Assembly: GCF_900182905.1 (NCBI RefSeq)
Contig: NZ_FXUF01000007.1
Coordinates: forward strand, 62,001-126,000
From: Anoxynatronum buryatiense
Lineage (GTDB): Bacteria > Bacillota > Clostridia > Peptostreptococcales > Tindalliaceae
Reading direction: 5' to 3'
Length of the DNA: 64,000 nucleotides
Shown here: positions 1-64,000 of the stretch, one piece after another
How the letters are laid out: each line of letters opens with the position of its first letter
Numbering within the stretch: the first letter of the stretch is position 1
The notes under the pieces: model-generated
What the model was told of the DNA's origin: nothing
Database searches by the model: none
Seen by the model: only the letters and a program-made list of their open reading frames with translations
Translations under genes and position numbers: made by a program

Positions 1-37
1 TTTTCAGTGAAGTTTTTTAGCTTAGAAGCATTTCAAC

Positions 38-1156
38 TTACAGACGCACCACCCGGTAAGAATGGCACTGCCTCTCAATGAGCTCCCAGTCCAGTTCTGC
101 CCCCACGCCGGGGCCTTCGGGAACAGTGATCATTCCCTGTTCATCGATGGGAAGGCTGCCCTTCATGGGAAACTGGAAAGATTCTTCAGGCACAAAGTAT
201 TCATAGTATTCGCAGTTGCGAATGGCACAGCTCACATGCAGGTTCACCAGATCCATGTAGTTCATGGTGGTGGTGTGAATTTCGCAGTTCAGTCCAAAGC
301 CCTCTGCCATATGGGCAATTTTCAGGGTGCCGGTGATCCCGTTTTTCCAGCTTACATCGGCCCGTACAATATCTGCCGCCCGCTGGGCGATGGTCTGGGC
401 CACTCCCCAGTGACAGCCCCGGGTGGTTTCTGTGGCGGCAATGGGAATATCCAGTGTGCGGCACAGCTCCTGATACTTGTAGAGCTCAAAATCACGGAAG
501 GGTTCTTCCAGCCACCGGTAATTCAGCTTTTCCAGCTGCCGGCCCACGGCAATGGCCTGATCAAGGGTGTATTCTGCCACAGGGTCACTCATGAGCACCA
601 TGTCGTCTCCCACGGCCTTGCGAATGGCTTGGTGAATCTCCATGTCAAGGGTCCAGGGGCCGGGGGGGTGAGCCTTGTAGGCGTGAATGCCTTTGCTCCT
701 ATAATAGAGGGCTTCTTCCACGTAGTCTTCCAGGGTTTCATGGAACAGCCCGCTGGCGTAAACAGGCAGCTGGGTGCGGTAGGCTCCCAGGTATTTGTAG
801 AGGGGCAGGCCCGCTTTTTTGGCGCACATGTCCCAAAGGGCCACATCCACCGGCCCTGGCAGGTACACAGGAAAAAAGGTGAGGTGGCGGTCGATGTTCC
901 AGAGCTCATGCCAGATTTTCTCCCGGTCATGGGGGTCGCGACCCATCACCACCGGGGCAATGTTGTCGTGAAGGTAGTTTTCTGTCACGCCGCCGCTGCG
1001 GGCGGCCAGGCAGGTGGCCAGGCCTTCGGTGCCATCGTCGGCAGTGAGCTTCAGCACCACCACATCCCAATCCATGGCGGCACCGCCCCGCCGTTTTTCA
1101 TCAAAAAGACATTTTTCCCGCTTCACCCACCAGGTTTCAAAAGATACGATTTTCAT
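38..1156 (-). CDS. Mandelate racemase/muconate-lactonizing enzyme family (enolase superfamily) protein
   Basis: 372 residues, the normal length for the mandelate racemase (MR) subgroup, which abstracts the proton alpha to a carboxylate, usually to dehydrate a sugar acid. By alignment spacing the Mg ligands are D191, E217 and E243 and the His-Asp dyad is H294/D267, matching D195, E221, E247, H297 and D270 of MR. The KxK motif reads K161-A-H163, so the second Lys is His. An AAGGAG site precedes the ATG. It lies with an esterase and a TRAP transporter, so a sugar-acid or uronate substrate is inferred, not shown. The upstream region carries 17-bp direct repeats that look regulatory. Family call is firm; substrate is unknown. 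Confidence 0.85.
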   Translation of the reverse strand: MKIVSFETWWVKREKCLFDEKRRGGAAMDWDVVVLKLTADDGTEGLATCLAARSGGVTENYLHDNIAPVVMGRDPHDREKIWHELWNIDRHLTFFPVYLPGPVDVALWDMCAKKAGLPLYKYLGAYRTQLPVYASGLFHETLEDYVEEALYYRSKGIHAYKAHPPGPWTLDMEIHQAIRKAVGDDMVLMSDPVAEYTLDQAIAVGRQLEKLNYRWLEEPFRDFELYKYQELCRTLDIPIAATETTRGCHWGVAQTIAQRAADIVRADVSWKNGITGTLKIAHMAEGFGLNCEIHTTTMNYMDLVNLHVSCAIRNCEYYEYFVPEESFQFPMKGSLPIDEQGMITVPEGPGVGAELDWELIERQCHSYRVVRL

Positions 1157-1481
1157 TGTCAGGCTCCTTTATCAGTGCTTATTAGAAATGCTACCCTCCG
1201 TGTTTATACGTGTTCAAACAAGAGTTTATAAGTGAACGCTTATATCCGTATTAAAATGAACGCTTATATCCGTGTTTAAACGAAATCCCATCACTTTGTT
1301 AAATGAAAGCTGATATGAAACTTAAATGAACGCTTTTCCAACGGTGTTTGCATTGCTTTCATGGGCACATGCGTCACCATTTGATAAGAAATCGATCAAG
1401 AATCGATACGGATTTCCTTCGGCAGGAAAGCACCTGGTGCAGCCATCTTTTCTTGATGATCATTGTGAATCACTCTAAATT
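1157..1481. promoter_or_regulatory. Regulatory spacer upstream of the enolase-family gene, with direct repeats
   Basis: Two identical 17-bp copies of tgaacgcttatatccgt lie at 1233-1249 and 1257-1273, a 24-bp pitch. A partial third copy (tgaacgctt) is at 1327-1335. The first copy overlaps an inverted repeat TATAAG-N6-CTTATA at 1227-1244. On the minus strand these sit just upstream of a TATAAA-like element near 1204-1209 and the enolase-family start. The layout suggests sites for an activator or a multimeric repressor; the protein is not identified. Confidence 0.5.
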
Positions 1482-2291
1482 TTAAAGAGTTTCTGCCAGC
1501 CACTCCACCGCCAGGGCAAACCAGGTGGCCACGTGGGGGTCGGCCCACCGTTGATTCTCCGGCTGCTCCACCGCTGGAGTTGCCAGAGAAAGCCCGTGCT
1601 CGCCCCGGGGATACAGGTGCAGCTCTGCCGTCACCTGTGCCTTCATGAGAGCCTCCAGAAACAACAGGCTGTTTTTGGCTGGTACCAGTTCATCTGCCAG
1701 GGTGTGCCACAAAAATGTGGGGGGTGTCTGGTCTGTCACCTGCTCTTCCAGGGAAAACAGCTGACACAGTTCAGGGTCTGGGCCTGCCAGCTGTTGAAAG
1801 CTGGCGGCATGGGCGCACTCCCGGGCAGAAATCACCGGATAGCAGAGCACCAGAGCATCCGGCCGGTGAAGTTTAAAACTGGTGGTGGCAGGAAACAGAT
1901 CGTTTCGGTGCCACAGGGTTCCCAGGCTGCCCGCCAGATGACCGCCGGCAGAAAAGCCGCAGACTGCCACCTTTACGCCGGAAACCGCCGTGTTCTCTGC
2001 CAAAGCCACTTGTTGCCGGGCTTCTGCCACGGCTTGGGACAGCTGATGCAGCGGCTGCCACCCCAAGGGTGCCGGTGCCACCTTGTAGTGAAGTACAAAG
2101 GCATGAAATCCCGCCTGATTGAAGGCTTCGGCCACCGGTTTTCCTTCCCGGTGAGAAATCATCTGGTACCCGCCGCCGGGGCAAATCACCACCGCCTGCC
2201 GGGTACTGCCTTCTGCCAGCAGATAAGCGTCCAGCCAGCCTTCATTTTCAAGGGGAATGTGAAAAACGCCGTGATTGGCCGTGATTTCCAT
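1482..2291 (-). CDS. Alpha/beta-hydrolase esterase (acetylxylan esterase / BD-FAE-like)
   Basis: 269 residues, one alpha/beta-hydrolase domain, no signal peptide, so cytoplasmic. The oxyanion-hole motif is PGGGY (39-43), the nucleophile elbow is G-F-S114-A-G, and D200 (LADELVP) and H232 (GEHGLS) complete the triad. This is the pattern of small carbohydrate esterases that remove acetyl groups from imported sugars or oligosaccharides. It lies downstream of the TRAP permease genes on the same strand and upstream of the enolase-family gene, consistent with deacylation of the imported acid. The start is the ATG preceded by AGAGG. Substrate is inferred only. Confidence 0.8.
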   Translation of the reverse strand: MEITANHGVFHIPLENEGWLDAYLLAEGSTRQAVVICPGGGYQMISHREGKPVAEAFNQAGFHAFVLHYKVAPAPLGWQPLHQLSQAVAEARQQVALAENTAVSGVKVAVCGFSAGGHLAGSLGTLWHRNDLFPATTSFKLHRPDALVLCYPVISARECAHAASFQQLAGPDPELCQLFSLEEQVTDQTPPTFLWHTLADELVPAKNSLLFLEALMKAQVTAELHLYPRGEHGLSLATPAVEQPENQRWADPHVATWFALAVEWLAETL

Positions 2292-2745
2292 GGAACAACC
2301 TCTTTTCCTGTCTGTTAAAACACTTGCAAAGACCGCAGTTCTATTTCATGGTCGCTGTTGTTAGTTTATTTGAGTGCTGCGTTACATGACGTTACGTTCT
2401 GCGGTTGATTGATGAGAGCCGGAAGCCAGCATTGCTGTCTTCCGGCCGGGCACTTCAATGTCGAAGTGTTGAAGGTTCTTTTTTCAATAAGGTACATCTA
2501 CTGCTTTGATGTAAACGTCTCATTTGATAATGGCCTGACTGCCCGTCGGGCAGCACATTATTGACCCAATGTACATTTTGCGGCTGCCTTTTGTTTAATC
2601 GTTCAACAATCAGCTGTTTCTGTACACCTTTAACTTCTCAACGATCAACTTCTGCTCCACCGCTTCAGCCGACCAGCAATCTGCCAATCCTCTCCAGAAA
2701 CCCTTTGGCTCAACCCTCACAGCTTATGGAATCATCTTCAACAAG
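2292..2745. other. Spacer between TRAP permease and esterase genes, with two hairpins
   Basis: No convincing gene. It contains a perfect 8-bp stem GCCGGAAG/CTTCCGGC (2418-2446) with an inner CAGC/GCTG pairing, and a compact CTGCCCG/CGGGCAG palindrome (2539-2553). Neither is followed by a T run on the minus strand, so they are weak terminators at best. The esterase may have its own promoter in this spacer, but I could not pick one. Confidence 0.4.
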
Positions 2746-4053
2746 CTAACTGCCCAGCACGGGCATCATCAAATTAGGCAGCCACATGACCAGCCCCGGA
2801 ACAAAGGTGATCAGCAGCAGCACTGCCACCATAACGCCCAGGAAGGGCAGCAGGGTTTTCACCAGCCGCTCGATGGGGACGCCGGAAACGGCGCTGCCCA
2901 CAAAGAGGGTGCCTCCCACCGGCGGGGTGATGAGGCCAATGCCCAGGTTTAGAATCATAATGGCACCAAAGTGCACCGGGTCGATACCGATGCTGATGGC
3001 GATGGGCAACAGCACGGGAGTGGCCACCAGAATAATGGCCGACATGTCCATGATGGTTCCCAGAACCAGCATCAGTATGTTCAGCATCAGCATAATCAGG
3101 TATTTATTTTCGGTGATGCCAAAAATGGCATTGGAAACCATTTGGGGCATCCGCAGAAATGTGAGCAGCCAGCCGAATACGGTGGAGGTGGAGATGAGAA
3201 TCAGCACAATGGCCAAGGTTCCCAGAGAACGCTCCATCACCTTCCACATTTCTTTCAGGCTCAACTCCCGGTAGATCAGGAAGCTCACCAGCATGGCCCA
3301 TACCACAGCAATGGCGGCTGATTCGGTGGCAGTGAAGATGCCGGAAACAACCCCCAGCACCACGATGACCACGGTGAGCAGGCCCCAGATGGAATCCACC
3401 AGGGTTTTCAGCACATTGATGAGATGAAAAGGATCCCCTTTGGGGTAACGGCGTTTCACCGCCAGAATGTAGCTGTAAATCATCAGGGCAATCCCCAGAA
3501 TAATGCCAGGAATCAGACCCGCCAGAAACAGGCGCCCCACAGAAACGGTGCCCGCCACCATGGCGTACATCACCATGTTGTGACTGGGGGGAATGAGCAG
3601 TCCCTGCACAGAGCTGGTCATGGTGATATTGGTGGCAAACTCTTCGTCGTAGCCCTGGTCTTTCATCATGGGAATAAGAATGGTACCCAGAGAAGCGGTG
3701 TCAGCAGTGGAAGAGCCGGAAATGCCGCCAAAGAACATGGAAGCCACAATGTTCACCATGGCCAGGCCGCCGCGAATCCATCCCACCAGCGCATCCGAAA
3801 GGGCAATAAGCCGTTTTGAAATGCCTCCGGCCCCCATGAGCTCACCAGCAATGATAAAGAAGGGAACCGCCATGAGGCTGAACACATTCACGCCTTTCAC
3901 CATGAGCTGGGCCACCTGCATGAGGGGCAGTCCCAGGTAAAGGGTGGTAATGATACTGGAAATCCCAATGGCAAAGGCAATGGGGAAACGGCTGATAATC
4001 ATCACAAATAAAGAGCCGACAAGTATGAGAACTGCAATGGTGTTTTGATCCAT
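2746..4053 (-). CDS. dctM: TRAP transporter large permease subunit DctM
   Basis: 435 residues, very hydrophobic, with about twelve predicted membrane spans. It has the DctM features FFGGISGSSTADTASLG near residue 110 and GIGLITPPVGGTLFV near 370. It forms the sodium-driven channel of a tripartite ATP-independent periplasmic transporter importing a carboxylate substrate. The dctQ stop and the dctM ATG overlap (TGATG), with an AAAGGAGG site inside dctQ, so the two are translationally coupled. With dctP upstream the transporter is complete. Linkage to the enolase-family enzyme suggests a sugar-acid substrate, which is inference. Confidence 0.95.
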   Translation of the reverse strand: MDQNTIAVLILVGSLFVMIISRFPIAFAIGISSIITTLYLGLPLMQVAQLMVKGVNVFSLMAVPFFIIAGELMGAGGISKRLIALSDALVGWIRGGLAMVNIVASMFFGGISGSSTADTASLGTILIPMMKDQGYDEEFATNITMTSSVQGLLIPPSHNMVMYAMVAGTVSVGRLFLAGLIPGIILGIALMIYSYILAVKRRYPKGDPFHLINVLKTLVDSIWGLLTVVIVVLGVVSGIFTATESAAIAVVWAMLVSFLIYRELSLKEMWKVMERSLGTLAIVLILISTSTVFGWLLTFLRMPQMVSNAIFGITENKYLIMLMLNILMLVLGTIMDMSAIILVATPVLLPIAISIGIDPVHFGAIMILNLGIGLITPPVGGTLFVGSAVSGVPIERLVKTLLPFLGVMVAVLLLITFVPGLVMWLPNLMMPVLGS

Positions 4054-4607
4054 CAGGCGGTTTCCTCCTTTCCTTGAATGACAGCTGATTGTTGCGTATT
4101 GTCTGTGTTATTCGTTGGGCTTCCGGAAAGATCTTTGTTGCGGTGTCGGTGAATGAAGTTCAGCAGTCGCTCGATTTCCATAAGACACATGGCCGCTCCC
4201 GCCATGGGAACTGACAGGTAGAGCCACATGGACCGGATACCTACGCCAGTTATCAGATTGCGTCCTGCCAGCATGGAGAAGCGCCAGCCGTAAATCATCA
4301 TAAAAATGGAGAAGGCGAAAATACAGATCTGAGCGGCACCCTTCATCACGTTAACGACTTTTTCAGGCAACAGAAAATCAATAATAGTCATGCGGATGTG
4401 GGTATCTTTGCGAATTGCCAGGGCCGCACTGATGAGGGACATATACACCATGCACATGAGTACCACCGGCTCACCCCATGTGGGGCTGCTGCGCAGCACA
4501 TACCGGCCAAAGACCACGTAGGATGTGATGGCCACCATGCCGATGAAACAGAGCTTGCAAAAAGTCATGAAGAATAAGTAGACCTTGTCAAAAAACTTTG
4601 TCATCAC
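4053..4607 (-). CDS. dctQ: TRAP transporter small permease subunit DctQ
   Basis: 184 residues with four predicted membrane helices and the loose DctQ pattern (RYVLRSSPTWGEPVVL near residues 31-46). It is the small membrane partner that scaffolds DctM. The start is GTG at 4607 seven bases after GGGAGG; an ATG one codon later (4604) is an alternative. The C-terminal tail of about 40 residues is hydrophilic. It lies between dctP, separated by a spacer with a stable stem-loop, and dctM, which overlaps its stop codon. Confidence 0.9.
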   Translation of the reverse strand: MMTKFFDKVYLFFMTFCKLCFIGMVAITSYVVFGRYVLRSSPTWGEPVVLMCMVYMSLISAALAIRKDTHIRMTIIDFLLPEKVVNVMKGAAQICIFAFSIFMMIYGWRFSMLAGRNLITGVGIRSMWLYLSVPMAGAAMCLMEIERLLNFIHRHRNKDLSGSPTNNTDNTQQSAVIQGKEETA

Positions 4608-4630
4608 GTTGGTACCTCCCTGTTGATCAA

Positions 4631-4656
4631 AAGGGGCAGCGAAGTCGCTGCCCCTT
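4631..4656 (-). terminator. Intercistronic stem-loop between dctP and dctQ
   Basis: Perfect 11-bp inverted repeat AAGGGGCAGCG/CGCTGCCCCTT with a 4-base loop. Read on the minus strand it is followed by TTTT. Placed after the binding-protein gene and before the permease genes, it likely acts as a partial terminator or 3'-end stabiliser that makes dctP more abundant than dctQM. That role is inferred from position. Confidence 0.6.
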
Positions 4657-4750
4657 GAGGAGATGCTGCAGGTTCTTCCAATGGTTTGTTGTTCACTGGT
4701 TCACTGGTTTACTGATTCAATGCAGCAAATGGATTTCTTCTGAATTGTCT

Positions 4751-5809
4751 TTACTTGTTGATGATGGCCTGATATTCATCTTCAAGACCAACAATGTATT
4801 TTTCCACAACACTTTGAGTTGCTTCCATGTAAGGGGTTTTATCCGGTACTTCGATGACATTGGCTCCTGCTGCCTTGATATCTTCCAGCAGTTGGTTGTC
4901 AAGCACTTCAATGCTTTCACGGTTCCAGATTTCGGTTTCCTTGGCAGCTTCCATGAGAATGGCCTGGTCTTCAGCATCCAGCGTATCCCATACTTGCTCG
5001 CTCATGAGTACGATGGAGGGGCTGTAGGTGTGGCCGGAAAGAATGTAGTTGGGAGCCACTTCAAAGAACTTGTTGGAGTAGTAGCCGGAATGAGGCTGTT
5101 CGGCACCGTCAACGGTTCCTGATTGCAGGGCGGAATACAGTTCTGAGAAAGAAATGGGTGTTGACTGGATGCCCATGGCGGCAACGGTTTCACTCATCAG
5201 ATCAGTGGTGGGAACACGCAGTTTCATGCCTCTGAAATCTTCGATGGAGTCAATTTCTTTGCCGGGAACAGTGAAGAAGTTTCTGGAACCTTCATCCAGG
5301 TAAAAGAGGCCTACCATGCCGGTGCCCACTTCCTGAGCTTCTTTAAGGAAATCATCACCGATGTCACTGTGCAACACACTCCACAGATGATCTCTGTCGC
5401 GGAAAATGAAGGGAAGTCCAAACAAGTTCAGCTTCTGAACGCCAAAGTCTGTCAGGCTGTTGGTGTTACCCCGGGCGATATCAATGGCGCCGCCACCCAT
5501 TTGCAGGGTTTGATACGCAGTTTTTTCGTCTCCCAGCTGACCTGCTGGATACACTTCGATGGTGATCCGGCCGCCGGATTTTTCGCTGACCAGTTCTGCA
5601 AACTTGTCTGCCGCTTCGTCCATGATATGACCGTCGGGATTCAATTCAGCGTACTTGAGGGAATAGCTGGGCTTATCTGCCGGTGCGGCTGCGCTGCCGT
5701 TGCCGGATTCAGCGGGTGCCGGAGCCGGTGCGGATGAATTGGAGCCACATCCTGCCAAAAGAGAAATACTCATCATACCTGCCAACAATAATGCTGCCTT
5801 CTTTTTCAT
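4751..5809 (-). CDS. dctP: TRAP transporter substrate-binding lipoprotein DctP
   Basis: 352 residues from the ATG at 5809, chosen because GGGGAGGT lies just before it and a lipoprotein signal peptide starts there (lysines, hydrophobic core, LLAGC with lipidated Cys21). An in-frame ATG at 5896 would bury the signal peptide. The mature protein opens with an Ala/Pro/Ser linker and continues as a DctP-family domain with the signature LRVPTTDLMSETVAAMG in its middle. It captures the substrate outside the membrane and delivers it to DctQM. The ligand cannot be told from sequence. Confidence 0.93.
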   Translation of the reverse strand: MKKKAALLLAGMMSISLLAGCGSNSSAPAPAPAESGNGSAAAPADKPSYSLKYAELNPDGHIMDEAADKFAELVSEKSGGRITIEVYPAGQLGDEKTAYQTLQMGGGAIDIARGNTNSLTDFGVQKLNLFGLPFIFRDRDHLWSVLHSDIGDDFLKEAQEVGTGMVGLFYLDEGSRNFFTVPGKEIDSIEDFRGMKLRVPTTDLMSETVAAMGIQSTPISFSELYSALQSGTVDGAEQPHSGYYSNKFFEVAPNYILSGHTYSPSIVLMSEQVWDTLDAEDQAILMEAAKETEIWNRESIEVLDNQLLEDIKAAGANVIEVPDKTPYMEATQSVVEKYIVGLEDEYQAIINK

Positions 5810-6289
5810 TTTGTTACCTCCCCTTTTTTGCAGTGACTCAGGGTTTTCCTGAAACTGCTTTTCTTCGTTTTGAAACCTGTCACTGATCTTTGGCACCCGG
5901 AACTCGCTTGGTATAAATGGAAGACGTTTTCCTGATGCGCAAAAATCTTCTTTTTGCTCCGCTGATGGCGGGAGTGATTTCCGCTGCCATTTTGCGAAAT
6001 GACTCTGTTGACAACCGACTGTTCTGAGAAGAACAGACGGGTTACAGACAACACTTGAACGCTCTTGCTGATTTCAATTGCCTTTCTGTTCACGTTTCTT
6101 TTGATGATTTTACGCCTGTTTTTTTGATGGTGCTTATGATGCCAATGATACTTATGATGCCGGAGATGTTAAACACGTCAGTAATTCTAAAGATATTTAA
6201 AGATGTTAAGGATTCCAAAGATGTTAAGGATTCCAAAGATGCCACAGGCGGGAACTTATCATGCTGATTGTCAGGCTGATGGTATCCCT
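5810..6289. promoter_or_regulatory. Spacer upstream of dctP with an operator-like palindrome and an 18-bp tandem repeat
   Basis: No convincing gene. CTGTTCT-N4-AGAACAG (6019-6036) is a perfect 7-bp inverted repeat of operator size. An 18-bp unit, aaagatgttaaggattcc, occurs twice and a bit at 6199-6241. The TRAP operon promoter must lie here, but no clear -35/-10 pair stands out. The LacI-type operator found next to the regulator gene is not present in this spacer. Confidence 0.4.
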
Positions 6290-7345
6290 TTACAGGTACA
6301 TGGATAAATTGCTGTTAAAAAGAACCACGCTTTCCACATACTTGACATCTTCGATGGGTTTTTCACCCTTGATCAGATAATCCAACAGGCGTCTGGTTGC
6401 CAGGTAGGCCTGTTGATAGGGGTTTTTGTAAATAATGTTGTTCAGTATGCCCGCTTTCATATTGGCTGCATTCTCGTCAAACAAGTCACTTCCGATGACC
6501 CGCAGCTTACCCGCCAGTCCCATTTCCTTCACCAGCTTGCCGATCATTACGCTGCCCCGTGCATTGACGCTGTAAATGGCCCGGATGCTTGGATCGCTGT
6601 TAAGGTATTCCCGCATGCGCATGGAAATCTCTTCTTCATCCTTGTAGCCGTGAACTTTGACAGTTTTCAGGCTGATTTCGTTTTCTTTTATGTAAGCGTC
6701 AAAGCCCTGGATAATACCGTAATGGGAGGGCACCATGATGTCACCGGCGCCAATGAGCACACTGCTGTTTTCAGGAAGCTGAGAACTCAACAGCTCTGCC
6801 ACCATACGGCCTGTTAATTCGTAATTGGCCTGTACACAGCCCATGCGGCCGCTGTCATGAAGATCATCACAGGTGAGCATGACGGGAATGCCCTGTTGAA
6901 TAAACTGGCGAATGGCCTGCTCCCCCCGTTCATCGTGGGCATGACCGACAGTGATTAACCCGTCAATTTCATGGTTATACCTTTCCAGCACGGCTGTCAG
7001 CTCATGACCCTGCACATTCATTGTGTTGTAGTAAGGTATTTCGATGACCTGCAGATTATAATCCTGAAGCTCCTCCATACAGTCCCGAAACCCCTGCCAG
7101 ACATAGGTATAGTAATACCGGTTCTGCTCTGTGGAGCCGGGAAAAGCCGCCACAATTCGCAGGGTTTTCCGTTTAAGGGAAGAAGCCACATAGTTGGGAC
7201 GATAGCCAAACTCACGGGCTGTCTCCAGTATTCGCTCCCGCAGTTCATCCCCAACGCCAGGCTTGCCGTTTAAGGCACGGTGTACGGTTCCTGAAGAAAC
7301 ACCCATATTTGCCGCAAGATCTTTGATGGTGACTCGTTTGACCAT
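6290..7345 (-). CDS. LacI-family transcriptional regulator
   Basis: 351 residues from the ATG at 7345; a GTG three codons upstream (7354) is an alternative. The N-terminal helix-turn-helix (VTIKDLAANMGVSSGTVHRAL) and hinge (NYVASSLKRK) are classic LacI, followed by a type-1 periplasmic-binding-protein fold for a sugar-like effector. Downstream are the TRAP operon, esterase and enolase-family genes, so it probably controls that block. The promoter (TTGACA-N17-TAAAAT) and an operator just downstream of the predicted transcription start indicate autorepression. Effector is unknown. Confidence 0.9.
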   Translation of the reverse strand: MVKRVTIKDLAANMGVSSGTVHRALNGKPGVGDELRERILETAREFGYRPNYVASSLKRKTLRIVAAFPGSTEQNRYYYTYVWQGFRDCMEELQDYNLQVIEIPYYNTMNVQGHELTAVLERYNHEIDGLITVGHAHDERGEQAIRQFIQQGIPVMLTCDDLHDSGRMGCVQANYELTGRMVAELLSSQLPENSSVLIGAGDIMVPSHYGIIQGFDAYIKENEISLKTVKVHGYKDEEEISMRMREYLNSDPSIRAIYSVNARGSVMIGKLVKEMGLAGKLRVIGSDLFDENAANMKAGILNNIIYKNPYQQAYLATRRLLDYLIKGEKPIEDVKYVESVVLFNSNLSMYL

Positions 7346-7363
7346 TCGTTTCACCGCTTCACG

Positions 7364-7379
7364 TTTACTAAAACGTTTT
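7364..7379. promoter_or_regulatory. LacI-type operator 1 (autoregulatory)
   Basis: tttactaaaacgtttt, with the central AAAACGTTTT palindrome typical of LacI-family sites. It lies about 10-25 bases downstream of the predicted start of the regulator transcript, a roadblock position. An identical 16-mer occurs 268 bases away at 7632-7647. Confidence 0.7.
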
Positions 7380-7396
7380 CCTAACGTTCTGGCCTT

Positions 7397-7425
7397 ATTT
7401 TAATATGCTCTTTCCTGCCTGTCAA
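7397..7425 (-). promoter_or_regulatory. Promoter of the LacI-family gene
   Basis: On the minus strand TTGACA (7420-7425), a 17-base spacer and TAAAAT (7397-7402): a near-consensus housekeeping-sigma promoter. Transcription would begin near 7390, just before operator 1. Confidence 0.8.
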
Positions 7426-7631
7426 TGCTTTTTTCAAAAAAAGATAAGAAATGGTTGAAAAAGTGAGAATCTTTTGTGATTCATGCGTTGTGCCGGTTTT
7501 GGTTTTTTGTGTATTTTCAAGGCTTTCATACGTCACAATTTGATTGTGATTTATTGTTCCGACCAGGCCTTGCTTTTTCCAGGGAAAGTATCCGCTGAAC
7601 AATCTGAATATTCACTGGTTTATTAGCCGCT

Positions 7632-7647
7632 TTTACTAAAACGTTTT
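7632..7647. promoter_or_regulatory. LacI-type operator 2
   Basis: Identical 16-mer to operator 1. It sits just upstream of an extended -10 element (TGG-TATAGT, 7674-7682) that would drive the YcxB-like gene. It could allow repression by looping or bring the YcxB-like gene under the same regulator. Confidence 0.6.
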
Positions 7648-7769
7648 AATCTCTTTTCTCCCATTTCTTCTTATGGTATAGTGAAATCACTTACCATTAC
7701 CTTGCCGCCAGTGTGGCTGAAGCGGCATGCCTGCTCTTCACCTTAAACTTGTTCTCAGGAGGAAATTCT

Positions 7770-8303
7770 ATGGAAAAATCCCTTGTTATTCGCACCACCA
7801 TTAATGCCCAGGTTTTTCGCCAGTTCAGTTATTTCAATGCTTTTCAAATGAACCACCGGGGTTTGATGCTGCTTTTCTTTCCTGTATTTCTCATTATTCT
7901 GGGTGTGATTCACTTAAACACCGGCAGCCGCCTTTTTTTCTATGCCTACTGCGGCGCCGGCCTGTTGCTTCCTGCCCTCTACCTGACTTTCTATCATGTA
8001 TCCCTGAAGCGCCAGATTCGTCTCCATGGTCTGGATACGCCCCGCGTTGCCTATACGGTGACCCTGGACCCTCATGAGGTTCAGGTGGTGAATGCTCATG
8101 AAACCACCACTTTTCAATGGCATCAGGTGTACCGGGTTTTTCACCTTGATCACGTTTCCTACCTGTACCTCACCAAAGCCCGGGCTTTTATTCTGCCCCA
8201 TGGCGATTTTCACCAGGGAACCCCTGAGGCGCTGATCAAACTGGTGGACGAGCAGGTGCCTGTCATTCGCGTCAAGAATAAACGCCCTCAGTCAACGGGA
8301 TAG
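7770..8303 (+). CDS. YcxB-like membrane protein
   Basis: 177 residues from the ATG at 7770 after CAGGAGGAAATT; an upstream in-frame ATG at 7713 lacks a binding site. Two hydrophobic segments (about residues 30-50 and 55-75) are followed by a soluble C-terminal domain with a WHQVYRVF...YLYL...AFILP pattern, as in the YcxB-like family (PF14317-type). The function of that family is unknown. It is transcribed away from the LacI-family gene and has a LacI-type operator upstream, so it may belong to the same regulon. Convergent with serS. Confidence 0.75.
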   Translation: MEKSLVIRTTINAQVFRQFSYFNAFQMNHRGLMLLFFPVFLIILGVIHLNTGSRLFFYAYCGAGLLLPALYLTFYHVSLKRQIRLHGLDTPRVAYTVTLDPHEVQVVNAHETTTFQWHQVYRVFHLDHVSYLYLTKARAFILPHGDFHQGTPEALIKLVDEQVPVIRVKNKRPQSTG

Positions 8304-8353
8304 TACCCGGCGCATGCCTTTTATTGCCATTCGTGCCAGATTGATTCAACCAA

Positions 8354-8395
8354 AAAGCAGTGACTTCCGCCTGTTCTAAGCGGTGTCACTGCTTT
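8354..8395. terminator. Bidirectional terminator between the YcxB-like gene and serS
   Basis: Stem AAAGCAGTGAC/GTCACTGCTTT with an inner CCGC/GCGG pairing. T-rich sequence follows on both strands, as expected between convergent genes. Confidence 0.85.
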
Positions 8396-8470
8396 GTTTG
8401 TTCGTTATGCTTCATGCCTGATTGCCTTTACTGCGTGATTATATGTGTAGGTGATTGTGTGATTGACCGG

Positions 8471-9751
8471 CTATTTGACCGCAATGCGTTCAACGCCGCC
8501 CATATATCCCCGAAGCACTTCTGGAATCACCACACTGCCATCAGGCTGCTGGAAGTTTTCCAGAATAGCCGCCAGGGTACGGCCCACTGCCAGACCCGAC
8601 CCATTGAGGGTGTGAAGGAAGGTGACTTTTCCCCCTTCTTTGGGGCGGTAGCGGATGTTGGCCCGTCGCGCCTGAAAGTCTTCAAAATTACTGCAGGAGG
8701 AGATTTCCACATACCGGTTGTAGCTGGGCATCCACACTTCCACATCGTACTTAAAGGCAGCGGTGAAGCCCAAATCACCCGTGGAAATTTTCACCACCCG
8801 GTAGGGGATTCCCAGTTGTTTCAGCACTTCCTCCGCGTTGGCGGTGAGGCTTTCCAGCTCTGCATAAGAGGTTTCAGGGGTGGTGAATTTCACCATCTCC
8901 ACCTTGTTGAACTGGTGCTGGCGAATGAGCCCACGGGTGTCACGGCCGGCAGACCCGGCTTCTGAGCGGAAACAGGGGGTATAGGCGGCATAGCACAGAG
9001 GCAGGGATTCTTCTGGAATGATTTCATCCCGGTGGATGTTGGTCACAGGTACTTCTGCAGTGGGCACCAGAAAATAGTCTTTTTGGGGCACCCGGAAGGT
9101 GTCTTCTTCAAACTTGGGCAGCTGCCCGGTGCCGGTCATGCTCTGGCGGTTTACCATGAAGGGGGGCATCAGCTCCTGATAACCGTGGTGTTCGGTGTGA
9201 AGATCCAGCATGAAGTTGATGAGGGCCCGTTCCAGTCTGGCTCCCAGGCCTTTATAGAGCACAAATCGGGCTCCGGTGACCTTGGCTGCCCGCTCAAAAT
9301 CCAGGATATCCAAATCGGTTCCCAGATCCCAGTGAGCCTTTGTCTCGTATTCGAAGGTGCGGGGGGTCCCCCATTGGCGCACTTCCACATTATCATCATC
9401 GGTCTCTCCCTGGGGAACATCCGGGTGGGGCACATTGGGAATGCGCAGCATCAGTTCATAAAGCTCGCTGTCCACCTGGGCCACTTCTGCATCCAGATCC
9501 TTGATACGGGCAGAGAGATCTTTCATCTTGGCCATGATTTCGGCGGTGTCCTGCCCTTCTTTTTTCAGGCGGGGAATCTCTCTTGAGACTGCATTTTGTT
9601 CGCTTTTCATCTGTTCCACTTCCTGAAGCAGGCTGCGCCGTTTTTCATCCAACGCCACCACGGCATCCAAATCCACTTCTGCTTCTCCCCGGCGTTCCAT
9701 GGCCGCCTTGATGGTCTCCAGTTCGTTGCGTATCCGTTTCAGATCCAACAT
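8471..9751 (-). CDS. serS: Seryl-tRNA synthetase
   Basis: 426 residues, full length. It charges tRNA-Ser, and tRNA-Sec where present, with serine. The N-terminal ~110 residues form the long antiparallel coiled coil that grips the tRNA. The class II core follows, with motif 2 around [21 protein letters not shown] (near residue 260) and motif 3 around [15 protein letters not shown] (near 385). The ATG follows GAGGAGG. The upstream 550 bases hold a promoter and a serine T-box leader, so expression should rise when tRNA-Ser is uncharged. The position downstream of gyrA matches the B. subtilis origin layout. Confidence 0.98.
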
Positions 9752-9944
9752 TTGATTTCCTCCTCATCTTTTTTCTCTGCTTTTACTGCTTTCACTGTTT
9801 TCAATGTTCTCACTGTTCTTGCTTCTCTCACTGCTTTTCACTTTTTCTTTGGCTTCCGCTTGATCCGCTTAGTTTCGTTGTCGCTTTGTTCTGCGTACTG
9901 CCTTCGCTCATTTAATGATGCTTTCTTTGTTGCCGCAGTTGTCA

Positions 9945-10308
9945 TACAAAAAAACCTTCATCCCCGGTGAAAGGGACGAAGGTTCATACTCCGCGTTGCC
10001 ACCCTGATTGACTGTTTCACATGAAACAATCCACTCAATATACGGGATAACGGCTGTCTGGGCCGGCGGCGCTTGGTGACCCTGGAATAACGCCTGGCGT
10101 TTCCAGCGGCTTTTCACGCCACAGTTCTGAACTGGATTCGACTGGTTGCACCACCGTCTTCCACCACCGACGGCTCTCTGGAGGATTCTCTCAGTCTACT
10201 GGGTTCTTCTTCACTTTTACAGGATATTTTCGACAGACTGTTCAGCGACTTAAAAGGTTTATCAGGTTTTCGACAAAATGCTTCTGTGTCATTAACAGTG
10301 CCTTCGAT
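9945..10308 (-). promoter_or_regulatory. T-box riboswitch leader of serS
   Basis: On the minus strand the T-box core AGGGTGGCAACGCGG is at about 9989-10004, followed by a terminator hairpin (AACCTTC...GAAGGTTTTTTT, about 9950-9983). Upstream are the AG box (AGAGAG near 10175) and a Stem I in which GACTG pairs with CAGTC. Opposite the AGTA bulge the specifier loop contains TCC followed by A (complement of 10134-10136), a serine codon. The TTTCATGTGAAA hairpin at 10013-10028 fits Stem III. Uncharged tRNA-Ser would stabilise the antiterminator. Confidence 0.9.
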
Positions 10309-10314
10309 CAAATT

Positions 10315-10343
10315 ATTGTATCACAGCCGCCATCCCTTGACAA
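10315..10343 (-). promoter_or_regulatory. serS promoter
   Basis: TTGTCA (10338-10343), a 17-base spacer and TG-A-TACAAT (-10 at 10315-10320), with an extended -10. Transcription would start near 10308 and run through the T-box leader. Confidence 0.8.
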
Positions 10344-10392
10344 CCTGTTTAGCTTCTGATTTCTGGTTTTTTGGTTACTGAACTTACTCCAG

Positions 10393-10812
10393 TTACTTGA
10401 GTTCTTTTGCCTGAGCCACAATGGCGGCTTCTTTTGCGTCAGCCGCTTCTGGTGTGGGCAGCCCATGAAGCACTTTGTTGCCGTCTTCATCAACACTGAC
10501 AAAGGTAATGAAGCCATCCACCAGCAGATCGCCGGTTTTTTCATCCACCACACTGGCATAGACGGTGATGCTGGTTCGGCCGGTGAGCACCACTTTGCTG
10601 TCGATGAGAATAATGCTGCCATTGTGCACCGGTTTAAAGAAGCGGAAGCCATGAACTTTAAGGCACACGATGCCTTCGGGTTTTCCGTACTGGCTGGCTG
10701 CCGCCACAAAAGACGCTTCCACAAACCACTCGGCCATTCTGCCGGCAAAAAGGGTGCCGTGGTGGTTCAAATCTTCACTTTTCACCAGATGGTGAATCAC
10801 ATGACTTTTCAT
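10393..10812 (-). CDS. Acyl-CoA thioesterase, hotdog fold (YciA/BACH type)
   Basis: 139 residues, one hotdog domain. The conserved stretch LNHHGTLFAGRMAEWFVEA (residues 15-33) matches the N-h-G-x-L-F-G-G helix motif of the YciA/BFIT group, which hydrolyses acyl-CoA thioesters. The later GRTSITV strand and the VDEKTG...DGFITFV strands are also typical. The ATG follows TGAGGAGG. It is upstream of the serS promoter on the same strand and probably separately expressed. Substrate chain length cannot be predicted. Confidence 0.85.
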   Translation of the reverse strand: MKSHVIHHLVKSEDLNHHGTLFAGRMAEWFVEASFVAAASQYGKPEGIVCLKVHGFRFFKPVHNGSIILIDSKVVLTGRTSITVYASVVDEKTGDLLVDGFITFVSVDEDGNKVLHGLPTPEAADAKEAAIVAQAKELK

Positions 10813-10958
10813 AATGGGTTCCTCCTCAAAGTATCCTGATTCGTTGGCTACCCGACATAGATACCCATTATGGCGACATATATTGATCTTTTTCTATGAA
10901 AATCGTTGAAATTCTCATTAATGATTTTTGCTATGCGAAACCACCCCAGGAAATAGCG

Positions 10959-13811
10959 CTATTCTCCCGCTTGAGCCTCCAGGACATTTAAGATTTCTTC
11001 CAATTGCGCCAGGGCCTCCCCATAGGCTGCCCAATCTCCCTCCTGAGAGGCTTTCTGAGCGGCTTCAAAGGTGTTGCTGGCAGCCCGAATCAGCATTTCG
11101 GTGGAAGCCTCTGCCAAATCTGCCGGCAGGGTGACCTCCGGTGACGGGGTGTCAGCAGGCGTTCCTGGAGCTCCCGGAGTTTCTCCCGGGGCGGGTGCTG
11201 TCGGCTGTTGTTCTGGTGATGACGGTGTTCCGGTGCCACTTTCAGGAATGGTGGGCGTACCGGCACCAAAGAGGCGGGTCAGGGCTTCTTCAAGGGTGCT
11301 TTCCATCACAATATCGTCTCCAAAGGCGGCGATGACCTGCTTCACCTCCGGCGGACTGTCGGAATTGGAAGCCTGGATGTACAGGGGTTCAATGTACAGG
11401 AAGGAGTTGTTCATGGGAATCACCAGCAGGTTCCCCCGAATCACCTGAGAACCGCCTTCTCCCCACAGGGTCAGGCTCTGGGAGATGACTTCATTCTGAT
11501 CGATGCGGGCTTCTATCTGCATGGGCCCATAGATGTTCTGATCTTTGGGCAGCTGGTAAAGCACCAGTTCGCCATAATGCTCTCCGTCATTTCGGGCCAT
11601 GAGAAGGGCAATCATATTATTCAGCCGGTTGGGGGTGTAGGGGACGGAAAGCACAAATTCTTCCCTGTCTTCTCCCGGCATTTTGAAAATCATGTACTGG
11701 GACTCCACATTTTGAGACTGACCGGCATAGCGCTCCTGGGCAATGTTCCATAGGTCTTCATCCAGGTAGAACACGGAGGGGTTGGCCATGTGATACCGCT
11801 CATAAACGATGGTTTGCAGATCAAACAGCTCCTGGGGATACCGGATGTGTTGATGCAAACCTTCCGGCATGGCTTCCAGGGGCTGAAAAAGCCCGGGGAA
11901 GATGTTGGCATAGGTTTGAATCACCGGGTCTTCCACATCGGCAATATAGAAATTGACGTCGCCTTCGTAGGCATCCACCACGACCTTCACCGAGTTGCGC
12001 ATGTAATTGTAGTCTCCCCGCAGGCGGCGGTTGTAGTCCTGGTTCAGGTAGGGAGTGGCGTAGGGGTATCTGTCGTGAATGGTGAAAGCGTCGATGATCC
12101 AGACCAGTCGGCCTTCATGAATCACCAGGTAGGGATCTTCATCGTAGAGGAGGAAGGGGGCGATTTTCGTCACCCTGTCTTCTATGTTCCGGTCAAAAAT
12201 AATGCGGCTCTCCCCTGAAATACTGCCGGAAACAAACAGCCGGGCACTCCGCTCCCGCAGGGCGTAAAGCAGCCGGTTAAATCCGCTTAAAGGAATGCCG
12301 GCAGTTCCTTCATACATGGTTTCTGCGTTGTCTTCACCCATGGGGTAGTCAAATTCCATTTCACCGGTATTCACCACGATGTAATGATTGGTGAGTTCGC
12401 CAAAATAGATTTCAGGCCGGGTAATCAGCAGATCAGTGGTGCTCACGGGGGGAATGTTGCGAATAAACAGCTCTGGCTGCCCCTGGGGGGTGATGGCATT
12501 CACCGGTGAAACCACTGCGCCATACCCATGGGTGTATTTCAGATGCATGTTCAGCCAGGTTTTGGCGGATTCGCTGATGCGTTCCATATTCAGTTCACGG
12601 GCTGATGTAAACACCTGGCGGTATTCGCCGTCAATGTGGTAGCGGTCAATATCCACATCGGTGAACTGGTAATAGGGGCGAATGGCCTGCAGTTGATTGT
12701 AGCTGAGAAGGGCAGGCCGGTAGTCATTGATGCGGATGTTTTTCACTGTTTCCGGGTTGGCCTCCAAGTCTTCCCGGGTGAGGTTGTAATCGATGTTAAA
12801 CGCTTCTTCCCGCACGTTATCCAGCCCATAGGCCATGCGGGTGTACTCGATGTTCTGGCGGATATAGGGGGTTTCCCTGGCCAGCACATTGGGCTCCACC
12901 ACAAAGCGCTCAACGCCTGCACTGGCAATGCCTCCCAGCACTGTCACCAGTATGAGGAGCACCGGACCAGCGGCCATCAGCTTGTATTTTCGGCCATAAA
13001 AACCCACCAGCAGCAGCACGCCGCCGGCAAAACTCACCAAGGCTTTGATGCGGTAAAGGGGCAGGCCCACGGCCATATCGGTATAGCCGGCGCCATAAAT
13101 GGCCCCCTGGGGAGAGTACAGGAGTTGATAAATGCTGAGAAGGTACCGCAGGGTGAGAATGGCAAAGAAAATCACACCCAGGGTCACCATCTGGCGGGTG
13201 GCAAAGGTCAAAAACCGTTTCATCGTGTCTTTCCAGGGATTAGTCCCTTCTTCCACCTGAATCAGGGTGGGCCGGCGGACAGCCAGCATGAACAAATAGA
13301 ATATGAAGGTGACCACCACCACGGTGAAAATCAGTGAGATCAGAGTGTCCAGCCCTTGCATCAAGAGGGGCCAGGTGAAGAAATAATAGGCGATGTCTTT
13401 ACCAAAAACCGGGTCTTCCACGCCAAAGGGAACCTGATGGCGAAACTCCAGAATCTGCCACCAGAAACGCCCCACGGTATTCATGGCGGTGTAGAGTCCC
13501 AGCACCACCGCCGGCAGCAGCAGCCACCGGTTGATCTGTTTGTCCGACAGGGTCACCTGGGTGGCACCGGTCTGTTTTTCGTACCTTTTCTTGAGTACCC
13601 GAAAATAAGCATAAAAGAGAATACCTGCCACTATAAAGACAGGGATGCCCAACGTCATCTGCGTACGCAGCCGGGTGAGAAACACACCCGTGTATCCCAA
13701 ATCGGCAAACCATTGGTATTCGGTGATGAAATGGACCAACTGGCTGGTGAAAAGCAGCAGAATCACCACCAGGGCCGCCACCCCTCCCAGTATTTTTCGA
13801 ATGCGGTTCAT
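10959..13811 (-). CDS. UPF0182 family large membrane protein
   Basis: 950 residues, matching the COG1615/UPF0182 family of long bacterial membrane proteins of unknown function. Seven predicted membrane helices occupy roughly residues 9-300. A large extracytoplasmic domain follows (ELNMERISESAKTWLNMHLKYTHGYG, ITRPEIYFGE and IPMNNSFLYIEPLY are recognisable family stretches). Near the C-terminus lies a Pro/Thr/Gly-rich linker (about 855-900) and then a short Ala/Glu helix. The start is the ATG after GGGAG. Apparently a single-gene unit downstream of the sigma-factor operon. No role is proposed. Confidence 0.9.
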   Translation of the reverse strand: MNRIRKILGGVAALVVILLLFTSQLVHFITEYQWFADLGYTGVFLTRLRTQMTLGIPVFIVAGILFYAYFRVLKKRYEKQTGATQVTLSDKQINRWLLLPAVVLGLYTAMNTVGRFWWQILEFRHQVPFGVEDPVFGKDIAYYFFTWPLLMQGLDTLISLIFTVVVVTFIFYLFMLAVRRPTLIQVEEGTNPWKDTMKRFLTFATRQMVTLGVIFFAILTLRYLLSIYQLLYSPQGAIYGAGYTDMAVGLPLYRIKALVSFAGGVLLLVGFYGRKYKLMAAGPVLLILVTVLGGIASAGVERFVVEPNVLARETPYIRQNIEYTRMAYGLDNVREEAFNIDYNLTREDLEANPETVKNIRINDYRPALLSYNQLQAIRPYYQFTDVDIDRYHIDGEYRQVFTSARELNMERISESAKTWLNMHLKYTHGYGAVVSPVNAITPQGQPELFIRNIPPVSTTDLLITRPEIYFGELTNHYIVVNTGEMEFDYPMGEDNAETMYEGTAGIPLSGFNRLLYALRERSARLFVSGSISGESRIIFDRNIEDRVTKIAPFLLYDEDPYLVIHEGRLVWIIDAFTIHDRYPYATPYLNQDYNRRLRGDYNYMRNSVKVVVDAYEGDVNFYIADVEDPVIQTYANIFPGLFQPLEAMPEGLHQHIRYPQELFDLQTIVYERYHMANPSVFYLDEDLWNIAQERYAGQSQNVESQYMIFKMPGEDREEFVLSVPYTPNRLNNMIALLMARNDGEHYGELVLYQLPKDQNIYGPMQIEARIDQNEVISQSLTLWGEGGSQVIRGNLLVIPMNNSFLYIEPLYIQASNSDSPPEVKQVIAAFGDDIVMESTLEEALTRLFGAGTPTIPESGTGTPSSPEQQPTAPAPGETPGAPGTPADTPSPEVTLPADLAEASTEMLIRAASNTFEAAQKASQEGDWAAYGEALAQLEEILNVLEAQAGE

Positions 13812-14156
13812 TTGAAAAACTCCCTTCTCTCATCATCCAGTTAAATGACCGGATGTCACCATTTTTTAATGGTTTTTTAATGGTTTTTCACTCATGTGGT
13901 TTGTTCAGAGGGTACCGACCACCGTCACCCATGCTTTTCGATTTCGTTGATTCATGTTGATGATTTTTCATGATCTCTTCTACTTTATCACACCAACATG
14001 AACTGTTGATGAAATGGTGTTGATAAACAAGACGTTCTTTTTCTGTAAATGTTTGCTTTCAACCCTCACGGATTTAAAGCCCTGTTGTCTGTAGAAACCT
14101 GATGATGCCTGAAGATGCCTGAAGAAAAGGCACCGGGCATTTTCAGCCGGGTGCCT
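13812..14156. other. Spacer upstream of the UPF0182 gene
   Basis: No gene seen. It includes an imperfect 11-bp T-rich repeat (tttttaatggt, about 13863-13888) and, at its far end, the sigB terminator. The UPF0182 gene promoter must lie here but is not obvious. Confidence 0.4.
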
Positions 14157-14158
14157 TT
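14125..14158 (-). terminator. Terminator of the rsbV-rsbW-sigB operon
   Basis: Stem AAAGGCACCGGGC/GCCGGGTGCCTTT (one mismatch) directly after the sigB stop codon. On the minus strand it is followed by TTTTC. Confidence 0.85.
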
Positions 14159-14963
14159 ATTGCATGGTCCGTTTAAATTCTTTCTTGAATTTTTCGATGA
14201 TTTTCTTTTCCATCCGGGAAACTGTCATCTGTGATACATTCAGCGACATGGCTACCTGCATCTGGGTCTGGTTTTCGAAGAAGCGGTCTTTCAGCACCTT
14301 GCGCTCCACCTGATTCAGTTTTTCCATGGCCTGCAGAATGAAATCCCGGTTTTCAATGAAGTCGAACATTTTATCGGTTTCACCGATGAGATCCATGAAC
14401 TGAATATCTTTGTCCTCTCCTTCGTTGTCGTAGGTGAGGTCAAGAGACTTGGGGGTGTATACCTGGTTGGCCTCCATGGCTTCGATGATTTCTTCCTCAG
14501 AGCAGTTCAGGTAATCGGCAATGTCTTTTATTTTTGGGGTTCGCTGTAATTGTTGCTGTAAAATACTTTTGGTGGTGTTGATTTTTTTCGACAGTTCCTG
14601 AATGCGCCGGGGTACCCGGATAGACCAGCCTTTGTCACGAAAGTACTTTTTGATTTCACCGATGATGGTGGGAGTGGCAAAACTGGAAAACTCATAGCCC
14701 CGGTCAACATCAAAGCGTTCAATGGCATAGATCAGGCCGAGGGAAGCCACCTGGTAGATGTCTTCGTAATCGATGCCTTTATTGATATATTTTCTGGAGA
14801 GTATTTCGGCGATAAACAGGTAGCGCCTTACCAGTTCGTTTCGGATTTTCACATCCCGGTTTTCCCGGTAGACCAGGAACAGTTCTTTATCATTCAGTGT
14901 GTCAAGGGAAAGATGGCGGCCCGGGTTTGACGGAGAGTGATTGGCGGTGGATGGTGTCGTCAT
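14157..14963 (-). CDS. sigB: RNA polymerase sigma factor, SigB/SigF family
   Basis: 268 residues. Region 2 (YLFIAEILSRKYINKGIDYEDIYQVASLGLIYAIERFD, then FSSFATPTIIGEIKKYFRDKGW) and the region 4 helix-turn-helix (TQMQVAMSLNVSQMTVSRMEKKI) are intact. It resembles B. subtilis general-stress SigB more than sporulation SigF, and the partner genes are also RsbW- and RsbV-like. Its ATG overlaps the rsbW stop (ATGA), giving stoichiometric coupling. It should be held inactive by RsbW until RsbV is dephosphorylated. No PP2C phosphatase (RsbU/RsbP type) is in this window. Confidence 0.92.
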   Translation of the reverse strand: MTTPSTANHSPSNPGRHLSLDTLNDKELFLVYRENRDVKIRNELVRRYLFIAEILSRKYINKGIDYEDIYQVASLGLIYAIERFDVDRGYEFSSFATPTIIGEIKKYFRDKGWSIRVPRRIQELSKKINTTKSILQQQLQRTPKIKDIADYLNCSEEEIIEAMEANQVYTPKSLDLTYDNEGEDKDIQFMDLIGETDKMFDFIENRDFILQAMEKLNQVERKVLKDRFFENQTQMQVAMSLNVSQMTVSRMEKKIIEKFKKEFKRTMQ

Positions 14964-15391
14964 CAGGCTTCCTCCCTTAAATTTTTAATCATGGTGATGG
15001 ATGTGCCCTGGCTGCTGCCAGTTTTAATTTTCACATCATCCATCAATGATCTGATGATAAAGATTCCCAGCCCTCCTTCATTCAGTTCTTCCAGTTTTGG
15101 GTCCTGGAGGGTTTGAACACTGTAGCCCTTGCCGAAATCAGAAACAGAGATGGTCAGCCGTTTCTGCTCACGAATAAACTGGACAACAAAATTTTCCTCA
15201 GCACTGCAGCCGCCATGCATAATGGCGTTGGAGCAGGCTTCAGACAAAGCCACCTTGATGTCTTCGATATCTTCAATATCGAAGCCCATACTGCTGGCAA
15301 TGGCTGTTACTGTCAACCGGATCATACTCACATACTCTGAACGATGGGGAATGGACAACTCGATCATTTCCCGGTTGATTTCATGATTCAT
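14963..15391 (-). CDS. rsbW: Anti-sigma factor / serine kinase RsbW
   Basis: 142 residues from the ATG at 15391, chosen because AAGGAG lies nine bases before it. The GHKL ATPase fold shows the N box (EACSNAIMHG) and G boxes (DFGKGYS, GGLGIFIIRSLMD). It binds the sigma factor and phosphorylates RsbV. The stretch EYVSMIRLTVTAIASSMGF is closer to RsbW than to SpoIIAB. It is flanked by rsbV and sigB, so the partner-switching module is complete apart from the phosphatase. Confidence 0.92.
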   Translation of the reverse strand: MNHEINREMIELSIPHRSEYVSMIRLTVTAIASSMGFDIEDIEDIKVALSEACSNAIMHGGCSAEENFVVQFIREQKRLTISVSDFGKGYSVQTLQDPKLEELNEGGLGIFIIRSLMDDVKIKTGSSQGTSITMIKNLREEA

Positions 15392-15453
15392 TTTGCTGAG
15401 CTCCTTCATCACTGGTCTCACGATAGGGATCACCTTCTCATTGGATTTGGAAA

Positions 15454-15771
15454 CTAATTTTCCACTACTAGTATTTTATCCAATCCCGTGATATTTAATA
15501 ATTTTTTTATGCTGGGCTTCAAATTTCTGACAAGAATGTTCAAATTTTCCTTCTGTAACTGCTTCAGGGTTCCAATGAAAACGCTTAATCCGGTGCTGTC
15601 AATGTATTCCAATTGGTCTCCCATGATGCGGATCGACCCTTTTTTCTCTTCCAACATTTCATTCACTGCTTTTTTCAGAATGCCGGCAGTATGCAGGTCC
15701 ACTTCACCCTCCAGTACAAGCACCCAAAGCTGTTCCTCTTCATTAAAGGATTTTTGGATCTTCAGTGCCAC
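15454..15771 (-). CDS. rsbV: Anti-sigma factor antagonist RsbV (STAS domain)
   Basis: 105 residues from GTG at 15771, which follows AAAGGAGGGAGTACA. An in-frame ATG at 15807 lies upstream of that site and would not be served by it. A STAS domain covers the whole protein. The phosphorylatable Ser is S59 in IDSTGLSV. Unphosphorylated RsbV releases the sigma factor from RsbW. First gene of the operon; a TATAAT lies upstream near 15824-15829 but no convincing -35 was found. Confidence 0.9.
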   Translation of the reverse strand: MALKIQKSFNEEEQLWVLVLEGEVDLHTAGILKKAVNEMLEEKKGSIRIMGDQLEYIDSTGLSVFIGTLKQLQKENLNILVRNLKPSIKKLLNITGLDKILVVEN

Positions 15772-16043
15772 TGTACTCCCTCCTTTATTGCGAATAAAAG
15801 GCGTCATTGTGTGTTGTCTGTCTATTATAACAGATTCAGCCTGTTAACACTATATAAGTGTGGTGATTTGTCTATTTTTAGACGGTTAGTCTCATCATTG
15901 GACCTTTTAGGCGATAAAAACTGTTGGTTATAAGGCATTAACTCCTCTGGATCTAAAGAAAAAAACGGCAATAGCGCCGTTTTGAGGATGAAGGTTAAAA
16001 ACGATTTTTCTCTCAACCAGGATTCTGATAATATAACGTGTTT
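15772..16043. other. Spacer between gyrA and rsbV
   Basis: Contains the gyrA terminator (15955-15983) and the rsbV promoter region. No gene seen. Confidence 0.5.
15955..15983 (-). terminator. Terminator of gyrA
   Basis: Perfect 8-bp stem AAAACGGC/GCCGTTTT with a 6-base loop, followed on the minus strand by seven T. It lies 60 bases downstream of the gyrA stop. Confidence 0.9.
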
Positions 16044-18647
16044 CTATTCTTCATCCTCTGTTTCTATTTCTTCAGAAACAGTATCTATTTCTATTTCAGA
16101 TTCTTCATTCAATGCCATTTCATTTTCATCTTCTGCTGTTTCCAAATCGGTTCCGTGGGTAGCTTCCGTTTCCACCTCTGTCTCCAAATCTTCTTCCAGG
16201 GCATTTTCCGGTTCTTCTTCCCGTCGGGGCAGCAGTGCCATGGAGATGATGTGGTGCTGTTCGCCGGTGCGCATCAAGCGCACGCCCCGGGTGCGGCGGC
16301 CAACTCTGGAGATGGTGGTCACGGCCAGGCGGATAATGCTGCCATCCTGATTGATGAGCAGCAACTCATCGTCATCGTTGGTAATGCGGGCACCAATGAG
16401 CTCACCGGTATCTTCGGTATAATTATAGGTGTAGAGACCTTTGCCGCCTCTTGACTGAACCCGGTATTGATTAACGCTGGTGCGTTTTCCAAAGCCTTTT
16501 TCACTCACCACCAGCAGGTCTTCCGGTTGCTGGGGATCAAAAACTTCCATGGTTACCACCCGGTCATCTTTTGCCAGGGTGATGCCTTTGACACCCATGG
16601 AGCTGCGGCCTGTCTCCCGAAGCTTGTCGGTTTCAAAGCGAATACCGATGCCCCGGGCAGTGGTGAGCATCACATGGTGTCCCGGATCGGCGTGACGCAC
16701 GCTGATGAGTTGGTCACCCTCCCGCAGGGTGAGGGCAATGAGTCCTCTTTTGCGGGTGTTGAGGAACTGGCAGAGCTGGGTTTTTTTAATAACCCCTTTT
16801 TCAGTGGCCATGAGAAGGTATTTAAGATCACACTGCTTGCTCACAGGAATGGTGGCGGTGATCTTTTCTTCTGGTTCCAGCTGAATCAGGTTCACAATGG
16901 CACTGCCCTTGGCCTGTCGTTTGCCTTCAGGAATTTCATACACATTCAGCTTATATACCCGCCCTCTGTTGGTGAAAAAGAGGAGGGAATCGTGGCTGGA
17001 GGTGATGAGAATGCGTTCCACAAAATCTTCTTCCCGGGTGCTGAGGGCGCTGATTCCTTTTCCGCCCCTTTTCTGGCTTTTATACTCGCTGACGGGCACC
17101 CGCTTGCAGTAGCCGAAATGAGTCATGGTGATGACCACATCTTCTTCTTCGATGAAGTCTTCCATGTTCAGCTCTTCGATATTTTCTTCGATGAGAGTAC
17201 GGCGGGGATCGCCGTATTTTTCCTTGATTTCCACAAGTTCATCACGAATGATGTCTCTGACCATCTGTTCGCTGGCCAGAATGGCCCGCAGCTGCTGAAT
17301 CACTTTCATGGTTTCTTCGTAGTCGGCAATGATTTTGTCCCGCTCAAGGCCGGTGAGGCGCTGCAGGCGCATATCCAGAATGGCCTGGGCCTGACGCTCT
17401 GAGAAATCAAACTGGGTCATGAGGCCTTCTTTGGCTTCTGCACCGGTGCGGCTGCCGCGAATAAGAGCAATGACCTGGTCCAGGTGATCCAGTGCCTTTC
17501 GAAGGCCTTCCAGTATATGGGCCTTTTCTTCTGCCTTGGCCAAATCATAACGGGTGCGGCGCACAATGATTTCTTTCTGATGCTCCAGGTAGTAATGAAG
17601 CATTTCTTTCAGATTCAGCACTTTGGGCTGGCCGTCCACCAGTGCCAGCATGATGACTCCAAAACTTTCTTCCATCTGGGAATGCTTATAAAGCCGGTTC
17701 AGCACCACATTGGGGCTGACATCACGGCGAAGTTCAATGACGATGCGCATACCGTCCCGGTCTGATTCATCTCTCAGATCGGTGATGCCATCCATTTTTT
17801 TATCCCGCACCAGGTGGGCAATTTTTTCGATGAGGCGGGCCTTGTTCACCTGATAGGGCAGTTCGGTGACGATGATCTGTGCTTTTCCGCTTTTCAGTTG
17901 TTCAATTTCTGCTTTGGCGCGTACCCTTACCCGGCCCCGGCCGGTGCGATAGGCAGCCAAAATGCCGCTGCGTCCCAAAATGGTGCCCCCGGTGGGAAAA
18001 TCAGGGGCGGGAATGGTGGTCATCAGCTTTTCCAGCGAAATATCCGGTTCTTCCAGCATCAAGACGGCTCCATCAATCACTTCTCCCAGGTTGTGGGGAG
18101 GAATGTTGGTGGCCATTCCCACGGCAATGCCGCTGGATCCATTCACCAGCAGGTTGGGAAAACGGCTGGGAAGCACCACCGGTTCCTGGAGGGTTTCATC
18201 AAAGTTGGGCATGAAATCAACGGTTTCTTTACCGATATCCCGAAGCATTTCCACCGCTATTTTTGACAGCCTTGCTTCGGTGTAACGCATGGCTGCCGGG
18301 CTGTCGCCGTCAACAGAGCCGAAGTTGCCGTGGCCGTCCACCAGGGGTGCCCGGATGGAAAAATCTTGCGCCATACGCACCATGGCTAAATAAACCGCAC
18401 TGTCGCCATGAGGATGGTACTTACCCAGAACGTCACCGACGATTCTGGCAGATTTTCGGTAAGGTTTATCCGGCCCCATGCCCAGATCGTTCATGGCATA
18501 CAGGATACGGCGGTGAACCGGTTTGAACCCGTCCCTTACATCTGGGAGGGCACGGCCAACGATGACGCTCATGGCGTAATCGATGTATGATTTTTTCATT
18601 TCATCCTCGATACCGATGGGGATGATTTTTTGCAATTCCTGATCCAC
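16044..18647 (-). CDS. gyrA: DNA gyrase subunit A
   Basis: 867 residues, starting at GTG 18647 after GGGGAGA. Subunit A cuts and rejoins DNA during ATP-driven negative supercoiling. Catalytic Y122 lies in [10 protein letters not shown]. The GyrA box QKRGGKG, which separates gyrase from topoisomerase IV, opens the C-terminal beta-propeller. The quinolone region reads [12 protein letters not shown], so Ser83 is kept but the usual acidic residue at 87 (Asp or Glu) is Leu. About 60 acidic residues end the protein ([12 protein letters not shown] onward), longer and more acidic than in B. subtilis. gyrB lies 17 bases upstream, so the two are cotranscribed. Confidence 0.98.
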
Positions 18648-18664
18648 TTTTTTTCTCCCCCTTA

Positions 18665-20927
<2,263 letters not shown>

Positions 20928-21010
20928 GGATGACAACCCCTCCTTCATTTCTTTTGGAAAGAAAGATTTTTTCTCTGTAATAAAATACACCACTCTTTAT
21001 TATATCCTTT

Positions 21011-22141
21011 TTAGGCTTCTTTGGAAAGCCTTACCATTCCCTTCTCCACAAAATACAACCGCCCCCGCTGAGGATCTTCCATTCCCGGCAGGGTGTGGGT
21101 GGCCGTGATGATGGTTTGCACCGGTTTCAGATACTCCAATAAATCCTGTTGTCTTCCCTCATCCAACTCACTGGTTACATCGTCCAACAATAGTACCGGG
21201 TATTCGCCTGTCATCTCTTTCATCCATTCCATCACGGCAAGTTTCAACGAAAGCACCACTGTTCTTTTTTGACCCTGAGACCCGTACTGGCGCACGTCCA
21301 TTTGGTTAATGGTGAAGGCCAGGTCATCCCGGTGGGGTCCTTTTCCCGTGGTTTGCCGGTACAGATCTGCCCGCCGGTTTTTTTCCAGAAGCTTTTCCAT
21401 GATCTCTGTCAGTTCTTCAGGCGATTTTTCTGGCCATTCTGGCGGCAGGAGAAGTCCCGGTTGATAGTGAATCGCCAGTTCTTCCTTTTTTCCCGTGAGG
21501 GAATGGTGTATTTCTTTTGCCCATTTCTCTATTTCCATTAAAAAACGGTGCCTTTGCTTCATTAACCGAACACCAAACTCGCTCAGCTGGTTATCCCATA
21601 TTGATATTTCTTCTTCTTTTGGGTTGTTGTTTTTTAATAACTGGTTGCGTTGTTTCATGATTTTCTGATACTGAAGCAGGGTGTGATAATAACGGGGAGA
21701 CACCTGCACCATCTCACTGTCCATAAACTGGCGTCTTTCTGAAGGGCTGTCTTTCACTATTTTTAAGTCTTCAGGTGAAAAAAGCACTGCCTTGAAGGTG
21801 CCCATCACATCACTTATTCGCTGCTGAGAAATACCGTTTCTTTTGACTCTTTTTTTCTGGTCAGGCCGAAACATCATTTCCATTTGATGGTGGTTTTTTT
21901 CGTCTCCCTGGGTGCTGACCAGGTTCATTTTCAGGTATCCCTGGGAAGCGCCAAATCTTATGAATTCACTGTCTCTTCGTGTTCTGAATGAACGCAGGGC
22001 AGCACAAAGATACAGGGCCTCCAATAAATTGGTTTTGCCCTGTGCATTTTCTCCAAGAATTAAGTTGATGCCGGGGTGAAATTCCAGTTGCAGTGATTCA
22101 TAATTGCGAAACTGGGAAAGCATGACTGATTCCACCATCAT
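21011..22141 (-). CDS. recF: DNA replication and repair protein RecF
   Basis: 376 residues with the ABC-type ATPase motifs of RecF: Walker A LGENAQGKTN near residue 30, the signature YGSQGQKRTVVLSLKLA near 290, and Walker B PVLLLDDVTSELD near 320. It loads RecA on gapped DNA in recombinational repair. Two adjacent ATGs (22141 and 22138) are possible starts. It lies in the dnaA-dnaN-yaaA-recF-remB-gyrBA order. Confidence 0.97.
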   Translation of the reverse strand: MMVESVMLSQFRNYESLQLEFHPGINLILGENAQGKTNLLEALYLCAALRSFRTRRDSEFIRFGASQGYLKMNLVSTQGDEKNHHQMEMMFRPDQKKRVKRNGISQQRISDVMGTFKAVLFSPEDLKIVKDSPSERRQFMDSEMVQVSPRYYHTLLQYQKIMKQRNQLLKNNNPKEEEISIWDNQLSEFGVRLMKQRHRFLMEIEKWAKEIHHSLTGKKEELAIHYQPGLLLPPEWPEKSPEELTEIMEKLLEKNRRADLYRQTTGKGPHRDDLAFTINQMDVRQYGSQGQKRTVVLSLKLAVMEWMKEMTGEYPVLLLDDVTSELDEGRQQDLLEYLKPVQTIITATHTLPGMEDPQRGRLYFVEKGMVRLSKEA

Positions 22142-22236
22142 GGTGACTTCACTTCTTTCTCATGGGTGAAGAACTGTTTGATGAATAAATGGCGTATAAA
22201 GGGCTTTTTCATAAAGGACTGGTTCATACTGTTATT

Positions 22237-22443
22237 TCACACAACCTCTATGATCTCACGTTCACAGATCACCTGATCGCCCTGTCTTATTTTTTTACCC
22301 CTCTCAGTGGCCACTGTTCCATTCACCTTTACCATTCCTGTTACAATGAGGTGTTTGGCCTGGCCTCCACTATCGGCAATGCTGACCGCTTTCAGCAGCT
22401 GGTCCAGTTTTATGTATTCGCCTTCCAGTGTAAACTGAATCAT
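22237..22443 (-). CDS. yaaA: S4-domain RNA-binding protein YaaA
   Basis: 68 residues, a single S4 domain (IKLDQLLKAVSIADSGGQAKHLIVTGMVKVNG). It is the small protein normally encoded between dnaN and recF in Bacillota. S4 domains bind structured RNA; a ribosome-related role is likely but not shown by the sequence. The ATG follows AGGAGG with good spacing. Confidence 0.93.
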   Translation of the reverse strand: MIQFTLEGEYIKLDQLLKAVSIADSGGQAKHLIVTGMVKVNGTVATERGKKIRQGDQVICEREIIEVV

Positions 22444-22622
22444 GACATAAATCCTCCTTTACATTGCCATTATCACTGTTTCTGTTTCAATGGTTCTTTT
22501 TCAGTGTTTCTGTTTCACTGCTTCTTCATCTTATTCAGTACATGATCATCTGTTTCAGTGTATGTTCATCTGTTTCAGTGTTTGACCATCTCTTTCGGTA
22601 CTTGTCACCCATCTTCTCAACC

Positions 22623-23735
22623 CTAAAAGTCTTCAGATGCGTTCATTCGCACCGGCAGTACCAGATAAAGCCAGTCGTCTCCCTCAACGGGTTCAATGAT
22701 GCCCGGTGTATTCATCTGATTCAGTTTAATATCAATTTCCTCATCATCAATGGCCCTCAGTGCTTCCAGAAAATAACGGGCATTGAAAGCAATCTCTTTG
22801 TTATTGCCCTGTTGTGACACAGGCATTTCTTCATGTACCTGCCCCAGATCTGTACGGGCTGTGAGGGAAAGGGTGCTGTCGCGAATCACCCATTTAATCA
22901 GGCTGCTCTTCCCTTCCTTTACCATCAGACTGGCTCTGTCAACACTTGCAAAAAGGGTGTTTTTAGGAATTCTAATGACAGTATCGTGCTGTTTCGGCAA
23001 GATATCCCTAAACTGAACAAAGGGCTTATCAATTCTCCGGGAATTAAGAGTGGTTTTCTCCATGGAAAAGACCACCTGCTTATCGGTCAGTGACACCTGA
23101 AGTGGTTTTTCATTATCTTCCAGTATCTGTACCAGTTCACTCATGGTTTTCACAGGAACCGTAAAGCTGGTTTCCTGAGTTGTATTGACGCGGCAGCGAC
23201 GCAGGGCCAGTCTAAAACCGTCAACTCCCACCATTTCCAGCCGCCCTTCTTTCATTTCACACCGCAGGCCCAACAAAGAGGGCTTCGATTCATCCACAGA
23301 AGCACAAAAGAGGGTTTGCTGAATCATGCTCTTGAAAAGATCCTGGGGAAGTTGAAAAGAAGTGTCGGCATTGATAATGGGCAGTTCTGGAAATTCTTCC
23401 ACTTCCAGTAGGTGAAGGGTGTACGAAATATGATCACAGGTAATGAGCAGCTGACGGTGTTCGGCCATTTGAAAGTGAATGGGCCGGTCGGGCATTTTAC
23501 GCACAATGTTGAGAAACAGACGCGCATCAACGACAAAAGCCCCTTCTTCTTCTATTTCTGCCATGTTAAAATGCTCAATGCCTATGTCCAGGTCTGTGGC
23601 CACCAGCTTTAAATACTGGTCAAAGGCTTCAACATAGATCCCTTTCAGAACAGGGAGGGTGGTTTTACTGGAAACCCCCTTTTGAACAATGGAGAGACTT
23701 TTGAGGAGTTCTTTTTGTTGGATGGTGAAACGCAC
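22623..23735 (-). CDS. dnaN: DNA polymerase III subunit beta (sliding clamp)
   Basis: 370 residues, with the three beta-clamp domains and the C-terminal LVLPVRMN ending that forms the clamp-binding pocket. It starts at GTG 23735 after GGAGG. It tethers the replicative polymerase to DNA. The spacer to dnaA contains DnaA boxes. The downstream spacer (22444-22622) is a degenerate pyrimidine repeat with TCTGTTTCAGTG units. Confidence 0.98.
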   Translation of the reverse strand: MRFTIQQKELLKSLSIVQKGVSSKTTLPVLKGIYVEAFDQYLKLVATDLDIGIEHFNMAEIEEEGAFVVDARLFLNIVRKMPDRPIHFQMAEHRQLLITCDHISYTLHLLEVEEFPELPIINADTSFQLPQDLFKSMIQQTLFCASVDESKPSLLGLRCEMKEGRLEMVGVDGFRLALRRCRVNTTQETSFTVPVKTMSELVQILEDNEKPLQVSLTDKQVVFSMEKTTLNSRRIDKPFVQFRDILPKQHDTVIRIPKNTLFASVDRASLMVKEGKSSLIKWVIRDSTLSLTARTDLGQVHEEMPVSQQGNNKEIAFNARYFLEALRAIDDEEIDIKLNQMNTPGIIEPVEGDDWLYLVLPVRMNASEDF

Positions 23736-23994
23736 GGTGGATAACCTCCTTTTGTGAATGAGAGAAATAAAAAGACAATAAAAGCAAAAAAGACAGTCGT
23801 CATAGTCGTAGGGGCTGTGGATTTGTTAAAAACCGATGTAACTGTTGAAATTTAAACGAAAAAAATGTGGCTAAAGGTGTGAATGAAAGGGCATTTTTGT
23901 CCACAGAATCCACAGCAAAAAAGAAAAAGAGGGGTTTTTCCCTTTATCCACAACTCATCCACAACTGATTCACATGGTGATGTGGATGATATTT
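23736..23994. other. oriC, dnaA-dnaN intergenic DnaA-box cluster
   Basis: Contains a perfect DnaA box TTATCCACA at 23944-23952 and one-mismatch boxes at 23897-23905 and 23955-23963, with more ATCCACA-like elements and A-rich tracts. In B. subtilis the unwinding element lies in the equivalent spacer. Together with the cluster upstream of dnaA this gives a bipartite origin. Confidence 0.75.
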
Positions 23995-25362
23995 TTAATC
24001 AGTTCCGCGTATTTCTTCCATCATTTTTTCAATACGATGCTTCAGGGAATCATCGCTGCGCATTTCTGTCACGATTTTTTCATGGGCGTGCATCACAGTG
24101 GTGTGATCACGGTTACCAAACTCACTGCCTATCTTGGGAAGGGATAAATCTGTGAGTTCCCGGGTGAGGTACATGGCTATTTGCCTTGGAAACGCAATCG
24201 AACGCGTTCTTTTTGCCGAATCAATCTCTTCCAGTTTAATGTTATACTGACCTGAGACGTATTCTTTAATGAAAGAAACAGTCACTTGTCTGGATTTGGT
24301 GGAAAAAATGTCATTTATGGTTTCGCCGGCAGCTTCAAGGGTGATTTCGTTATTATTAAGAGAACACTGTACCACGATGCGGTTTAAAGCGCCCTCCAAT
24401 TCTCTGATGTTTGACTGAATTTTTTTGGCTATATAAAGGAGAACTTCATCAGGAACCCTTATTTGTTCCATTTCAGCCTTTTTACGAAGAATGGCAATTC
24501 GGGTTTCATAATCCGGTGGTTGAATGTCACCGATAAGGCCCCATTCAAAGCGGCTGCGCAGGCGTTCCTCAAGAGTGGGAATTTCTTTTGGAGGCCGGTC
24601 ACTGGAGATAATGATTTGCTTATTGTATTGATGAAGTGCGTTGAAGGTATGAAAAAATTCTTCCTGAGTACGTTCTTTGTTGGCAATAAACTGAATATCG
24701 TCAATGAGAAGAACATCCACATTTCGGTACTTATTGCGAAACTCAATGTTTCGGTCGTCCCGGATGGAATTAATCAGTTCATTGGTAAAACTTTCGGAAG
24801 AAGCATAAAAAACCTTCATTGCCGGATTATGCTGCAGTATGTAATGACCAATGGCGTGCATCAGATGGGTTTTGCCAAGACCCACACCTCCATAAATAAA
24901 GAGGGGGTTATAGGCTTTTGCCGGTGCTTCAGCCACCGCCAGAGAAGCTGCATGGGCAAAACGATTGCTGTTGCCCACCACGAAGGTTTCAAAAACATAC
25001 TTAGGGTTAAGATTTCCAATGCTGGTTTGAAGAGGGATTGATGATACTTCATGGCGTTCAGCAACTGAAGGGGGAGCTGTAACTATTTCTTCCGGCACGT
25101 CCTCAGGCGATTGGAAAGAAATTTCATACGCTCGGGAGGTTACCCGCTGAATGGTGTTTTTAATGAGAATATGGTACCGTTCACTGAGAATGTTTTTGAT
25201 AAAAGTGGAAGGTACTTCAAGTACGATCCTGTTTTCACCGGGAACAACCCGTAAGGGTTCAATGACACCAATCCAGGTATTAAAACTGGTATCATTCATC
25301 TCTGGTTCAATTAATGAAAGTGCTTCGGTCCATACTTGCTGCAGGTAACGATCTTGACTCAT
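23995..25362 (-). CDS. dnaA: Chromosomal replication initiator DnaA
   Basis: 455 residues. Domain I occupies about 1-85, followed by a short linker. The AAA+ domain has Walker [10 protein letters not shown] (158-166) and Walker [14 protein letters not shown]. Domain IV carries the DnaA signature [20 protein letters not shown] that reads the DnaA box. The ATG follows CAGGAGG. Clusters of DnaA boxes lie on both sides of the gene, including one next to its own promoter, which implies autoregulation. Confidence 0.99.
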
Positions 25363-25616
25363 GGTGAAAAACCTCCTGTTGGTTCCGGCCTAATCAGAAT
25401 CCATTCTGTTTTTTCAAACAAGCAATATGAAGTCAACTGAAACAAGGGAGCATCATCGATGGAAAAATGATTCATCTTAGGAATCCCATGCTTAAGAGAC
25501 AAAAAAAGATTGTTGGTAAAGCTGTGAACAATCTGTGGAAAAAACCGGGAGCATGTGGAGAACTTTTCAATGCCCGCCGGGCTGCTTGTTTTCAGTCGGC
25601 CGTTAGACTCTGTTTT

Positions 25617-25645
25617 ATTATATAAAGAGTTGAAGGGAATAGCAA
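25617..25645 (-). promoter_or_regulatory. dnaA promoter
   Basis: On the minus strand TTGCTA (25640-25645), a 17-base spacer and TATAAT (25617-25622). A perfect DnaA box at 25654-25662 sits just upstream of the -35, so DnaA can control its own promoter. Confidence 0.75.
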
Positions 25646-25653
25646 ATCGCCAG

Positions 25654-25866
25654 TTATCCACAATTCGTTTTTTTTTTAAAATAATGGAAAGTGGCTTGTT
25701 ATAGGGAAATGGAAAAAGTTACACACATACTTATCCACATCCTGTGGATAAGTATGAATTAAAAGGATAATTTTAAAATATACCGCAGAGGTTGAAAATA
25801 CTGAATGACAGCTGTTTATTCTTTCTTTTTTTCACAGAAATGATTTAAATATCCACAAGTGGATAA
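25654..25866. other. oriC, DnaA-box cluster upstream of dnaA
   Basis: Perfect boxes TTATCCACA at 25654-25662 and 25731-25739, and an inverted one (TGTGGATAA) at 25743-25751. An inverted pair with one mismatch each lies at 25849-25857 and 25858-25866. The surrounding sequence is AT-rich. The position between dnaA and rpmH, with transcription diverging on both sides, marks the chromosomal origin. Confidence 0.85.
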
Positions 25867-25906
25867 AATAAAAATTTTTTTCCACAGAGCCGCTGCAAGC
25901 CTTTTC

Positions 25907-25935
25907 TTGACAGCAACAGGTAAACTCGTTATAAT
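25907..25935 (+). promoter_or_regulatory. rpmH promoter
   Basis: TTGACA (25907-25912), 17 bases, TATAAT (25930-25935): full consensus for the housekeeping sigma. It lies 100 bases before rpmH and probably drives rpmH-rnpA and beyond. Confidence 0.9.
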
Positions 25936-26034
25936 CTATGTGTATTATTGTCTGATTCTTTCCGTAAAGCCGTTTGACGGCACTGACAAGAAACGAACTG
26001 CATGATTGCTGTATCATGAGGAGGTGTTGGAACC

Positions 26035-26169
26035 ATGAAAAGAACTTATCAGCCTAAAAAACGCCAGCGAAGCAGAGAACACGGCTTTCGAAAGCGTATG
26101 AGTACAAAAGCGGGTCAGAATGTCCTGCGCAGAAGAAGACTCAAAGGAAGAAAGCAACTGACAGCATAA
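26035..26169 (+). CDS. rpmH: 50S ribosomal protein L34
   Basis: 44 residues, very basic, with the invariant L34 sequence [18 protein letters not shown] and the end GRKQLTA. It is part of the large ribosomal subunit. A strong AGGAGGT lies 13 bases before the ATG. It is the first gene right of the origin, followed by rnpA as in nearly all bacteria. Confidence 0.98.
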
Positions 26170-26220
26170 GGCCGCATTATGTGGCCTTTTTCAGTCTGAA
26201 AGGGAAGCTGCGGGGGAGGG

Positions 26221-26616
26221 ATGCCGTTGAATCGCACCCAGGCGTTGAAAAAGAACCGAGAGTTCAGACGGGTGTACCAGCTGGGCAAATCCACTGCAAA
26301 TCGCAACCTGGTGTTACATTATTTAAAAAATCAGACGGATGAAACACGGGTGGGCATCACTGTTTCAAAAAAAGTGGGTAAGAGTGTGGTGCGCAATCTG
26401 GTGAAACGAAGAATAAAAGAGAGCCTTCGGGAACTGGAAGAGAAGCTGCCTCTGGGTTATGACCTGGTATGGATTGCCCGGGCCGGTTGCGGTGAGGCGG
26501 ATTACCACACACTGAAAAGTGCCGTGGCACACCTGCTGCGAAAAAACTTTCACCAGAAGAGGCTTCAAAGCAGTCAATCGAAGAACCGTGGGGAGTCACA
26601 AAAGCCCGGCAATTAG
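26221..26616 (+). CDS. rnpA: Ribonuclease P protein component
   Basis: 131 residues. The conserved RNR-type helix is present as SKKVGKSVVRNLVKRRIKE (residues ~49-67). The protein assists the RNase P RNA in 5' processing of tRNA precursors. The ATG follows GGGGGAGGG. The last ~15 residues are a polar tail beyond the family core. It lies 51 bases after rpmH, likely in the same transcript. Confidence 0.96.
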   Translation: MPLNRTQALKKNREFRRVYQLGKSTANRNLVLHYLKNQTDETRVGITVSKKVGKSVVRNLVKRRIKESLRELEEKLPLGYDLVWIARAGCGEADYHTLKSAVAHLLRKNFHQKRLQSSQSKNRGESQKPGN

Positions 26617-26972
26617 CAACGGTTCAGGAAAAACGGTTATTGACAAAGGTGCTTGTGCGTACACAAAAGGAAGCAAGCATGAAACAAAGGCGAAAATCAT
26701 TTAAACGGCAGCATCAGAACCGTTGAATTATCAGTATTTCTTACAGGAAAGAGCACCATGAATCAGACAATGATGAAACGATTAAACTGAATGAATCGAA
26801 TGATGAATTCATGTAGAGAAATGGAACAACGATGCTCCTGCGGAAAGACTAGTGAAAAGCAAAAAGGCAGAAAAGCCGAAAACTGAGATGACGGCAATGG
26901 CAGCAGCAAGGGAATCATTTGCCAAGGCCACGCAGGGTAAATGGGAATCAGGAGCAGAAAGAAGCAGGGACC
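26617..26972. other. Spacer between rnpA and yidD
   Basis: Purine-rich, about 355 bases, with no gene, hairpin or promoter I can support. In many relatives rnpA and yidD nearly touch, so this gap is unusually long. Confidence 0.4.
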
Positions 26973-27218
26973 ATGGGAACAAAAGGAATGATTCGTCTTA
27001 TCAAAGCTTATCAGCGCTGGATTTCGCCGCTGAAAGGTCAAACATGCCGGTTTCACCCCACCTGTTCAGCATACAGTTTAACCGCTTATGAAAGATTTGG
27101 TTTTTGGAAAGGAACCGGGCTTATGATCCGTCGAATTGCCAAATGTCATCCGTTTCATGCTGGTGGTGTTGACCATGTTCCGGAGAATGAAAACCGGCAC
27201 ACTGAAAAAGGGTCTTAG
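26973..27218 (+). CDS. yidD: Membrane protein insertion efficiency factor YidD
   Basis: 81 residues from the ATG at 26973; an ATG at 26988 is an alternative. The family motif is clear: [31 protein letters not shown], with the cysteines of the TCRFxPTCSxY signature. YidD aids membrane protein insertion by YidC at the inner leaflet. It lies between rnpA and yidC as usual. Confidence 0.93.
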
Positions 27219-27527
27219 TATCCTGAAAGAGCTTATGAATCAAAAACACCTTTAACCCTTTGAAACAGCTTAAGAATGAAGATTATTCCGAGAGTATGAG
27301 TGACTGAGTGGTAAAGAAACAATCATCGAGAACGTCTTTTATCGGAAATGTGAAATGATTCGCAGATGAACAGTCGTTAAAACAGCCATTACACAGGGAA
27401 TCCGCAGGCGGCAGGAATTGGCCGGCGGGATGAACAGCAGAAACAAGTTTGAGTCTTTTCTGATACCGGGAACGACAAAAACCGATGCAAATGATCGGTT
27501 TGAATATGAATGTTGGAGGTTTTGAAT
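27219..27527. other. Spacer between yidD and yidC
   Basis: 309 bases with no supportable gene or terminator. A short GCCGGCGGG run lies near 27421-27429; nothing else stands out. Confidence 0.4.
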
Positions 27528-28199
27528 GTGTCATTTATAGCAGAACCACTTGGGAGACTTCTCTTAATGGTTTATGGCATTGTGGGCAACTACGGAATTG
27601 CCATTATCATCTTTACGATACTGGTCAAGATGATCATGATTCCGTTGACCATTAAGCAAACCAAGTCCATGAAGAACATGCAGGAAATCCAACCGAAAAT
27701 CAAAGAAATTCAAAAGAAATATCAAAATGATAAAGAAAAAATGAATGAAAAAGTGATGGAGCTGTACAAGGAACATAACGTGAATCCCTTTGGGGGTTGC
27801 CTGCCATTACTGATTCAGTTCCCGATCATTATCGGTCTTTTCACTGTTCTGAGACAACCTGAAAATTACGGAATCGCTCAGGAAATTGTGGAGGCAGGAT
27901 TTTTGTGGATGCCCAGTTTATCAGCGCCAGACCCGTGGATTTTACCCGTACTGGCAGGGGCCACCACTTACTTGTCCAGCAAAACCATGTCATCGGCCAA
28001 AGGAGCTGGCGGACAACAGGAGAGCATGCAAAAGATGATGCTTTACTTTTTTCCTCTCATGATTTTCTGGTGGGGCCGCAGTTTTCCAGCCGGGTTAACT
28101 CTGTACTGGGTTGTGAGCAACTTGTTCCAAACTGTGCAACAGCTGGCCATTCACCGGCCGGCATCCTTATTACCGCATAAAGGGAGTGAAGCCAAATGA
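27528..28199 (+). CDS. yidC: Membrane protein insertase YidC/Oxa1
   Basis: 223 residues from GTG at 27528, eight bases after TTGGAGGT; an in-frame ATG at 27510 precedes the binding site and is rejected. It has the YidC core of five membrane segments, the first in ~1-30, plus the cytoplasmic coiled-coil hairpin (KSMKNMQEIQPKIKEIQKKY) and NPFGGCLPLLIQFPI. No lipobox or long periplasmic domain, as in short Gram-positive YidC. It inserts proteins alone or with Sec. Its stop overlaps the jag start. Confidence 0.96.
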   Translation: MSFIAEPLGRLLLMVYGIVGNYGIAIIIFTILVKMIMIPLTIKQTKSMKNMQEIQPKIKEIQKKYQNDKEKMNEKVMELYKEHNVNPFGGCLPLLIQFPIIIGLFTVLRQPENYGIAQEIVEAGFLWMPSLSAPDPWILPVLAGATTYLSSKTMSSAKGAGGQQESMQKMMLYFFPLMIFWWGRSFPAGLTLYWVVSNLFQTVQQLAIHRPASLLPHKGSEAK

Positions 28200-28816
28200 A
28201 GACGGTGGAAGCGACCGGAAAAACCGTTGAAGAGGCCATTGCCAACGGGCTCAAAGAACTGGGATGTGCGCGGGAAAATGTGGAGGTAAAGATTCTGGAA
28301 GCACCCTACAGAGGACTGTTGGGACTCATCGGCAGCAAAGATGCAAAAGTGCAGCTTGCTGTGATGGATCAGACGGAAGATGAAACCCGGCTGTTTCTTC
28401 AGGATCTGTTTCAGGCAATGGAACTTGAAGTGGACATACACATCGATTATGATGATGATCAAATGCGTATTGATCTTTCCGGGCCCAATATGGGGATGGT
28501 GATTGGCAAAAGAGGCCAGACGCTGGATGCAGTTCAGTACATCACCAGCCTGGTGGCCAACAAACATCGGGATAAATATGTTAAAGTGATGCTGGATACA
28601 GAGAACTACCGTGAAAAGCGGGAGCAAACACTGATTCGACTGGCTAATAAAATGGCCAAAACAGTCAAAATGACCCGTAAAACCATGGTGCTGGAACCAA
28701 TGAACCCCTACGAGCGTCGAATCATTCATGCAGCGCTTCAGTCAGACCCAAGGGTGCAAACTTACAGCGAAGGGGAAGAACCCTACCGAAAAGTGGCCAT
28801 TGCTCTGAAAAAGTAA
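28196..28816 (+). CDS. jag: Jag/KhpB family RNA-binding protein
   Basis: 206 residues with the full Jag layout. The Jag-N domain is at 1-50, with the KEL...AP(Y/F)RGLLGLIGSKDA motif. A KH domain (GPNMGMVIGKRGQTLDAVQY) and a C-terminal R3H domain (MNPYERRIIHAALQSDPRVQTYSEGEEPYRKV) follow. It is an RNA-binding regulator linked to cell elongation and division in Gram-positives. The ATG overlaps the yidC stop by four bases. Confidence 0.96.
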   Translation: MKTVEATGKTVEEAIANGLKELGCARENVEVKILEAPYRGLLGLIGSKDAKVQLAVMDQTEDETRLFLQDLFQAMELEVDIHIDYDDDQMRIDLSGPNMGMVIGKRGQTLDAVQYITSLVANKHRDKYVKVMLDTENYREKREQTLIRLANKMAKTVKMTRKTMVLEPMNPYERRIIHAALQSDPRVQTYSEGEEPYRKVAIALKK

Positions 28817-28845
28817 ATGTGAACACACTCTGATAAGAAAGACTT

Positions 28846-28873
28846 AAAAACCCAGTGAAGGCTGGGTTTTTTT
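28846..28873 (+). terminator. Terminator after jag
   Basis: AACCCAG-TGAAGG-CTGGGTT stem followed by seven T, 30 bases after the jag stop. It separates the rpmH-jag unit from mnmE. Confidence 0.9.
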
Positions 28874-28906
28874 CTACTTGAGAACCCTGAAGAAGAAGGA
28901 GGAGAC

Positions 28907-30298
28907 ATGATGGTACAGGAGGAAACCATTGCTGCCATTGCAACGGCAACGGGAGAAGCAGGCATTGGCATTGTTCGCGTCAGTGGCGGTGAAGCTCTTG
29001 AAAAAGTGCGCAGACTGTTTTATGATGCCTCTGGCAGATCTGTGGAATCCCTGCCGCCGCGTCGCATGTTGTATGGGCAGATTCGAAACCCTGAAAACAG
29101 CGAAGTGGTGGACGAAGTACTGATGGTCTACATGAAAGCACCCCACACCTACACACGGGAAGATGTGGTTGAAATCCAGTGCCACGGCGGCACTCAGTCG
29201 GTAAGACGCATCATGGCACTGCTCCTGGCCCAGGGCATTCGGGGTGCGGCACCGGGTGAGTTTACCAAACGGGCTTTTCTCAATGGGCGTCTGGATCTGA
29301 GCCAGGCTGAGGCAGTGATGGACTTAATCAGTGCCCGAACAGAACGAAGTCATCAGGCTGCCATGGACCAGCTGGAAGGATTCTTATCCAGAAAAGTGCG
29401 CCTTCTGCGGGAGCGTATGCTGGCGCTGCTGGCAGAAATGGAGGTCTCCATTGATTTTTCCGAGGAGGAAGATGTGGAGGTGGCCACTTACGATAGTCTG
29501 ATGAACGCCAGCAGGGAACTTATCACAGAAATCGACGGGTTGATTGCTTCTGCCAGAACCGGTAAAATCCTAAGGGAAGGGATTAAAACCATCATTGTGG
29601 GAAAACCCAATGTGGGAAAGTCGTCACTGCTCAACGCCCTGCTTCGTGAAAGCCGGGCCATTGTCACCGATATTCCCGGCACCACCCGGGATGCCATTGA
29701 AGAACAGCTGAACCTGAAAGGGATTCCCATGGTTCTCATGGATACCGCAGGAATCAGGGAGACAGAAGACCTGGTGGAGCAGCTGGGAGTGGAACGCACC
29801 CGCCTCCTTTTTGAAAAGGCAGATCTGGTGATTATGATGCTGGATGCCTCCACACATCTGAGCCGGGAAGACCAGGAAATTCTTTCCATGATCAAAAACA
29901 AGAAAACACTGATTCTTGTGAACAAAACAGATCTTCCCTCCCTGTTTTCTGAAACAGAACTGCCCGACTGGGTGGATCGAAACCAGCTGCTGCGCATTTC
30001 ACTTCTGGAAGAAGCAGGAATGGAAGCATTGGAGGAGGCCCTCATCACTCTTGTTTTTCAGGGAGAAACCCTGGAGAAGGAAAAGGAAATGGTGACCAAC
30101 CTGCGGCATCAACAGGCACTGGAAGTTGCGGGAAAAGCCTTGCAGGACGGTTTGCAGGCACTGGAAAATCAGCTGCCACTTGATTTTCTTCAAGTGGACT
30201 ATCAAACAGCCATGGACAGCCTTGGTGAAATCGTTGGTGAAACAGTACGGGAAGATCTGGTGGATTACATTTTTTCCCATTTTTGCATCGGTAAATAG
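28907..30298 (+). CDS. mnmE: tRNA uridine-5-carboxymethylaminomethyl modification GTPase MnmE
   Basis: 463 residues: N-terminal tetrahydrofolate-binding domain, helical domain with an inserted Ras-like G domain (P-loop GKPNVGKS near 231-238, then DTAG and NKTD), and the C-terminal FCIGK ending. With MnmG it builds the cmnm5 modification at wobble U34 of several tRNAs. The start is the first of two ATGs after AAGGAGGAGAC. It is followed by its partner mnmG. Confidence 0.98.
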   Translation: MMVQEETIAAIATATGEAGIGIVRVSGGEALEKVRRLFYDASGRSVESLPPRRMLYGQIRNPENSEVVDEVLMVYMKAPHTYTREDVVEIQCHGGTQSVRRIMALLLAQGIRGAAPGEFTKRAFLNGRLDLSQAEAVMDLISARTERSHQAAMDQLEGFLSRKVRLLRERMLALLAEMEVSIDFSEEEDVEVATYDSLMNASRELITEIDGLIASARTGKILREGIKTIIVGKPNVGKSSLLNALLRESRAIVTDIPGTTRDAIEEQLNLKGIPMVLMDTAGIRETEDLVEQLGVERTRLLFEKADLVIMMLDASTHLSREDQEILSMIKNKKTLILVNKTDLPSLFSETELPDWVDRNQLLRISLLEEAGMEALEEALITLVFQGETLEKEKEMVTNLRHQQALEVAGKALQDGLQALENQLPLDFLQVDYQTAMDSLGEIVGETVREDLVDYIFSHFCIGK

Positions 30299-30428
30299 GG
30301 GTTTGGAAGAATGCAAAATACAAGGCCGACACAGACAGAAGAAGGTGTTTCGGCAATGAATAAAGAAAAAATAGATCGTCACCCAAATATAACAATTGTT
30401 AAATTCAGCAGATAAAGGAGTCAAACAC

Positions 30429-32381
30429 ATGCATTATGAAGCAGGTCAATACGATTTGGTGGTGGTGGGTGCCGGGCATGCCGGATGTGAAGCGGCACTG
30501 GCAGCATCACGAATGGGAATGAGGACGCTTCTCACCACCATTTCCCTTGATGCCGTTGCATTACTGGCGTGCAATCCTTCCATCGGGGGAACGGGAAAAG
30601 GGCATCTGGTGAGAGAAGTGGATGCCTTGGGAGGCGAGATGGGCCTCACCATTGACAAAACTTTTATTCAAAGCAAAATGTTGAATACAGCCAAAGGGCC
30701 AGCGGTTCATTCCCTGCGTGCCCAGGCAGATAAATGGGAGTATCAGCAGGCAATGAAACAGGTGCTGGAAAACCAGGAGAACCTGGACCTGCTTCAGGCA
30801 GAAGTGGTGGATCTGGTGACAGTCACAGATGACAACGGACAGCCAGAAAGCCAGTCATTAAAAGAGCATTGCCATCTTCAAAAGGGAAAGGTGGCGGGAG
30901 TGGTAACCCGCACCGGAGCCATTTACCGCAGTCAAGCTGTCATTTTAGCCACAGGCGTTTACTTAAAGAGTAAAGTGTTCATGGGTGAAATTCATTACGA
31001 ATCAGGGCCCAGCGGTCTTTTTCCCGCCCAGTTTCTTTCAGAAAAACTAAGGGCCATGGGCATTGAACTGCGCAGGTTTAAAACTGGAACCCCTGCCCGG
31101 GTGGATGCCCGCACCGTTGATTTTTCAAAAATGGAACGGCAGGACGGCGACCAGGAGATCGTTCCTTTTTCATTTGCCAATGAACATCTGGAAATTCAGC
31201 AGCTCCCCTGCTGGTTGAGCCGTACCACCCCTGAAACAAAAGCTGTCATTGAAGCAAACCTTCACCGGTCAGCCATGTACAGCGGGCAGATTAAAAGTAC
31301 CGGAGTGCGTTACTGTCCTTCAATTGAAGATAAAGTGGTGAAATTCAGCGACAAGCCCAGTCATCAGTTTTTCCTGGAGCCTGAAGGCCGGAACACCACC
31401 GAAATGTATGTACAGGGCATGTCCACCAGTATGCCTGAAGAAGTGCAGCTGGCCATGTACCGCACCATGATCGGATTGGAACAGGTGAGAATCATGCGGC
31501 CTGGGTATGCCATTGAATATGACTGCATTGATCCCACCCAGTTAACCCTTTCGCTGGAAATGAAAGCATGGGAAAATCTGTTTTGTGCCGGTCAGTTCAA
31601 TGGATCCTCCGGTTATGAAGAAGCGGCTGCCCAGGGACTTATGGCGGGGATCAATGCCGTGCTGAAACTGAAAGGAAAGGCCCCCTTCATTTTAGATCGT
31701 TCAGAAGCGTATATTGGCGTGTTGATTGACGATCTTGTCACCAAAGGCACCAATGAGCCTTACCGAATGATGACGTCAAGAGCAGAGTACCGGCTGGTGT
31801 TGCGTCAGGATAATGCCGACACCCGTCTTACTGAAAAGAGTTATCACCTGGGCCTTGCCACACAGGAACGTTATGAAGCCATGAAAGCCAAAAGCGAAGC
31901 GGTGACAAATGAAATGAACCGGCTCCAAAAAACCATCCTCCCGCCGGAAAGCATAAATCCATTACTGGTGAAAAAGGGCTCATCCACAGTAAAAATCGGA
32001 TTATCTCTTTTGGATGCCCTGAAAAGACCTGAAATCGACTATGATGATCTGGCTTCGGTGGATCCCCAATATAACGCTCAACTATCCAGAGCGGTGATTA
32101 CCCAGTGTGAAGTGAAGATCAAGTATCAGGGATATATTGATAAACAGCTGAAAAGCGTGGAGCAGTTCAGAAAAATGGAACACCGGCTGCTGCCACCCGA
32201 ACTGGATTATCATCTTATTGCAGGCTTGCGCCTGGAAGCCCGGCAAAAGCTATCGCAACTGAGACCCCTTTCATTGGGACAGGCTTCCCGAATTTCAGGT
32301 GTTTCACCTGCGGACATCTCAGTACTGCTGGTGTACCTGGAGCAACAACGTCGCATGAAAGAGAAAGGGGAAGACGTGTGA
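30429..32381 (+). CDS. mnmG: tRNA uridine-5-carboxymethylaminomethyl modification enzyme MnmG
   Basis: 650 residues from the ATG at 30429, preceded by AAAGGAG; an upstream frame start at 30396 is rejected. The FAD-binding Rossmann motif [14 protein letters not shown] opens the protein. The signatures GPSLFPAQFL-like region and EYDCIDP follow, with the helical C-terminal tRNA domain. It works with MnmE in U34 modification. The stop overlaps the rsmG start. Confidence 0.98.
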
Positions 32382-33115
32382 TGAGCCAAACCATGACACC
32401 TGATCTGATCAAGATGCTGTCCGAGGGTATCAGAGAACTAAACTTTGATGTGACTGAAGAACAGATCCAGCAGTTTAATAACTATTATGAACTGCTCATG
32501 GAATGGAACGAAAAAATGAATCTGACAGCCATCACCGAACCTGAAAAAATTGTCACCCACCATTTTCTCGATTCTATTTCCTGCGCCAAGGCCCCTGGTT
32601 TTTTTGAAGCAACCCAGGTGCTCGATATGGGCACCGGTGCCGGGTTTCCCGGTATCCCCCTTCAAATTATGTTTCCCCGGCAGCAATATGTACTCATGGA
32701 TTCGCTGGCGAAAAGGGTGACCTTTTTGGAAACAGTGATTAAACGCCTGGGGTTGGAACAGGTGAAGCTCTATCATGCCCGGGCTGAACAGGCAGGGCGT
32801 AATACGCAGCATCGGGAACAATACCGACTGGCAGTTTCGAGAGCGGTGGCAGCCCTGCCGGTATTGCTGGAATACGTGATTCCTTTGCTGAAGGTGGGCG
32901 GCCGGTTTATCTGTCAAAAAGGACCCCGATGGCGGGAAGAACTGGATGATGCCGAAAAAGCAATGAAGGAATTCAAAGTGGTGGTGGCAGAAATTCGAAC
33001 GGTGGACATTCCGTATACCGACCTGAAGCATACCCTCATTGTTTTCCAGAAGACAGGGGCGACTTCTTTCAAATATCCCCGGCGGCCGGGAATCCCTTCC
33101 AAAAAACCTTTATAA
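32381..33115 (+). CDS. rsmG: 16S rRNA (guanine527-N7)-methyltransferase RsmG
   Basis: 244 residues from the ATG at 32381, which overlaps the mnmG stop (TGATG); GTG one codon earlier is possible. The SAM-binding loop DMGTGAGFPGIPL (near 85-97) and SRAVA motif are typical. It methylates N7 of G527 of 16S rRNA near the decoding site. Loss of the enzyme gives low-level streptomycin resistance in other bacteria. Order mnmE-mnmG-rsmG-parA-parB is conserved. Confidence 0.97.
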   Translation: MSQTMTPDLIKMLSEGIRELNFDVTEEQIQQFNNYYELLMEWNEKMNLTAITEPEKIVTHHFLDSISCAKAPGFFEATQVLDMGTGAGFPGIPLQIMFPRQQYVLMDSLAKRVTFLETVIKRLGLEQVKLYHARAEQAGRNTQHREQYRLAVSRAVAALPVLLEYVIPLLKVGGRFICQKGPRWREELDDAEKAMKEFKVVVAEIRTVDIPYTDLKHTLIVFQKTGATSFKYPRRPGIPSKKPL

Positions 33116-33196
33116 AGGAAGGTTTCTTCAAATCACTTCACAGACCACAGAACTAAAATACAACAATAAACAGGTGAGAGCCAGTGTTTTCAAATG

Positions 33197-33234
33197 AACC
33201 GCCTATTTGTTTCACGTGAAACAAATAGGTGGTT
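33197..33234. other. parS site 1 inside a 38-bp palindrome
   Basis: The core TGTTTCACGTGAAACA (33209-33224) is the perfect parS consensus bound by ParB/Spo0J. The palindrome continues outward on both sides (AACCGCCTATT/AATAGGTGGTT) with a single mismatched pair. As RNA the same sequence would fold into a long hairpin after rsmG, so it may also act as a terminator. Confidence 0.93.
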
Positions 33235-33381
33235 TTCACATAAAAAGGAGCGCATGCGCTTTCTTCTGCCTATAAAACATGATAGAATGGAAAAAGCAGA
33301 CGTCTCACTCGTCGCTCAACGCAACCCACCACTGGGAAATGCTGGAACAACTTTGAGAAGCAATCCAAGGAGGAACACAGC

Positions 33382-34155
33382 ATGGGCGTATCCATCGCAG
33401 TATTTAACCAAAAAGGCGGCGTGGGGAAAACCACCATGGCGGTCAATCTCAGCGCATGTCTTGCAGCACAGGGTAAAAAAGTCTGCGTGTTGGACATTGA
33501 TCCCCAGGGGAACGCCACCAGTGGCTTTGGTATCGACAAGTCCCAATTGACCACCACCATCTATGATGCTTTGGTGAATGAAATTGATATCGAAAAAGTG
33601 ATTATTCCATCAGGGTATGAAAACCTGGATGTGATCCCTGCCAGCGTTGATCTGGCAGGGGCCGAGATTGAACTGACTGCGCAAAAGCAGCGGGAAAGAG
33701 TGTTGCGCAAGGCCCTTGAAACCATCAAAGAGAAATATGACTACATTTTTGTGGACTGCCCGCCATCACTGGGCTTACTCACCATCAACTCGCTGGCAGC
33801 GGTTGACCGCATTCTTATTCCCATTCAATGTGAGTATTACGCACTGGAAGGCGTCAGCCATCTGATGAACACCTACCAGATGGTGAAAAATAACCTTAAC
33901 CCGGCACTTACCATTCAGGGAGTGGTTCTGATGATGTTTGACGGGCGAACCAATCTCTCCATCCAAGTGGTGGAGCAGGTGAAGCGGGTGTTCCGGGGGA
34001 AGGTGTACCGCACCATTGTTCCCCGAAATATCCGACTGGCAGAAGCACCGAGTCATGGTGAACCCATCATTTATTACGACGCCCGTTCTAAAGGGGCTGA
34101 GGCTTACCGAGAACTGGCTGAAGAATTCATTGAATTGGAAGAAGGTGACTGGTGA
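33382..34155 (+). CDS. parA: Chromosome-partitioning ATPase ParA (Soj)
   Basis: 257 residues. The deviant Walker A motif KGGVGKTT (11-18) and Walker A' LDIDPQGNATSGFG (near 40) define the ParA family. It forms nucleoid-bound dimers that move ParB-parS complexes, and in B. subtilis Soj also controls DnaA. The ATG follows AAGGAGG. Its stop overlaps the parB start, and parS sites flank the pair. Confidence 0.97.
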   Translation: MGVSIAVFNQKGGVGKTTMAVNLSACLAAQGKKVCVLDIDPQGNATSGFGIDKSQLTTTIYDALVNEIDIEKVIIPSGYENLDVIPASVDLAGAEIELTAQKQRERVLRKALETIKEKYDYIFVDCPPSLGLLTINSLAAVDRILIPIQCEYYALEGVSHLMNTYQMVKNNLNPALTIQGVVLMMFDGRTNLSIQVVEQVKRVFRGKVYRTIVPRNIRLAEAPSHGEPIIYYDARSKGAEAYRELAEEFIELEEGDW

Positions 34156-35027
34156 TGACAGGAGCAGGCAAGAAAAAAGGACTTGGAAAAGGGCTGGAGG
34201 CATTGATTCCCCATTGGCAGGATGTGGAACAGGAAGCTGCAGGAAATGACCAGGATCAGGTGCGAATGATCCCCATTGAACAGGTGTACCCCAATGAAAA
34301 TCAGCCGCGAAAAGTGTTTCAGCCAGAAGCTTTATCAGAACTGGCAGCTTCATTGCGACAGCATGGGATGATTCAGCCAATTCTGGTGGCAAAGAAACAA
34401 AAGGGATACATGATCATTGTTGGTGAGCGTCGCTGGCGAGCGGCCCAGCAAGTGGAAATGGAAAAGATTCCCTGTATTGTTAAGGAATATACAGACCGGC
34501 AGCTTTACGAGGTGGCGCTCATTGAAAATCTTCAAAGAGAAAATCTGTCAGTGATTGAAGAAGCCACAGCCTATCAGTATCTGATGGAAGAATATCGGCT
34601 GAACCATGAAGAACTGGGTGATGCCCTGGGTAAAAGCCGTTCTTATGTGGCCAACACCATTCGATTACTGCAACTGTCGCCGGAAGTAATGATGCTGGTG
34701 AAAGAAGGGCGTCTCAGCGGAAGCCAGGGTCGGGCACTGTTGGGAATTGAAGATGACGCGCTGCAGTTGAAACTGGCGCTGCGAATTATCGACAGCAAAC
34801 TCAATGTCAGGCAAGTCGAAGAAATGGTTCGGCAGGAACGCACCAGGCAAAAGAAAAAAGTATCGGTTAAAAAAAGAGACCCGGAGCTGGTGGCGGTGGA
34901 AACCAGGCTTCAGGATTATTTCAATACCAAAGTGAAAATTACCAATGGCGCCAAAAAAGGCAAAATTGAAATTGAGTACTACAATCAGCAAGATCTGCAA
35001 CGCATTCTGGATATGCTGAATTCGTAA
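34155..35027 (+). CDS. parB: Chromosome-partitioning protein ParB (Spo0J)
   Basis: 290 residues from the ATG at 34155; GTG at 34152 is an equally close alternative. The start KKKGLGKGLEALIP is the ParA-stimulating N-terminus. The CTP-binding/clamp region includes NENQPRKVF and GERRWRA. The parS-reading helix-turn-helix is EELGDALGKSRSYVANTIRLL, and a C-terminal dimer domain follows. It loads on parS and slides as a CTP-dependent clamp to organise the origin. Two perfect parS sites are within 1 kb on either side. Confidence 0.97.
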   Translation: MTGAGKKKGLGKGLEALIPHWQDVEQEAAGNDQDQVRMIPIEQVYPNENQPRKVFQPEALSELAASLRQHGMIQPILVAKKQKGYMIIVGERRWRAAQQVEMEKIPCIVKEYTDRQLYEVALIENLQRENLSVIEEATAYQYLMEEYRLNHEELGDALGKSRSYVANTIRLLQLSPEVMMLVKEGRLSGSQGRALLGIEDDALQLKLALRIIDSKLNVRQVEEMVRQERTRQKKKVSVKKRDPELVAVETRLQDYFNTKVKITNGAKKGKIEIEYYNQQDLQRILDMLNS

Positions 35028-35079
35028 ACAGTATGCCATCAGCGTGTCAGCACCTGATCAAACCGGATACAACCAGTAA

Positions 35080-35095
35080 TGTTTCACGTGAAACA
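35080..35095. other. parS site 2
   Basis: Perfect TGTTTCACGTGAAACA between parB and the cysteine-desulfurase-like gene. It lacks the extended palindrome of site 1. Confidence 0.93.
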
Positions 35096-35118
35096 AAATG
35101 AATGGAGACAACCAACCC

Positions 35119-36264
35119 ATGATTTATTTAGATAATGCAGCCACCAGCTTTCCAAAACCGCCTGAAGTGATTCAGGCGGTGGTGAATCAGCTGGAACAAA
35201 TTGGCGGCAATGCAGGACGGTCTGCCCATCAGGGCGGGCTGGCGTCCAGCCGTTTGATCTACGAAACCCGTTGTTGTATCAGCGAATTGATTCATTGCCC
35301 GGATCCCCTTCAAATAGCGTTCACCCTGAATGCGACAGAAGCATTGAACCTGGCCATTCATGGCGTGTTAAACCCGGGTGATCACGTCATCACCACCTCC
35401 ATGGAACACAATTCGGTGCTTCGCCCTCTCAAAACCCTTGAAGCATCAGGCATCTCCCACACCATTGTCTGGGGTGATGAAACCGGCGATGTGAAAGCAG
35501 ATGACATCAAAAATGCCATTCGGCCCAATACCCGAATGATCATAGCGACACACTGCTCCAATGTGACAGGCACCCTTCTGCCAATTGAAGAAATGGGAAA
35601 AATGGCAAAGGAGCATCACCTGCTTTTTTTAGTGGATGCATCCCAATCCTGCGGCAGCATTCCACTAAGTGTAGAAGCCTTGCAGGCAGACTTTCTGGCA
35701 GCCCCTGGCCATAAGGCTCTTTTAGGGCCTCAGGGAACCGGCTTTTTATACATTGGCAAAGATCTCAAAATAAAAACGCTGAAACAGGGCGGTACAGGAA
35801 GCAGATCTGAAGACCTTCTGCAGCCTGAGGTTGCGCCCGATCGCTACGAAAGCGGCACACAAAACATTCATGGCCTGGCAGGTCTAAAGGCCGGCGTCGA
35901 CCATTTGCTGAAAACTGGTGTGACAGAAATTCAGCGCCATGAAAAAGAGCAGGTTAATCGACTTATGGAGGGGCTGTCGGTGATTAAGGGAATCACCCTC
36001 TATGGTTCACCCAAGAAAAAAGAGCGGGGAAGCGTGGTTTCCTTTCGCCCGGGAAATCTTGATGTGAATCAGTTTAACTATACCCTGGACAGTCTGCATG
36101 GCATCTCTGCCAGATCCGGATTACACTGTGCGCCACTGGCACATCAAACCATTGGCACTTTTCCTGAAGGCACTTTGCGGTTCAGCCCAGGCTGGCATAC
36201 CACAGCTGATGAAATCGAGGCGGCACTGACGGCAGTATCCCAGGTGATGAAGCAGTTTTCTTAA
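35119..36264 (+). CDS. Class V aminotransferase-fold enzyme, cysteine-desulfurase-like
   Basis: 381 residues from the ATG at 35119, served by TGGAG upstream; an ATG at 35098 abuts the parS site and lacks a binding site. The PLP lysine lies in APGHKALLGPQG and the active-site cysteine in SGLHCAPLAHQT. The opening YLDNAATSFPKPP is typical of this SufS/NifS-related subgroup (the EF2568 type). It probably releases sulfur from cysteine as an enzyme-bound persulfide. No SUF scaffold genes are adjacent, so the acceptor is unknown. Confidence 0.88.
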   Translation: MIYLDNAATSFPKPPEVIQAVVNQLEQIGGNAGRSAHQGGLASSRLIYETRCCISELIHCPDPLQIAFTLNATEALNLAIHGVLNPGDHVITTSMEHNSVLRPLKTLEASGISHTIVWGDETGDVKADDIKNAIRPNTRMIIATHCSNVTGTLLPIEEMGKMAKEHHLLFLVDASQSCGSIPLSVEALQADFLAAPGHKALLGPQGTGFLYIGKDLKIKTLKQGGTGSRSEDLLQPEVAPDRYESGTQNIHGLAGLKAGVDHLLKTGVTEIQRHEKEQVNRLMEGLSVIKGITLYGSPKKKERGSVVSFRPGNLDVNQFNYTLDSLHGISARSGLHCAPLAHQTIGTFPEGTLRFSPGWHTTADEIEAALTAVSQVMKQFS

Positions 36265-36562
36265 GGTGGAGGCCACTCACGTGATGTTTTAAATGAAAAG
36301 TGTTTGAGCACAAAAGTGCCTGCGTTGGCACTGAAAGACTGCAGACAAAACAAGATGAAGAAAAGGGATTTGGTAAAGGGCTGCCACGGAAAGTTTGCCA
36401 GTACGGGAATCCACTGCCATGGCCAAAGCAATCAGCCTTCAACCCATAAACTGCCTGTGGCAGGCTTTATTTAAAAAGACGATCAAATACCGTGAACCTG
36501 ATCAGGTTCCAGATTTTACTGAGAGTCCTGGAAATACTGGGATTCATAGAAGGAGCGTTTTC
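36265..36562. repeat. Spacer with dispersed repeat copy A
   Basis: A 67-base core (36336-36402) is about 85% identical, without gaps, to 50197-50263. It is preceded by an AGTGCC/GGCACT hairpin (36315-36332) and followed by a CTGCC-TGT-GGCAG hairpin (36451-36463) with T-rich sequence after it. The copy at 50.2 kb has the same layout with hairpins at each end. No gene seen. A perfect palindrome GAACCTGATCAGGTTC lies near 36492-36507. Confidence 0.6.
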
Positions 36563-37081
36563 ATGACGAACTGGTTTGCCCTATTGGAACAACAGCCGGG
36601 ATTGTTTATCACCATCAGCCTCAGCGCGGCAGGCCTGCTGTTGCTGCTGGTCTTGGTTCTTTGGATTAATTTACTTTCCTTTAAAAAGAAATTCAAGCAA
36701 CTGATGAAAGGTGCCACCGGAGAGAATTTGGAGGAGTTGCTGAAACAACATGTGGTACTGGTTCAGGCACATCAGGAACTGGCAGAAGAAAACCGTGTTA
36801 CCATGAAAATGATCGAAGAAAACCAGCGAAAAAGTGTGCAGTACGTGGGGGTTAAGCGATTTAACGCTTTTGAAGACGTGGGCAGTCGCCTCAGTTATTC
36901 CATTGCCCTTTTGGATGATCATTTAAATGGAGTGGTTTTAACCGGACTTCATGGCCGTTATGAATCCACCACTTACGCAAAGGCCATTGACCATGGTCAT
37001 TCTGAGCAACATTTGTCGGTGGAAGAAATGGATGCCCTTCAAATGGCCCGGGAACAGCAGTTAAAGAGGAATAAGGGATGA
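36563..37081 (+). CDS. DUF4446 family membrane-anchored protein
   Basis: 172 residues from the ATG at 36563 after AGAAGGAG. One N-terminal membrane helix (about residues 14-38) is followed by a cytoplasmic helical segment and the conserved DUF4446 block VGVKRFNAFEDVGSRLSYSIALLD...GVVLTGLHGR. Family function is unknown; it is usually encoded near parAB in Clostridia, as here. The stop overlaps the next ATG, so it is coupled to the lipid kinase gene. Confidence 0.88.
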   Translation: MTNWFALLEQQPGLFITISLSAAGLLLLLVLVLWINLLSFKKKFKQLMKGATGENLEELLKQHVVLVQAHQELAEENRVTMKMIEENQRKSVQYVGVKRFNAFEDVGSRLSYSIALLDDHLNGVVLTGLHGRYESTTYAKAIDHGHSEQHLSVEEMDALQMAREQQLKRNKG

Positions 37082-38016
37082 AGCCCTGGGCCGTGCTGGT
37101 GAACCCTTCTTCGGGTCGCGGAAGGGGAGGTGCCATGGCCGCCCGGATCACACAGGCGCTAAGGGAATCTGGCATTGAGTTCCAGTATTTTGAGACAGAA
37201 AAAAGCGGCGATGCCACGAACATAACCGGAGCGTTCCCACTGGGAGGCTATGACCGGCTGCTGGTGGTGGGTGGCGACGGCACCATCAATGAAGTGGTGA
37301 AAGGCCTGCGGGATCTGACCTTGCCACTGGCCCTGTTTCCGGCAGGTACAGGAAACGATGCCGCGCGGCTTTTGGGCATTCGGGATGAAATAACGGCTCT
37401 TAAAACCGCCTTACAGGGAGTTCCCCGCAAGATCGATCTGGGATGGGCATCGGGTGATCATTTTGTCAATATTTACAGCTTTGGGTTGGATGCTTCCATT
37501 GCCACCCAGGCAAACCGTTGGAAACACCTGCTGCCAGGATGGATTTTATATCCGGCAGCGCTGGTGAAAACCATCTTTTCCTTTCAACCACCCCGGGTGT
37601 CATACACCCTGACAACACCAACAGGGGAGATCATTCACCGACAGGAAACCATTCTGCTCATGGCCATCTGCAACGGCAGTCATTACGGTGGCGGTATGCA
37701 GATTAACCCGGCTGCTAATCCCAGAGACGGTGTATTGGAGCTTTGTGTGGTGAGAAAAATGCCCCGCTGGAAAATATTGCTGCTGTTTCCCACCGTGTAC
37801 AAGGGAACACACGTTTCTTTTCAGGAAGTGACTATTGAAAAAATAACTGCCATGTCATTTCAAGCAGAAAAACCAGGCCTGCTGAACCGTGACGGCGAAA
37901 CCTGGCCAGGGATTGAAGCAGCCATAAAGGTTGTTCCAGAAGGGTTGACAGTTCTGTGTCCGGTGTCAGAAGGCATTTCAACCACCACTGTTTCCAAAGA
38001 AACAGGAGGGATGTAG
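37078..38016 (+). CDS. Diacylglycerol kinase family lipid kinase (DagK/YegS type)
   Basis: 312 residues. NPSSGRGRG at 9-17 and the nucleotide-binding VVGGDGTINEVVKGL near residue 63 define the DAGK catalytic domain. FPAGTGNDAARLLG follows. It phosphorylates diacylglycerol or a related lipid at the membrane surface, probably recycling lipid from envelope polymer synthesis. Its start overlaps the DUF4446 stop, and its stop abuts the DUF5711 start. Exact lipid not predictable. Confidence 0.92.
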   Translation: MKPWAVLVNPSSGRGRGGAMAARITQALRESGIEFQYFETEKSGDATNITGAFPLGGYDRLLVVGGDGTINEVVKGLRDLTLPLALFPAGTGNDAARLLGIRDEITALKTALQGVPRKIDLGWASGDHFVNIYSFGLDASIATQANRWKHLLPGWILYPAALVKTIFSFQPPRVSYTLTTPTGEIIHRQETILLMAICNGSHYGGGMQINPAANPRDGVLELCVVRKMPRWKILLLFPTVYKGTHVSFQEVTIEKITAMSFQAEKPGLLNRDGETWPGIEAAIKVVPEGLTVLCPVSEGISTTTVSKETGGM

Positions 38017-39165
38017 GTGCGAAAACGCCGAGGCCTATCCGGCCTTTTACTCATTTTTACGATTCTTTTGATGATCAGCCCCTGGGCAATTCGCTGGATT
38101 CAGCGCACCTGGATATCACCGGCGCTGGTATTAAAACCCGAGCGGGAGGTTGCAATTCCTTACAGCGGTAACCTGGCGGTGCACCCGGGAGGCGAAGGGC
38201 TGTACCTGGTGCGCAATGCAGAAGTCAGGTATTTTCACCCCCAACAGGACCAAGACTGGGCCTTTGGCACCGAAACGCTGGTGCCTGTCACCGGAAACAA
38301 TGATAAACACCTTTTTCTGATGGAGGCTTCGCCCCGTTACCTGCTGCGAATCAACGAGCAGGGACACATGCTGTACCAGCAGGCCGCCAACCGGAGCGCT
38401 GACAGCATGTTCGCCTGTGAAACCGGATTTCTGCTGTTGCAACATCCGGAAGAAAATCGGCTGCAACCATTTTCGGTGCTTGATCCCGACGGCAGAGTAA
38501 TGGGCAGCATGCTGCTGACAGAGGGGGTGGTGCTTCAGGCCAGCATCTCTGGACGACACGAAAGGGTGCTCATCAGCGTACTGCGTCGTGCGGGAAACAC
38601 CTTCGAAACAGCTCTTTTAATGTACGATCTTTATGGAGTGCTGCAGTCTTCTCAAAATCTTCAGGGAAAAGTGGTGGCAGATCATCTGATCACCGATGAG
38701 GGAGATGTGGTGGTACTCACCACAGAATCGCTGCACCGGTATACCCTTACCATGGAAGAGCGGTGGCAGACACCAGTGGAACCTTTTTACCTGACTGCCC
38801 GGGATAAGACAGGCTACTGGGCGCTGGCTCACAGAGCAGAGATCATGGGAGACATGGCCAATGAAGCGGCCAATGGAAACAGTGAGGGCGATCCGCCGGA
38901 AACCATCATCACATTCATTGAATGGGAGGCGGAAAAGGTTACCCTTTTTGAAGAAGCGGCCGCCATCCAGGAATTAAAAGTGAATGACCGCTTTCTGTTA
39001 ATGGGACAGCAACGGCGGCTGGCAGTGCTGAACCATAGGGGAGAACTTCTGGATGAACAGTCCTATCAGGATGATGTGGAAGAATTGTTTTTACTTCCCG
39101 GACAGCGGATTGCCGTGTTGCGCCGGGGTCAGATTCATTTTTATCAGCTGCAAACCGGTGACTAA
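38017..39165 (+). CDS. DUF5711 family protein, membrane-anchored beta-propeller-like
   Basis: 382 residues beginning at GTG 38017, directly after the previous stop and served by AGGAGGG. One N-terminal membrane anchor (residues ~8-27) is followed by a long all-beta extracytoplasmic region. Repeated short strands (LAVHPGGEGLYLV, HLFLMEASPRYLLRI, RHERVLISVL, QRIAVLRRGQIHFY) suggest a propeller. I assign the DUF5711-like family from layout and neighbours (lipid kinase, CvpA). Function is unknown. Confidence 0.7.
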   Translation: MRKRRGLSGLLLIFTILLMISPWAIRWIQRTWISPALVLKPEREVAIPYSGNLAVHPGGEGLYLVRNAEVRYFHPQQDQDWAFGTETLVPVTGNNDKHLFLMEASPRYLLRINEQGHMLYQQAANRSADSMFACETGFLLLQHPEENRLQPFSVLDPDGRVMGSMLLTEGVVLQASISGRHERVLISVLRRAGNTFETALLMYDLYGVLQSSQNLQGKVVADHLITDEGDVVVLTTESLHRYTLTMEERWQTPVEPFYLTARDKTGYWALAHRAEIMGDMANEAANGNSEGDPPETIITFIEWEAEKVTLFEEAAAIQELKVNDRFLLMGQQRRLAVLNHRGELLDEQSYQDDVEELFLLPGQRIAVLRRGQIHFYQLQTGD

Positions 39166-39206
39166 TACTCCAACCCATCACAATCACCGGCCGGGGAGGC
39201 GAAAAC

Positions 39207-39956
39207 ATGGGATTTAACTGGGTGGATGGCGTCATGCTTGCCCTGATGGGGTTTAACCTGATCAGAGGCTATCAGCGGGGACTGGTACTCACCCTGACAA
39301 GTTTGGCCAGTTATGTGGCCGGATGGCTGGCAGCATTAACATACAGTGAACAGGTGGCAGTCTACGTTCAGGCGACACCAAGCCTATACAATCCACTGTT
39401 TCGGTGGGTGTACGATTTTCTGGAAAAACGCAGCGATTTTTCACAGGCAACCCATCTGGCTGAAGAGACCCTGGTTGAAAAATGGCTGACATTACCCATT
39501 CCCGGAATGGCCCGGGAGTGGCTTCACCAAACGGACGCCCTGGCAGATATGCAAGCGGTTGAAGGCTTGGTTCAGCAAACAGAAGCCTGGTTTTTACATC
39601 AGGCAGCAACGGCCATCACACAAATGGTGGTCTCCCTCATTGCATTTGTACTGGTTTTTCTGGTGGTGAAACACGGGGTATATCTGTTGGGACTGTTGCT
39701 GCACGGGTTGTTTCAGCTACCGGTGCTCAGTGCCTTCAACCGATTCACAGGTCTTTTGGCAGGTCTGGTGAGGGGTGTCATCCTCATTTGGCTGCTTACA
39801 CTGCTCATCACCCCCTGGGTGGCGGCTTCTCCCCAGGGAATGCTGGCAGAGGGACTGCGCCAGTCACAACTGCTGGAACAGTTTCCCTGGATATCCGTCG
39901 TCAAGGTGGAAACCGCCGCCGAAAGCAACCAGAGGGAAGAAGCACCACCAGTGTGA
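39207..39956 (+). CDS. CvpA family membrane protein
   Basis: 249 residues. The first helix motif NWVDGVMLALMGFNLIRGYQRGLVLTLTSLASYVAGWLAA is the CvpA pattern. A hydrophilic loop (about 55-130) is followed by two more membrane segments with AFNRFTGLLAGLVRGVILIWLL. CvpA proteins affect colicin V production and envelope homeostasis in other species; the molecular role is unclear. The ATG follows GGGGAGG. Same strand and close spacing as DUF4446-lipid kinase-DUF5711. Confidence 0.85.
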   Translation: MGFNWVDGVMLALMGFNLIRGYQRGLVLTLTSLASYVAGWLAALTYSEQVAVYVQATPSLYNPLFRWVYDFLEKRSDFSQATHLAEETLVEKWLTLPIPGMAREWLHQTDALADMQAVEGLVQQTEAWFLHQAATAITQMVVSLIAFVLVFLVVKHGVYLLGLLLHGLFQLPVLSAFNRFTGLLAGLVRGVILIWLLTLLITPWVAASPQGMLAEGLRQSQLLEQFPWISVVKVETAAESNQREEAPPV

Positions 39957-40244
39957 ACGCCTGATCACCACCCTCAATTTCACTGACAAAGAAAGATCAC
40001 AAAACTGCAAGATAACGCAAGAAAACGCAAGAAAACACCAGCATCAAAAACACAAACTCATACAATAAAAGCACTAAAGAACCACAGAACCACAGAACCA
40101 CAGAACCACAGAACCACAGAACCACAGAACCTCAAAGCTACAAAGCTACAAAGCTACAGAACCACAGAAAGGCAGATTTGCAGAAAGTTGGCCCATATCC
40201 CGTCAAATGGTTGAATGTCAGGTCGTTAACAAAGGAGGCACTTT
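39957..40244. repeat. Spacer before dnaX with 8-bp tandem repeats
   Basis: ACCACAGA is repeated exactly six times (40081-40128), followed by CAAAGCTA three times (40133-40156). No hairpin, promoter or small RNA was recognised, including the SRP RNA that is often found near dnaX. Confidence 0.8.
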
Positions 40245-42299
40245 ATGGCCTATAAAGCCCTATACCGAAAATGGCGGCCAGAAGTTTTTGAAGAAGTCAT
40301 TGGTCAGCGACAGGTGATTCGAACCCTGAAAAATCAAATAACCACCGACAGTATCTCCCATGCCTATCTATTCTCAGGAATCAGAGGAACAGGCAAAACC
40401 TCCACCGCCAAAATCTTTGCCCGCGCCATTAATTGCCTTAATCCGACAGATGGCGATCCTTGCAATGTGTGCGAGGTTTGCCGAAGTATTTTGTCAGAAC
40501 AGATGATGGATGTGCTGGAAATTGACGCTGCCTCCAACAACGGGGTGGATCATATTCGGGAAATCAGGGAAAATGTGAAATACCCGCCAGTGAAAAGCCG
40601 GTATAAAGTGTACATTATCGACGAAGTACACATGCTCAGCGCCGGTGCCTTCAATGCCCTGCTAAAAACGCTGGAAGAACCACCAGACTATGTGGTGTTT
40701 ATTCTGGCCACCACCGAACTTCATAAAATTCCGGCCACCGTGCTCTCAAGATGCCTGCGGTTCACCTTCAAGCCCCTGAGTCTTGAAGAGATCCGGCAGC
40801 GGCTGCTCACCATCTGCCGTTCCCTGGGAGTGGATTATGAGGAAGCCGCTGTCACCACCATCGCACTGAACGGAGAAGGCGCTCTTCGAGACTCCCTGAG
40901 CATTCTTGACCAGTGTCTGGCCTATCACCCGGGAGAACTGCACTATCATCAGGTGGTGGAAGTGCTGGGAAGCATCAACGAAAGCCTCCTGTTTCAGTTG
41001 GCAGCACATGTCAGTCAGGGAAAAGCACTGGAAGCACTGCGTCTGGTTCAATCCCTCTATCAGGAGGGCAAAGATCTGCAACAGCTGGTGACAGATGCCA
41101 TGAAGCACTATCGGTGGCTCCTGATGGCCTCACTGAATGCCACGGTTGAAGGCTGGGAAACCCTGCCGGAGGCAACCCGGGAACAGTATCTGGAGCAAAG
41201 CCGTTCCTACCAGACAGGAGACCTGACTGTCATCATCCGCCAACTGGCTGAAACAGAATATATCATGAAACGAAGTGCTCAGCCCCAGCTGATGCTGGAA
41301 AACAGCCTGATCACCCTCTGCCAGCAAATGAGGACGGGAGCACTTGCACAGACCTCCAGGGCAGTTTCAGAAAATGGAAAGGCACCTCAGGAGCCAAGAG
41401 ATGTTCAGGAGCCAAGAAATCTTCAACAGACGACGCATGCGACAGATCAAAGGAGCATCACTCAACTGGATCAGCGGATTGGCCGCATTGAAGATTTTCT
41501 GAATCGGATGAAACAGCGAAAAGCAGCAGGCACAGCGCCATCAACACCATCCACCCAGCCAAAACAGCCATCAACGGCAGACGCCTCGGCAGAGGCAACT
41601 CTCGGAGCAAACGAGACGACAGCTGAAAAAGCAGGCCTTGGGCAAAGAACTTCAGAAAAAGAGAAACCGGATTCTTCGGGAGATCAAAAACTTCAGGTGG
41701 AAACCACCATGGAAGCAACGCCAGGAGAAGCAATGCCTGCAGCAGGCAGCGATGCGGAAACACAGCAGGCAGCAAAGGAACCTGTGAAGGAAGCAGCTAT
41801 GACCAACACAGCAGCCGCGATCAACACAACAAATGAAGCAACCATCATCAAAGAAACGGCCGCTTCCTTTGAAGAAGCGGGTGGTGGAGAACCGCCAGCC
41901 AGTTGTGGTACCGGTCCGGCAGCACCATTAACCTTTGACATGATCAGGCAGATGTGGCCCCATGTGCTTGATCAGATGCGAGCCGATAAGAAAGTTTCCA
42001 TTCAGGCCATGGTAAGAGAAGCCCAATTGACACAGCTTTCCGGCTGTGACTTAACCCTGACATTTTTGCCGGAGCAGACCATTCTGTGTGAACGTTTGGG
42101 ACGAGAAGACATTAAAGATTATTTGGCCACCCTCATTCAGCAAAAAACTGGTCGGCGTCTTCGGTTGAAACTGGAAGTAAAAGAAGCCGAACCACAGCAT
42201 TCTTCTTCAGATCAGGTGGCTGAAAAACTGAAACAGGTGGTTCCTGAAGAATTGGTGGAAGTGGTGGAAGATGATCAGGATGATCCGGACCTAATGTGA
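40245..42299 (+). CDS. dnaX: DNA polymerase III subunit gamma/tau
   Basis: 684 residues. The AAA+ clamp-loader ATPase has Walker A SGIRGTGKTS (44-53), four zinc cysteines (C64, C73, C76, C79) and the DEVHMLS Walker B. Residues ~360-565 form a long low-complexity linker rich in Ala, Thr, Glu and Gln. A folded C-terminal domain resumes near 570 (LTFDMIRQMWPHVLDQMRADKKV) and ends in acidic residues. It loads the beta clamp. It is followed by ybaB and recR, the conserved trio. Confidence 0.97.
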   Translation: MAYKALYRKWRPEVFEEVIGQRQVIRTLKNQITTDSISHAYLFSGIRGTGKTSTAKIFARAINCLNPTDGDPCNVCEVCRSILSEQMMDVLEIDAASNNGVDHIREIRENVKYPPVKSRYKVYIIDEVHMLSAGAFNALLKTLEEPPDYVVFILATTELHKIPATVLSRCLRFTFKPLSLEEIRQRLLTICRSLGVDYEEAAVTTIALNGEGALRDSLSILDQCLAYHPGELHYHQVVEVLGSINESLLFQLAAHVSQGKALEALRLVQSLYQEGKDLQQLVTDAMKHYRWLLMASLNATVEGWETLPEATREQYLEQSRSYQTGDLTVIIRQLAETEYIMKRSAQPQLMLENSLITLCQQMRTGALAQTSRAVSENGKAPQEPRDVQEPRNLQQTTHATDQRSITQLDQRIGRIEDFLNRMKQRKAAGTAPSTPSTQPKQPSTADASAEATLGANETTAEKAGLGQRTSEKEKPDSSGDQKLQVETTMEATPGEAMPAAGSDAETQQAAKEPVKEAAMTNTAAAINTTNEATIIKETAASFEEAGGGEPPASCGTGPAAPLTFDMIRQMWPHVLDQMRADKKVSIQAMVREAQLTQLSGCDLTLTFLPEQTILCERLGREDIKDYLATLIQQKTGRRLRLKLEVKEAEPQHSSSDQVAEKLKQVVPEELVEVVEDDQDDPDLM

Positions 42300-42457
42300 G
42301 CCCCGGCAGCATGCCGGCATGCATCAAACTGTTGAATGCCGCACCACCCCCGTATCACCGCCGCACCACCTCTGCCTTACCGCCGTGCCATTTCTGCACC
42401 ACCCCCGTATCACTGCTGAAGGACCACCGTACTGCCACTGCATCACCGGAAAAATTG

Positions 42458-42466
42458 TGGTATAAT
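42458..42466 (+). promoter_or_regulatory. Extended -10 promoter element before ybaB
   Basis: TGG-TATAAT with no good -35. It could start a ybaB-recR transcript separate from dnaX. Confidence 0.5.
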
Positions 42467-42570
42467 AACACAACAGCCACTCTTTTGAGGGGCTGATGCC
42501 AGCATTTTTCAATCGAAAAATAACAACAGTCATCAACGACACTGAAAATAATGACAGGGAGGAAACCAAA

Positions 42571-42912
42571 GTGGGCAAAAAAGGATTTCCCGGCATGGGA
42601 GGCATGCCGAATATGAACAACATGATGAAACAGGCACAAAAAATGCAGAAACAAATGGCAGAAATGCAGGAACAGCTGGAACAGCAAGAATTTGAAGCCA
42701 GTGCCGGCGGCGGCGTCATCACCGTCAAAGTCAATGGTAAAAAAGAGATCATCGATATTCAGATCAAGCCCGAAGCGGTTGATCCTGATGATGTGGAAAT
42801 GCTGCAGGATCTCATCATGGCAGTTGTGAACGAAGCCATGCGCATTGCTGACGAAACCGTCTCCCGGGAAATGGGGAAACTCACCGGCGGCATGAATCTG
42901 CCGGGTTTTTAG
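42571..42912 (+). CDS. ybaB: YbaB/EbfC family nucleoid-associated protein
   Basis: 113 residues from GTG at 42571, which follows CAGGGAGGAAACCAAA; an upstream in-frame start at 42496 lacks such a site. It opens with a Gly/Met-rich segment, followed by the helical [20 protein letters not shown] and the strand [19 protein letters not shown]. It binds DNA as a tweezers-shaped dimer. Encoded between dnaX and recR as usual. Confidence 0.95.
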
Positions 42913-42996
42913 ACGGCGGCGTGAACCCCGTCAGCTCGAACCGGTTCAGTGCCATTGAGGGCATCGAAACCGCACCATTCCGTGAGGAGATAAGGC

Positions 42997-43596
42997 ATGC
43001 ACGAATTTACAACCCCCATCGCCAGCCTGATTGAAGCCTTCAGTAAACTGCCGGGAATCGGCAGAAAGACGGCGCAGCGGCTGGCATTTCATGTGATCAG
43101 TATGGAAGGCCGGGAAGTGACACAACTGGCCCGGGCGATCGTTGAAGCGAAAAAGAACATTCGCTACTGCCAGGTGTGCTGTAATTTCACCGACCATGAA
43201 CAATGCACGATTTGCAGGGATACCCGGCGGGATCACAGCATTATTTGCGTGGTGGAAGACCCCCGGGATGTGGCTGCGCTGGAAAAAACCCGGGAGTATC
43301 ACGGTTTGTATCATGTGCTCCATGGAGCCATTTCACCGTTGGAGGGCATCGGCCCGGAAGATATCAAAATCAAAGAACTGCTGGCCCGGGTGGCCGAGGA
43401 ACCGGTGGAAGAAATCATACTTGCCACCAACCCCACCATTGAAGGGGAAGCCACCGCCATGTACCTGGCCCGCATTTTCAAACCCGCAGGCATCACCGTT
43501 TCCCGCATTGGGTACGGAATTCCTGTTGGGGGCGACCTGGAGTACGTGGATGAAGTAACGTTATTGAAAGCCATGGAAGGACGTAAAAAGCTATGA
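42997..43596 (+). CDS. recR: Recombination mediator RecR
   Basis: 199 residues. A helix-hairpin-helix ([15 protein letters not shown]), a four-cysteine zinc finger (CQVC...CTIC, from residue 57) and a Toprim domain ([12 protein letters not shown], then [17 protein letters not shown]) are in family order. It acts with RecO and RecF to load RecA. The ATG follows GAGGAG. Its stop overlaps the next gene start by four bases. Confidence 0.97.
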
Positions 43597-44609
43597 AAAT
43601 CGGTTTAAGAACCGTTAAAACCGGTATTGCTGTGGCGTTGAGCCTCATGATGGTTCAAATTCTACAGCTTGAGAGCGTTATTTTTGTATCCATCGCAGCC
43701 CTCATCGGCATGCAGCCCACCGTTTCAGATTCATGGAAAGTGGGCGGAAACCGAATTTTGGGAACCGTTGTCGGCACCCTTTTCGGGCTTCTGATGGCAC
43801 TGCTTTTGCCTGGCAATTTTTTACTGGCAGGCCTGGGAGTGGTGGTGCTGATTCTGCTGATGAACCAGCTGAAAATCCCAGAAGGCATTACCATCAGTTG
43901 TGTGGTCTTCATCAGTATTTTCATGAACACACAAAATGATATACTCCCTTATGCCCTCAGCCGCCTGACAGACACGTTTATGGGGATTGGTATTGCCCTC
44001 ATGGTGAACTATTTTATATTCCCCCCCAAGTACGACCGGCGGGCCATGTCTGAAATGCGTAAGGACATGACCCGAATACTTACTTGCCAAAACCGGATAC
44101 TGGGCATGCTCCTCAAGCAGGAGCAGGTACTCCTGACAGAAGTGGACGCCCAGATTGATGATATTCTGGAAGAACTGAATGAATCCAAAAAACTGGCGGA
44201 AATGCAGGAAAAAGAAGAAAAACTCAATGTCTACGGTCAAATACTCTGCAAAGAAATCAACCTGGTGCTGCGCATTACCACCGATATGTACCAGCACCTG
44301 AAAAACCTCTACGGGCTTCTTGAAAACGGCCTCGCACCCCACACCCTTCAACCCGTTGAGCCGGAACTGCTGGCCCTTTACGAAAAGCTGAAGCGGGAAG
44401 AAACCCTGCTAAGGGAAGGCAGCCGTCAGAGGGGGGAAACCTTGAAAGAGCTGATGGAAGATATCGCCAGCCTGAAACGCCGGGTGAAAAGCGATAACAT
44501 TTCCCGCCAGCTGGGAGCCGAAGAAATCATACAGCTGATGGTGATGGTGTATAATATTGGCGAAATCATTACCAAAATGGAAATGATCACATCCCAGCAC
44601 AACGCCTGA
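43593..44609 (+). CDS. Aromatic acid exporter (ArAE/FUSC) family membrane protein
   Basis: 338 residues. Four to six N-terminal membrane helices (residues ~8-145) include [15 protein letters not shown] and [23 protein letters not shown] long cytoplasmic helical domain follows (~150-338) with coiled-coil character. It matches the DUF939/ArAE_1 type common in Bacillota. Export of an aromatic or related acid is inferred from distant relatives only. Translationally coupled to recR. Confidence 0.85.
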
Positions 44610-44633
44610 GGATTCTGACACGTCAAACACATC

Positions 44634-44685
44634 AAGCATCTCAAACAAGCATCTCAAACAAGCATCTCAAACAAGCATCTCAAAC
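44634..44685. repeat. 13-bp tandem repeat
   Basis: aagcatctcaaac repeated four times exactly in the spacer before the YybS-like gene. Confidence 0.9.
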
Positions 44686-44812
44686 ATGCAACCGTCAACA
44701 ATGAGTATTGATGATGCACGTGGCATCTGATCAGTCAAACGGCACCAATCAACAGACGAAAGCCAGCAAGGAAAAAAGAAAAAGAAACACAGAAGCAAAG
44801 GAGCTGCCAGGC

Positions 44813-45745
44813 ATGGAGTTTCATCAAAACCGTAAAGCCCTCACCGAGACAGCTATGATTGCCACCCTCACCTCCATTTTTGTGGTGAGCACCTTTTATA
44901 TTCCCCTGTTATCCATTCTCCTGGCACTGATTCCCATGCCCTTCATGGTATTGGCTGTGCGCAGGGGGAGTCGTTACGCCTTTTTTGCGCTGGTGATGGT
45001 GACACTGATCATTGGTCTTCTGACAGGGGTGATTTACAGTCTTTTTGCCCTGGTGATCTTTGGCCCAATGGCCCTGGCCATGGGCTGGTGGATTCGTCAC
45101 CGAAAAGAGCCCCATGAAGTGATTTTCATTGGTGCCGTTGGCTCTGCCGCCGCCATTTTTACCATGATGCAGCTCATTGCCATGGCCAGCGGCATCCAGC
45201 TGACTCTGGAGATCAGCCAGATGATCACCGGTATCATGGAACAGCAGGCAGCCGCGCTGCAGCAAATGAACCTTGAGGTGGTGGCGCTGGAAGAAGCCGT
45301 CCACTACCTGCTGTTGGTGTTTCCGGGGCTCATTCTCATCCAGTCTCTCTTTGGGGCTTTTGTGAACTACTACCTCACCATGGCGGTTCTCCGCCGGTTT
45401 ACCCCTTCTGAAGAACCGTTACCCGAGTTCAGCAGGTTCCGGCTTCCGGGGCACGTGGTCTCCGGTGTTTTTCTGCTCATGGCTTTGTCCTGGGGTTCGC
45501 AGTTCATTCACGGAATCAACCATATAAGCCTGTTGGCCAATGTTACGCTGATAGCAGTCATGATTTTCTTCATGCAGGGAATTTCTCTCATCAGCTACTG
45601 GATCAAAGGCACCCGGGTTCCCAAATGGGTGCGGCTGGTCATTCTGGTGATCCTGGTGATCCTCAGCCCCATGATCACTCTGATTTCACTGCTGGGGCTG
45701 GTGGATGTGCTGGCAGACTTTCGAAAACTCACTGTCAGCAAATGA
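44813..45745 (+). CDS. yybS: YybS family DUF2232 membrane protein
   Basis: 310 residues from the ATG at 44813 after AAAGGAG; an upstream start at 44708 would add a low-complexity polar leader of 35 residues with no good binding site. About eight membrane helices. The start KALTETAMIATLTSIFVV matches DUF2232. In B. subtilis yybS precedes gdpP and rplI, the same order as here. Function is unknown; the fold resembles ECF-type substrate-binding membrane proteins. Confidence 0.88.
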   Translation: MEFHQNRKALTETAMIATLTSIFVVSTFYIPLLSILLALIPMPFMVLAVRRGSRYAFFALVMVTLIIGLLTGVIYSLFALVIFGPMALAMGWWIRHRKEPHEVIFIGAVGSAAAIFTMMQLIAMASGIQLTLEISQMITGIMEQQAAALQQMNLEVVALEEAVHYLLLVFPGLILIQSLFGAFVNYYLTMAVLRRFTPSEEPLPEFSRFRLPGHVVSGVFLLMALSWGSQFIHGINHISLLANVTLIAVMIFFMQGISLISYWIKGTRVPKWVRLVILVILVILSPMITLISLLGLVDVLADFRKLTVSK

Positions 45746-45855
45746 GGAAATTCAGATTAGATAATGAGGAAGTTTGGATTCGACAGGATGAACCAGTGAA
45801 AGAAAGTTAAAGGCAAGTGTCCCCTCATAAGCAGTCCATTTAAAGGAGCGGCTTT

Positions 45856-47877
45856 ATGAAAAAAAGCAGCCTGTTACAGTTCTTTGTTCCCGATACCCGT
45901 ATCTACATGATCATCATTACCCTGCTCATTGGCATTCTGGCCTGGTACAATCAGGCCATTGCCGTGGTGGGGGTTTTTCTGCTGGTATACCTGCTGGTGT
46001 ATAACCTGCGGGTGAGCAATATCAAGCGTCAGGAATGGACCCGTTACATCGAGCGGTTGTCGGCAGATGTGGATACGGCCACCCGGGAATCCATTCTTTC
46101 CATGCCCATTCCCTTAACCATGCTGGACATTGACGGTACCATCACCTGGTACAACCGTAAATTTGCCGACATACTGGAAGAAAATCATCAGACAGAGCTG
46201 CTGGAAAAAAAGCTGGATGATTTGCTGCCAGATTTTCATCTGAAGGAACTTTTGGAAAAAGAAAACGAAGAGCTGCTTCAGGTGAAGGTGGGAAACAGAA
46301 GCTTCAAAGTGGTGGCCAATGTGGTGAAACGCGATAAATCTGCAACCGCGGAGCACCTGATGATTCTTTATTGGTTTGAAACCACCCCTTATGAAAATCT
46401 GAAGCGAAAATACAACAGTGAAAAACTGGTGCTGGCACTGGTACAGGTGGACAACTACGACGAAGCCATCAAAAGCACCGATGAAGCCAACCGGTCGAAA
46501 GTGATTGCCGAAATCGACCAGCAGCTTCACCGCTGGACAGGACAGGTAAAAGGCGTTATTCGCAAATATGAACAGGATAAATATATAGTCATCTTCGAAT
46601 ATCACCAGCTGGCACAGCTGGAAGCCAAGCGGTTTGACATTTTGGACAGTATTCGGGAAATACAGGCCGGCAACCATATTCCCCCCACCCTGAGCATTGG
46701 TGTGGGTTCCATGGGGAAAGATTTTCAGGAAACCCTGGCCTATGCCAACACGGCCAAAGATCTGTGCCTGGGCCGCGGCGGTGACCAGACAGCCGTGAAA
46801 CGGCAAGATGATATCAAGTTTTACGGCGGAAAAACCCGGGCTGTGGAAAAACGCACCAAAGTGAAGGCACGGGTCATTGCCTACGGCCTGCGTCAGTTGA
46901 TGGAGCAGGCAGACCAGGTGCTGGTGATGGGCCACAAGCAACCAGATCTGGATGCCCTGGGCGCTGCCTTGGGCATTTACCGGGCAGCCCGTAACCGAAA
47001 AAAAGACGCCTATGTGGTGATGAGCGGCAGTAACCCTTCCATCGAAGTGCTCTATGACATGATGATGGAAAAAGAAGTCTACCAGAAGGCTATCATTACC
47101 TGCGCCGAAGCCATGCGGATCAAAGGAAAAGCCCGCACACTGGTGGTGGTGGTGGATACCCACCGGCCGGCCTACACAGAGTGCCCTGAACTGCTGGAGA
47201 ACAACGACCGGGTGGTGGTCATCGACCATCATCGCCGCAGCACCGACTTTATTGAAAACACCCTGCTCACCTACCACGAAACCTACGCCTCCTCCACCTG
47301 TGAAATGGTGACGGAGATTCTCTATTACATGGACGACAAAATGACCCTGGAAACCCTGGAGGCAGAAGCCATGATGGCCGGCATTGCCCTGGATACCAAG
47401 AACTTCACCTTTAAAACAGGCGTCCGCACCTTCGAGGCAGCTTCATACCTGCGCCGGGCCGGTGCTGACACCACCATGGTGCGGCAGATGTTTCAGGATG
47501 ACCTGGAATCCATTGTCTCCCGTGCAGAAGTTATCAAAAAGGCTGAAATGATGATGGATCAAATCGCCATTGCCATCAGCGACGACCATTCCAGTCACGC
47601 CCAGCTGGTGGCCGCCCAGGCCGCCGATTCAATGCTCGCCATCAGGGGAGCCAAAGCTTCCTTTGTGCTGGGCATCAATACCGAAGGCCAGGTGTTTATC
47701 AGCGGCCGGTCACTGGGTGAAATCAACGTGCAGGTCATCCTGGAAAAACTGGGGGGCGGCGGCCACATGACCGTTGCCGGAGCCCAGTTGGAAAATATCA
47801 CCATTGAAGAAGCTAAAGAACAACTGATTCAGGCCATCTCAGAGGCATTGAATGAGGAAAAGGAGGAAACATCATGA
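45856..47877 (+). CDS. gdpP: Cyclic-di-AMP phosphodiesterase GdpP
   Basis: 673 residues in GdpP order: two membrane helices (~17-58), a PAS-like domain (~75-140), a degenerate GGDEF domain (~170-300), a DHH domain with [11 protein letters not shown] (~357) and IDHHRR (~455), and DHHA1 ending in [11 protein letters not shown] (~632). It degrades cyclic-di-AMP, which governs potassium and osmolyte balance and beta-lactam tolerance. The ATG follows AAAGGAG and its stop overlaps rplI. Metal and catalytic residues look intact. Confidence 0.96.
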
Positions 47878-48323
47878 AAGTCATCCTGCAAAAAGATGTA
47901 AAAGGTCTTGGAAAAACCGGCGATGTGGTAAATGCCAGTGACGGTTATGCCCGTAATTTTCTGTTGCCCAAAGGCTTGGCGGTGGAGGCCAGTACCGGCA
48001 ACCTGAATAATGTGAAACAACAAAAGCAGGCTGAAGCCAAACGCAAGGCCGATGAACTTGCCGAAGCTGAAAAACTGAAAGAACGGCTGTCGAAGGTTAC
48101 TGTCACACTCACGGCCAAATCAGGGGAGGGTGGCCGGCTCTTTGGTTCCATCACCAATAAAGAAATTGCCGAAAACCTGGAAAAGCAGCATCATATTGCC
48201 CTGGACAAACGAAAAATTGTGTTGAACGACCCCATCAAAGAACTGGGAGAAACCCTGGTGGATGTAAAGGTGTACCCGGGAGTCAACGGTACGTTGAAGG
48301 TAAAAGTGCAGGCGGAAAACTAA
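47874..48323 (+). CDS. rplI: 50S ribosomal protein L9
   Basis: 149 residues. The N-terminal L9 signature [27 protein letters not shown] is followed by the long central helix ([25 protein letters not shown]) and the C-terminal domain. It contacts 23S rRNA and protrudes from the L1 stalk base. Its ATG overlaps the gdpP stop, with AGGAGG inside gdpP. Confidence 0.98.
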
Positions 48324-48368
48324 TCACCTGAGAGATCAGTTGACGGATCAAGAAGAAGGAGTCGAGCC

Positions 48369-49709
48369 ATGGAAGCTTTCGCCAACTTTGCACAGGTACC
48401 GCCTCACAGTGTCGAAGCCGAACAGTCGGTGCTGGGAGCCATGCTCATGGACCGGGATGCCGTCTATGTGGCGCTGGAAATTCTGAAACCCGAAGATTTT
48501 TATAAAGAAGCTCACCGGGAGATTTTCGAAGCCATGGTCGGTCTTTTTGGCAAGGAAGAGCCGGTGGACCTTCTCACGCTCACAGAAGCTTTGCGAGCCC
48601 GTGAAACCCTGGAGGCGGTGGGAGGAATCCCCTACCTGTCCAGCCTCACCTCCAATGTACCGGTGACGGTTCATGTGGAACACTATGCCAAGCTGGTGGA
48701 AGAAAAGGCAGTGGTGCGCCGGCTCATCCATTCTTCCCGGGATATCATGCAGCTGGGGTACCGGCCCGAGGTGGAAGTGCAGGAACTCATTGAGCAGGCC
48801 CAGAAAAACATTTACGATATCACTCAAAGCCGGTATCGTCAAGGGTTCACCCACATTAAAGACCTGCTGGGCACCACCTTCGACGAAATTGAGCGGCGGT
48901 ACGAAAACAAAGAAGCCATCACCGGGCTCACCACCGGCTTCAACGACCTTGACCACAAGCTTAACGGCTTTCATCCGTCAGATTTGATTCTGGTGGCAGC
49001 CCGTCCCGCCATGGGAAAATCTGCTTTTGCCCTGAACCTGGCGCAAAACGCGGCCATGAAGGGTGATGCTTCTGTCGCCATTTTCAGCCTTGAGATGTCA
49101 AAGGAACAGCTGATCCTGCGTATACTGGCGGCTGAATCCATGGTGGATCTGGGAAAAATTCAAAGTGGCCGTCTCAACGAAGACGAATGGCAGCGCATTG
49201 CCCAGGCCATGGTGCCCCTCTCCCAGGCAAAGATCCATTTCGACGATTCAGCAGGCATTTCAGTCACAGAAATGCGGTCAAAATCCCGACGGCTGAAAAT
49301 GGAAAAGGGCCTTGACCTGGTGCTGATTGACTATCTGCAGCTGATGCAGGGAGAAACCCGCAGCGAAAACCGTCAGCAGGAAATCTCCAGTATCTCCCGA
49401 AACCTGAAAATCATGGCCAAAGAACTGGATTGTCCGGTGATTGCGCTTTCACAGCTCTCACGTGCACCCGAGCTGCGGTCTGATCACCGGCCCATTCTCT
49501 CAGACCTTCGTGAATCCGGTGCCATTGAGCAGGATGCCGATGTGGTCATGTTCTTATACCGGGATGCCTACTACGACGAAGAAAGTGAAAAGCAGAACAT
49601 TGCCGAAGTGATTCTGGCCAAGCACCGTCACGGCGAAACCGGTTCCATTGAAATGATCTGGATGGGAGAATACCAGAAGTTTGCCGATCTTTCCAGATAT
49701 GACAGTTAA
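48369..49709 (+). CDS. dnaB: Replicative DNA helicase DnaB
   Basis: 446 residues. The N-terminal collar domain (PHSVEAEQSVLGAMLMD) joins by a linker to the RecA-like motor, with Walker A ARPAMGKSA (~211-219) and the DYLQLMQG and QLSRAPELR motifs. It unwinds DNA ahead of the replisome (called DnaC in B. subtilis). The ATG follows AAGAAGGAG. Two loader genes (dnaI-like and dnaD-like) lie 10 kb downstream on the other strand. Confidence 0.98.
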   Translation: MEAFANFAQVPPHSVEAEQSVLGAMLMDRDAVYVALEILKPEDFYKEAHREIFEAMVGLFGKEEPVDLLTLTEALRARETLEAVGGIPYLSSLTSNVPVTVHVEHYAKLVEEKAVVRRLIHSSRDIMQLGYRPEVEVQELIEQAQKNIYDITQSRYRQGFTHIKDLLGTTFDEIERRYENKEAITGLTTGFNDLDHKLNGFHPSDLILVAARPAMGKSAFALNLAQNAAMKGDASVAIFSLEMSKEQLILRILAAESMVDLGKIQSGRLNEDEWQRIAQAMVPLSQAKIHFDDSAGISVTEMRSKSRRLKMEKGLDLVLIDYLQLMQGETRSENRQQEISSISRNLKIMAKELDCPVIALSQLSRAPELRSDHRPILSDLRESGAIEQDADVVMFLYRDAYYDEESEKQNIAEVILAKHRHGETGSIEMIWMGEYQKFADLSRYDS

Positions 49710-49723
49710 GAAGCGGCAGCCTG

Positions 49724-49752
49724 TTGTCAGAAGGCGGGTTCTGTGCTACAAT
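49724..49752 (+). promoter_or_regulatory. Promoter of the DUF1858 gene
   Basis: TTGTCA (49724-49729), 17 bases, TG-C-TACAAT (-10 at 49747-49752). It has the same boxes and extended -10 as the serS promoter. Confidence 0.8.
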
Positions 49753-49812
49753 AATGTTGACTGGTTTAGTATGGATTTCACAGGCAGGAACACTGCCTGA
49801 AGGAGGGATAAC

Positions 49813-50019
49813 ATGGCGAAGGTGACACATGAAATGACCATTATGGAAGTCCTGAAGTTGGATCCGGGCGTGGCCCCCATCTTTATGAAACATGGCCTGC
49901 ATTGCCTGGGATGCCCAGGGGCAACCATGGAGAGCATTCATGATGCCGGTCAGGTGCACGGCATTAATGTTGATGTACTTGTCAATGAACTGAACCAATT
50001 TTTGGAAAGCAACGCATAA
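49813..50019 (+). CDS. DUF1858 domain protein
   Basis: 68 residues covering one DUF1858 domain: TIMEVLKLDPGVAPIFMKHGLHCLGCPGATMESI. The HCLGC motif is typical and suggests a metal, redox or persulfide role, not shown directly. The ATG follows GAAGGAGGG. It has its own promoter and terminator and so is a single-gene unit just after dnaB. Confidence 0.9.
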   Translation: MAKVTHEMTIMEVLKLDPGVAPIFMKHGLHCLGCPGATMESIHDAGQVHGINVDVLVNELNQFLESNA

Positions 50020-50046
50020 CACCCCCAACTATAGGCAGACATCACA

Positions 50047-50080
50047 AAACCCGGCGGGAATCACTCGCCGGGTTTGTTTT
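50047..50080 (+). terminator. Terminator after the DUF1858 gene
   Basis: AAACCCGGCG/CGCCGGGTTT stem, 9-base loop, followed by TTGTTTT. Confidence 0.9.
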
Positions 50081-50176
50081 GGTATAGGAAATAGCACATG
50101 CAAAAAAGTGGTGGATAACGTTTTGGTAATGGCTTTAAGCTTCTTACTCACGGTTCCCCATCACCTATTAACTGAA

Positions 50177-50422
50177 AAACTGCTGTAGGCAGTTTCAGAC
50201 TGTAGACAAAATAAGATGAAGACAAGGGATTTGGTAAAGGACAGCCTTGGAAATCTTGTCAGTGTTTTTTCGAAAAGGAGAGAAAACCGCCAGCGCCTGC
50301 TGTTTGAGCGCAGCGAGTTCAGGTGCTGTTTTCGAGACTTTCGACTAAAAACACACAAGATTGGAATCAGCTGGCCAGTCCAAATCCCTTTGTCTTCAGC
50401 CTCAAACTGCTGTAGGCAGTTT
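50177..50422. repeat. Fold-back element (dispersed repeat copy B)
   Basis: Bounded by identical 19-mers aaactgctgtaggcagttt (50177-50195 and 50404-50422), each nearly self-complementary. Inside, the arms pair: GAAGACAAGGGATTTGG (50218-50234) with the complement of 50380-50397, and ATCTTGT...GTGTTTTT with 50347-50361. The centre has CAGCGCCTG/CAGGTGCTG (50291-50299 with 50320-50328). The left arm is about 85% identical to 36336-36402. No open frame is convincing. It looks like a small mobile fold-back or a structured RNA. Confidence 0.75.
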
Positions 50423-50493
50423 TGTTCTTGTTTGTGAAGCAGTGGTTTTTTCGCTTTAGACAACAGGCAAAAAACAAAGTGAAATGATGACAG

Positions 50494-51423
50494 CTATGAT
50501 TGATCAGAAGTGCTGAAAAGCAGGCTGAAGAGCTCTGCCGGCAATGTGAAGCTGTTGCCGGAGAGCGGCGTATTTGATGCTGTGCTCGCCGGTGTCACAG
50601 TAAGACCCTTGGCATCGGTGCTGATTCTGCCAGCGTCTTCCTTTTCCGAACACGTTTTCCCGGCACATGCCTTTTCATCACCGGCTTCTCCGGTATTCAT
50701 TTCTCCGGTACGGCGATCCTCCGACTTTCCCACCAAATCAGAAGAAGGTTCCTGCTGAAGCAGCATCTCGTCATCAGAAGCCTTCAGCCGAAGCATTTCC
50801 TGATGAATCTGCTCCATTTTCCTGTCCAGCTGGGCCACTGTATCAGCAGCTTCCTTTAAGTCATCCTTCAGCTGCTGGGGCACTTCCCGTTCATATTTAT
50901 AATAGATTTTGTGTTCCAGACTGGCCCAAAAATCCATGGCAATGGTTCGAATTTGAACTTCCACAAAAACTTTCTCCATGCGGTCTGACATAAAGACCGG
51001 GACCTGAAGAATCATATGTAAACTTTGATATCCGTTGGGTTTGGGTTCTTCAATATAGTCTTTGTAATCCAGCACCGTGATATCCTGCTGCTGCATCAGC
51101 ATGCCGGCCACCCGGTAGATGTCTGGAACAAAGGAGCAGGTGATGCGAATACCGGCAATGTCACGAATGTTCTCACGAATGGATTCCACCGACCAGGGGT
51201 AATTCTTGCGCTGCAGCTTGTTGATGATGCTTTCGGGGGTTTTCAGCCGGGACTTGACATGTTCAATGGGGTTATAGTCATGCACATATTCAAATTCCTG
51301 TTTCAGAATATTAATTTTGGTGTTCACTTCTTCCAGCCCGAAACGGTAGTACATCATAAACCGGGTAAGGGATTTTTGAAAGGTTCTCATTTGCTCAGCA
51401 TTCACCTGTTCTATGTTAATCAA
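50494..51423 (-). CDS. RelA/SpoT-domain GTP pyrophosphokinase (small alarmone synthetase-like)
   Basis: 309 residues from TTG at 51423, nine bases after AAAAGGAG; an in-frame ATG at 51516 lies upstream of that site. Synthetase motifs are present: SIRENIRDIAGIRITCSFV, YIEEPKPNGYQSLHMI, then VEVQIRTIAMDFWASLEHKIYYK. No HD hydrolase, TGS or ACT domain, so it makes (p)ppGpp-type alarmones without degrading them. A helical segment follows, then a ~90-residue polar low-complexity tail. It points left, divergent from the signalling operon at 52 kb. Start codon is the main doubt. Confidence 0.88.
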   Translation of the reverse strand: MINIEQVNAEQMRTFQKSLTRFMMYYRFGLEEVNTKINILKQEFEYVHDYNPIEHVKSRLKTPESIINKLQRKNYPWSVESIRENIRDIAGIRITCSFVPDIYRVAGMLMQQQDITVLDYKDYIEEPKPNGYQSLHMILQVPVFMSDRMEKVFVEVQIRTIAMDFWASLEHKIYYKYEREVPQQLKDDLKEAADTVAQLDRKMEQIHQEMLRLKASDDEMLLQQEPSSDLVGKSEDRRTGEMNTGEAGDEKACAGKTCSEKEDAGRISTDAKGLTVTPASTASNTPLSGNSFTLPAELFSLLFSTSDQS

Positions 51424-52079
51424 TAAAGTCAACTCCTTTTGTGGGCATCGAAGCGCTGCGCACAGTATCAGACTGTTATTTCCAGGAAAATCATATCTCC
51501 AACAGAAATAATGCACATCATCCCAAATGGAAATGACGAGCAGACATCACCAGTAGACATTACAAACAAAATCTCGAACGGGTGCCACAGCCAGAAAAAA
51601 AGCCAGGGGCATGTAAAAAGTGTTAGAAAACTGGAAAAAAGGGGCATTCAATCAACATGACGAGAAAGAGACAAAAACGTTTCATCAATGGTGATGGATC
51701 AAAAGATGCCATTTCGAGATCATCACCAGAATAGCAGATGCGTATGAACCATGAATGAACGAATCCCTGTTTTGCATAGACATCGATGGGAAAGCGCACC
51801 GAAAAGCAAACCAATGAAGCAACGATATGGAAAATATGGGAAAAACATCCAGCAGAAAATAAAACAGATGGAAAGGGATCTGAAGACAAGGCAGATCCAC
51901 TGAAAAAAGGTAAAAGACGCTAGCGACACCAAAAAAGCAAAAGACGCAGAAACTGTAAAAACAGGTCGGCTGAAGGTGACGATGAACAGCAACTGAAATG
52001 AAAACTTGAAATGAGAACCTTGAAAAGAGGTCCATGAAAAGAACCCTTGAAAAGACAACCAGTGAGAGGAGTGATGGGC
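51424..52079. other. Divergent spacer between the alarmone synthetase and kinase genes
   Basis: 656 bases, purine-rich on the plus strand. Short open frames are present but have no ribosome binding sites or recognisable products. Degenerate repeats of CCTTGAAAAGA occur near 52017-52055. Promoters for both flanking units must lie here; none is clear. Confidence 0.4.
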
Positions 52080-53390
52080 ATGAGAATACTGGTGGTGGAT
52101 GATGCGCCTTTAAATCTTCATTTTGTCACAAGCATCCTGCATCAAACCTATCCCCAATATGAAATTTACCAGTGCCAGCGACCGAGGCAGGTGGAGAAGC
52201 TAGTCAATGAGAAAGAAATTGACGTGCTGCTTCTTGATATCACCATGCCGGAGATCAGCGGCCTGGATCTGTTGAAAAGCCTCCGGGAGAAACTCAGCAG
52301 CGATGACCTGCAGATTATTATGCTCACGGCACTGGATGACGACGATATTTTTCAGACCTGTTACGCATTGGGAGCCAATGACTACGTGAAGAAACCTTTC
52401 AACAAGGTGGAACTGACTTCCCGTCTCAATCACGCCATTAAGAGCATTCAAGATCAACAGCAAAGAAAGCAGCTGATCCATGGAATTAAAGAACATAACA
52501 ATGAGCTTCGACGGGTCAACATGGAACTTCAAATGGCACAGGCTGCCCTGGTTCACTCAGAAAAAATGGCAGCCATTGGCCAGCTGGCGGCAGGCGTGGC
52601 CCACGAAATCAACAATCCCATCGGTTATGTGAGCAGTAACCTGGAGACACTGAACAGTTATCTTCAAAAGATGACACACTACATCCACCAGTGCCGTGAA
52701 GTGCAGGAAGCACTTGAGAAAAGTGAACACATCCCATCGGAAGCCCTGGCCGTTCAACTGGCCGACAGCTATGAAACACAGAAGCTGGGCATCATCATGG
52801 AAGACCTTGAAGGTCTCATGGCAGACACCCAGGAGGGTGTGCAGCGAGTGGCGACCATTGTTAAAACCATGCGTAATTTTGCCCGCAGCGGTGACCACGA
52901 CGAAAAGGGATGGGTTATCCTGAACGACTTAATACACCAAAGCATGATGATGCTTCAAAATGAATCCAAATACGTGGCCGATGTGATCTTCCGGGAGCAG
53001 GATGAAATCGAGGTGTTTTGCAATCAGGGACAAATCGGGCAGGTACTGGTGAATATCCTGAACAATGCCATACAAGCCATCCGAAACCAGGAAAAGCCGG
53101 AGCGGGGACGGATTACCATCGGGCTGGGGCGCACGGAAGATAAAGCCAATATCATCATCAGCGACAATGGGCCGGGGATTCCAAGAGAGTACCTGAGCCG
53201 AATTTTCGACCCCTTCTTCACCAGCAAAAAAGTGGGCGATGGCACCGGGCTGGGACTCAGCATTTCTTACGATATCATTGTCAATAAGCACGGGGGCATG
53301 TTAGCAGCCCACAGCGAAACGGGAAGGGGTGCCATCTTCGATATCCTGCTGCCCATTCATGATTATCAGGAAAGTGAGGAAAAGGAATGA
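52080..53390 (+). CDS. Soluble histidine kinase with N-terminal receiver domain
   Basis: 436 residues from the ATG at 52080, eight bases after GAGGAG. A receiver domain (1-120) has acidic D7-D8, phospho-acceptor D53 (LLLDITMPE) and K105 (KKPF). A coiled-coil linker and the HisKA domain with H175 (GVAHEINNP) follow, then HATPase_c with NAIQAI, DNGPGIP and GTGLGLSIS. No membrane segment. Its receiver is N-terminal, the reverse of usual hybrid kinases. It heads a four-gene unit and overlaps the next start by four bases (ATGA). The signal it senses is unknown. Confidence 0.92.
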   Translation: MRILVVDDAPLNLHFVTSILHQTYPQYEIYQCQRPRQVEKLVNEKEIDVLLLDITMPEISGLDLLKSLREKLSSDDLQIIMLTALDDDDIFQTCYALGANDYVKKPFNKVELTSRLNHAIKSIQDQQQRKQLIHGIKEHNNELRRVNMELQMAQAALVHSEKMAAIGQLAAGVAHEINNPIGYVSSNLETLNSYLQKMTHYIHQCREVQEALEKSEHIPSEALAVQLADSYETQKLGIIMEDLEGLMADTQEGVQRVATIVKTMRNFARSGDHDEKGWVILNDLIHQSMMMLQNESKYVADVIFREQDEIEVFCNQGQIGQVLVNILNNAIQAIRNQEKPERGRITIGLGRTEDKANIIISDNGPGIPREYLSRIFDPFFTSKKVGDGTGLGLSISYDIIVNKHGGMLAAHSETGRGAIFDILLPIHDYQESEEKE

Positions 53391-54571
53391 AAAGAACCCT
53401 TCTGCTGGTAGATGATGAAAGGCAAGTGATTCGTTCCCTGGAACGACTGCTAATGGACACTGACTATCGGGTTTTGTCTGCCCTCAGTGCACAGCAGGGG
53501 CTGGAAATACTGGAGAAAGAAACCATCAATCTGGTAATGAGTGATATGCGCATGCCTGAAATGGACGGGTATGAGTTCCTCAACATTGTCAAAGAGCGGT
53601 ATCCCCACGTGATTCGAATAATGCTCACCGGGTATTCAGAGGAGAACGTGGTGTTGAAGGCACTGGAAGATAATACGGTAAAAGTGTATCTTTTCAAACC
53701 CTGGAAAAATGAAGAACTGATGGAAACCCTTCGCCAGATTTTTGAAACCTATGACCTTCTCAACAGTTCCCAGTTGCTGGAGATAATCAACAATGCCTCT
53801 TTTCTGCCAACCATCGAAGATGCCTACTGGGAAATCATACGGGCCATGGATCATGAGAGCGACCTTTCCAAGATTGCCTCCTATATTGAAAAAGACTCTG
53901 CCATTGCCAGCAAAGTACTTCGACTGGCCAATTCTGCCTATTACGGAGCGCGAACAGGCTCCCTGCATAAGGCGGTGACTTACATCGGGCTGAAACACAC
54001 CCGCCATCTGGTGAGGTCCACCGCCATTATCGGATTCTTCCAGGGAAGTCATCATGCACGTTCGCTCATGCAGCGTCTTTGGAAACAGGCAGCCCTTTCC
54101 CATCGGCTCTATCATCATCTCTACCAACATCATCTAAACCACAAGATGCCTGAAAACAACATACCGGCAGCCCTCCTTCACAACATCGGCGTCATGTTTT
54201 TACTGGGACATTTTGGAGAAGGTTACGCAACCCTGTTGTTGCAAGCCGATGAAAAGAAACTGGCCCTGGAGGAATGTGAACGGCAGGCCTATGGCAACAC
54301 ACACATGGAAGCAGGCGGGTATCTCCTCAGTTGGTGGAACTTCCCCTTCCCGGTGGTGGAGGCCGCCCTGTATCACCATGCGCCTTTTGATCACCGGGTG
54401 ATCAACACTGAAGTGACAGCAGCCGTTCATCTGGTTAACCGATATTCCCATCAGCTGCTGGGGTTTCCCCAATACGACGGGTATGACGATCGGGTTTTTG
54501 ATTACCTGGGCGTGAATCAACAGCACTTTGAAAAAAGCCTGGAGAGTATATCCCTTGAAGAGGAGGCTTAA
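53387..54571 (+). CDS. Response regulator with HDOD output domain
   Basis: 394 residues. The receiver domain (1-120) has D9-D10, phospho-acceptor D53 (MSDMRMPEMDG) and K in FKPW. An HDOD domain follows (~130-330): SFLPTIEDAYWEIIRAM, DSAIASKVLRLANSAYYG, and LLHNIG. HDOD is an HD-like fold that usually lacks hydrolase activity and acts in signalling. It is translationally coupled to the kinase gene and three bases before the next receiver gene. Output partner is unknown. Confidence 0.9.
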   Translation: MKRTLLLVDDERQVIRSLERLLMDTDYRVLSALSAQQGLEILEKETINLVMSDMRMPEMDGYEFLNIVKERYPHVIRIMLTGYSEENVVLKALEDNTVKVYLFKPWKNEELMETLRQIFETYDLLNSSQLLEIINNASFLPTIEDAYWEIIRAMDHESDLSKIASYIEKDSAIASKVLRLANSAYYGARTGSLHKAVTYIGLKHTRHLVRSTAIIGFFQGSHHARSLMQRLWKQAALSHRLYHHLYQHHLNHKMPENNIPAALLHNIGVMFLLGHFGEGYATLLLQADEKKLALEECERQAYGNTHMEAGGYLLSWWNFPFPVVEAALYHHAPFDHRVINTEVTAAVHLVNRYSHQLLGFPQYDGYDDRVFDYLGVNQQHFEKSLESISLEEEA

Positions 54572-54574
54572 CCC

Positions 54575-55642
54575 ATGGATCAACGAGATGCCGTTCTTTT
54601 TGTAGACGATGAAATCAATGTGCTCAGTTCCCTTAAGCGGGGAATGATGGACGAACCTTATACCTGCTACTTTGCCTCCAGCGGGAAAGAAGCGCTGGTC
54701 ATTCTGGAGGAAAAAACCATCAGCGTCATTGTCACTGATATGCGCATGCCTGAAATGACAGGGTTGAAACTGCTGCAGGAGGTGACCAAAGTATCGCCTG
54801 ATACCGTTAAGATTGTACTTTCAGGATACACCCAGATTCAGCAGATTCTGGCCACCATTAATACGGTGGACATCTTTAAATTCATCACGAAACCATGGAA
54901 AATGGAAGAAGAGTTTAAAGTCATTATTCAACAGGCAGTGGCCTATTACCGCATGAAAAAAGAGCACGAGCAACTGAAACATGACCTGGAAAACCGGAAC
55001 AAAGTATACCGCAACATGCTGGCCACCATGACAGGACGGGTGGCAACGGCCCAAAAACAAGTACAACTGGTGGGCGCTTTGGCAGAAAAGATGCTTGAAT
55101 ATGCACACCGTCATCAACACACCGAAAGCGCCGGAATCAGGGCCATGCTGGAGCAACAGCCCGTGTTTTTCCAGACTTTAGAAAAAATCATTTTGATGCA
55201 GGCAGATCAACAAACAGCTGACGAACTGGAAGCGTGGTTAAGAACTGAGCTGAGCCGGTCATTTTCCCTGGAAAAGGTGACAACCGGCAGGTTGCCGGCA
55301 GAAAAGAAAACCGGGGAAGTGGAAAAAAGACCAGTACCGGGCAGTACCGACGGCAGGCTGATGGCCGGTGGGATGAAGATGATCCTGGACATGCTGCCGC
55401 CAACCCTCCGGGATCAGCCAATTCTTCTGGAGACCACTCAACCCAGCCATCATATTTTTCATTGCCTGTTGCGAATCCCCCTGGGAGAAGGAGAGGCCGC
55501 CCAGATAGACCCCGACTGCATCCAGTACCTGAACATGGTTCTTGGAAAAGCGCTGGAAACTGTTGAGATTCATTTTTCAGCAGTTAATGAAGCGCATCAT
55601 CTGGTGATGAAAATGACAACACCCCTGAAAGAACCTTCTTAA
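54575..55642 (+). CDS. Response regulator with unrecognised C-terminal domain
   Basis: 355 residues. The receiver (1-120) has D11-D12, D55 (VTDMRMPEMTG) and K in ITKPW, close in style to the HDOD-linked receiver before it. A helical region (about 125-215) with MKKEHEQLKHDLENRNK follows, then a linker. A C-terminal part (about 255-355) with MKMILDMLPPTLRDQPILL and TVEIHFSAVNEAHHLVMKM matches no family I recognise. No DNA-binding motif seen. ATG after GAAGAGGAGG, three bases from the previous stop. Confidence 0.85.
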   Translation: MDQRDAVLFVDDEINVLSSLKRGMMDEPYTCYFASSGKEALVILEEKTISVIVTDMRMPEMTGLKLLQEVTKVSPDTVKIVLSGYTQIQQILATINTVDIFKFITKPWKMEEEFKVIIQQAVAYYRMKKEHEQLKHDLENRNKVYRNMLATMTGRVATAQKQVQLVGALAEKMLEYAHRHQHTESAGIRAMLEQQPVFFQTLEKIILMQADQQTADELEAWLRTELSRSFSLEKVTTGRLPAEKKTGEVEKRPVPGSTDGRLMAGGMKMILDMLPPTLRDQPILLETTQPSHHIFHCLLRIPLGEGEAAQIDPDCIQYLNMVLGKALETVEIHFSAVNEAHHLVMKMTTPLKEPS

Positions 55643-55761
55643 ATGACGATTTTCAAAATCGCAGTTCCAAAATGCCGGTTCCAAAATGGAAGTTCCAATC
55701 ACAATCGAACAGCGGCAAAGATACACGGGAGCTGATTCAACGATGAAAAGAGGCGGTACAG

Positions 55762-56895
55762 ATGAAAATAATGTTTGACAGGGAGGGTTCCGTTGAGGGC
55801 CTGAACGCCCTGTTAACGACATTGTGTCAGGAAGAAAATGTCACAGGGGTTATGATTTTTGCTTGTGAATCCAACGAGTTCACCCCTGAAAAAGTAGACT
55901 CCTTGCTGTTAAACTGCATCAAACCTCTGTGGGGAGGCGTTTTCCCTGAAATTATTTATGAAGCTGAAAAGATATCAAAGGGAACCCTTGCCGCCGGCTT
56001 TACCTGCCCGCTGAAAACCGTCGCCATTGATGATCTTAAAAACGATTCCGCCGCCATCAGGCAAGTCATAGAAAACGCTTACGAAAAAGAAGATTTGCGG
56101 GAGCAGACCATGTTCATCTTCGCCGACGGGCTCAGTGGGTGCATCGAAACACTGCGGGACAGTCTGTTTCAGTCTCTGGGTGCCATGCCCAACTACATCG
56201 GGGGTGGTGCAGGATCCCTCCAGTTCATTCAAAGGCCCTGCATCTTTACATCGGAAGGATTGAAAGAAAATGCCGCTGTGCTGGCCCTTGTTCGTCAAAA
56301 AAGCGGTGTGGGTGTCGCCCATGGGTGGGAGCCCATATCGGAACCCCATAAAATAACGGCCGCTGAGGGTAACCGAATCATTTCAATTGACTGGCAGCCG
56401 GCGTTTGAAGTCTATCAGGAGATGGTGGAGAGCCTTTCGGGTAACAGTTTTCAGGAGTATGATTTTTTTCACCTGGCCAAAAACTACCCGCTGGGAATCA
56501 TGAACATGAATCTGGAAATGATCGTGCGTGACCCCATCGCAACCAACTCAGAGAAAGACCTGATCTGTGTGGGAGACGTGCCGGTGAATGCCATTATCCA
56601 CGTACTCAGAGGCGACCGGGAGTCATTGCTGCAGGGAGCGGCGGCAGCCAGAAAAAACGCTGAGATCAATTTCGAAACTGTCACCGGCCAACAGGCTGAA
56701 ACAGCTGTAGCCATGCTTGTTATCGACTGTATTTCCAGGGTGCTGTACTTAAACCATGACTTTGAGGAAGAACTGAAAATTGTCAAAACAGAAGCGACAG
56801 TGATGGGAGCCCTGACACTGGGAGAATTTGCCAATCTGCGCAGCGACAATCTGGCCTTTCACAACAAAACCATCATCACAGCCCTTCTTCAGTAA
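55762..56895 (+). CDS. FIST-domain sensory protein
   Basis: 377 residues with a FIST-N domain (about 25-200; GTLAAGFTCPLKTVAID, YIGGGAGS) and a FIST-C domain (about 210-355; IMNMNLEMIVRDPIATNSEKDLICVGDVPVNAIIHVL). FIST is a predicted small-ligand-binding sensor, often for amino acids, linked to two-component systems. No signal peptide or membrane segment. It lies 119 bases after the last receiver gene, on the same strand, so it is probably the input module for the kinase. Confidence 0.9.
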   Translation: MKIMFDREGSVEGLNALLTTLCQEENVTGVMIFACESNEFTPEKVDSLLLNCIKPLWGGVFPEIIYEAEKISKGTLAAGFTCPLKTVAIDDLKNDSAAIRQVIENAYEKEDLREQTMFIFADGLSGCIETLRDSLFQSLGAMPNYIGGGAGSLQFIQRPCIFTSEGLKENAAVLALVRQKSGVGVAHGWEPISEPHKITAAEGNRIISIDWQPAFEVYQEMVESLSGNSFQEYDFFHLAKNYPLGIMNMNLEMIVRDPIATNSEKDLICVGDVPVNAIIHVLRGDRESLLQGAAAARKNAEINFETVTGQQAETAVAMLVIDCISRVLYLNHDFEEELKIVKTEATVMGALTLGEFANLRSDNLAFHNKTIITALLQ

Positions 56896-57247
56896 AAGAA
56901 AAAAAGCAAAGAAAACAAGTAAAGAAAACAAGTAAAGAAAAACAAAGTGAAAACTGATCAGAAGCGGTTCAGATAAGTATTTGTAAGCCCGTCCACACCA
57001 GCAATCAGTCAGCGGACCACTTTTAAAAAAAACAGAAACATTTTGATGGTTTTTTCGTTAAGATATACGTTAAGACATGCAGTAAGATATAGGCCGTACA
57101 GAGGGCAGCATCAAAGGCAACATTAAGAGCATTAGGAAACAGCTGCACATAAAAACCGATGCCCCGCTGCAGGCAAGCGCGCGTCATAAAGGCATTAAAC
57201 GCAATGTGCAGGTAAAGGAACACCGTGAAAAGAGGTGGTGAGGGTTG
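56896..57247. repeat. Spacer after the FIST gene with a 13-bp tandem repeat
   Basis: aaagaaaacaagt is repeated twice and a bit (56908-56947). The rest has no supportable gene, promoter or terminator. Confidence 0.6.
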
Positions 57248-57472
57248 ATGAAATATCTGATACCGTTGTTGATCATTGGTGTTATTCTCATCTGGCTGGG
57301 GTTTTATGGATTTGGCATCCTCATGATTCCCCAGGGCGCTTTCCCCGTCACTGTTTTCAAAGTGGTGGGGCTGCTGTTCATTCTGCTTTTCATGGGAATG
57401 GCCCTGCGGGTTTTGGTGGAACGGCTGAAAGAACTGAAAGAGGAGGAAGATGATGATTATCGTCAATACTGA
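57248..57472 (+). CDS. Small two-helix membrane protein, unknown function
   Basis: 74 residues from the ATG at 57248; TTG one codon upstream is possible. Two hydrophobic segments (about 4-24 and 33-55) are followed by an acidic tail (ERLKELKEEEDDD). I do not recognise the family. The last 20 bases overlap the next gene, a YbjQ-like protein, with its AGGAGG inside this frame. Tight coupling suggests they act together. Confidence 0.7.
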   Translation: MKYLIPLLIIGVILIWLGFYGFGILMIPQGAFPVTVFKVVGLLFILLFMGMALRVLVERLKELKEEEDDDYRQY

Positions 57473-57764
57473 TTTTATCACTGGAAAAGAACTGGAAACC
57501 CTGGGAATGGTGAAGGGCTCTGTGATTCAGGCCAAACATGTGGGCAAAGACATCATGAGCGGCCTGAAAGGGCTGGTGGGCGGAGAGCTGACGGCCTATT
57601 CAGAAATGATGAACGAAGCACGGGCGAAAGCCACCAAAAGAATGGTTGAAGAAGCCCAGACCATGGGAGCCGATGGCGTCATCAACGTACGGTACACCTC
57701 TGCGGCTGTGATGCAGGGAGCAGCAGAGATCCTGGTGTATGGAACCGCCGTCCGGTTTCGGTAG
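57453..57764 (+). CDS. YbjQ/UPF0145 family protein
   Basis: 103 residues from the ATG at 57453, six bases after AGGAGG; the ATG at 57450 is too close. It shows the YbjQ pattern VKGSVIQAKHVGKDIMSGLKGLVGGEL, then RMVEEAQTMGADGVINVRY. It is a small soluble pentamer-forming family of unknown role, sometimes called heavy-metal binding. Coupled to the membrane protein before it. Confidence 0.88.
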   Translation: MIIVNTDFITGKELETLGMVKGSVIQAKHVGKDIMSGLKGLVGGELTAYSEMMNEARAKATKRMVEEAQTMGADGVINVRYTSAAVMQGAAEILVYGTAVRFR

Positions 57765-57765
57765 A

Positions 57766-57886
57766 CCGGGGCAAGCTCCACAAACGTGAGTGCCTGAAGG
57801 CATTTGTGAAAGTCGGTGCCAACACCCTTTAAATGGCATCTGATTGTTGTGTTGACAACAATTGGAAATCATTTGGAGGGTGTTTG
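57766..57886 (+). ncRNA. Predicted structured region: small fold plus a 68-bp hairpin upstream of purA
   Basis: Immediately after the YbjQ stop, ACCG (57766-57769) can pair with CGGT (57814-57817), enclosing ACAAA/TTTGT and TGCC-TGAA-GGCA stems. Directly after, 57819-57886 folds into one hairpin of about 32 pairs: ATTGTTGT-GTTG-ACAACAAT at the tip and CAACACCC/GGGTGTTTG at the base, with G-U pairs filling most mismatches. No T run follows, so a plain terminator is unlikely. Class not recognised. Confidence 0.45.
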
Positions 57887-58174
57887 TCTGTTCATGTGAA
57901 ACAAAGGGGAGATGACCTAAAACCGTCCACAAGATCCACAATATCTATAGAGGCCATAAGGGTGATGTTCGAGAGTTCCGTTAAGCACCACTGAGAGCAC
58001 AGCTCGTTCGTTGGAAAGAACATCGGTGGACGGAATGATAAATGATGGAATGCTGGAATGATTGAAGCGGCAGTCAATGGGATAAAAAATGAATGATACT
58101 GGATGAAAACCATATTAATTACAGACGATAACAGAACAACTAATCGAATTTTACAAAAAACATTCACATTTATA

Positions 58175-58204
58175 TTGACCCATTTTGCCTGTCTGTGATA
58201 GGAT
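58175..58204 (+). promoter_or_regulatory. Probable purA promoter
   Basis: TTGACC (58175-58180), 18 bases, TAGGAT (58199-58204), just ahead of purA. It implies a very short leader. Confidence 0.5.
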
Positions 58205-58231
58205 GAGGATGCATTGAAAGGAGTGGGAATC

Positions 58232-59515
58232 ATGTCGACAACAGCCATCGTAGGAGCCCAGTGGGGCGACGAGGGAAAAGGAAAAGTAATTGATTATCTG
58301 GCAAGCCAGGCCGAAGTCATCGTTCGTGCCCAGGGAGGCAATAACGCCGGTCACACAGTGGTGGTGGAAGATACCAAATACACCTTTCATCTGATGCCCT
58401 CCGGCGTGCTCTATGACGGTACCCTGAACCTCATTGCCAACGGCGTCGTCTTCGACCCGGAAGGGTTTTTGAAAGAAATCGAAAAACTGGAATCTCAGGG
58501 AGTCACCATCAGCCACCTGTTCATTGACGAACGGGCGCATCTGATTTTCCCTTACCATAAGCGCATTGACGAACTGCAGGAAGAAGCCCGGGGCGAAGAG
58601 TCCATCGGCACCACCAAGCGGGGTATTGGGCCCTGCTACATGGATAAAATCGAACGCACCGGCATTCAGGTGGGCGAGCTGCTTCGACCGGAACGGCTTC
58701 AGAAGTTCATTGCCAAACAGGTGGCCCGCAAAAATGCCATTCTGGAAAAAATCTATGAAACAGAGGGCTTCGATCCCCAGGCTATTTTTGAAACCTACCA
58801 GGCCTATGGAGAGAAGCTGGCGCCTTTCATTACCGACACCAACCGGTTGCTTCATGAAGCACTGGACTCAGGGAAAAAAGTGTTGCTGGAAGGTGCACAG
58901 GGAGCACTGCTGGACATTGACCTGGGCACCTATCCCTACGTCACATCCTCTCACCCCACCACAGGCGGTTTCTGTACCGGTGCGGGCATCGGGCCCAATC
59001 AAATCGATGAAGTCGTGGGCATCGTCAAGGCCTACACCACCCGTGTGGGGAAAGGCCCCTTTCCCACAGAGGAAGATAACGCCACCGGTGACGCCATTCG
59101 CATCAAAGGCAATGAATTCGGCACCACCACCGGACGCCCCCGCCGCTGCGGCTGGCTGGACGGCATCATGCTACGCTACACGGCCCGCATCAACGGCATG
59201 ACAGGGATTGCCCTCATGCTGCTGGATGTGCTGGATCAGTTCGATGAAATCAAGTTCTGCACCGGCTATGAACTGGATGGCCAGGTGAGCACTCATTTCC
59301 CCGCCAGCCTGGCAGATCTCGACCGCTGCCAACCGGTTTACCAGACCCTGAAGGGCTGGAAAACCGACATCACCGGCATCACTGCCTTTGAAGACCTGCC
59401 GGCAGAAGCCAAGACCTATGTGAAAACCATTGAAGATTTCACCGGTGTTCCTGTCAAGCTGATTTCTGTGGGCCCCAAAAGAAGCCAGACCATTGTGCGG
59501 GAAGCCATGATTTAG
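58232..59515 (+). CDS. purA: Adenylosuccinate synthetase
   Basis: 427 residues from the ATG at 58232 after AAAGGAG. The P-loop GAQWGDEGKGK (8-18) with catalytic D13 and H41 (NNAGHTVVV), and VGKGPFPTE near 275, are conserved. It joins IMP and aspartate with GTP to give adenylosuccinate, the first committed step to AMP. It closes the conserved gdpP-rplI-dnaB-purA neighbourhood. Convergent with the dnaI-like gene, three bases away. Confidence 0.98.
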   Translation: MSTTAIVGAQWGDEGKGKVIDYLASQAEVIVRAQGGNNAGHTVVVEDTKYTFHLMPSGVLYDGTLNLIANGVVFDPEGFLKEIEKLESQGVTISHLFIDERAHLIFPYHKRIDELQEEARGEESIGTTKRGIGPCYMDKIERTGIQVGELLRPERLQKFIAKQVARKNAILEKIYETEGFDPQAIFETYQAYGEKLAPFITDTNRLLHEALDSGKKVLLEGAQGALLDIDLGTYPYVTSSHPTTGGFCTGAGIGPNQIDEVVGIVKAYTTRVGKGPFPTEEDNATGDAIRIKGNEFGTTTGRPRRCGWLDGIMLRYTARINGMTGIALMLLDVLDQFDEIKFCTGYELDGQVSTHFPASLADLDRCQPVYQTLKGWKTDITGITAFEDLPAEAKTYVKTIEDFTGVPVKLISVGPKRSQTIVREAMI

Positions 59516-59518
59516 TTT

Positions 59519-60517
59519 TTAAACCGCACCCCTGCCTTCCCACCGAATATCTTTGCCGAAAAACTTCACAAAACTGTAATAGGCAAAAAGGCGGGAGCAG
59601 ATGCGGTCGTCGTAACGCACCATCAGTTCCCCCGGTGGCAGGTTGGTGGAAATCAGGGTTTTCTTTCCTTCCAGATGGCGGGTGTTGATAATCTGAAAAA
59701 GCTGGCCATTGGTGAAGGTATTGGTAAGCTCAGTGCCCAGATCATCGATGATCAGCAGGTCACAGTCAAAAAGACGGGTGAGCACCTGGGAATCCTGAGG
59801 GGTGCCTTCCCGGCCGAACTGGTGATTTTCAAGGAGATGAATCAGCTTGATGGCGGTCTGGTAAATCACCACTTTTTCCCGGTCAAGCAGGGCTTTGGCA
59901 ATGCAGTTGGCCATAAAGGTTTTTCCCAGCCCCGTGGGGCCGTAAAAAAGCAGGTTTTTTTCATTGGGTTCATCAAAATTAAAGACAAAGCCTTCACATT
60001 CCTGCAACACCTGCAGCATATTATCCCGGGGAGAAAGCCCTTCCTCCGGGATTTCCTTTTCTGAAAATAAATCAATGCGGAAGGTTTTGAAGTTTTCCTT
60101 CGCCAGAATACCCGCCAGATTACTCATCTGATAGGCCTGGTTAATCAGTTGCTGTTTGAAACAGCTGCAATGCTTCCCTGATTTCAAAATCCCCCGGTCC
60201 TGGCAGTGGGCGCATGACCAGTGGGGTTGAAAGTCGGCTTCGGTGAGATGATGGGAGTTCATGAGAGCACTGCGCCGTTCCTGAAGGCGGTTCATCTCCT
60301 GCTCCAGCTGATGAATCAGCCTTTGCTGGTTTTGGGGATCAGACAGCAGGGCGCGGCTGATGGCCAGGCCCTGACGGGTCATTTGAGATTCCAGGGCTTC
60401 CAGCTCCGGTACCATTTCATAAATGGCCTGCACCTTTTCTTCCCGGCGCCGCTGGGCCATTCGCCGCTTTTTTTCATAGTCCTTCATGATTTCCTGTACC
60501 ACGGCGGACCGTCTCAT
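59519..60517 (-). CDS. DnaI/DnaC-type helicase loader ATPase
   Basis: 332 residues. The N-terminal helical part (1-95) contains basic, coiled-coil-like stretches. A Cys cluster (C102, C105, C117, C119) resembles the zinc-binding region of DnaI. The AAA+ domain has Walker A YGPTGLGKT (192-200) and Walker B LLIIDDLGTE. It should load DnaB helicase at oriC and restart sites. It overlaps the dnaD-like stop by four bases, so the pair is coupled. IstB-type transposition roles are unlikely, as no transposase is near. Confidence 0.92.
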   Translation of the reverse strand: MRRSAVVQEIMKDYEKKRRMAQRRREEKVQAIYEMVPELEALESQMTRQGLAISRALLSDPQNQQRLIHQLEQEMNRLQERRSALMNSHHLTEADFQPHWSCAHCQDRGILKSGKHCSCFKQQLINQAYQMSNLAGILAKENFKTFRIDLFSEKEIPEEGLSPRDNMLQVLQECEGFVFNFDEPNEKNLLFYGPTGLGKTFMANCIAKALLDREKVVIYQTAIKLIHLLENHQFGREGTPQDSQVLTRLFDCDLLIIDDLGTELTNTFTNGQLFQIINTRHLEGKKTLISTNLPPGELMVRYDDRICSRLFAYYSFVKFFGKDIRWEGRGAV

Positions 60518-61728
60518 TGATCATCCTCCTTACGGGGTCTGCGTTTGCGGCCCAACAGAATTTTTTCCAGTTCATCGTTGGAATAATCTTTTCCCCGGCT
60601 CTCAGGCAAATGAAAGCCGGTTTTTTTTATGGGAGGGCTTGTGACACGCCGTCCGGCATCTTTGGCAACTGTCTTTTCAGCGGCCTGCCGGCGCCGGTCG
60701 GCTTCGTGGCGGTCAACGGCTTCAGGGGTTGCCAGCCCTTCTTTCTGCCAGCGGTCCAGAATCCCGTGGATGTACTTAATACTTGGTTTGGCGGTGCCGG
60801 CGGAGAATCCGCAGGCTTTTAAAATCATGTCCATGGAAAAGCCGAAGGCATCCAGCCACTGGTCCATCAGGCGGCTTTCTGCATCGGAGGGGAGACGGCC
60901 GTGAAAGCCCAGGGCCTTAAATACCTGGTCATATTGCCGGTAGCGCAGCTGCATGCAGTCAAGAAAAGCCTGCACCTGCTCCCCGCTGAGAAATCCTTCG
61001 TCGGCCCAGTTGCGCACAATGCCGGCCACATAGGGCACGCTGCGCACTTCTTTCTGACGCACAGCATATTCAAAGGCCATGAGCACCACTGTCTTCTCCA
61101 CTTTGAAATGGTGAAGCCAGTCAAGCACCTGCATTTCTTCATTGGGAACCAGGGGGCGCTGCATCAGGCGGTTGATGGCAGCAAAGAACTGGCGAAAGCT
61201 TTCCCGTTCATTGGCTTCCAGCAATTCAGCCGGAGTGGTGGTGTGGGGCGGGGGAGTCTCGGAATCAACGGCTGGCGACGTTACCTGGGGGGTGTGCTTC
61301 AGATGAAGCGTCTTTAGGGAAAGAAACTCCACAGAAGGCTCCGGCAGCGGAGGATTTTCCGGCACATTACCGGAACCGTCGCCGGGGATATCACCGGGCA
61401 CACTGCCGGCATCATCATTTGGTGCTTCCGACGGTGATTTTCCGGGAAAGCCTGCAGATGACCCCGCAGGGTGGGTTAGGCGCACCAGGCCTTTATCTTC
61501 CCAGTACTGCCAGGCTTCCAGCACCTGCTGAAGAGGAAGATTCAGATTGGTGGCGAGGGTGCGGGAGGTGAAGCGTTTCCCCTCAGAAGCTTCCAGGGCG
61601 TAGCGGTATCCCAGCAGATACACTTTGACAAAGTCACCCGGAGCCGGGGGCATATACAAATCAAGAAAGAGATTTTCCACCGGGGTATCATGAAGGTCCA
61701 CCGGTGTTTTTTCCAGTCGAAAAGGCAT
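60514..61728 (-). CDS. DnaD-domain replication initiation protein
   Basis: 404 residues from the ATG at 61728 after TAGGAG. An N-terminal winged-helix region (about 20-90; FVKVYLLGYRYALE, LPLQQVLEAWQYWEDKGLVRL) is followed by a Pro/Gly/Asp-rich linker. Two DnaB_2/DnaD repeats follow, ending SVPYVAGIVRNWADEG and SIKYIHGILDRWQKEG. The basic tail (DYSNDELEKILLGRKRRPRK) follows. DnaD proteins remodel DNA and recruit the helicase loader, here encoded next. Confidence 0.92.
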   Translation of the reverse strand: MPFRLEKTPVDLHDTPVENLFLDLYMPPAPGDFVKVYLLGYRYALEASEGKRFTSRTLATNLNLPLQQVLEAWQYWEDKGLVRLTHPAGSSAGFPGKSPSEAPNDDAGSVPGDIPGDGSGNVPENPPLPEPSVEFLSLKTLHLKHTPQVTSPAVDSETPPPHTTTPAELLEANERESFRQFFAAINRLMQRPLVPNEEMQVLDWLHHFKVEKTVVLMAFEYAVRQKEVRSVPYVAGIVRNWADEGFLSGEQVQAFLDCMQLRYRQYDQVFKALGFHGRLPSDAESRLMDQWLDAFGFSMDMILKACGFSAGTAKPSIKYIHGILDRWQKEGLATPEAVDRHEADRRRQAAEKTVAKDAGRRVTSPPIKKTGFHLPESRGKDYSNDELEKILLGRKRRPRKEDDQ

Positions 61729-61841
61729 GGGTATCACTCCTAAAAACATCATTTAAGGTTCAAACCCACTCACGGTCACAGGAGGGGGTTTTGCGGCGTA
61801 TCTAATCATGACGCATCTAATCATAAAGACAGCTTTCCCTC

Positions 61842-61850
61842 ATTATATCA
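61842..61850 (-). promoter_or_regulatory. Extended -10 promoter of the dnaD-dnaI unit
   Basis: TGA-TATAAT on the minus strand. No matching -35, so it relies on the extended -10. Confidence 0.6.
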
Positions 61851-61961
61851 CAGGGCAGGGGAGGAGAAATCCTTCCGGCAAAAAAGAAGGCTGCCGAGTG
61901 TTGCCTAACGCTGGAATCGTTGCAACAAGACCATCATAAGCACAGAAACACACGTTCTGTA

Positions 61962-61990
61962 TTGTTGCCGGGACTTTGGTAGGATATAAT
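61962..61990 (+). promoter_or_regulatory. Promoter of the M23 peptidase gene
   Basis: TTGTTG (61962-61967), 17 bases, TATAAT (61985-61990). Confidence 0.75.
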
Positions 61991-62130
61991 GATTTCGTGT
62001 GGCAGCCATATCACAAGAGGCATGGCTGCATTACGTGTTTCACCGGTGCCAGACACCGGGCACATCACCAGTGAGAACAACCGGGCAAAGAAGCACAGGA
62101 CATTTGTATCAACCGGGAGGGGATAGCGGC

Positions 62131-63999
62131 ATGTCCAAGCGTCATCGTCCAGGAAAGAAACAAAAGGGTGACTGGATTCAAGATTCACCAAATCAAGAAA
62201 TGAAAGCCGTACAGGAACATGTGCAGGAAACTGAGGCACAGGAAGTCCTGCGGAATACCATACAAGAAGCTGCACAGGAAACCCTGCAGGCATCTGCACA
62301 AGAAACCGTACAAAAAAGCGTACAGGAACCCGCAAAGAACAATGTGCGGCAGACCCAGGCTCAACAAAGGCTTGAGGCAGACGGGGCGGCACGCTTGCAG
62401 GAACTTCGGAAAAAAAGAAAACCCATGGGGAAAGCGTCGGCCACTCCCATACAGGAAAAAGCAATACTGTATCTGGTCGGGCTGAAAGAGCTCGCGGCCA
62501 TCACACTGAGAAAAGCGAAAGCCGGCACCCTGAAAAAGGCGGCTGACATGAAAGCTCAGGTCAAGCCTGCTTTTAAGCAGCTGTCATCAAAAATGGCATC
62601 AAGCCTTCAGAGAATCATGCCGGGAGCAGCAACGCTGGAGACTTCAAAAACGCTTGAGATACCAGAAAATGGAGGCGCAACAGCCCTCCCTGAAACCCTT
62701 GCAGCATCTGCTGAATCAATCGAATCAATTGATTCAGGCGAACATCAAACAGCCGCTCAGGTAAAAGAAGAGAACCCGTGGGTGGCAATGGCCGTCATGC
62801 TTTTCCGAAAAAAACAGGTGAAACTGGCCGTGGCGGGAATCGCTGTGGCAGCCATCGCGTTTGTTGCCGGAAACAGCTATTACAACAGTTACCAGGAAAG
62901 CCTGGTTGCCTACGAACTGACTTTGGATGGAAAATCTCTGGGGATTGTTCGGGAGGCTGATGAAGCCTTCGACGAAGCAGTGAAAACCCTGCAACGTGAA
63001 ATGCGCCAGTTGTATGGGATGGAAGCATACATACCCGACACCCGGGAATGGCTGGAAGTGAAAGCAACCGACGAGGAACTCACCTCGCAGACAGCGCTGA
63101 TTACCGCACTGAAAAATCAACTGGGCATCAAGGTGAAGGCCACGGCCCTCACCGTTGACGGAGAACCGCTGGTGATCCTCCCCAGCCGTCAGTTGGCTGA
63201 AAATCTGCTGGGTCAGGTTATGGAACCCTACCTGGACCCTGAAGTGGAGTACCTGGAAACCGGATTCTCTGAAAACATTGAACTGACAGAACTGGCAGCC
63301 GATCTATCAGATATTTGGGACATGGAGGAAGCACTGCAGTACCTCCAAACAGGCACCAATGAAATCAAAGTGCATGAAGTGCAGCCGGGCGAAAGCACCT
63401 GGCTGATTGCCAACCGAAATGAGATGACAGTGGAAGAAATAGAAGCCGCCAATCCGGGGCTGGTATCAGAACGACTGAGCATTGGTCAGGAGTTGAATCT
63501 AATTGTGCCGACGCCTTATCTGACGGTGCGCACCCGCGAATACGCAGAACTGGCAGAGGCCATTCCCTTTGAAACCGAAGAAGTGGAGTCAGACAGCCTT
63601 TATCAGGGAGACCGGCGCATTACCACCCAGGGGGAAGAAGGCTTTCATGAAATCAAAGCCTATCTTGTCCGGGAAAATGGCCGGGAAGCTGAGCGGGAAA
63701 TTTTGGAAGAAAACCGGATTTCCGAGCCCACCACACGGGTGGTGGCGGTGGGAACCCTGCCACGGCCAGCCACCATGGCCACTGGCACATTCATGAATCC
63801 CACCCGGGGACGCCTCACCTCTCCCTTTGGCATGCGGGGCGGTTCGCGGCATACCGGGATAGACATTGCCAATTCCCGGGGAACAGCGGTGAAAGCCGCC
63901 GATGCCGGTAAAGTTTCTTTTGCTGGAACCAGAGGCGCCTATGGGCAGCTGGTGATCATTGACCATGAAAATGGCTACCAGACCTACTACGCCCATCTG
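62131..63999 (+). CDS. LysM-G5-M23 cell-wall endopeptidase (3' end cut by window)
   Basis: 623 residues visible; the frame is still open at the edge. The ATG follows CGGGAGGGG. Residues 1-228 are cytoplasmic and hydrophilic, with a Gln-Glu-rich repeat at 24-66. A membrane helix lies at 229-247. Outside come a helical region, LysM (413-458; VQPGESTWLIANRNEMTVEEI), G5 (465-542) and the M23 domain with HTGID (H574, D578) and the start of the second zinc motif (YAHL). It should hydrolyse peptidoglycan cross-links while anchored in the membrane. The long cytoplasmic part is unusual for this family. Confidence 0.9.
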   Translation, partial: MSKRHRPGKKQKGDWIQDSPNQEMKAVQEHVQETEAQEVLRNTIQEAAQETLQASAQETVQKSVQEPAKNNVRQTQAQQRLEADGAARLQELRKKRKPMGKASATPIQEKAILYLVGLKELAAITLRKAKAGTLKKAADMKAQVKPAFKQLSSKMASSLQRIMPGAATLETSKTLEIPENGGATALPETLAASAESIESIDSGEHQTAAQVKEENPWVAMAVMLFRKKQVKLAVAGIAVAAIAFVAGNSYYNSYQESLVAYELTLDGKSLGIVREADEAFDEAVKTLQREMRQLYGMEAYIPDTREWLEVKATDEELTSQTALITALKNQLGIKVKATALTVDGEPLVILPSRQLAENLLGQVMEPYLDPEVEYLETGFSENIELTELAADLSDIWDMEEALQYLQTGTNEIKVHEVQPGESTWLIANRNEMTVEEIEAANPGLVSERLSIGQELNLIVPTPYLTVRTREYAELAEAIPFETEEVESDSLYQGDRRITTQGEEGFHEIKAYLVRENGREAEREILEENRISEPTTRVVAVGTLPRPATMATGTFMNPTRGRLTSPFGMRGGSRHTGIDIANSRGTAVKAADAGKVSFAGTRGAYGQLVIIDHENGYQTYYAHL

Positions 64000-64000
64000 A

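Follow-up and report, generated by a model that had tools for sequence, protein, structure and literature searches.

A stand-alone FIST protein, a kinase and a response regulator make up the described NosP-NahK/NosK-NosR kind of signalling system, as set out in two reports (PMC12570481, PMC8846402). In the published work, autophosphorylation of a kinase in which no sensor domain is recognised is under the control of NosP, and the output of NosR is a degenerate HD-GYP domain (PMC12570481). As to HDOD-type response regulators, the published tests (PMC4114195) found DVU0330 (Desulfovibrio) without phosphodiesterase activity on c-di-GMP and GsmR (Xanthomonas) without any phosphodiesterase activity. 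Degenerate kinase cores are likewise on record, DivL being termed a pseudo-histidine kinase in PMC9430884. The preliminary description of the present DNA knew of no pathway of its exact make-up. Our literature search found no paper on FIST together with HDOD, and the composition may indeed be undescribed; yet FIST plus kinase plus response regulator belongs to the NosP kind.

In the window (the whole stretch of 64,000 nucleotides that was analysed), gene calls and Pfam placed a REC-HisKA-HATPase, a REC-HDOD, a REC-X and a stand-alone FIST gene on one strand (Table 1). Genes 1 and 2 overlap by 4 bases, and gaps of 3 and 119 bases precede genes 3 and 4, in agreement with the single orientation and the overlaps or gaps of 3-119 bases noted previously. 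GGAG is found at 52068-52071, upstream of the gene 1 start; alternative starts are TTG 52047, GTG 52071 and ATG 52074, and our gene 1 query sequences began at 52071. The phospho-acceptor Asp residues of the three receivers (D53, D53 and D55) and their Lys, reported before as kept, proved invariant in alignments with relatives (n=3 for gene 1, n=4 for gene 2, n=3 and n=9 for gene 3). A simple hydropathy scan found no membrane-spanning stretch in the four proteins, the top 19-residue mean being 1.50, compared with 2.5 and 3.2 for two membrane kinases of G003 (see below) that served as controls. These data support an operon-like, soluble unit with phosphorylatable receivers. The earlier statement that DNA-binding output and membrane sensor are missing is not general in relatives, since two Cache/HAMP-type kinases flank the G003 cluster, one gene away on each side.

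Table 1. Features of the locus, in window coordinates
Feature	Position	Strand	Evidence
Gene 1: REC-DHp-CA histidine kinase, cassette core	52080..53390	+	Pfam, relatives, alignment, hydropathy
Gene 2: REC-HDOD response regulator, cassette core	53387..54571	+	Pfam, alignments
Gene 3 (REC-X): receiver (54575-about 54907) and predicted degenerate DHp-CA core (54908-55639)	54575..55642	+	Pfam (REC only), structure model, fold matches, alignment
119-base gap ahead of FIST	55643..55761	+	terminator/promoter scan
Gene 4: FIST-FIST_C protein, stand-alone, predicted to act as auxiliary sensor	55762..56895	+	Pfam, NCBIfam

Gene 1 matches Response_reg (5.8e-26), HATPase_c (7.3e-24) and HisKA (2.7e-05; 24.6 bits, slightly below the cut-off of 26.9); no sensor domain is recognised in it. 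Its H175 is invariant (n=3; numbered H178 in that alignment) and HEINNP, NNAIQA, DNGPGI and GTGLGLS are present, which we take to be the phospho-acceptor His and the ATP-binding motifs. Judged by these residues, gene 1 has what is expected of a histidine kinase. Gene 2 matches HDOD (PF08668; 3.3e-41, 141.4 bits, above the gathering cut-off of 22.9) and Response_reg (1.1e-23). Its HD pair carries Asn in place of Asp (H265-N266), which makes a metal-dependent phosphohydrolase unlikely. In alignments of the HDOD members of the cassette, this position reads HN in four of five and HG in one, and the REC-HDOD protein of Dethiobacter locus L056 keeps HD. Given the loss of the HD aspartate, the output of gene 2 is probably exerted by protein contact.

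All four genes stand in this order in G003 as well, which belongs to a different genus of the same family, with 65, 54, 56 and 58% identity for genes 1 to 4; this is the only further genome found with all four genes together, and its X-FIST junction has a gap of 67 bases. Genes 1-3 appear in the same order and strand, without an adjacent FIST gene, in three distant members of the phylum (G358, G645, G506), and reordered beside a PAS kinase (PAS-PAS) in the congener G002, which yielded no FIST gene. Relatives of gene 1 were found in all five of these genomes. In total, genes 1-3 were seen together in six genomes, in four of which FIST is not adjacent. Recurrence of this order for all four genes in G003, and for genes 1-3 in G358, G645 and G506, makes the arrangement more than chance. 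Because genes 1-3 recur without an adjacent FIST gene, the core is a three-gene cassette, to which FIST is an add-on, exchangeable sensor. In G004, moreover, FIST sits between PAS hybrid kinases and there is no X match in the genome; taken together, these genomes show that FIST is not needed for the cassette. The check proposed in the preliminary description, conservation of the four-gene order, hence came out positive for G003 but not for the other four genomes, and cassettes without adjacent FIST rule out an indivisible four-gene pathway.

Full-length X was found in 7 of 398 phylum genomes, adjoining a histidine kinase in six of the seven and a REC-HDOD in five; as the search profile contained those 7 sequences, the count means that the search turned up no further clear X, not that seven is surprising. 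Searches with the X C-terminus only were insensitive, the phylum search reporting G358 and G645 and missing G506, G361, G660 and G320, so that the 3 positives among 297 genomes from the order are a lower bound. Each phylum search covered 398 genomes, apparently the same set, and two of them scored at most four and at most five candidates per genome. Genes in the related genomes were called with a simple ORF caller, with shorter overlapping frames dropped.

FIST genes elsewhere were surveyed at 71 loci, the window not included. A FIST frame was obtained at 68 (the ORF caller gave none at L039, L040 and L043), and in 55 of the 68 a same-strand gene of at least 90 aa follows within 300 bases. The gene directly downstream of FIST carries HATPase_c in 35 of these 55 cases, 53 of these 55 loci have a FIST frame of stand-alone length, and 50 of the 55 downstream proteins have no strongly hydrophobic stretch in the hydropathy scan. 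Dethiobacter L056 offers a second combination, in the order FIST - PAS kinase - REC-HDOD - REC-HD_5. With FIST often just before kinase genes, and NosP-NosK-NosR working this way, FIST as an auxiliary kinase sensor is of a known kind, and FIST is the likely sensor of the gene 1 kinase. While FIST elsewhere often precedes the kinase gene, it comes last here, after 119 bases.

Input to the cassette could instead enter via the N-terminal receiver of gene 1 from another kinase (Cache/HAMP in G003, PAS-PAS in G002), with FIST as a passenger or adjusting that kinase. That receiver retains its Asp and Lys, four of the six genomes with genes 1-3 together have no FIST beside them, and further kinase genes lie near the cluster in G003 and G002. 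However, the scanned neighbours in the window are of the DnaB, RelA_SpoT and YbjQ types, with no histidine kinase among them (Pfam), and a kinase gene next to FIST is common in the survey. We regard this route as possible but less likely.

Less plausible still is a true NosP system, in which FIST would bind heme and sense NO, and the pathway would govern c-di-GMP behaviour. Gene 4 (FIST_C 5e-22, FIST 5.3e-22) is the sole PF08495 match in this genome and its only NCBIfam match is NosP (NF041558, 1.6e-08), though its 34 bits fall far short of the cut-off of 450, a strict one that nothing in 143 genomes from the class to which G299 belongs reaches (best 413). NosR is the best NCBIfam match of both REC-HDOD and REC-X, over the receiver, yet at 159.6 and 158.1 bits, below the cut-off of 400. 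A His column invariant in NosP-like sequences (6/6), defined by conservation only, holds Phe in gene 4, and none of 67 window-type FIST sequences has His there (frames of 300-460 aa kept, five dropped by length), though gene 4 and the G003 FIST carry a His one residue further on. A search of solved structures with the gene 4 FIST sequence gave no match at E 0.1. As in NosP systems, a stand-alone FIST gene clusters with a soluble histidine kinase gene, here not its immediate neighbour. The genome has 36 GGDEF matches, and the published NosR output is itself a degenerate HD-GYP domain; the outputs of the regulators here, however, are HDOD and a part that matches nothing in Pfam and is predicted to be a pseudo-kinase, not a c-di-GMP enzyme (GGDEF, EAL, HD-GYP).

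It is more improbable again that FIST has a transcript of its own and works with an unrelated partner. The 119-base gap and the different kinases next to FIST in related genomes would be in line with this, but no + strand terminator-like site was found in the gap, between 51400 and 57500 promoter-like sites are as frequent as in shuffled sequence (7 vs 7.3 expected), and the X-FIST junction is the same in G003. One promoter-like site, at 55743-55772, is of the kind expected by chance.

Gene 3 matches Response_reg (2.4e-18) and nothing C-terminal to the receiver. A structure model of the C-terminus (mean pLDDT 79.5, built from 9 sequences) resembles a DHp hairpin with a CA-like alpha/beta fold, and among the Foldseek matches listed 50 of 50 were histidine-kinase-type chains, DivL and RetS included, with TM-scores of only about 0.3-0.4 against whole kinase cores. 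VIA-align against CA domains gave Z 9-10 (rmsd mostly 3.2-4.0, about 112-132 residues), near 10 and hence below the bar of about 13 advised for helix-rich models. Profile comparison with the kinase of gene 1 reveals no similarity (hhalign probability 1%), a sequence search of solved structures gave one match only (E 0.77), and the full-length model finds matches almost only over the receiver. Across 9 aligned sequences, the C-terminal part has no conserved His or kinase motifs (N/G boxes), a Tyr being its sole invariant residue. From the model and its fold matches, we predict a degenerate DHp-CA core, i.e. a receiver fused to a pseudo-kinase; what had been called an unknown C-terminus still has no Pfam match but does have a candidate fold. 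The conserved His and N/G boxes of an active histidine kinase are lacking, a ChpT/Spo0B phosphotransferase was rejected for want of that His, and the onward relay of phosphate via a His in the DHp helix in the manner of Spo0B/ChpT, to which fold matches with ChpT (ranks 29, 42) and bacterial phosphotransferase or phosphotransferase chains (ranks 28, 32, 40, 41) might point, is thus very hard to sustain. Regulators of 243-244 residues in G557, G508 and G483 were rejected as X (the one scanned, of G557, is REC-LytTR); those of G557 and G508 were left out of the final gene 3 alignments.

On balance, we lean towards a soluble two-component relay composed of the conserved cassette and a recruited FIST sensor. 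The FIST protein would bind a ligand, for which the preliminary description proposed an internal metabolite, contact the gene 1 kinase directly and shift its autophosphorylation or phosphatase balance, as NosP does on NosK/NahK. H175 would donate phosphate to the receiver domains of genes 2 and 3, and perhaps also to the one at the N-terminus of the kinase itself. The HDOD domain, devoid of the HD metal ligand, would act on a partner through protein contact, and the gene 3 pseudo-kinase would probably dock on the gene 1 kinase, or form mixed dimers with it, in a phosphorylation-dependent manner, as feedback or scaffold. Output would run through protein partners, perhaps within the c-di-GMP network. 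The gene orders in G003 and in G358, G645 and G506, X beside HK or REC-HDOD, HATPase_c downstream of FIST, the L056 combination, the published NosP control of a kinase and the X fold count for this relay. Against it count the cassettes without adjacent FIST, the G004 FIST without X, the last position of FIST after its gap, a chemoreceptor-type gene downstream of FIST in G003, the possible other input to the gene 1 receiver, and, for the pseudo-kinase, the missing profile support, the pLDDT, the TM-scores and the sub-threshold Z. More speculatively, gene 3 might represent a class of response regulators with a dead histidine kinase as output, whose receiver phosphorylation would drive docking on, or pairing with, the adjacent live kinase; HK, REC-HDOD and REC-pseudo-kinase could then form a self-tuning phosphorylation switch that takes different plug-in sensors (FIST, PAS, Cache).

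The locus sets a reusable signalling core apart from an exchangeable sensor, and this core, seen both with FIST and without it, offers a natural comparison. This makes testable the stand-alone FIST control of kinases outside the NosP clade, the role of HDOD regulators, and a pseudo-kinase as response-regulator output.

Like NosP-NosK(NahK)-NosR(NarR), the present locus encodes a stand-alone FIST protein with a response regulator and a kinase in which no sensor domain is recognised. It differs in that FIST scores far under the NosP cut-off and is the last gene, the kinase has an N-terminal receiver, and there are two regulators, with HDOD and predicted pseudo-kinase outputs. Gene 2 shares the HDOD response regulator type with DVU0330 and GsmR; DVU0330, however, keeps the HD Asp that gene 2 lacks, and gene 2 belongs to a cassette that recurs and also encodes a REC-kinase and a predicted REC-pseudo-kinase. 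LvrB, a hybrid response regulator with kinase output, has REC followed by DHp-CA, the same domain order as gene 1, and is the top-ranked Foldseek match of full-length gene 3 (TM-score only 0.3), whose predicted kinase core, unlike that of LvrB, has no conserved kinase motifs and no phospho-acceptor His. RetS is an atypical histidine kinase and, as in DivL, its degenerate kinase core serves as a regulator, which is also how the predicted gene 3 core may work. Unlike in these two proteins, the predicted pseudo-kinase of gene 3 serves as the output domain in a response regulator, and phosphorylation of its own receiver could therefore switch it.

The FIST protein, the REC-HDOD protein and the two further products of the operon (Table) had been proposed to form a soluble four-gene signalling pathway. 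Checked against gene coordinates and alignments, the claimed residues and spacings were right: the receivers retain Asp and Lys, the gene 1 kinase retains H175, and, by a simple hydropathy scan, all four proteins lack a membrane segment. No plus-strand terminator-like site was found in the gap preceding the FIST gene, and promoter-like matches across the operon region stayed at shuffled levels. Just upstream, a RelA_SpoT-domain gene diverges from the operon's direction. By eye, short repeated motifs (TTGAAAAG-like, GTTCCAAAATG-like and AAAGAAAACAAGT-like) occur in non-coding DNA at 52000-52060, 55643-55700 and 56895-56940. Across its full 4.16 Mb, in 47 contigs, the genome contains a single PF08495 match and 36 GGDEF matches.

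Table. Operon genes and neighbours in the window
Feature	Position	Strand	Basis or remark
Gene 1, REC-HisKA-HATPase kinase	52080-53390	+	Pfam domains
Gene 2, REC-HDOD	53387-54571	+	Pfam domains
Gene 3, REC-X	54575-55642	+	Pfam, receiver only
Gene 4, FIST-FIST_C	55762-56895	+	Pfam domains
RelA_SpoT-domain protein, alarmone synthetase type	50494-51516	-	Pfam
YbjQ-family protein	57450-57764	+	Pfam; downstream of FIST gene

With the FIST protein as query, six of 60 genomes matched, the organism's own included. All four genes recur in the window's order in G003, a different genus of the same family (identities of 65, 54, 56 and 58% for genes 1-4), embedded in a larger signalling cluster. Upstream of them lie genes for a kinase of Cache/HAMP layout (both matches below cut-off) and a REC-DUF3369-HD_5 protein; the downstream side has those for a chemoreceptor-type protein and for a dCache-HAMP kinase. 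The congener G002 carries relatives of genes 1-3 in the order HDOD-kinase-X, with a PAS-PAS kinase next in line; searches of this 97% complete genome turned up no FIST gene. In G004 the FIST gene is flanked by PAS hybrid kinases, and no X match was found there. Besides, G003 encodes two longer proteins of about 590 aa (L022 6431-8215 and L023 5856-7610, both minus strand) in which FIST and GGDEF matches share one open frame, a direct link from FIST to c-di-GMP. A Dethiobacter MAG (L056 1692-7613, plus strand) holds consecutive genes for FIST, a PAS kinase, REC-HDOD and REC-HD_5, which is a second FIST-HDOD combination, with a kinase differing from that of genes 1-3.

Across 398 genomes of the phylum, a search with the X C-terminus recovered the kinase, REC-HDOD and REC-X trio in G358 and G645, in the window's order and strand and with no adjoining FIST gene; one with a REC-HDOD profile added the trio in G506, and variant clusters in other genomes. 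Full-length X was found in seven of the 398, adjoining a kinase in six and REC-HDOD in five. Among the variants, G660 and G320, whose regions were retrieved on account of receiver matches, have kinase-X with HDOD not adjoining; G449 and G610 have kinase-HDOD and then a REC-HD_5 protein. In G361 (L153 1974-7773, plus strand), HDOD-X is directly preceded by a cyclase-TPR protein of 1171 aa (zinc-ribbon, adenylate/guanylate cyclase, AAA and TPR matches), which occupies the kinase's place. A short regulator accompanies kinase and HDOD in G557, G508 and G483; the only one scanned, that of G557 (L148 4860-8368, plus strand), is a REC-LytTR DNA-binding protein 5' of the other two, so transcriptional output exists in some HDOD clusters. 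BLAST with gene 1 recognised no kinase directly beside other REC-HDOD genes (e.g. G613, G656). FIST genes lie elsewhere in G506 and G660, and none was found in G358, G645, G361 or G320. Given this recurrence and FIST distribution, we conclude that the conserved unit is the kinase/REC-HDOD/REC-X cassette, which FIST joined within the window's family. The four-gene set of the preliminary description is real, conserved and operon-like, yet modular rather than a fixed pathway.

The predicted REC-pseudo-kinase encoded by gene 3 would be the operon's most unusual part. Beyond the receiver, gene 3 has no Pfam match. A model of residues 112-355, built from nine relatives (mean pLDDT 79.5, pTM 0.68), comprises a long helical hairpin followed by helix, strand, helix, two strands, helix and two strands. 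All 50 Foldseek matches listed were histidine-kinase cores and relatives (among them phytochromes, RetS, CusS, CpxA, DivL, DesK and ChpT; best E 5.4e-07), with TM-scores of just ~0.3-0.4 and rmsd of 9-21, probably reflecting a different angle between the two halves. VIA-align gave Z 9-10 for the CA part, where best values of 7-8 are typical without a clear match and the advised bar for helix-rich models is ~13, which supports, but does not prove, a kinase-core fold. Since the nine-sequence alignment contains no conserved kinase motif or His and profile comparison found no similarity to the gene 1 kinase, the case for a pseudo-kinase is a purely structural one.

Gene 2 matches HDOD strongly. 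The residue after the HD-pair His is Asn in four of five cassette members and Gly in the fifth; this loss of a metal ligand argues for an output that would act by binding rather than hydrolysis. The Dethiobacter HDOD retains the Asp. For an HDOD regulator retaining HD, PMC4114195 describes weak activity on an artificial substrate only and none on c-di-GMP.

As for FIST, 55 loci have a same-strand gene following closely, and in 53 of them the FIST frame is as long as expected of a stand-alone protein; the downstream gene encodes HATPase_c in 35 of the 55. GGDEF (8), HD_5 (5) and EAL (3) are found as well, and these counts may partly overlap in the same proteins. NosP proteins are described as FIST hemoproteins that tune how strongly a kinase with no recognised sensor domain autophosphorylates (PMC12570481), and further NosP-kinase pairs appear in PMC8846402, PMC11237717 and PMC11784011. 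The window FIST matches the NosP model only weakly (34 bits, cut-off 450). H187, within an HGW motif, is retained in 66/67 window-type sequences and in none of the six NosP-like ones (four have His in the next column), while the His invariant in all six corresponds to F366, adjacent to H367. It is therefore plausible that this FIST works in a NosP manner, which does not imply NosP identity. We found no published description pairing FIST with HDOD, weak evidence of novelty since subscription journals lay mostly outside the search. The operon belongs to the already known two-component kind with FIST as auxiliary sensor, of which its composition is a variant.
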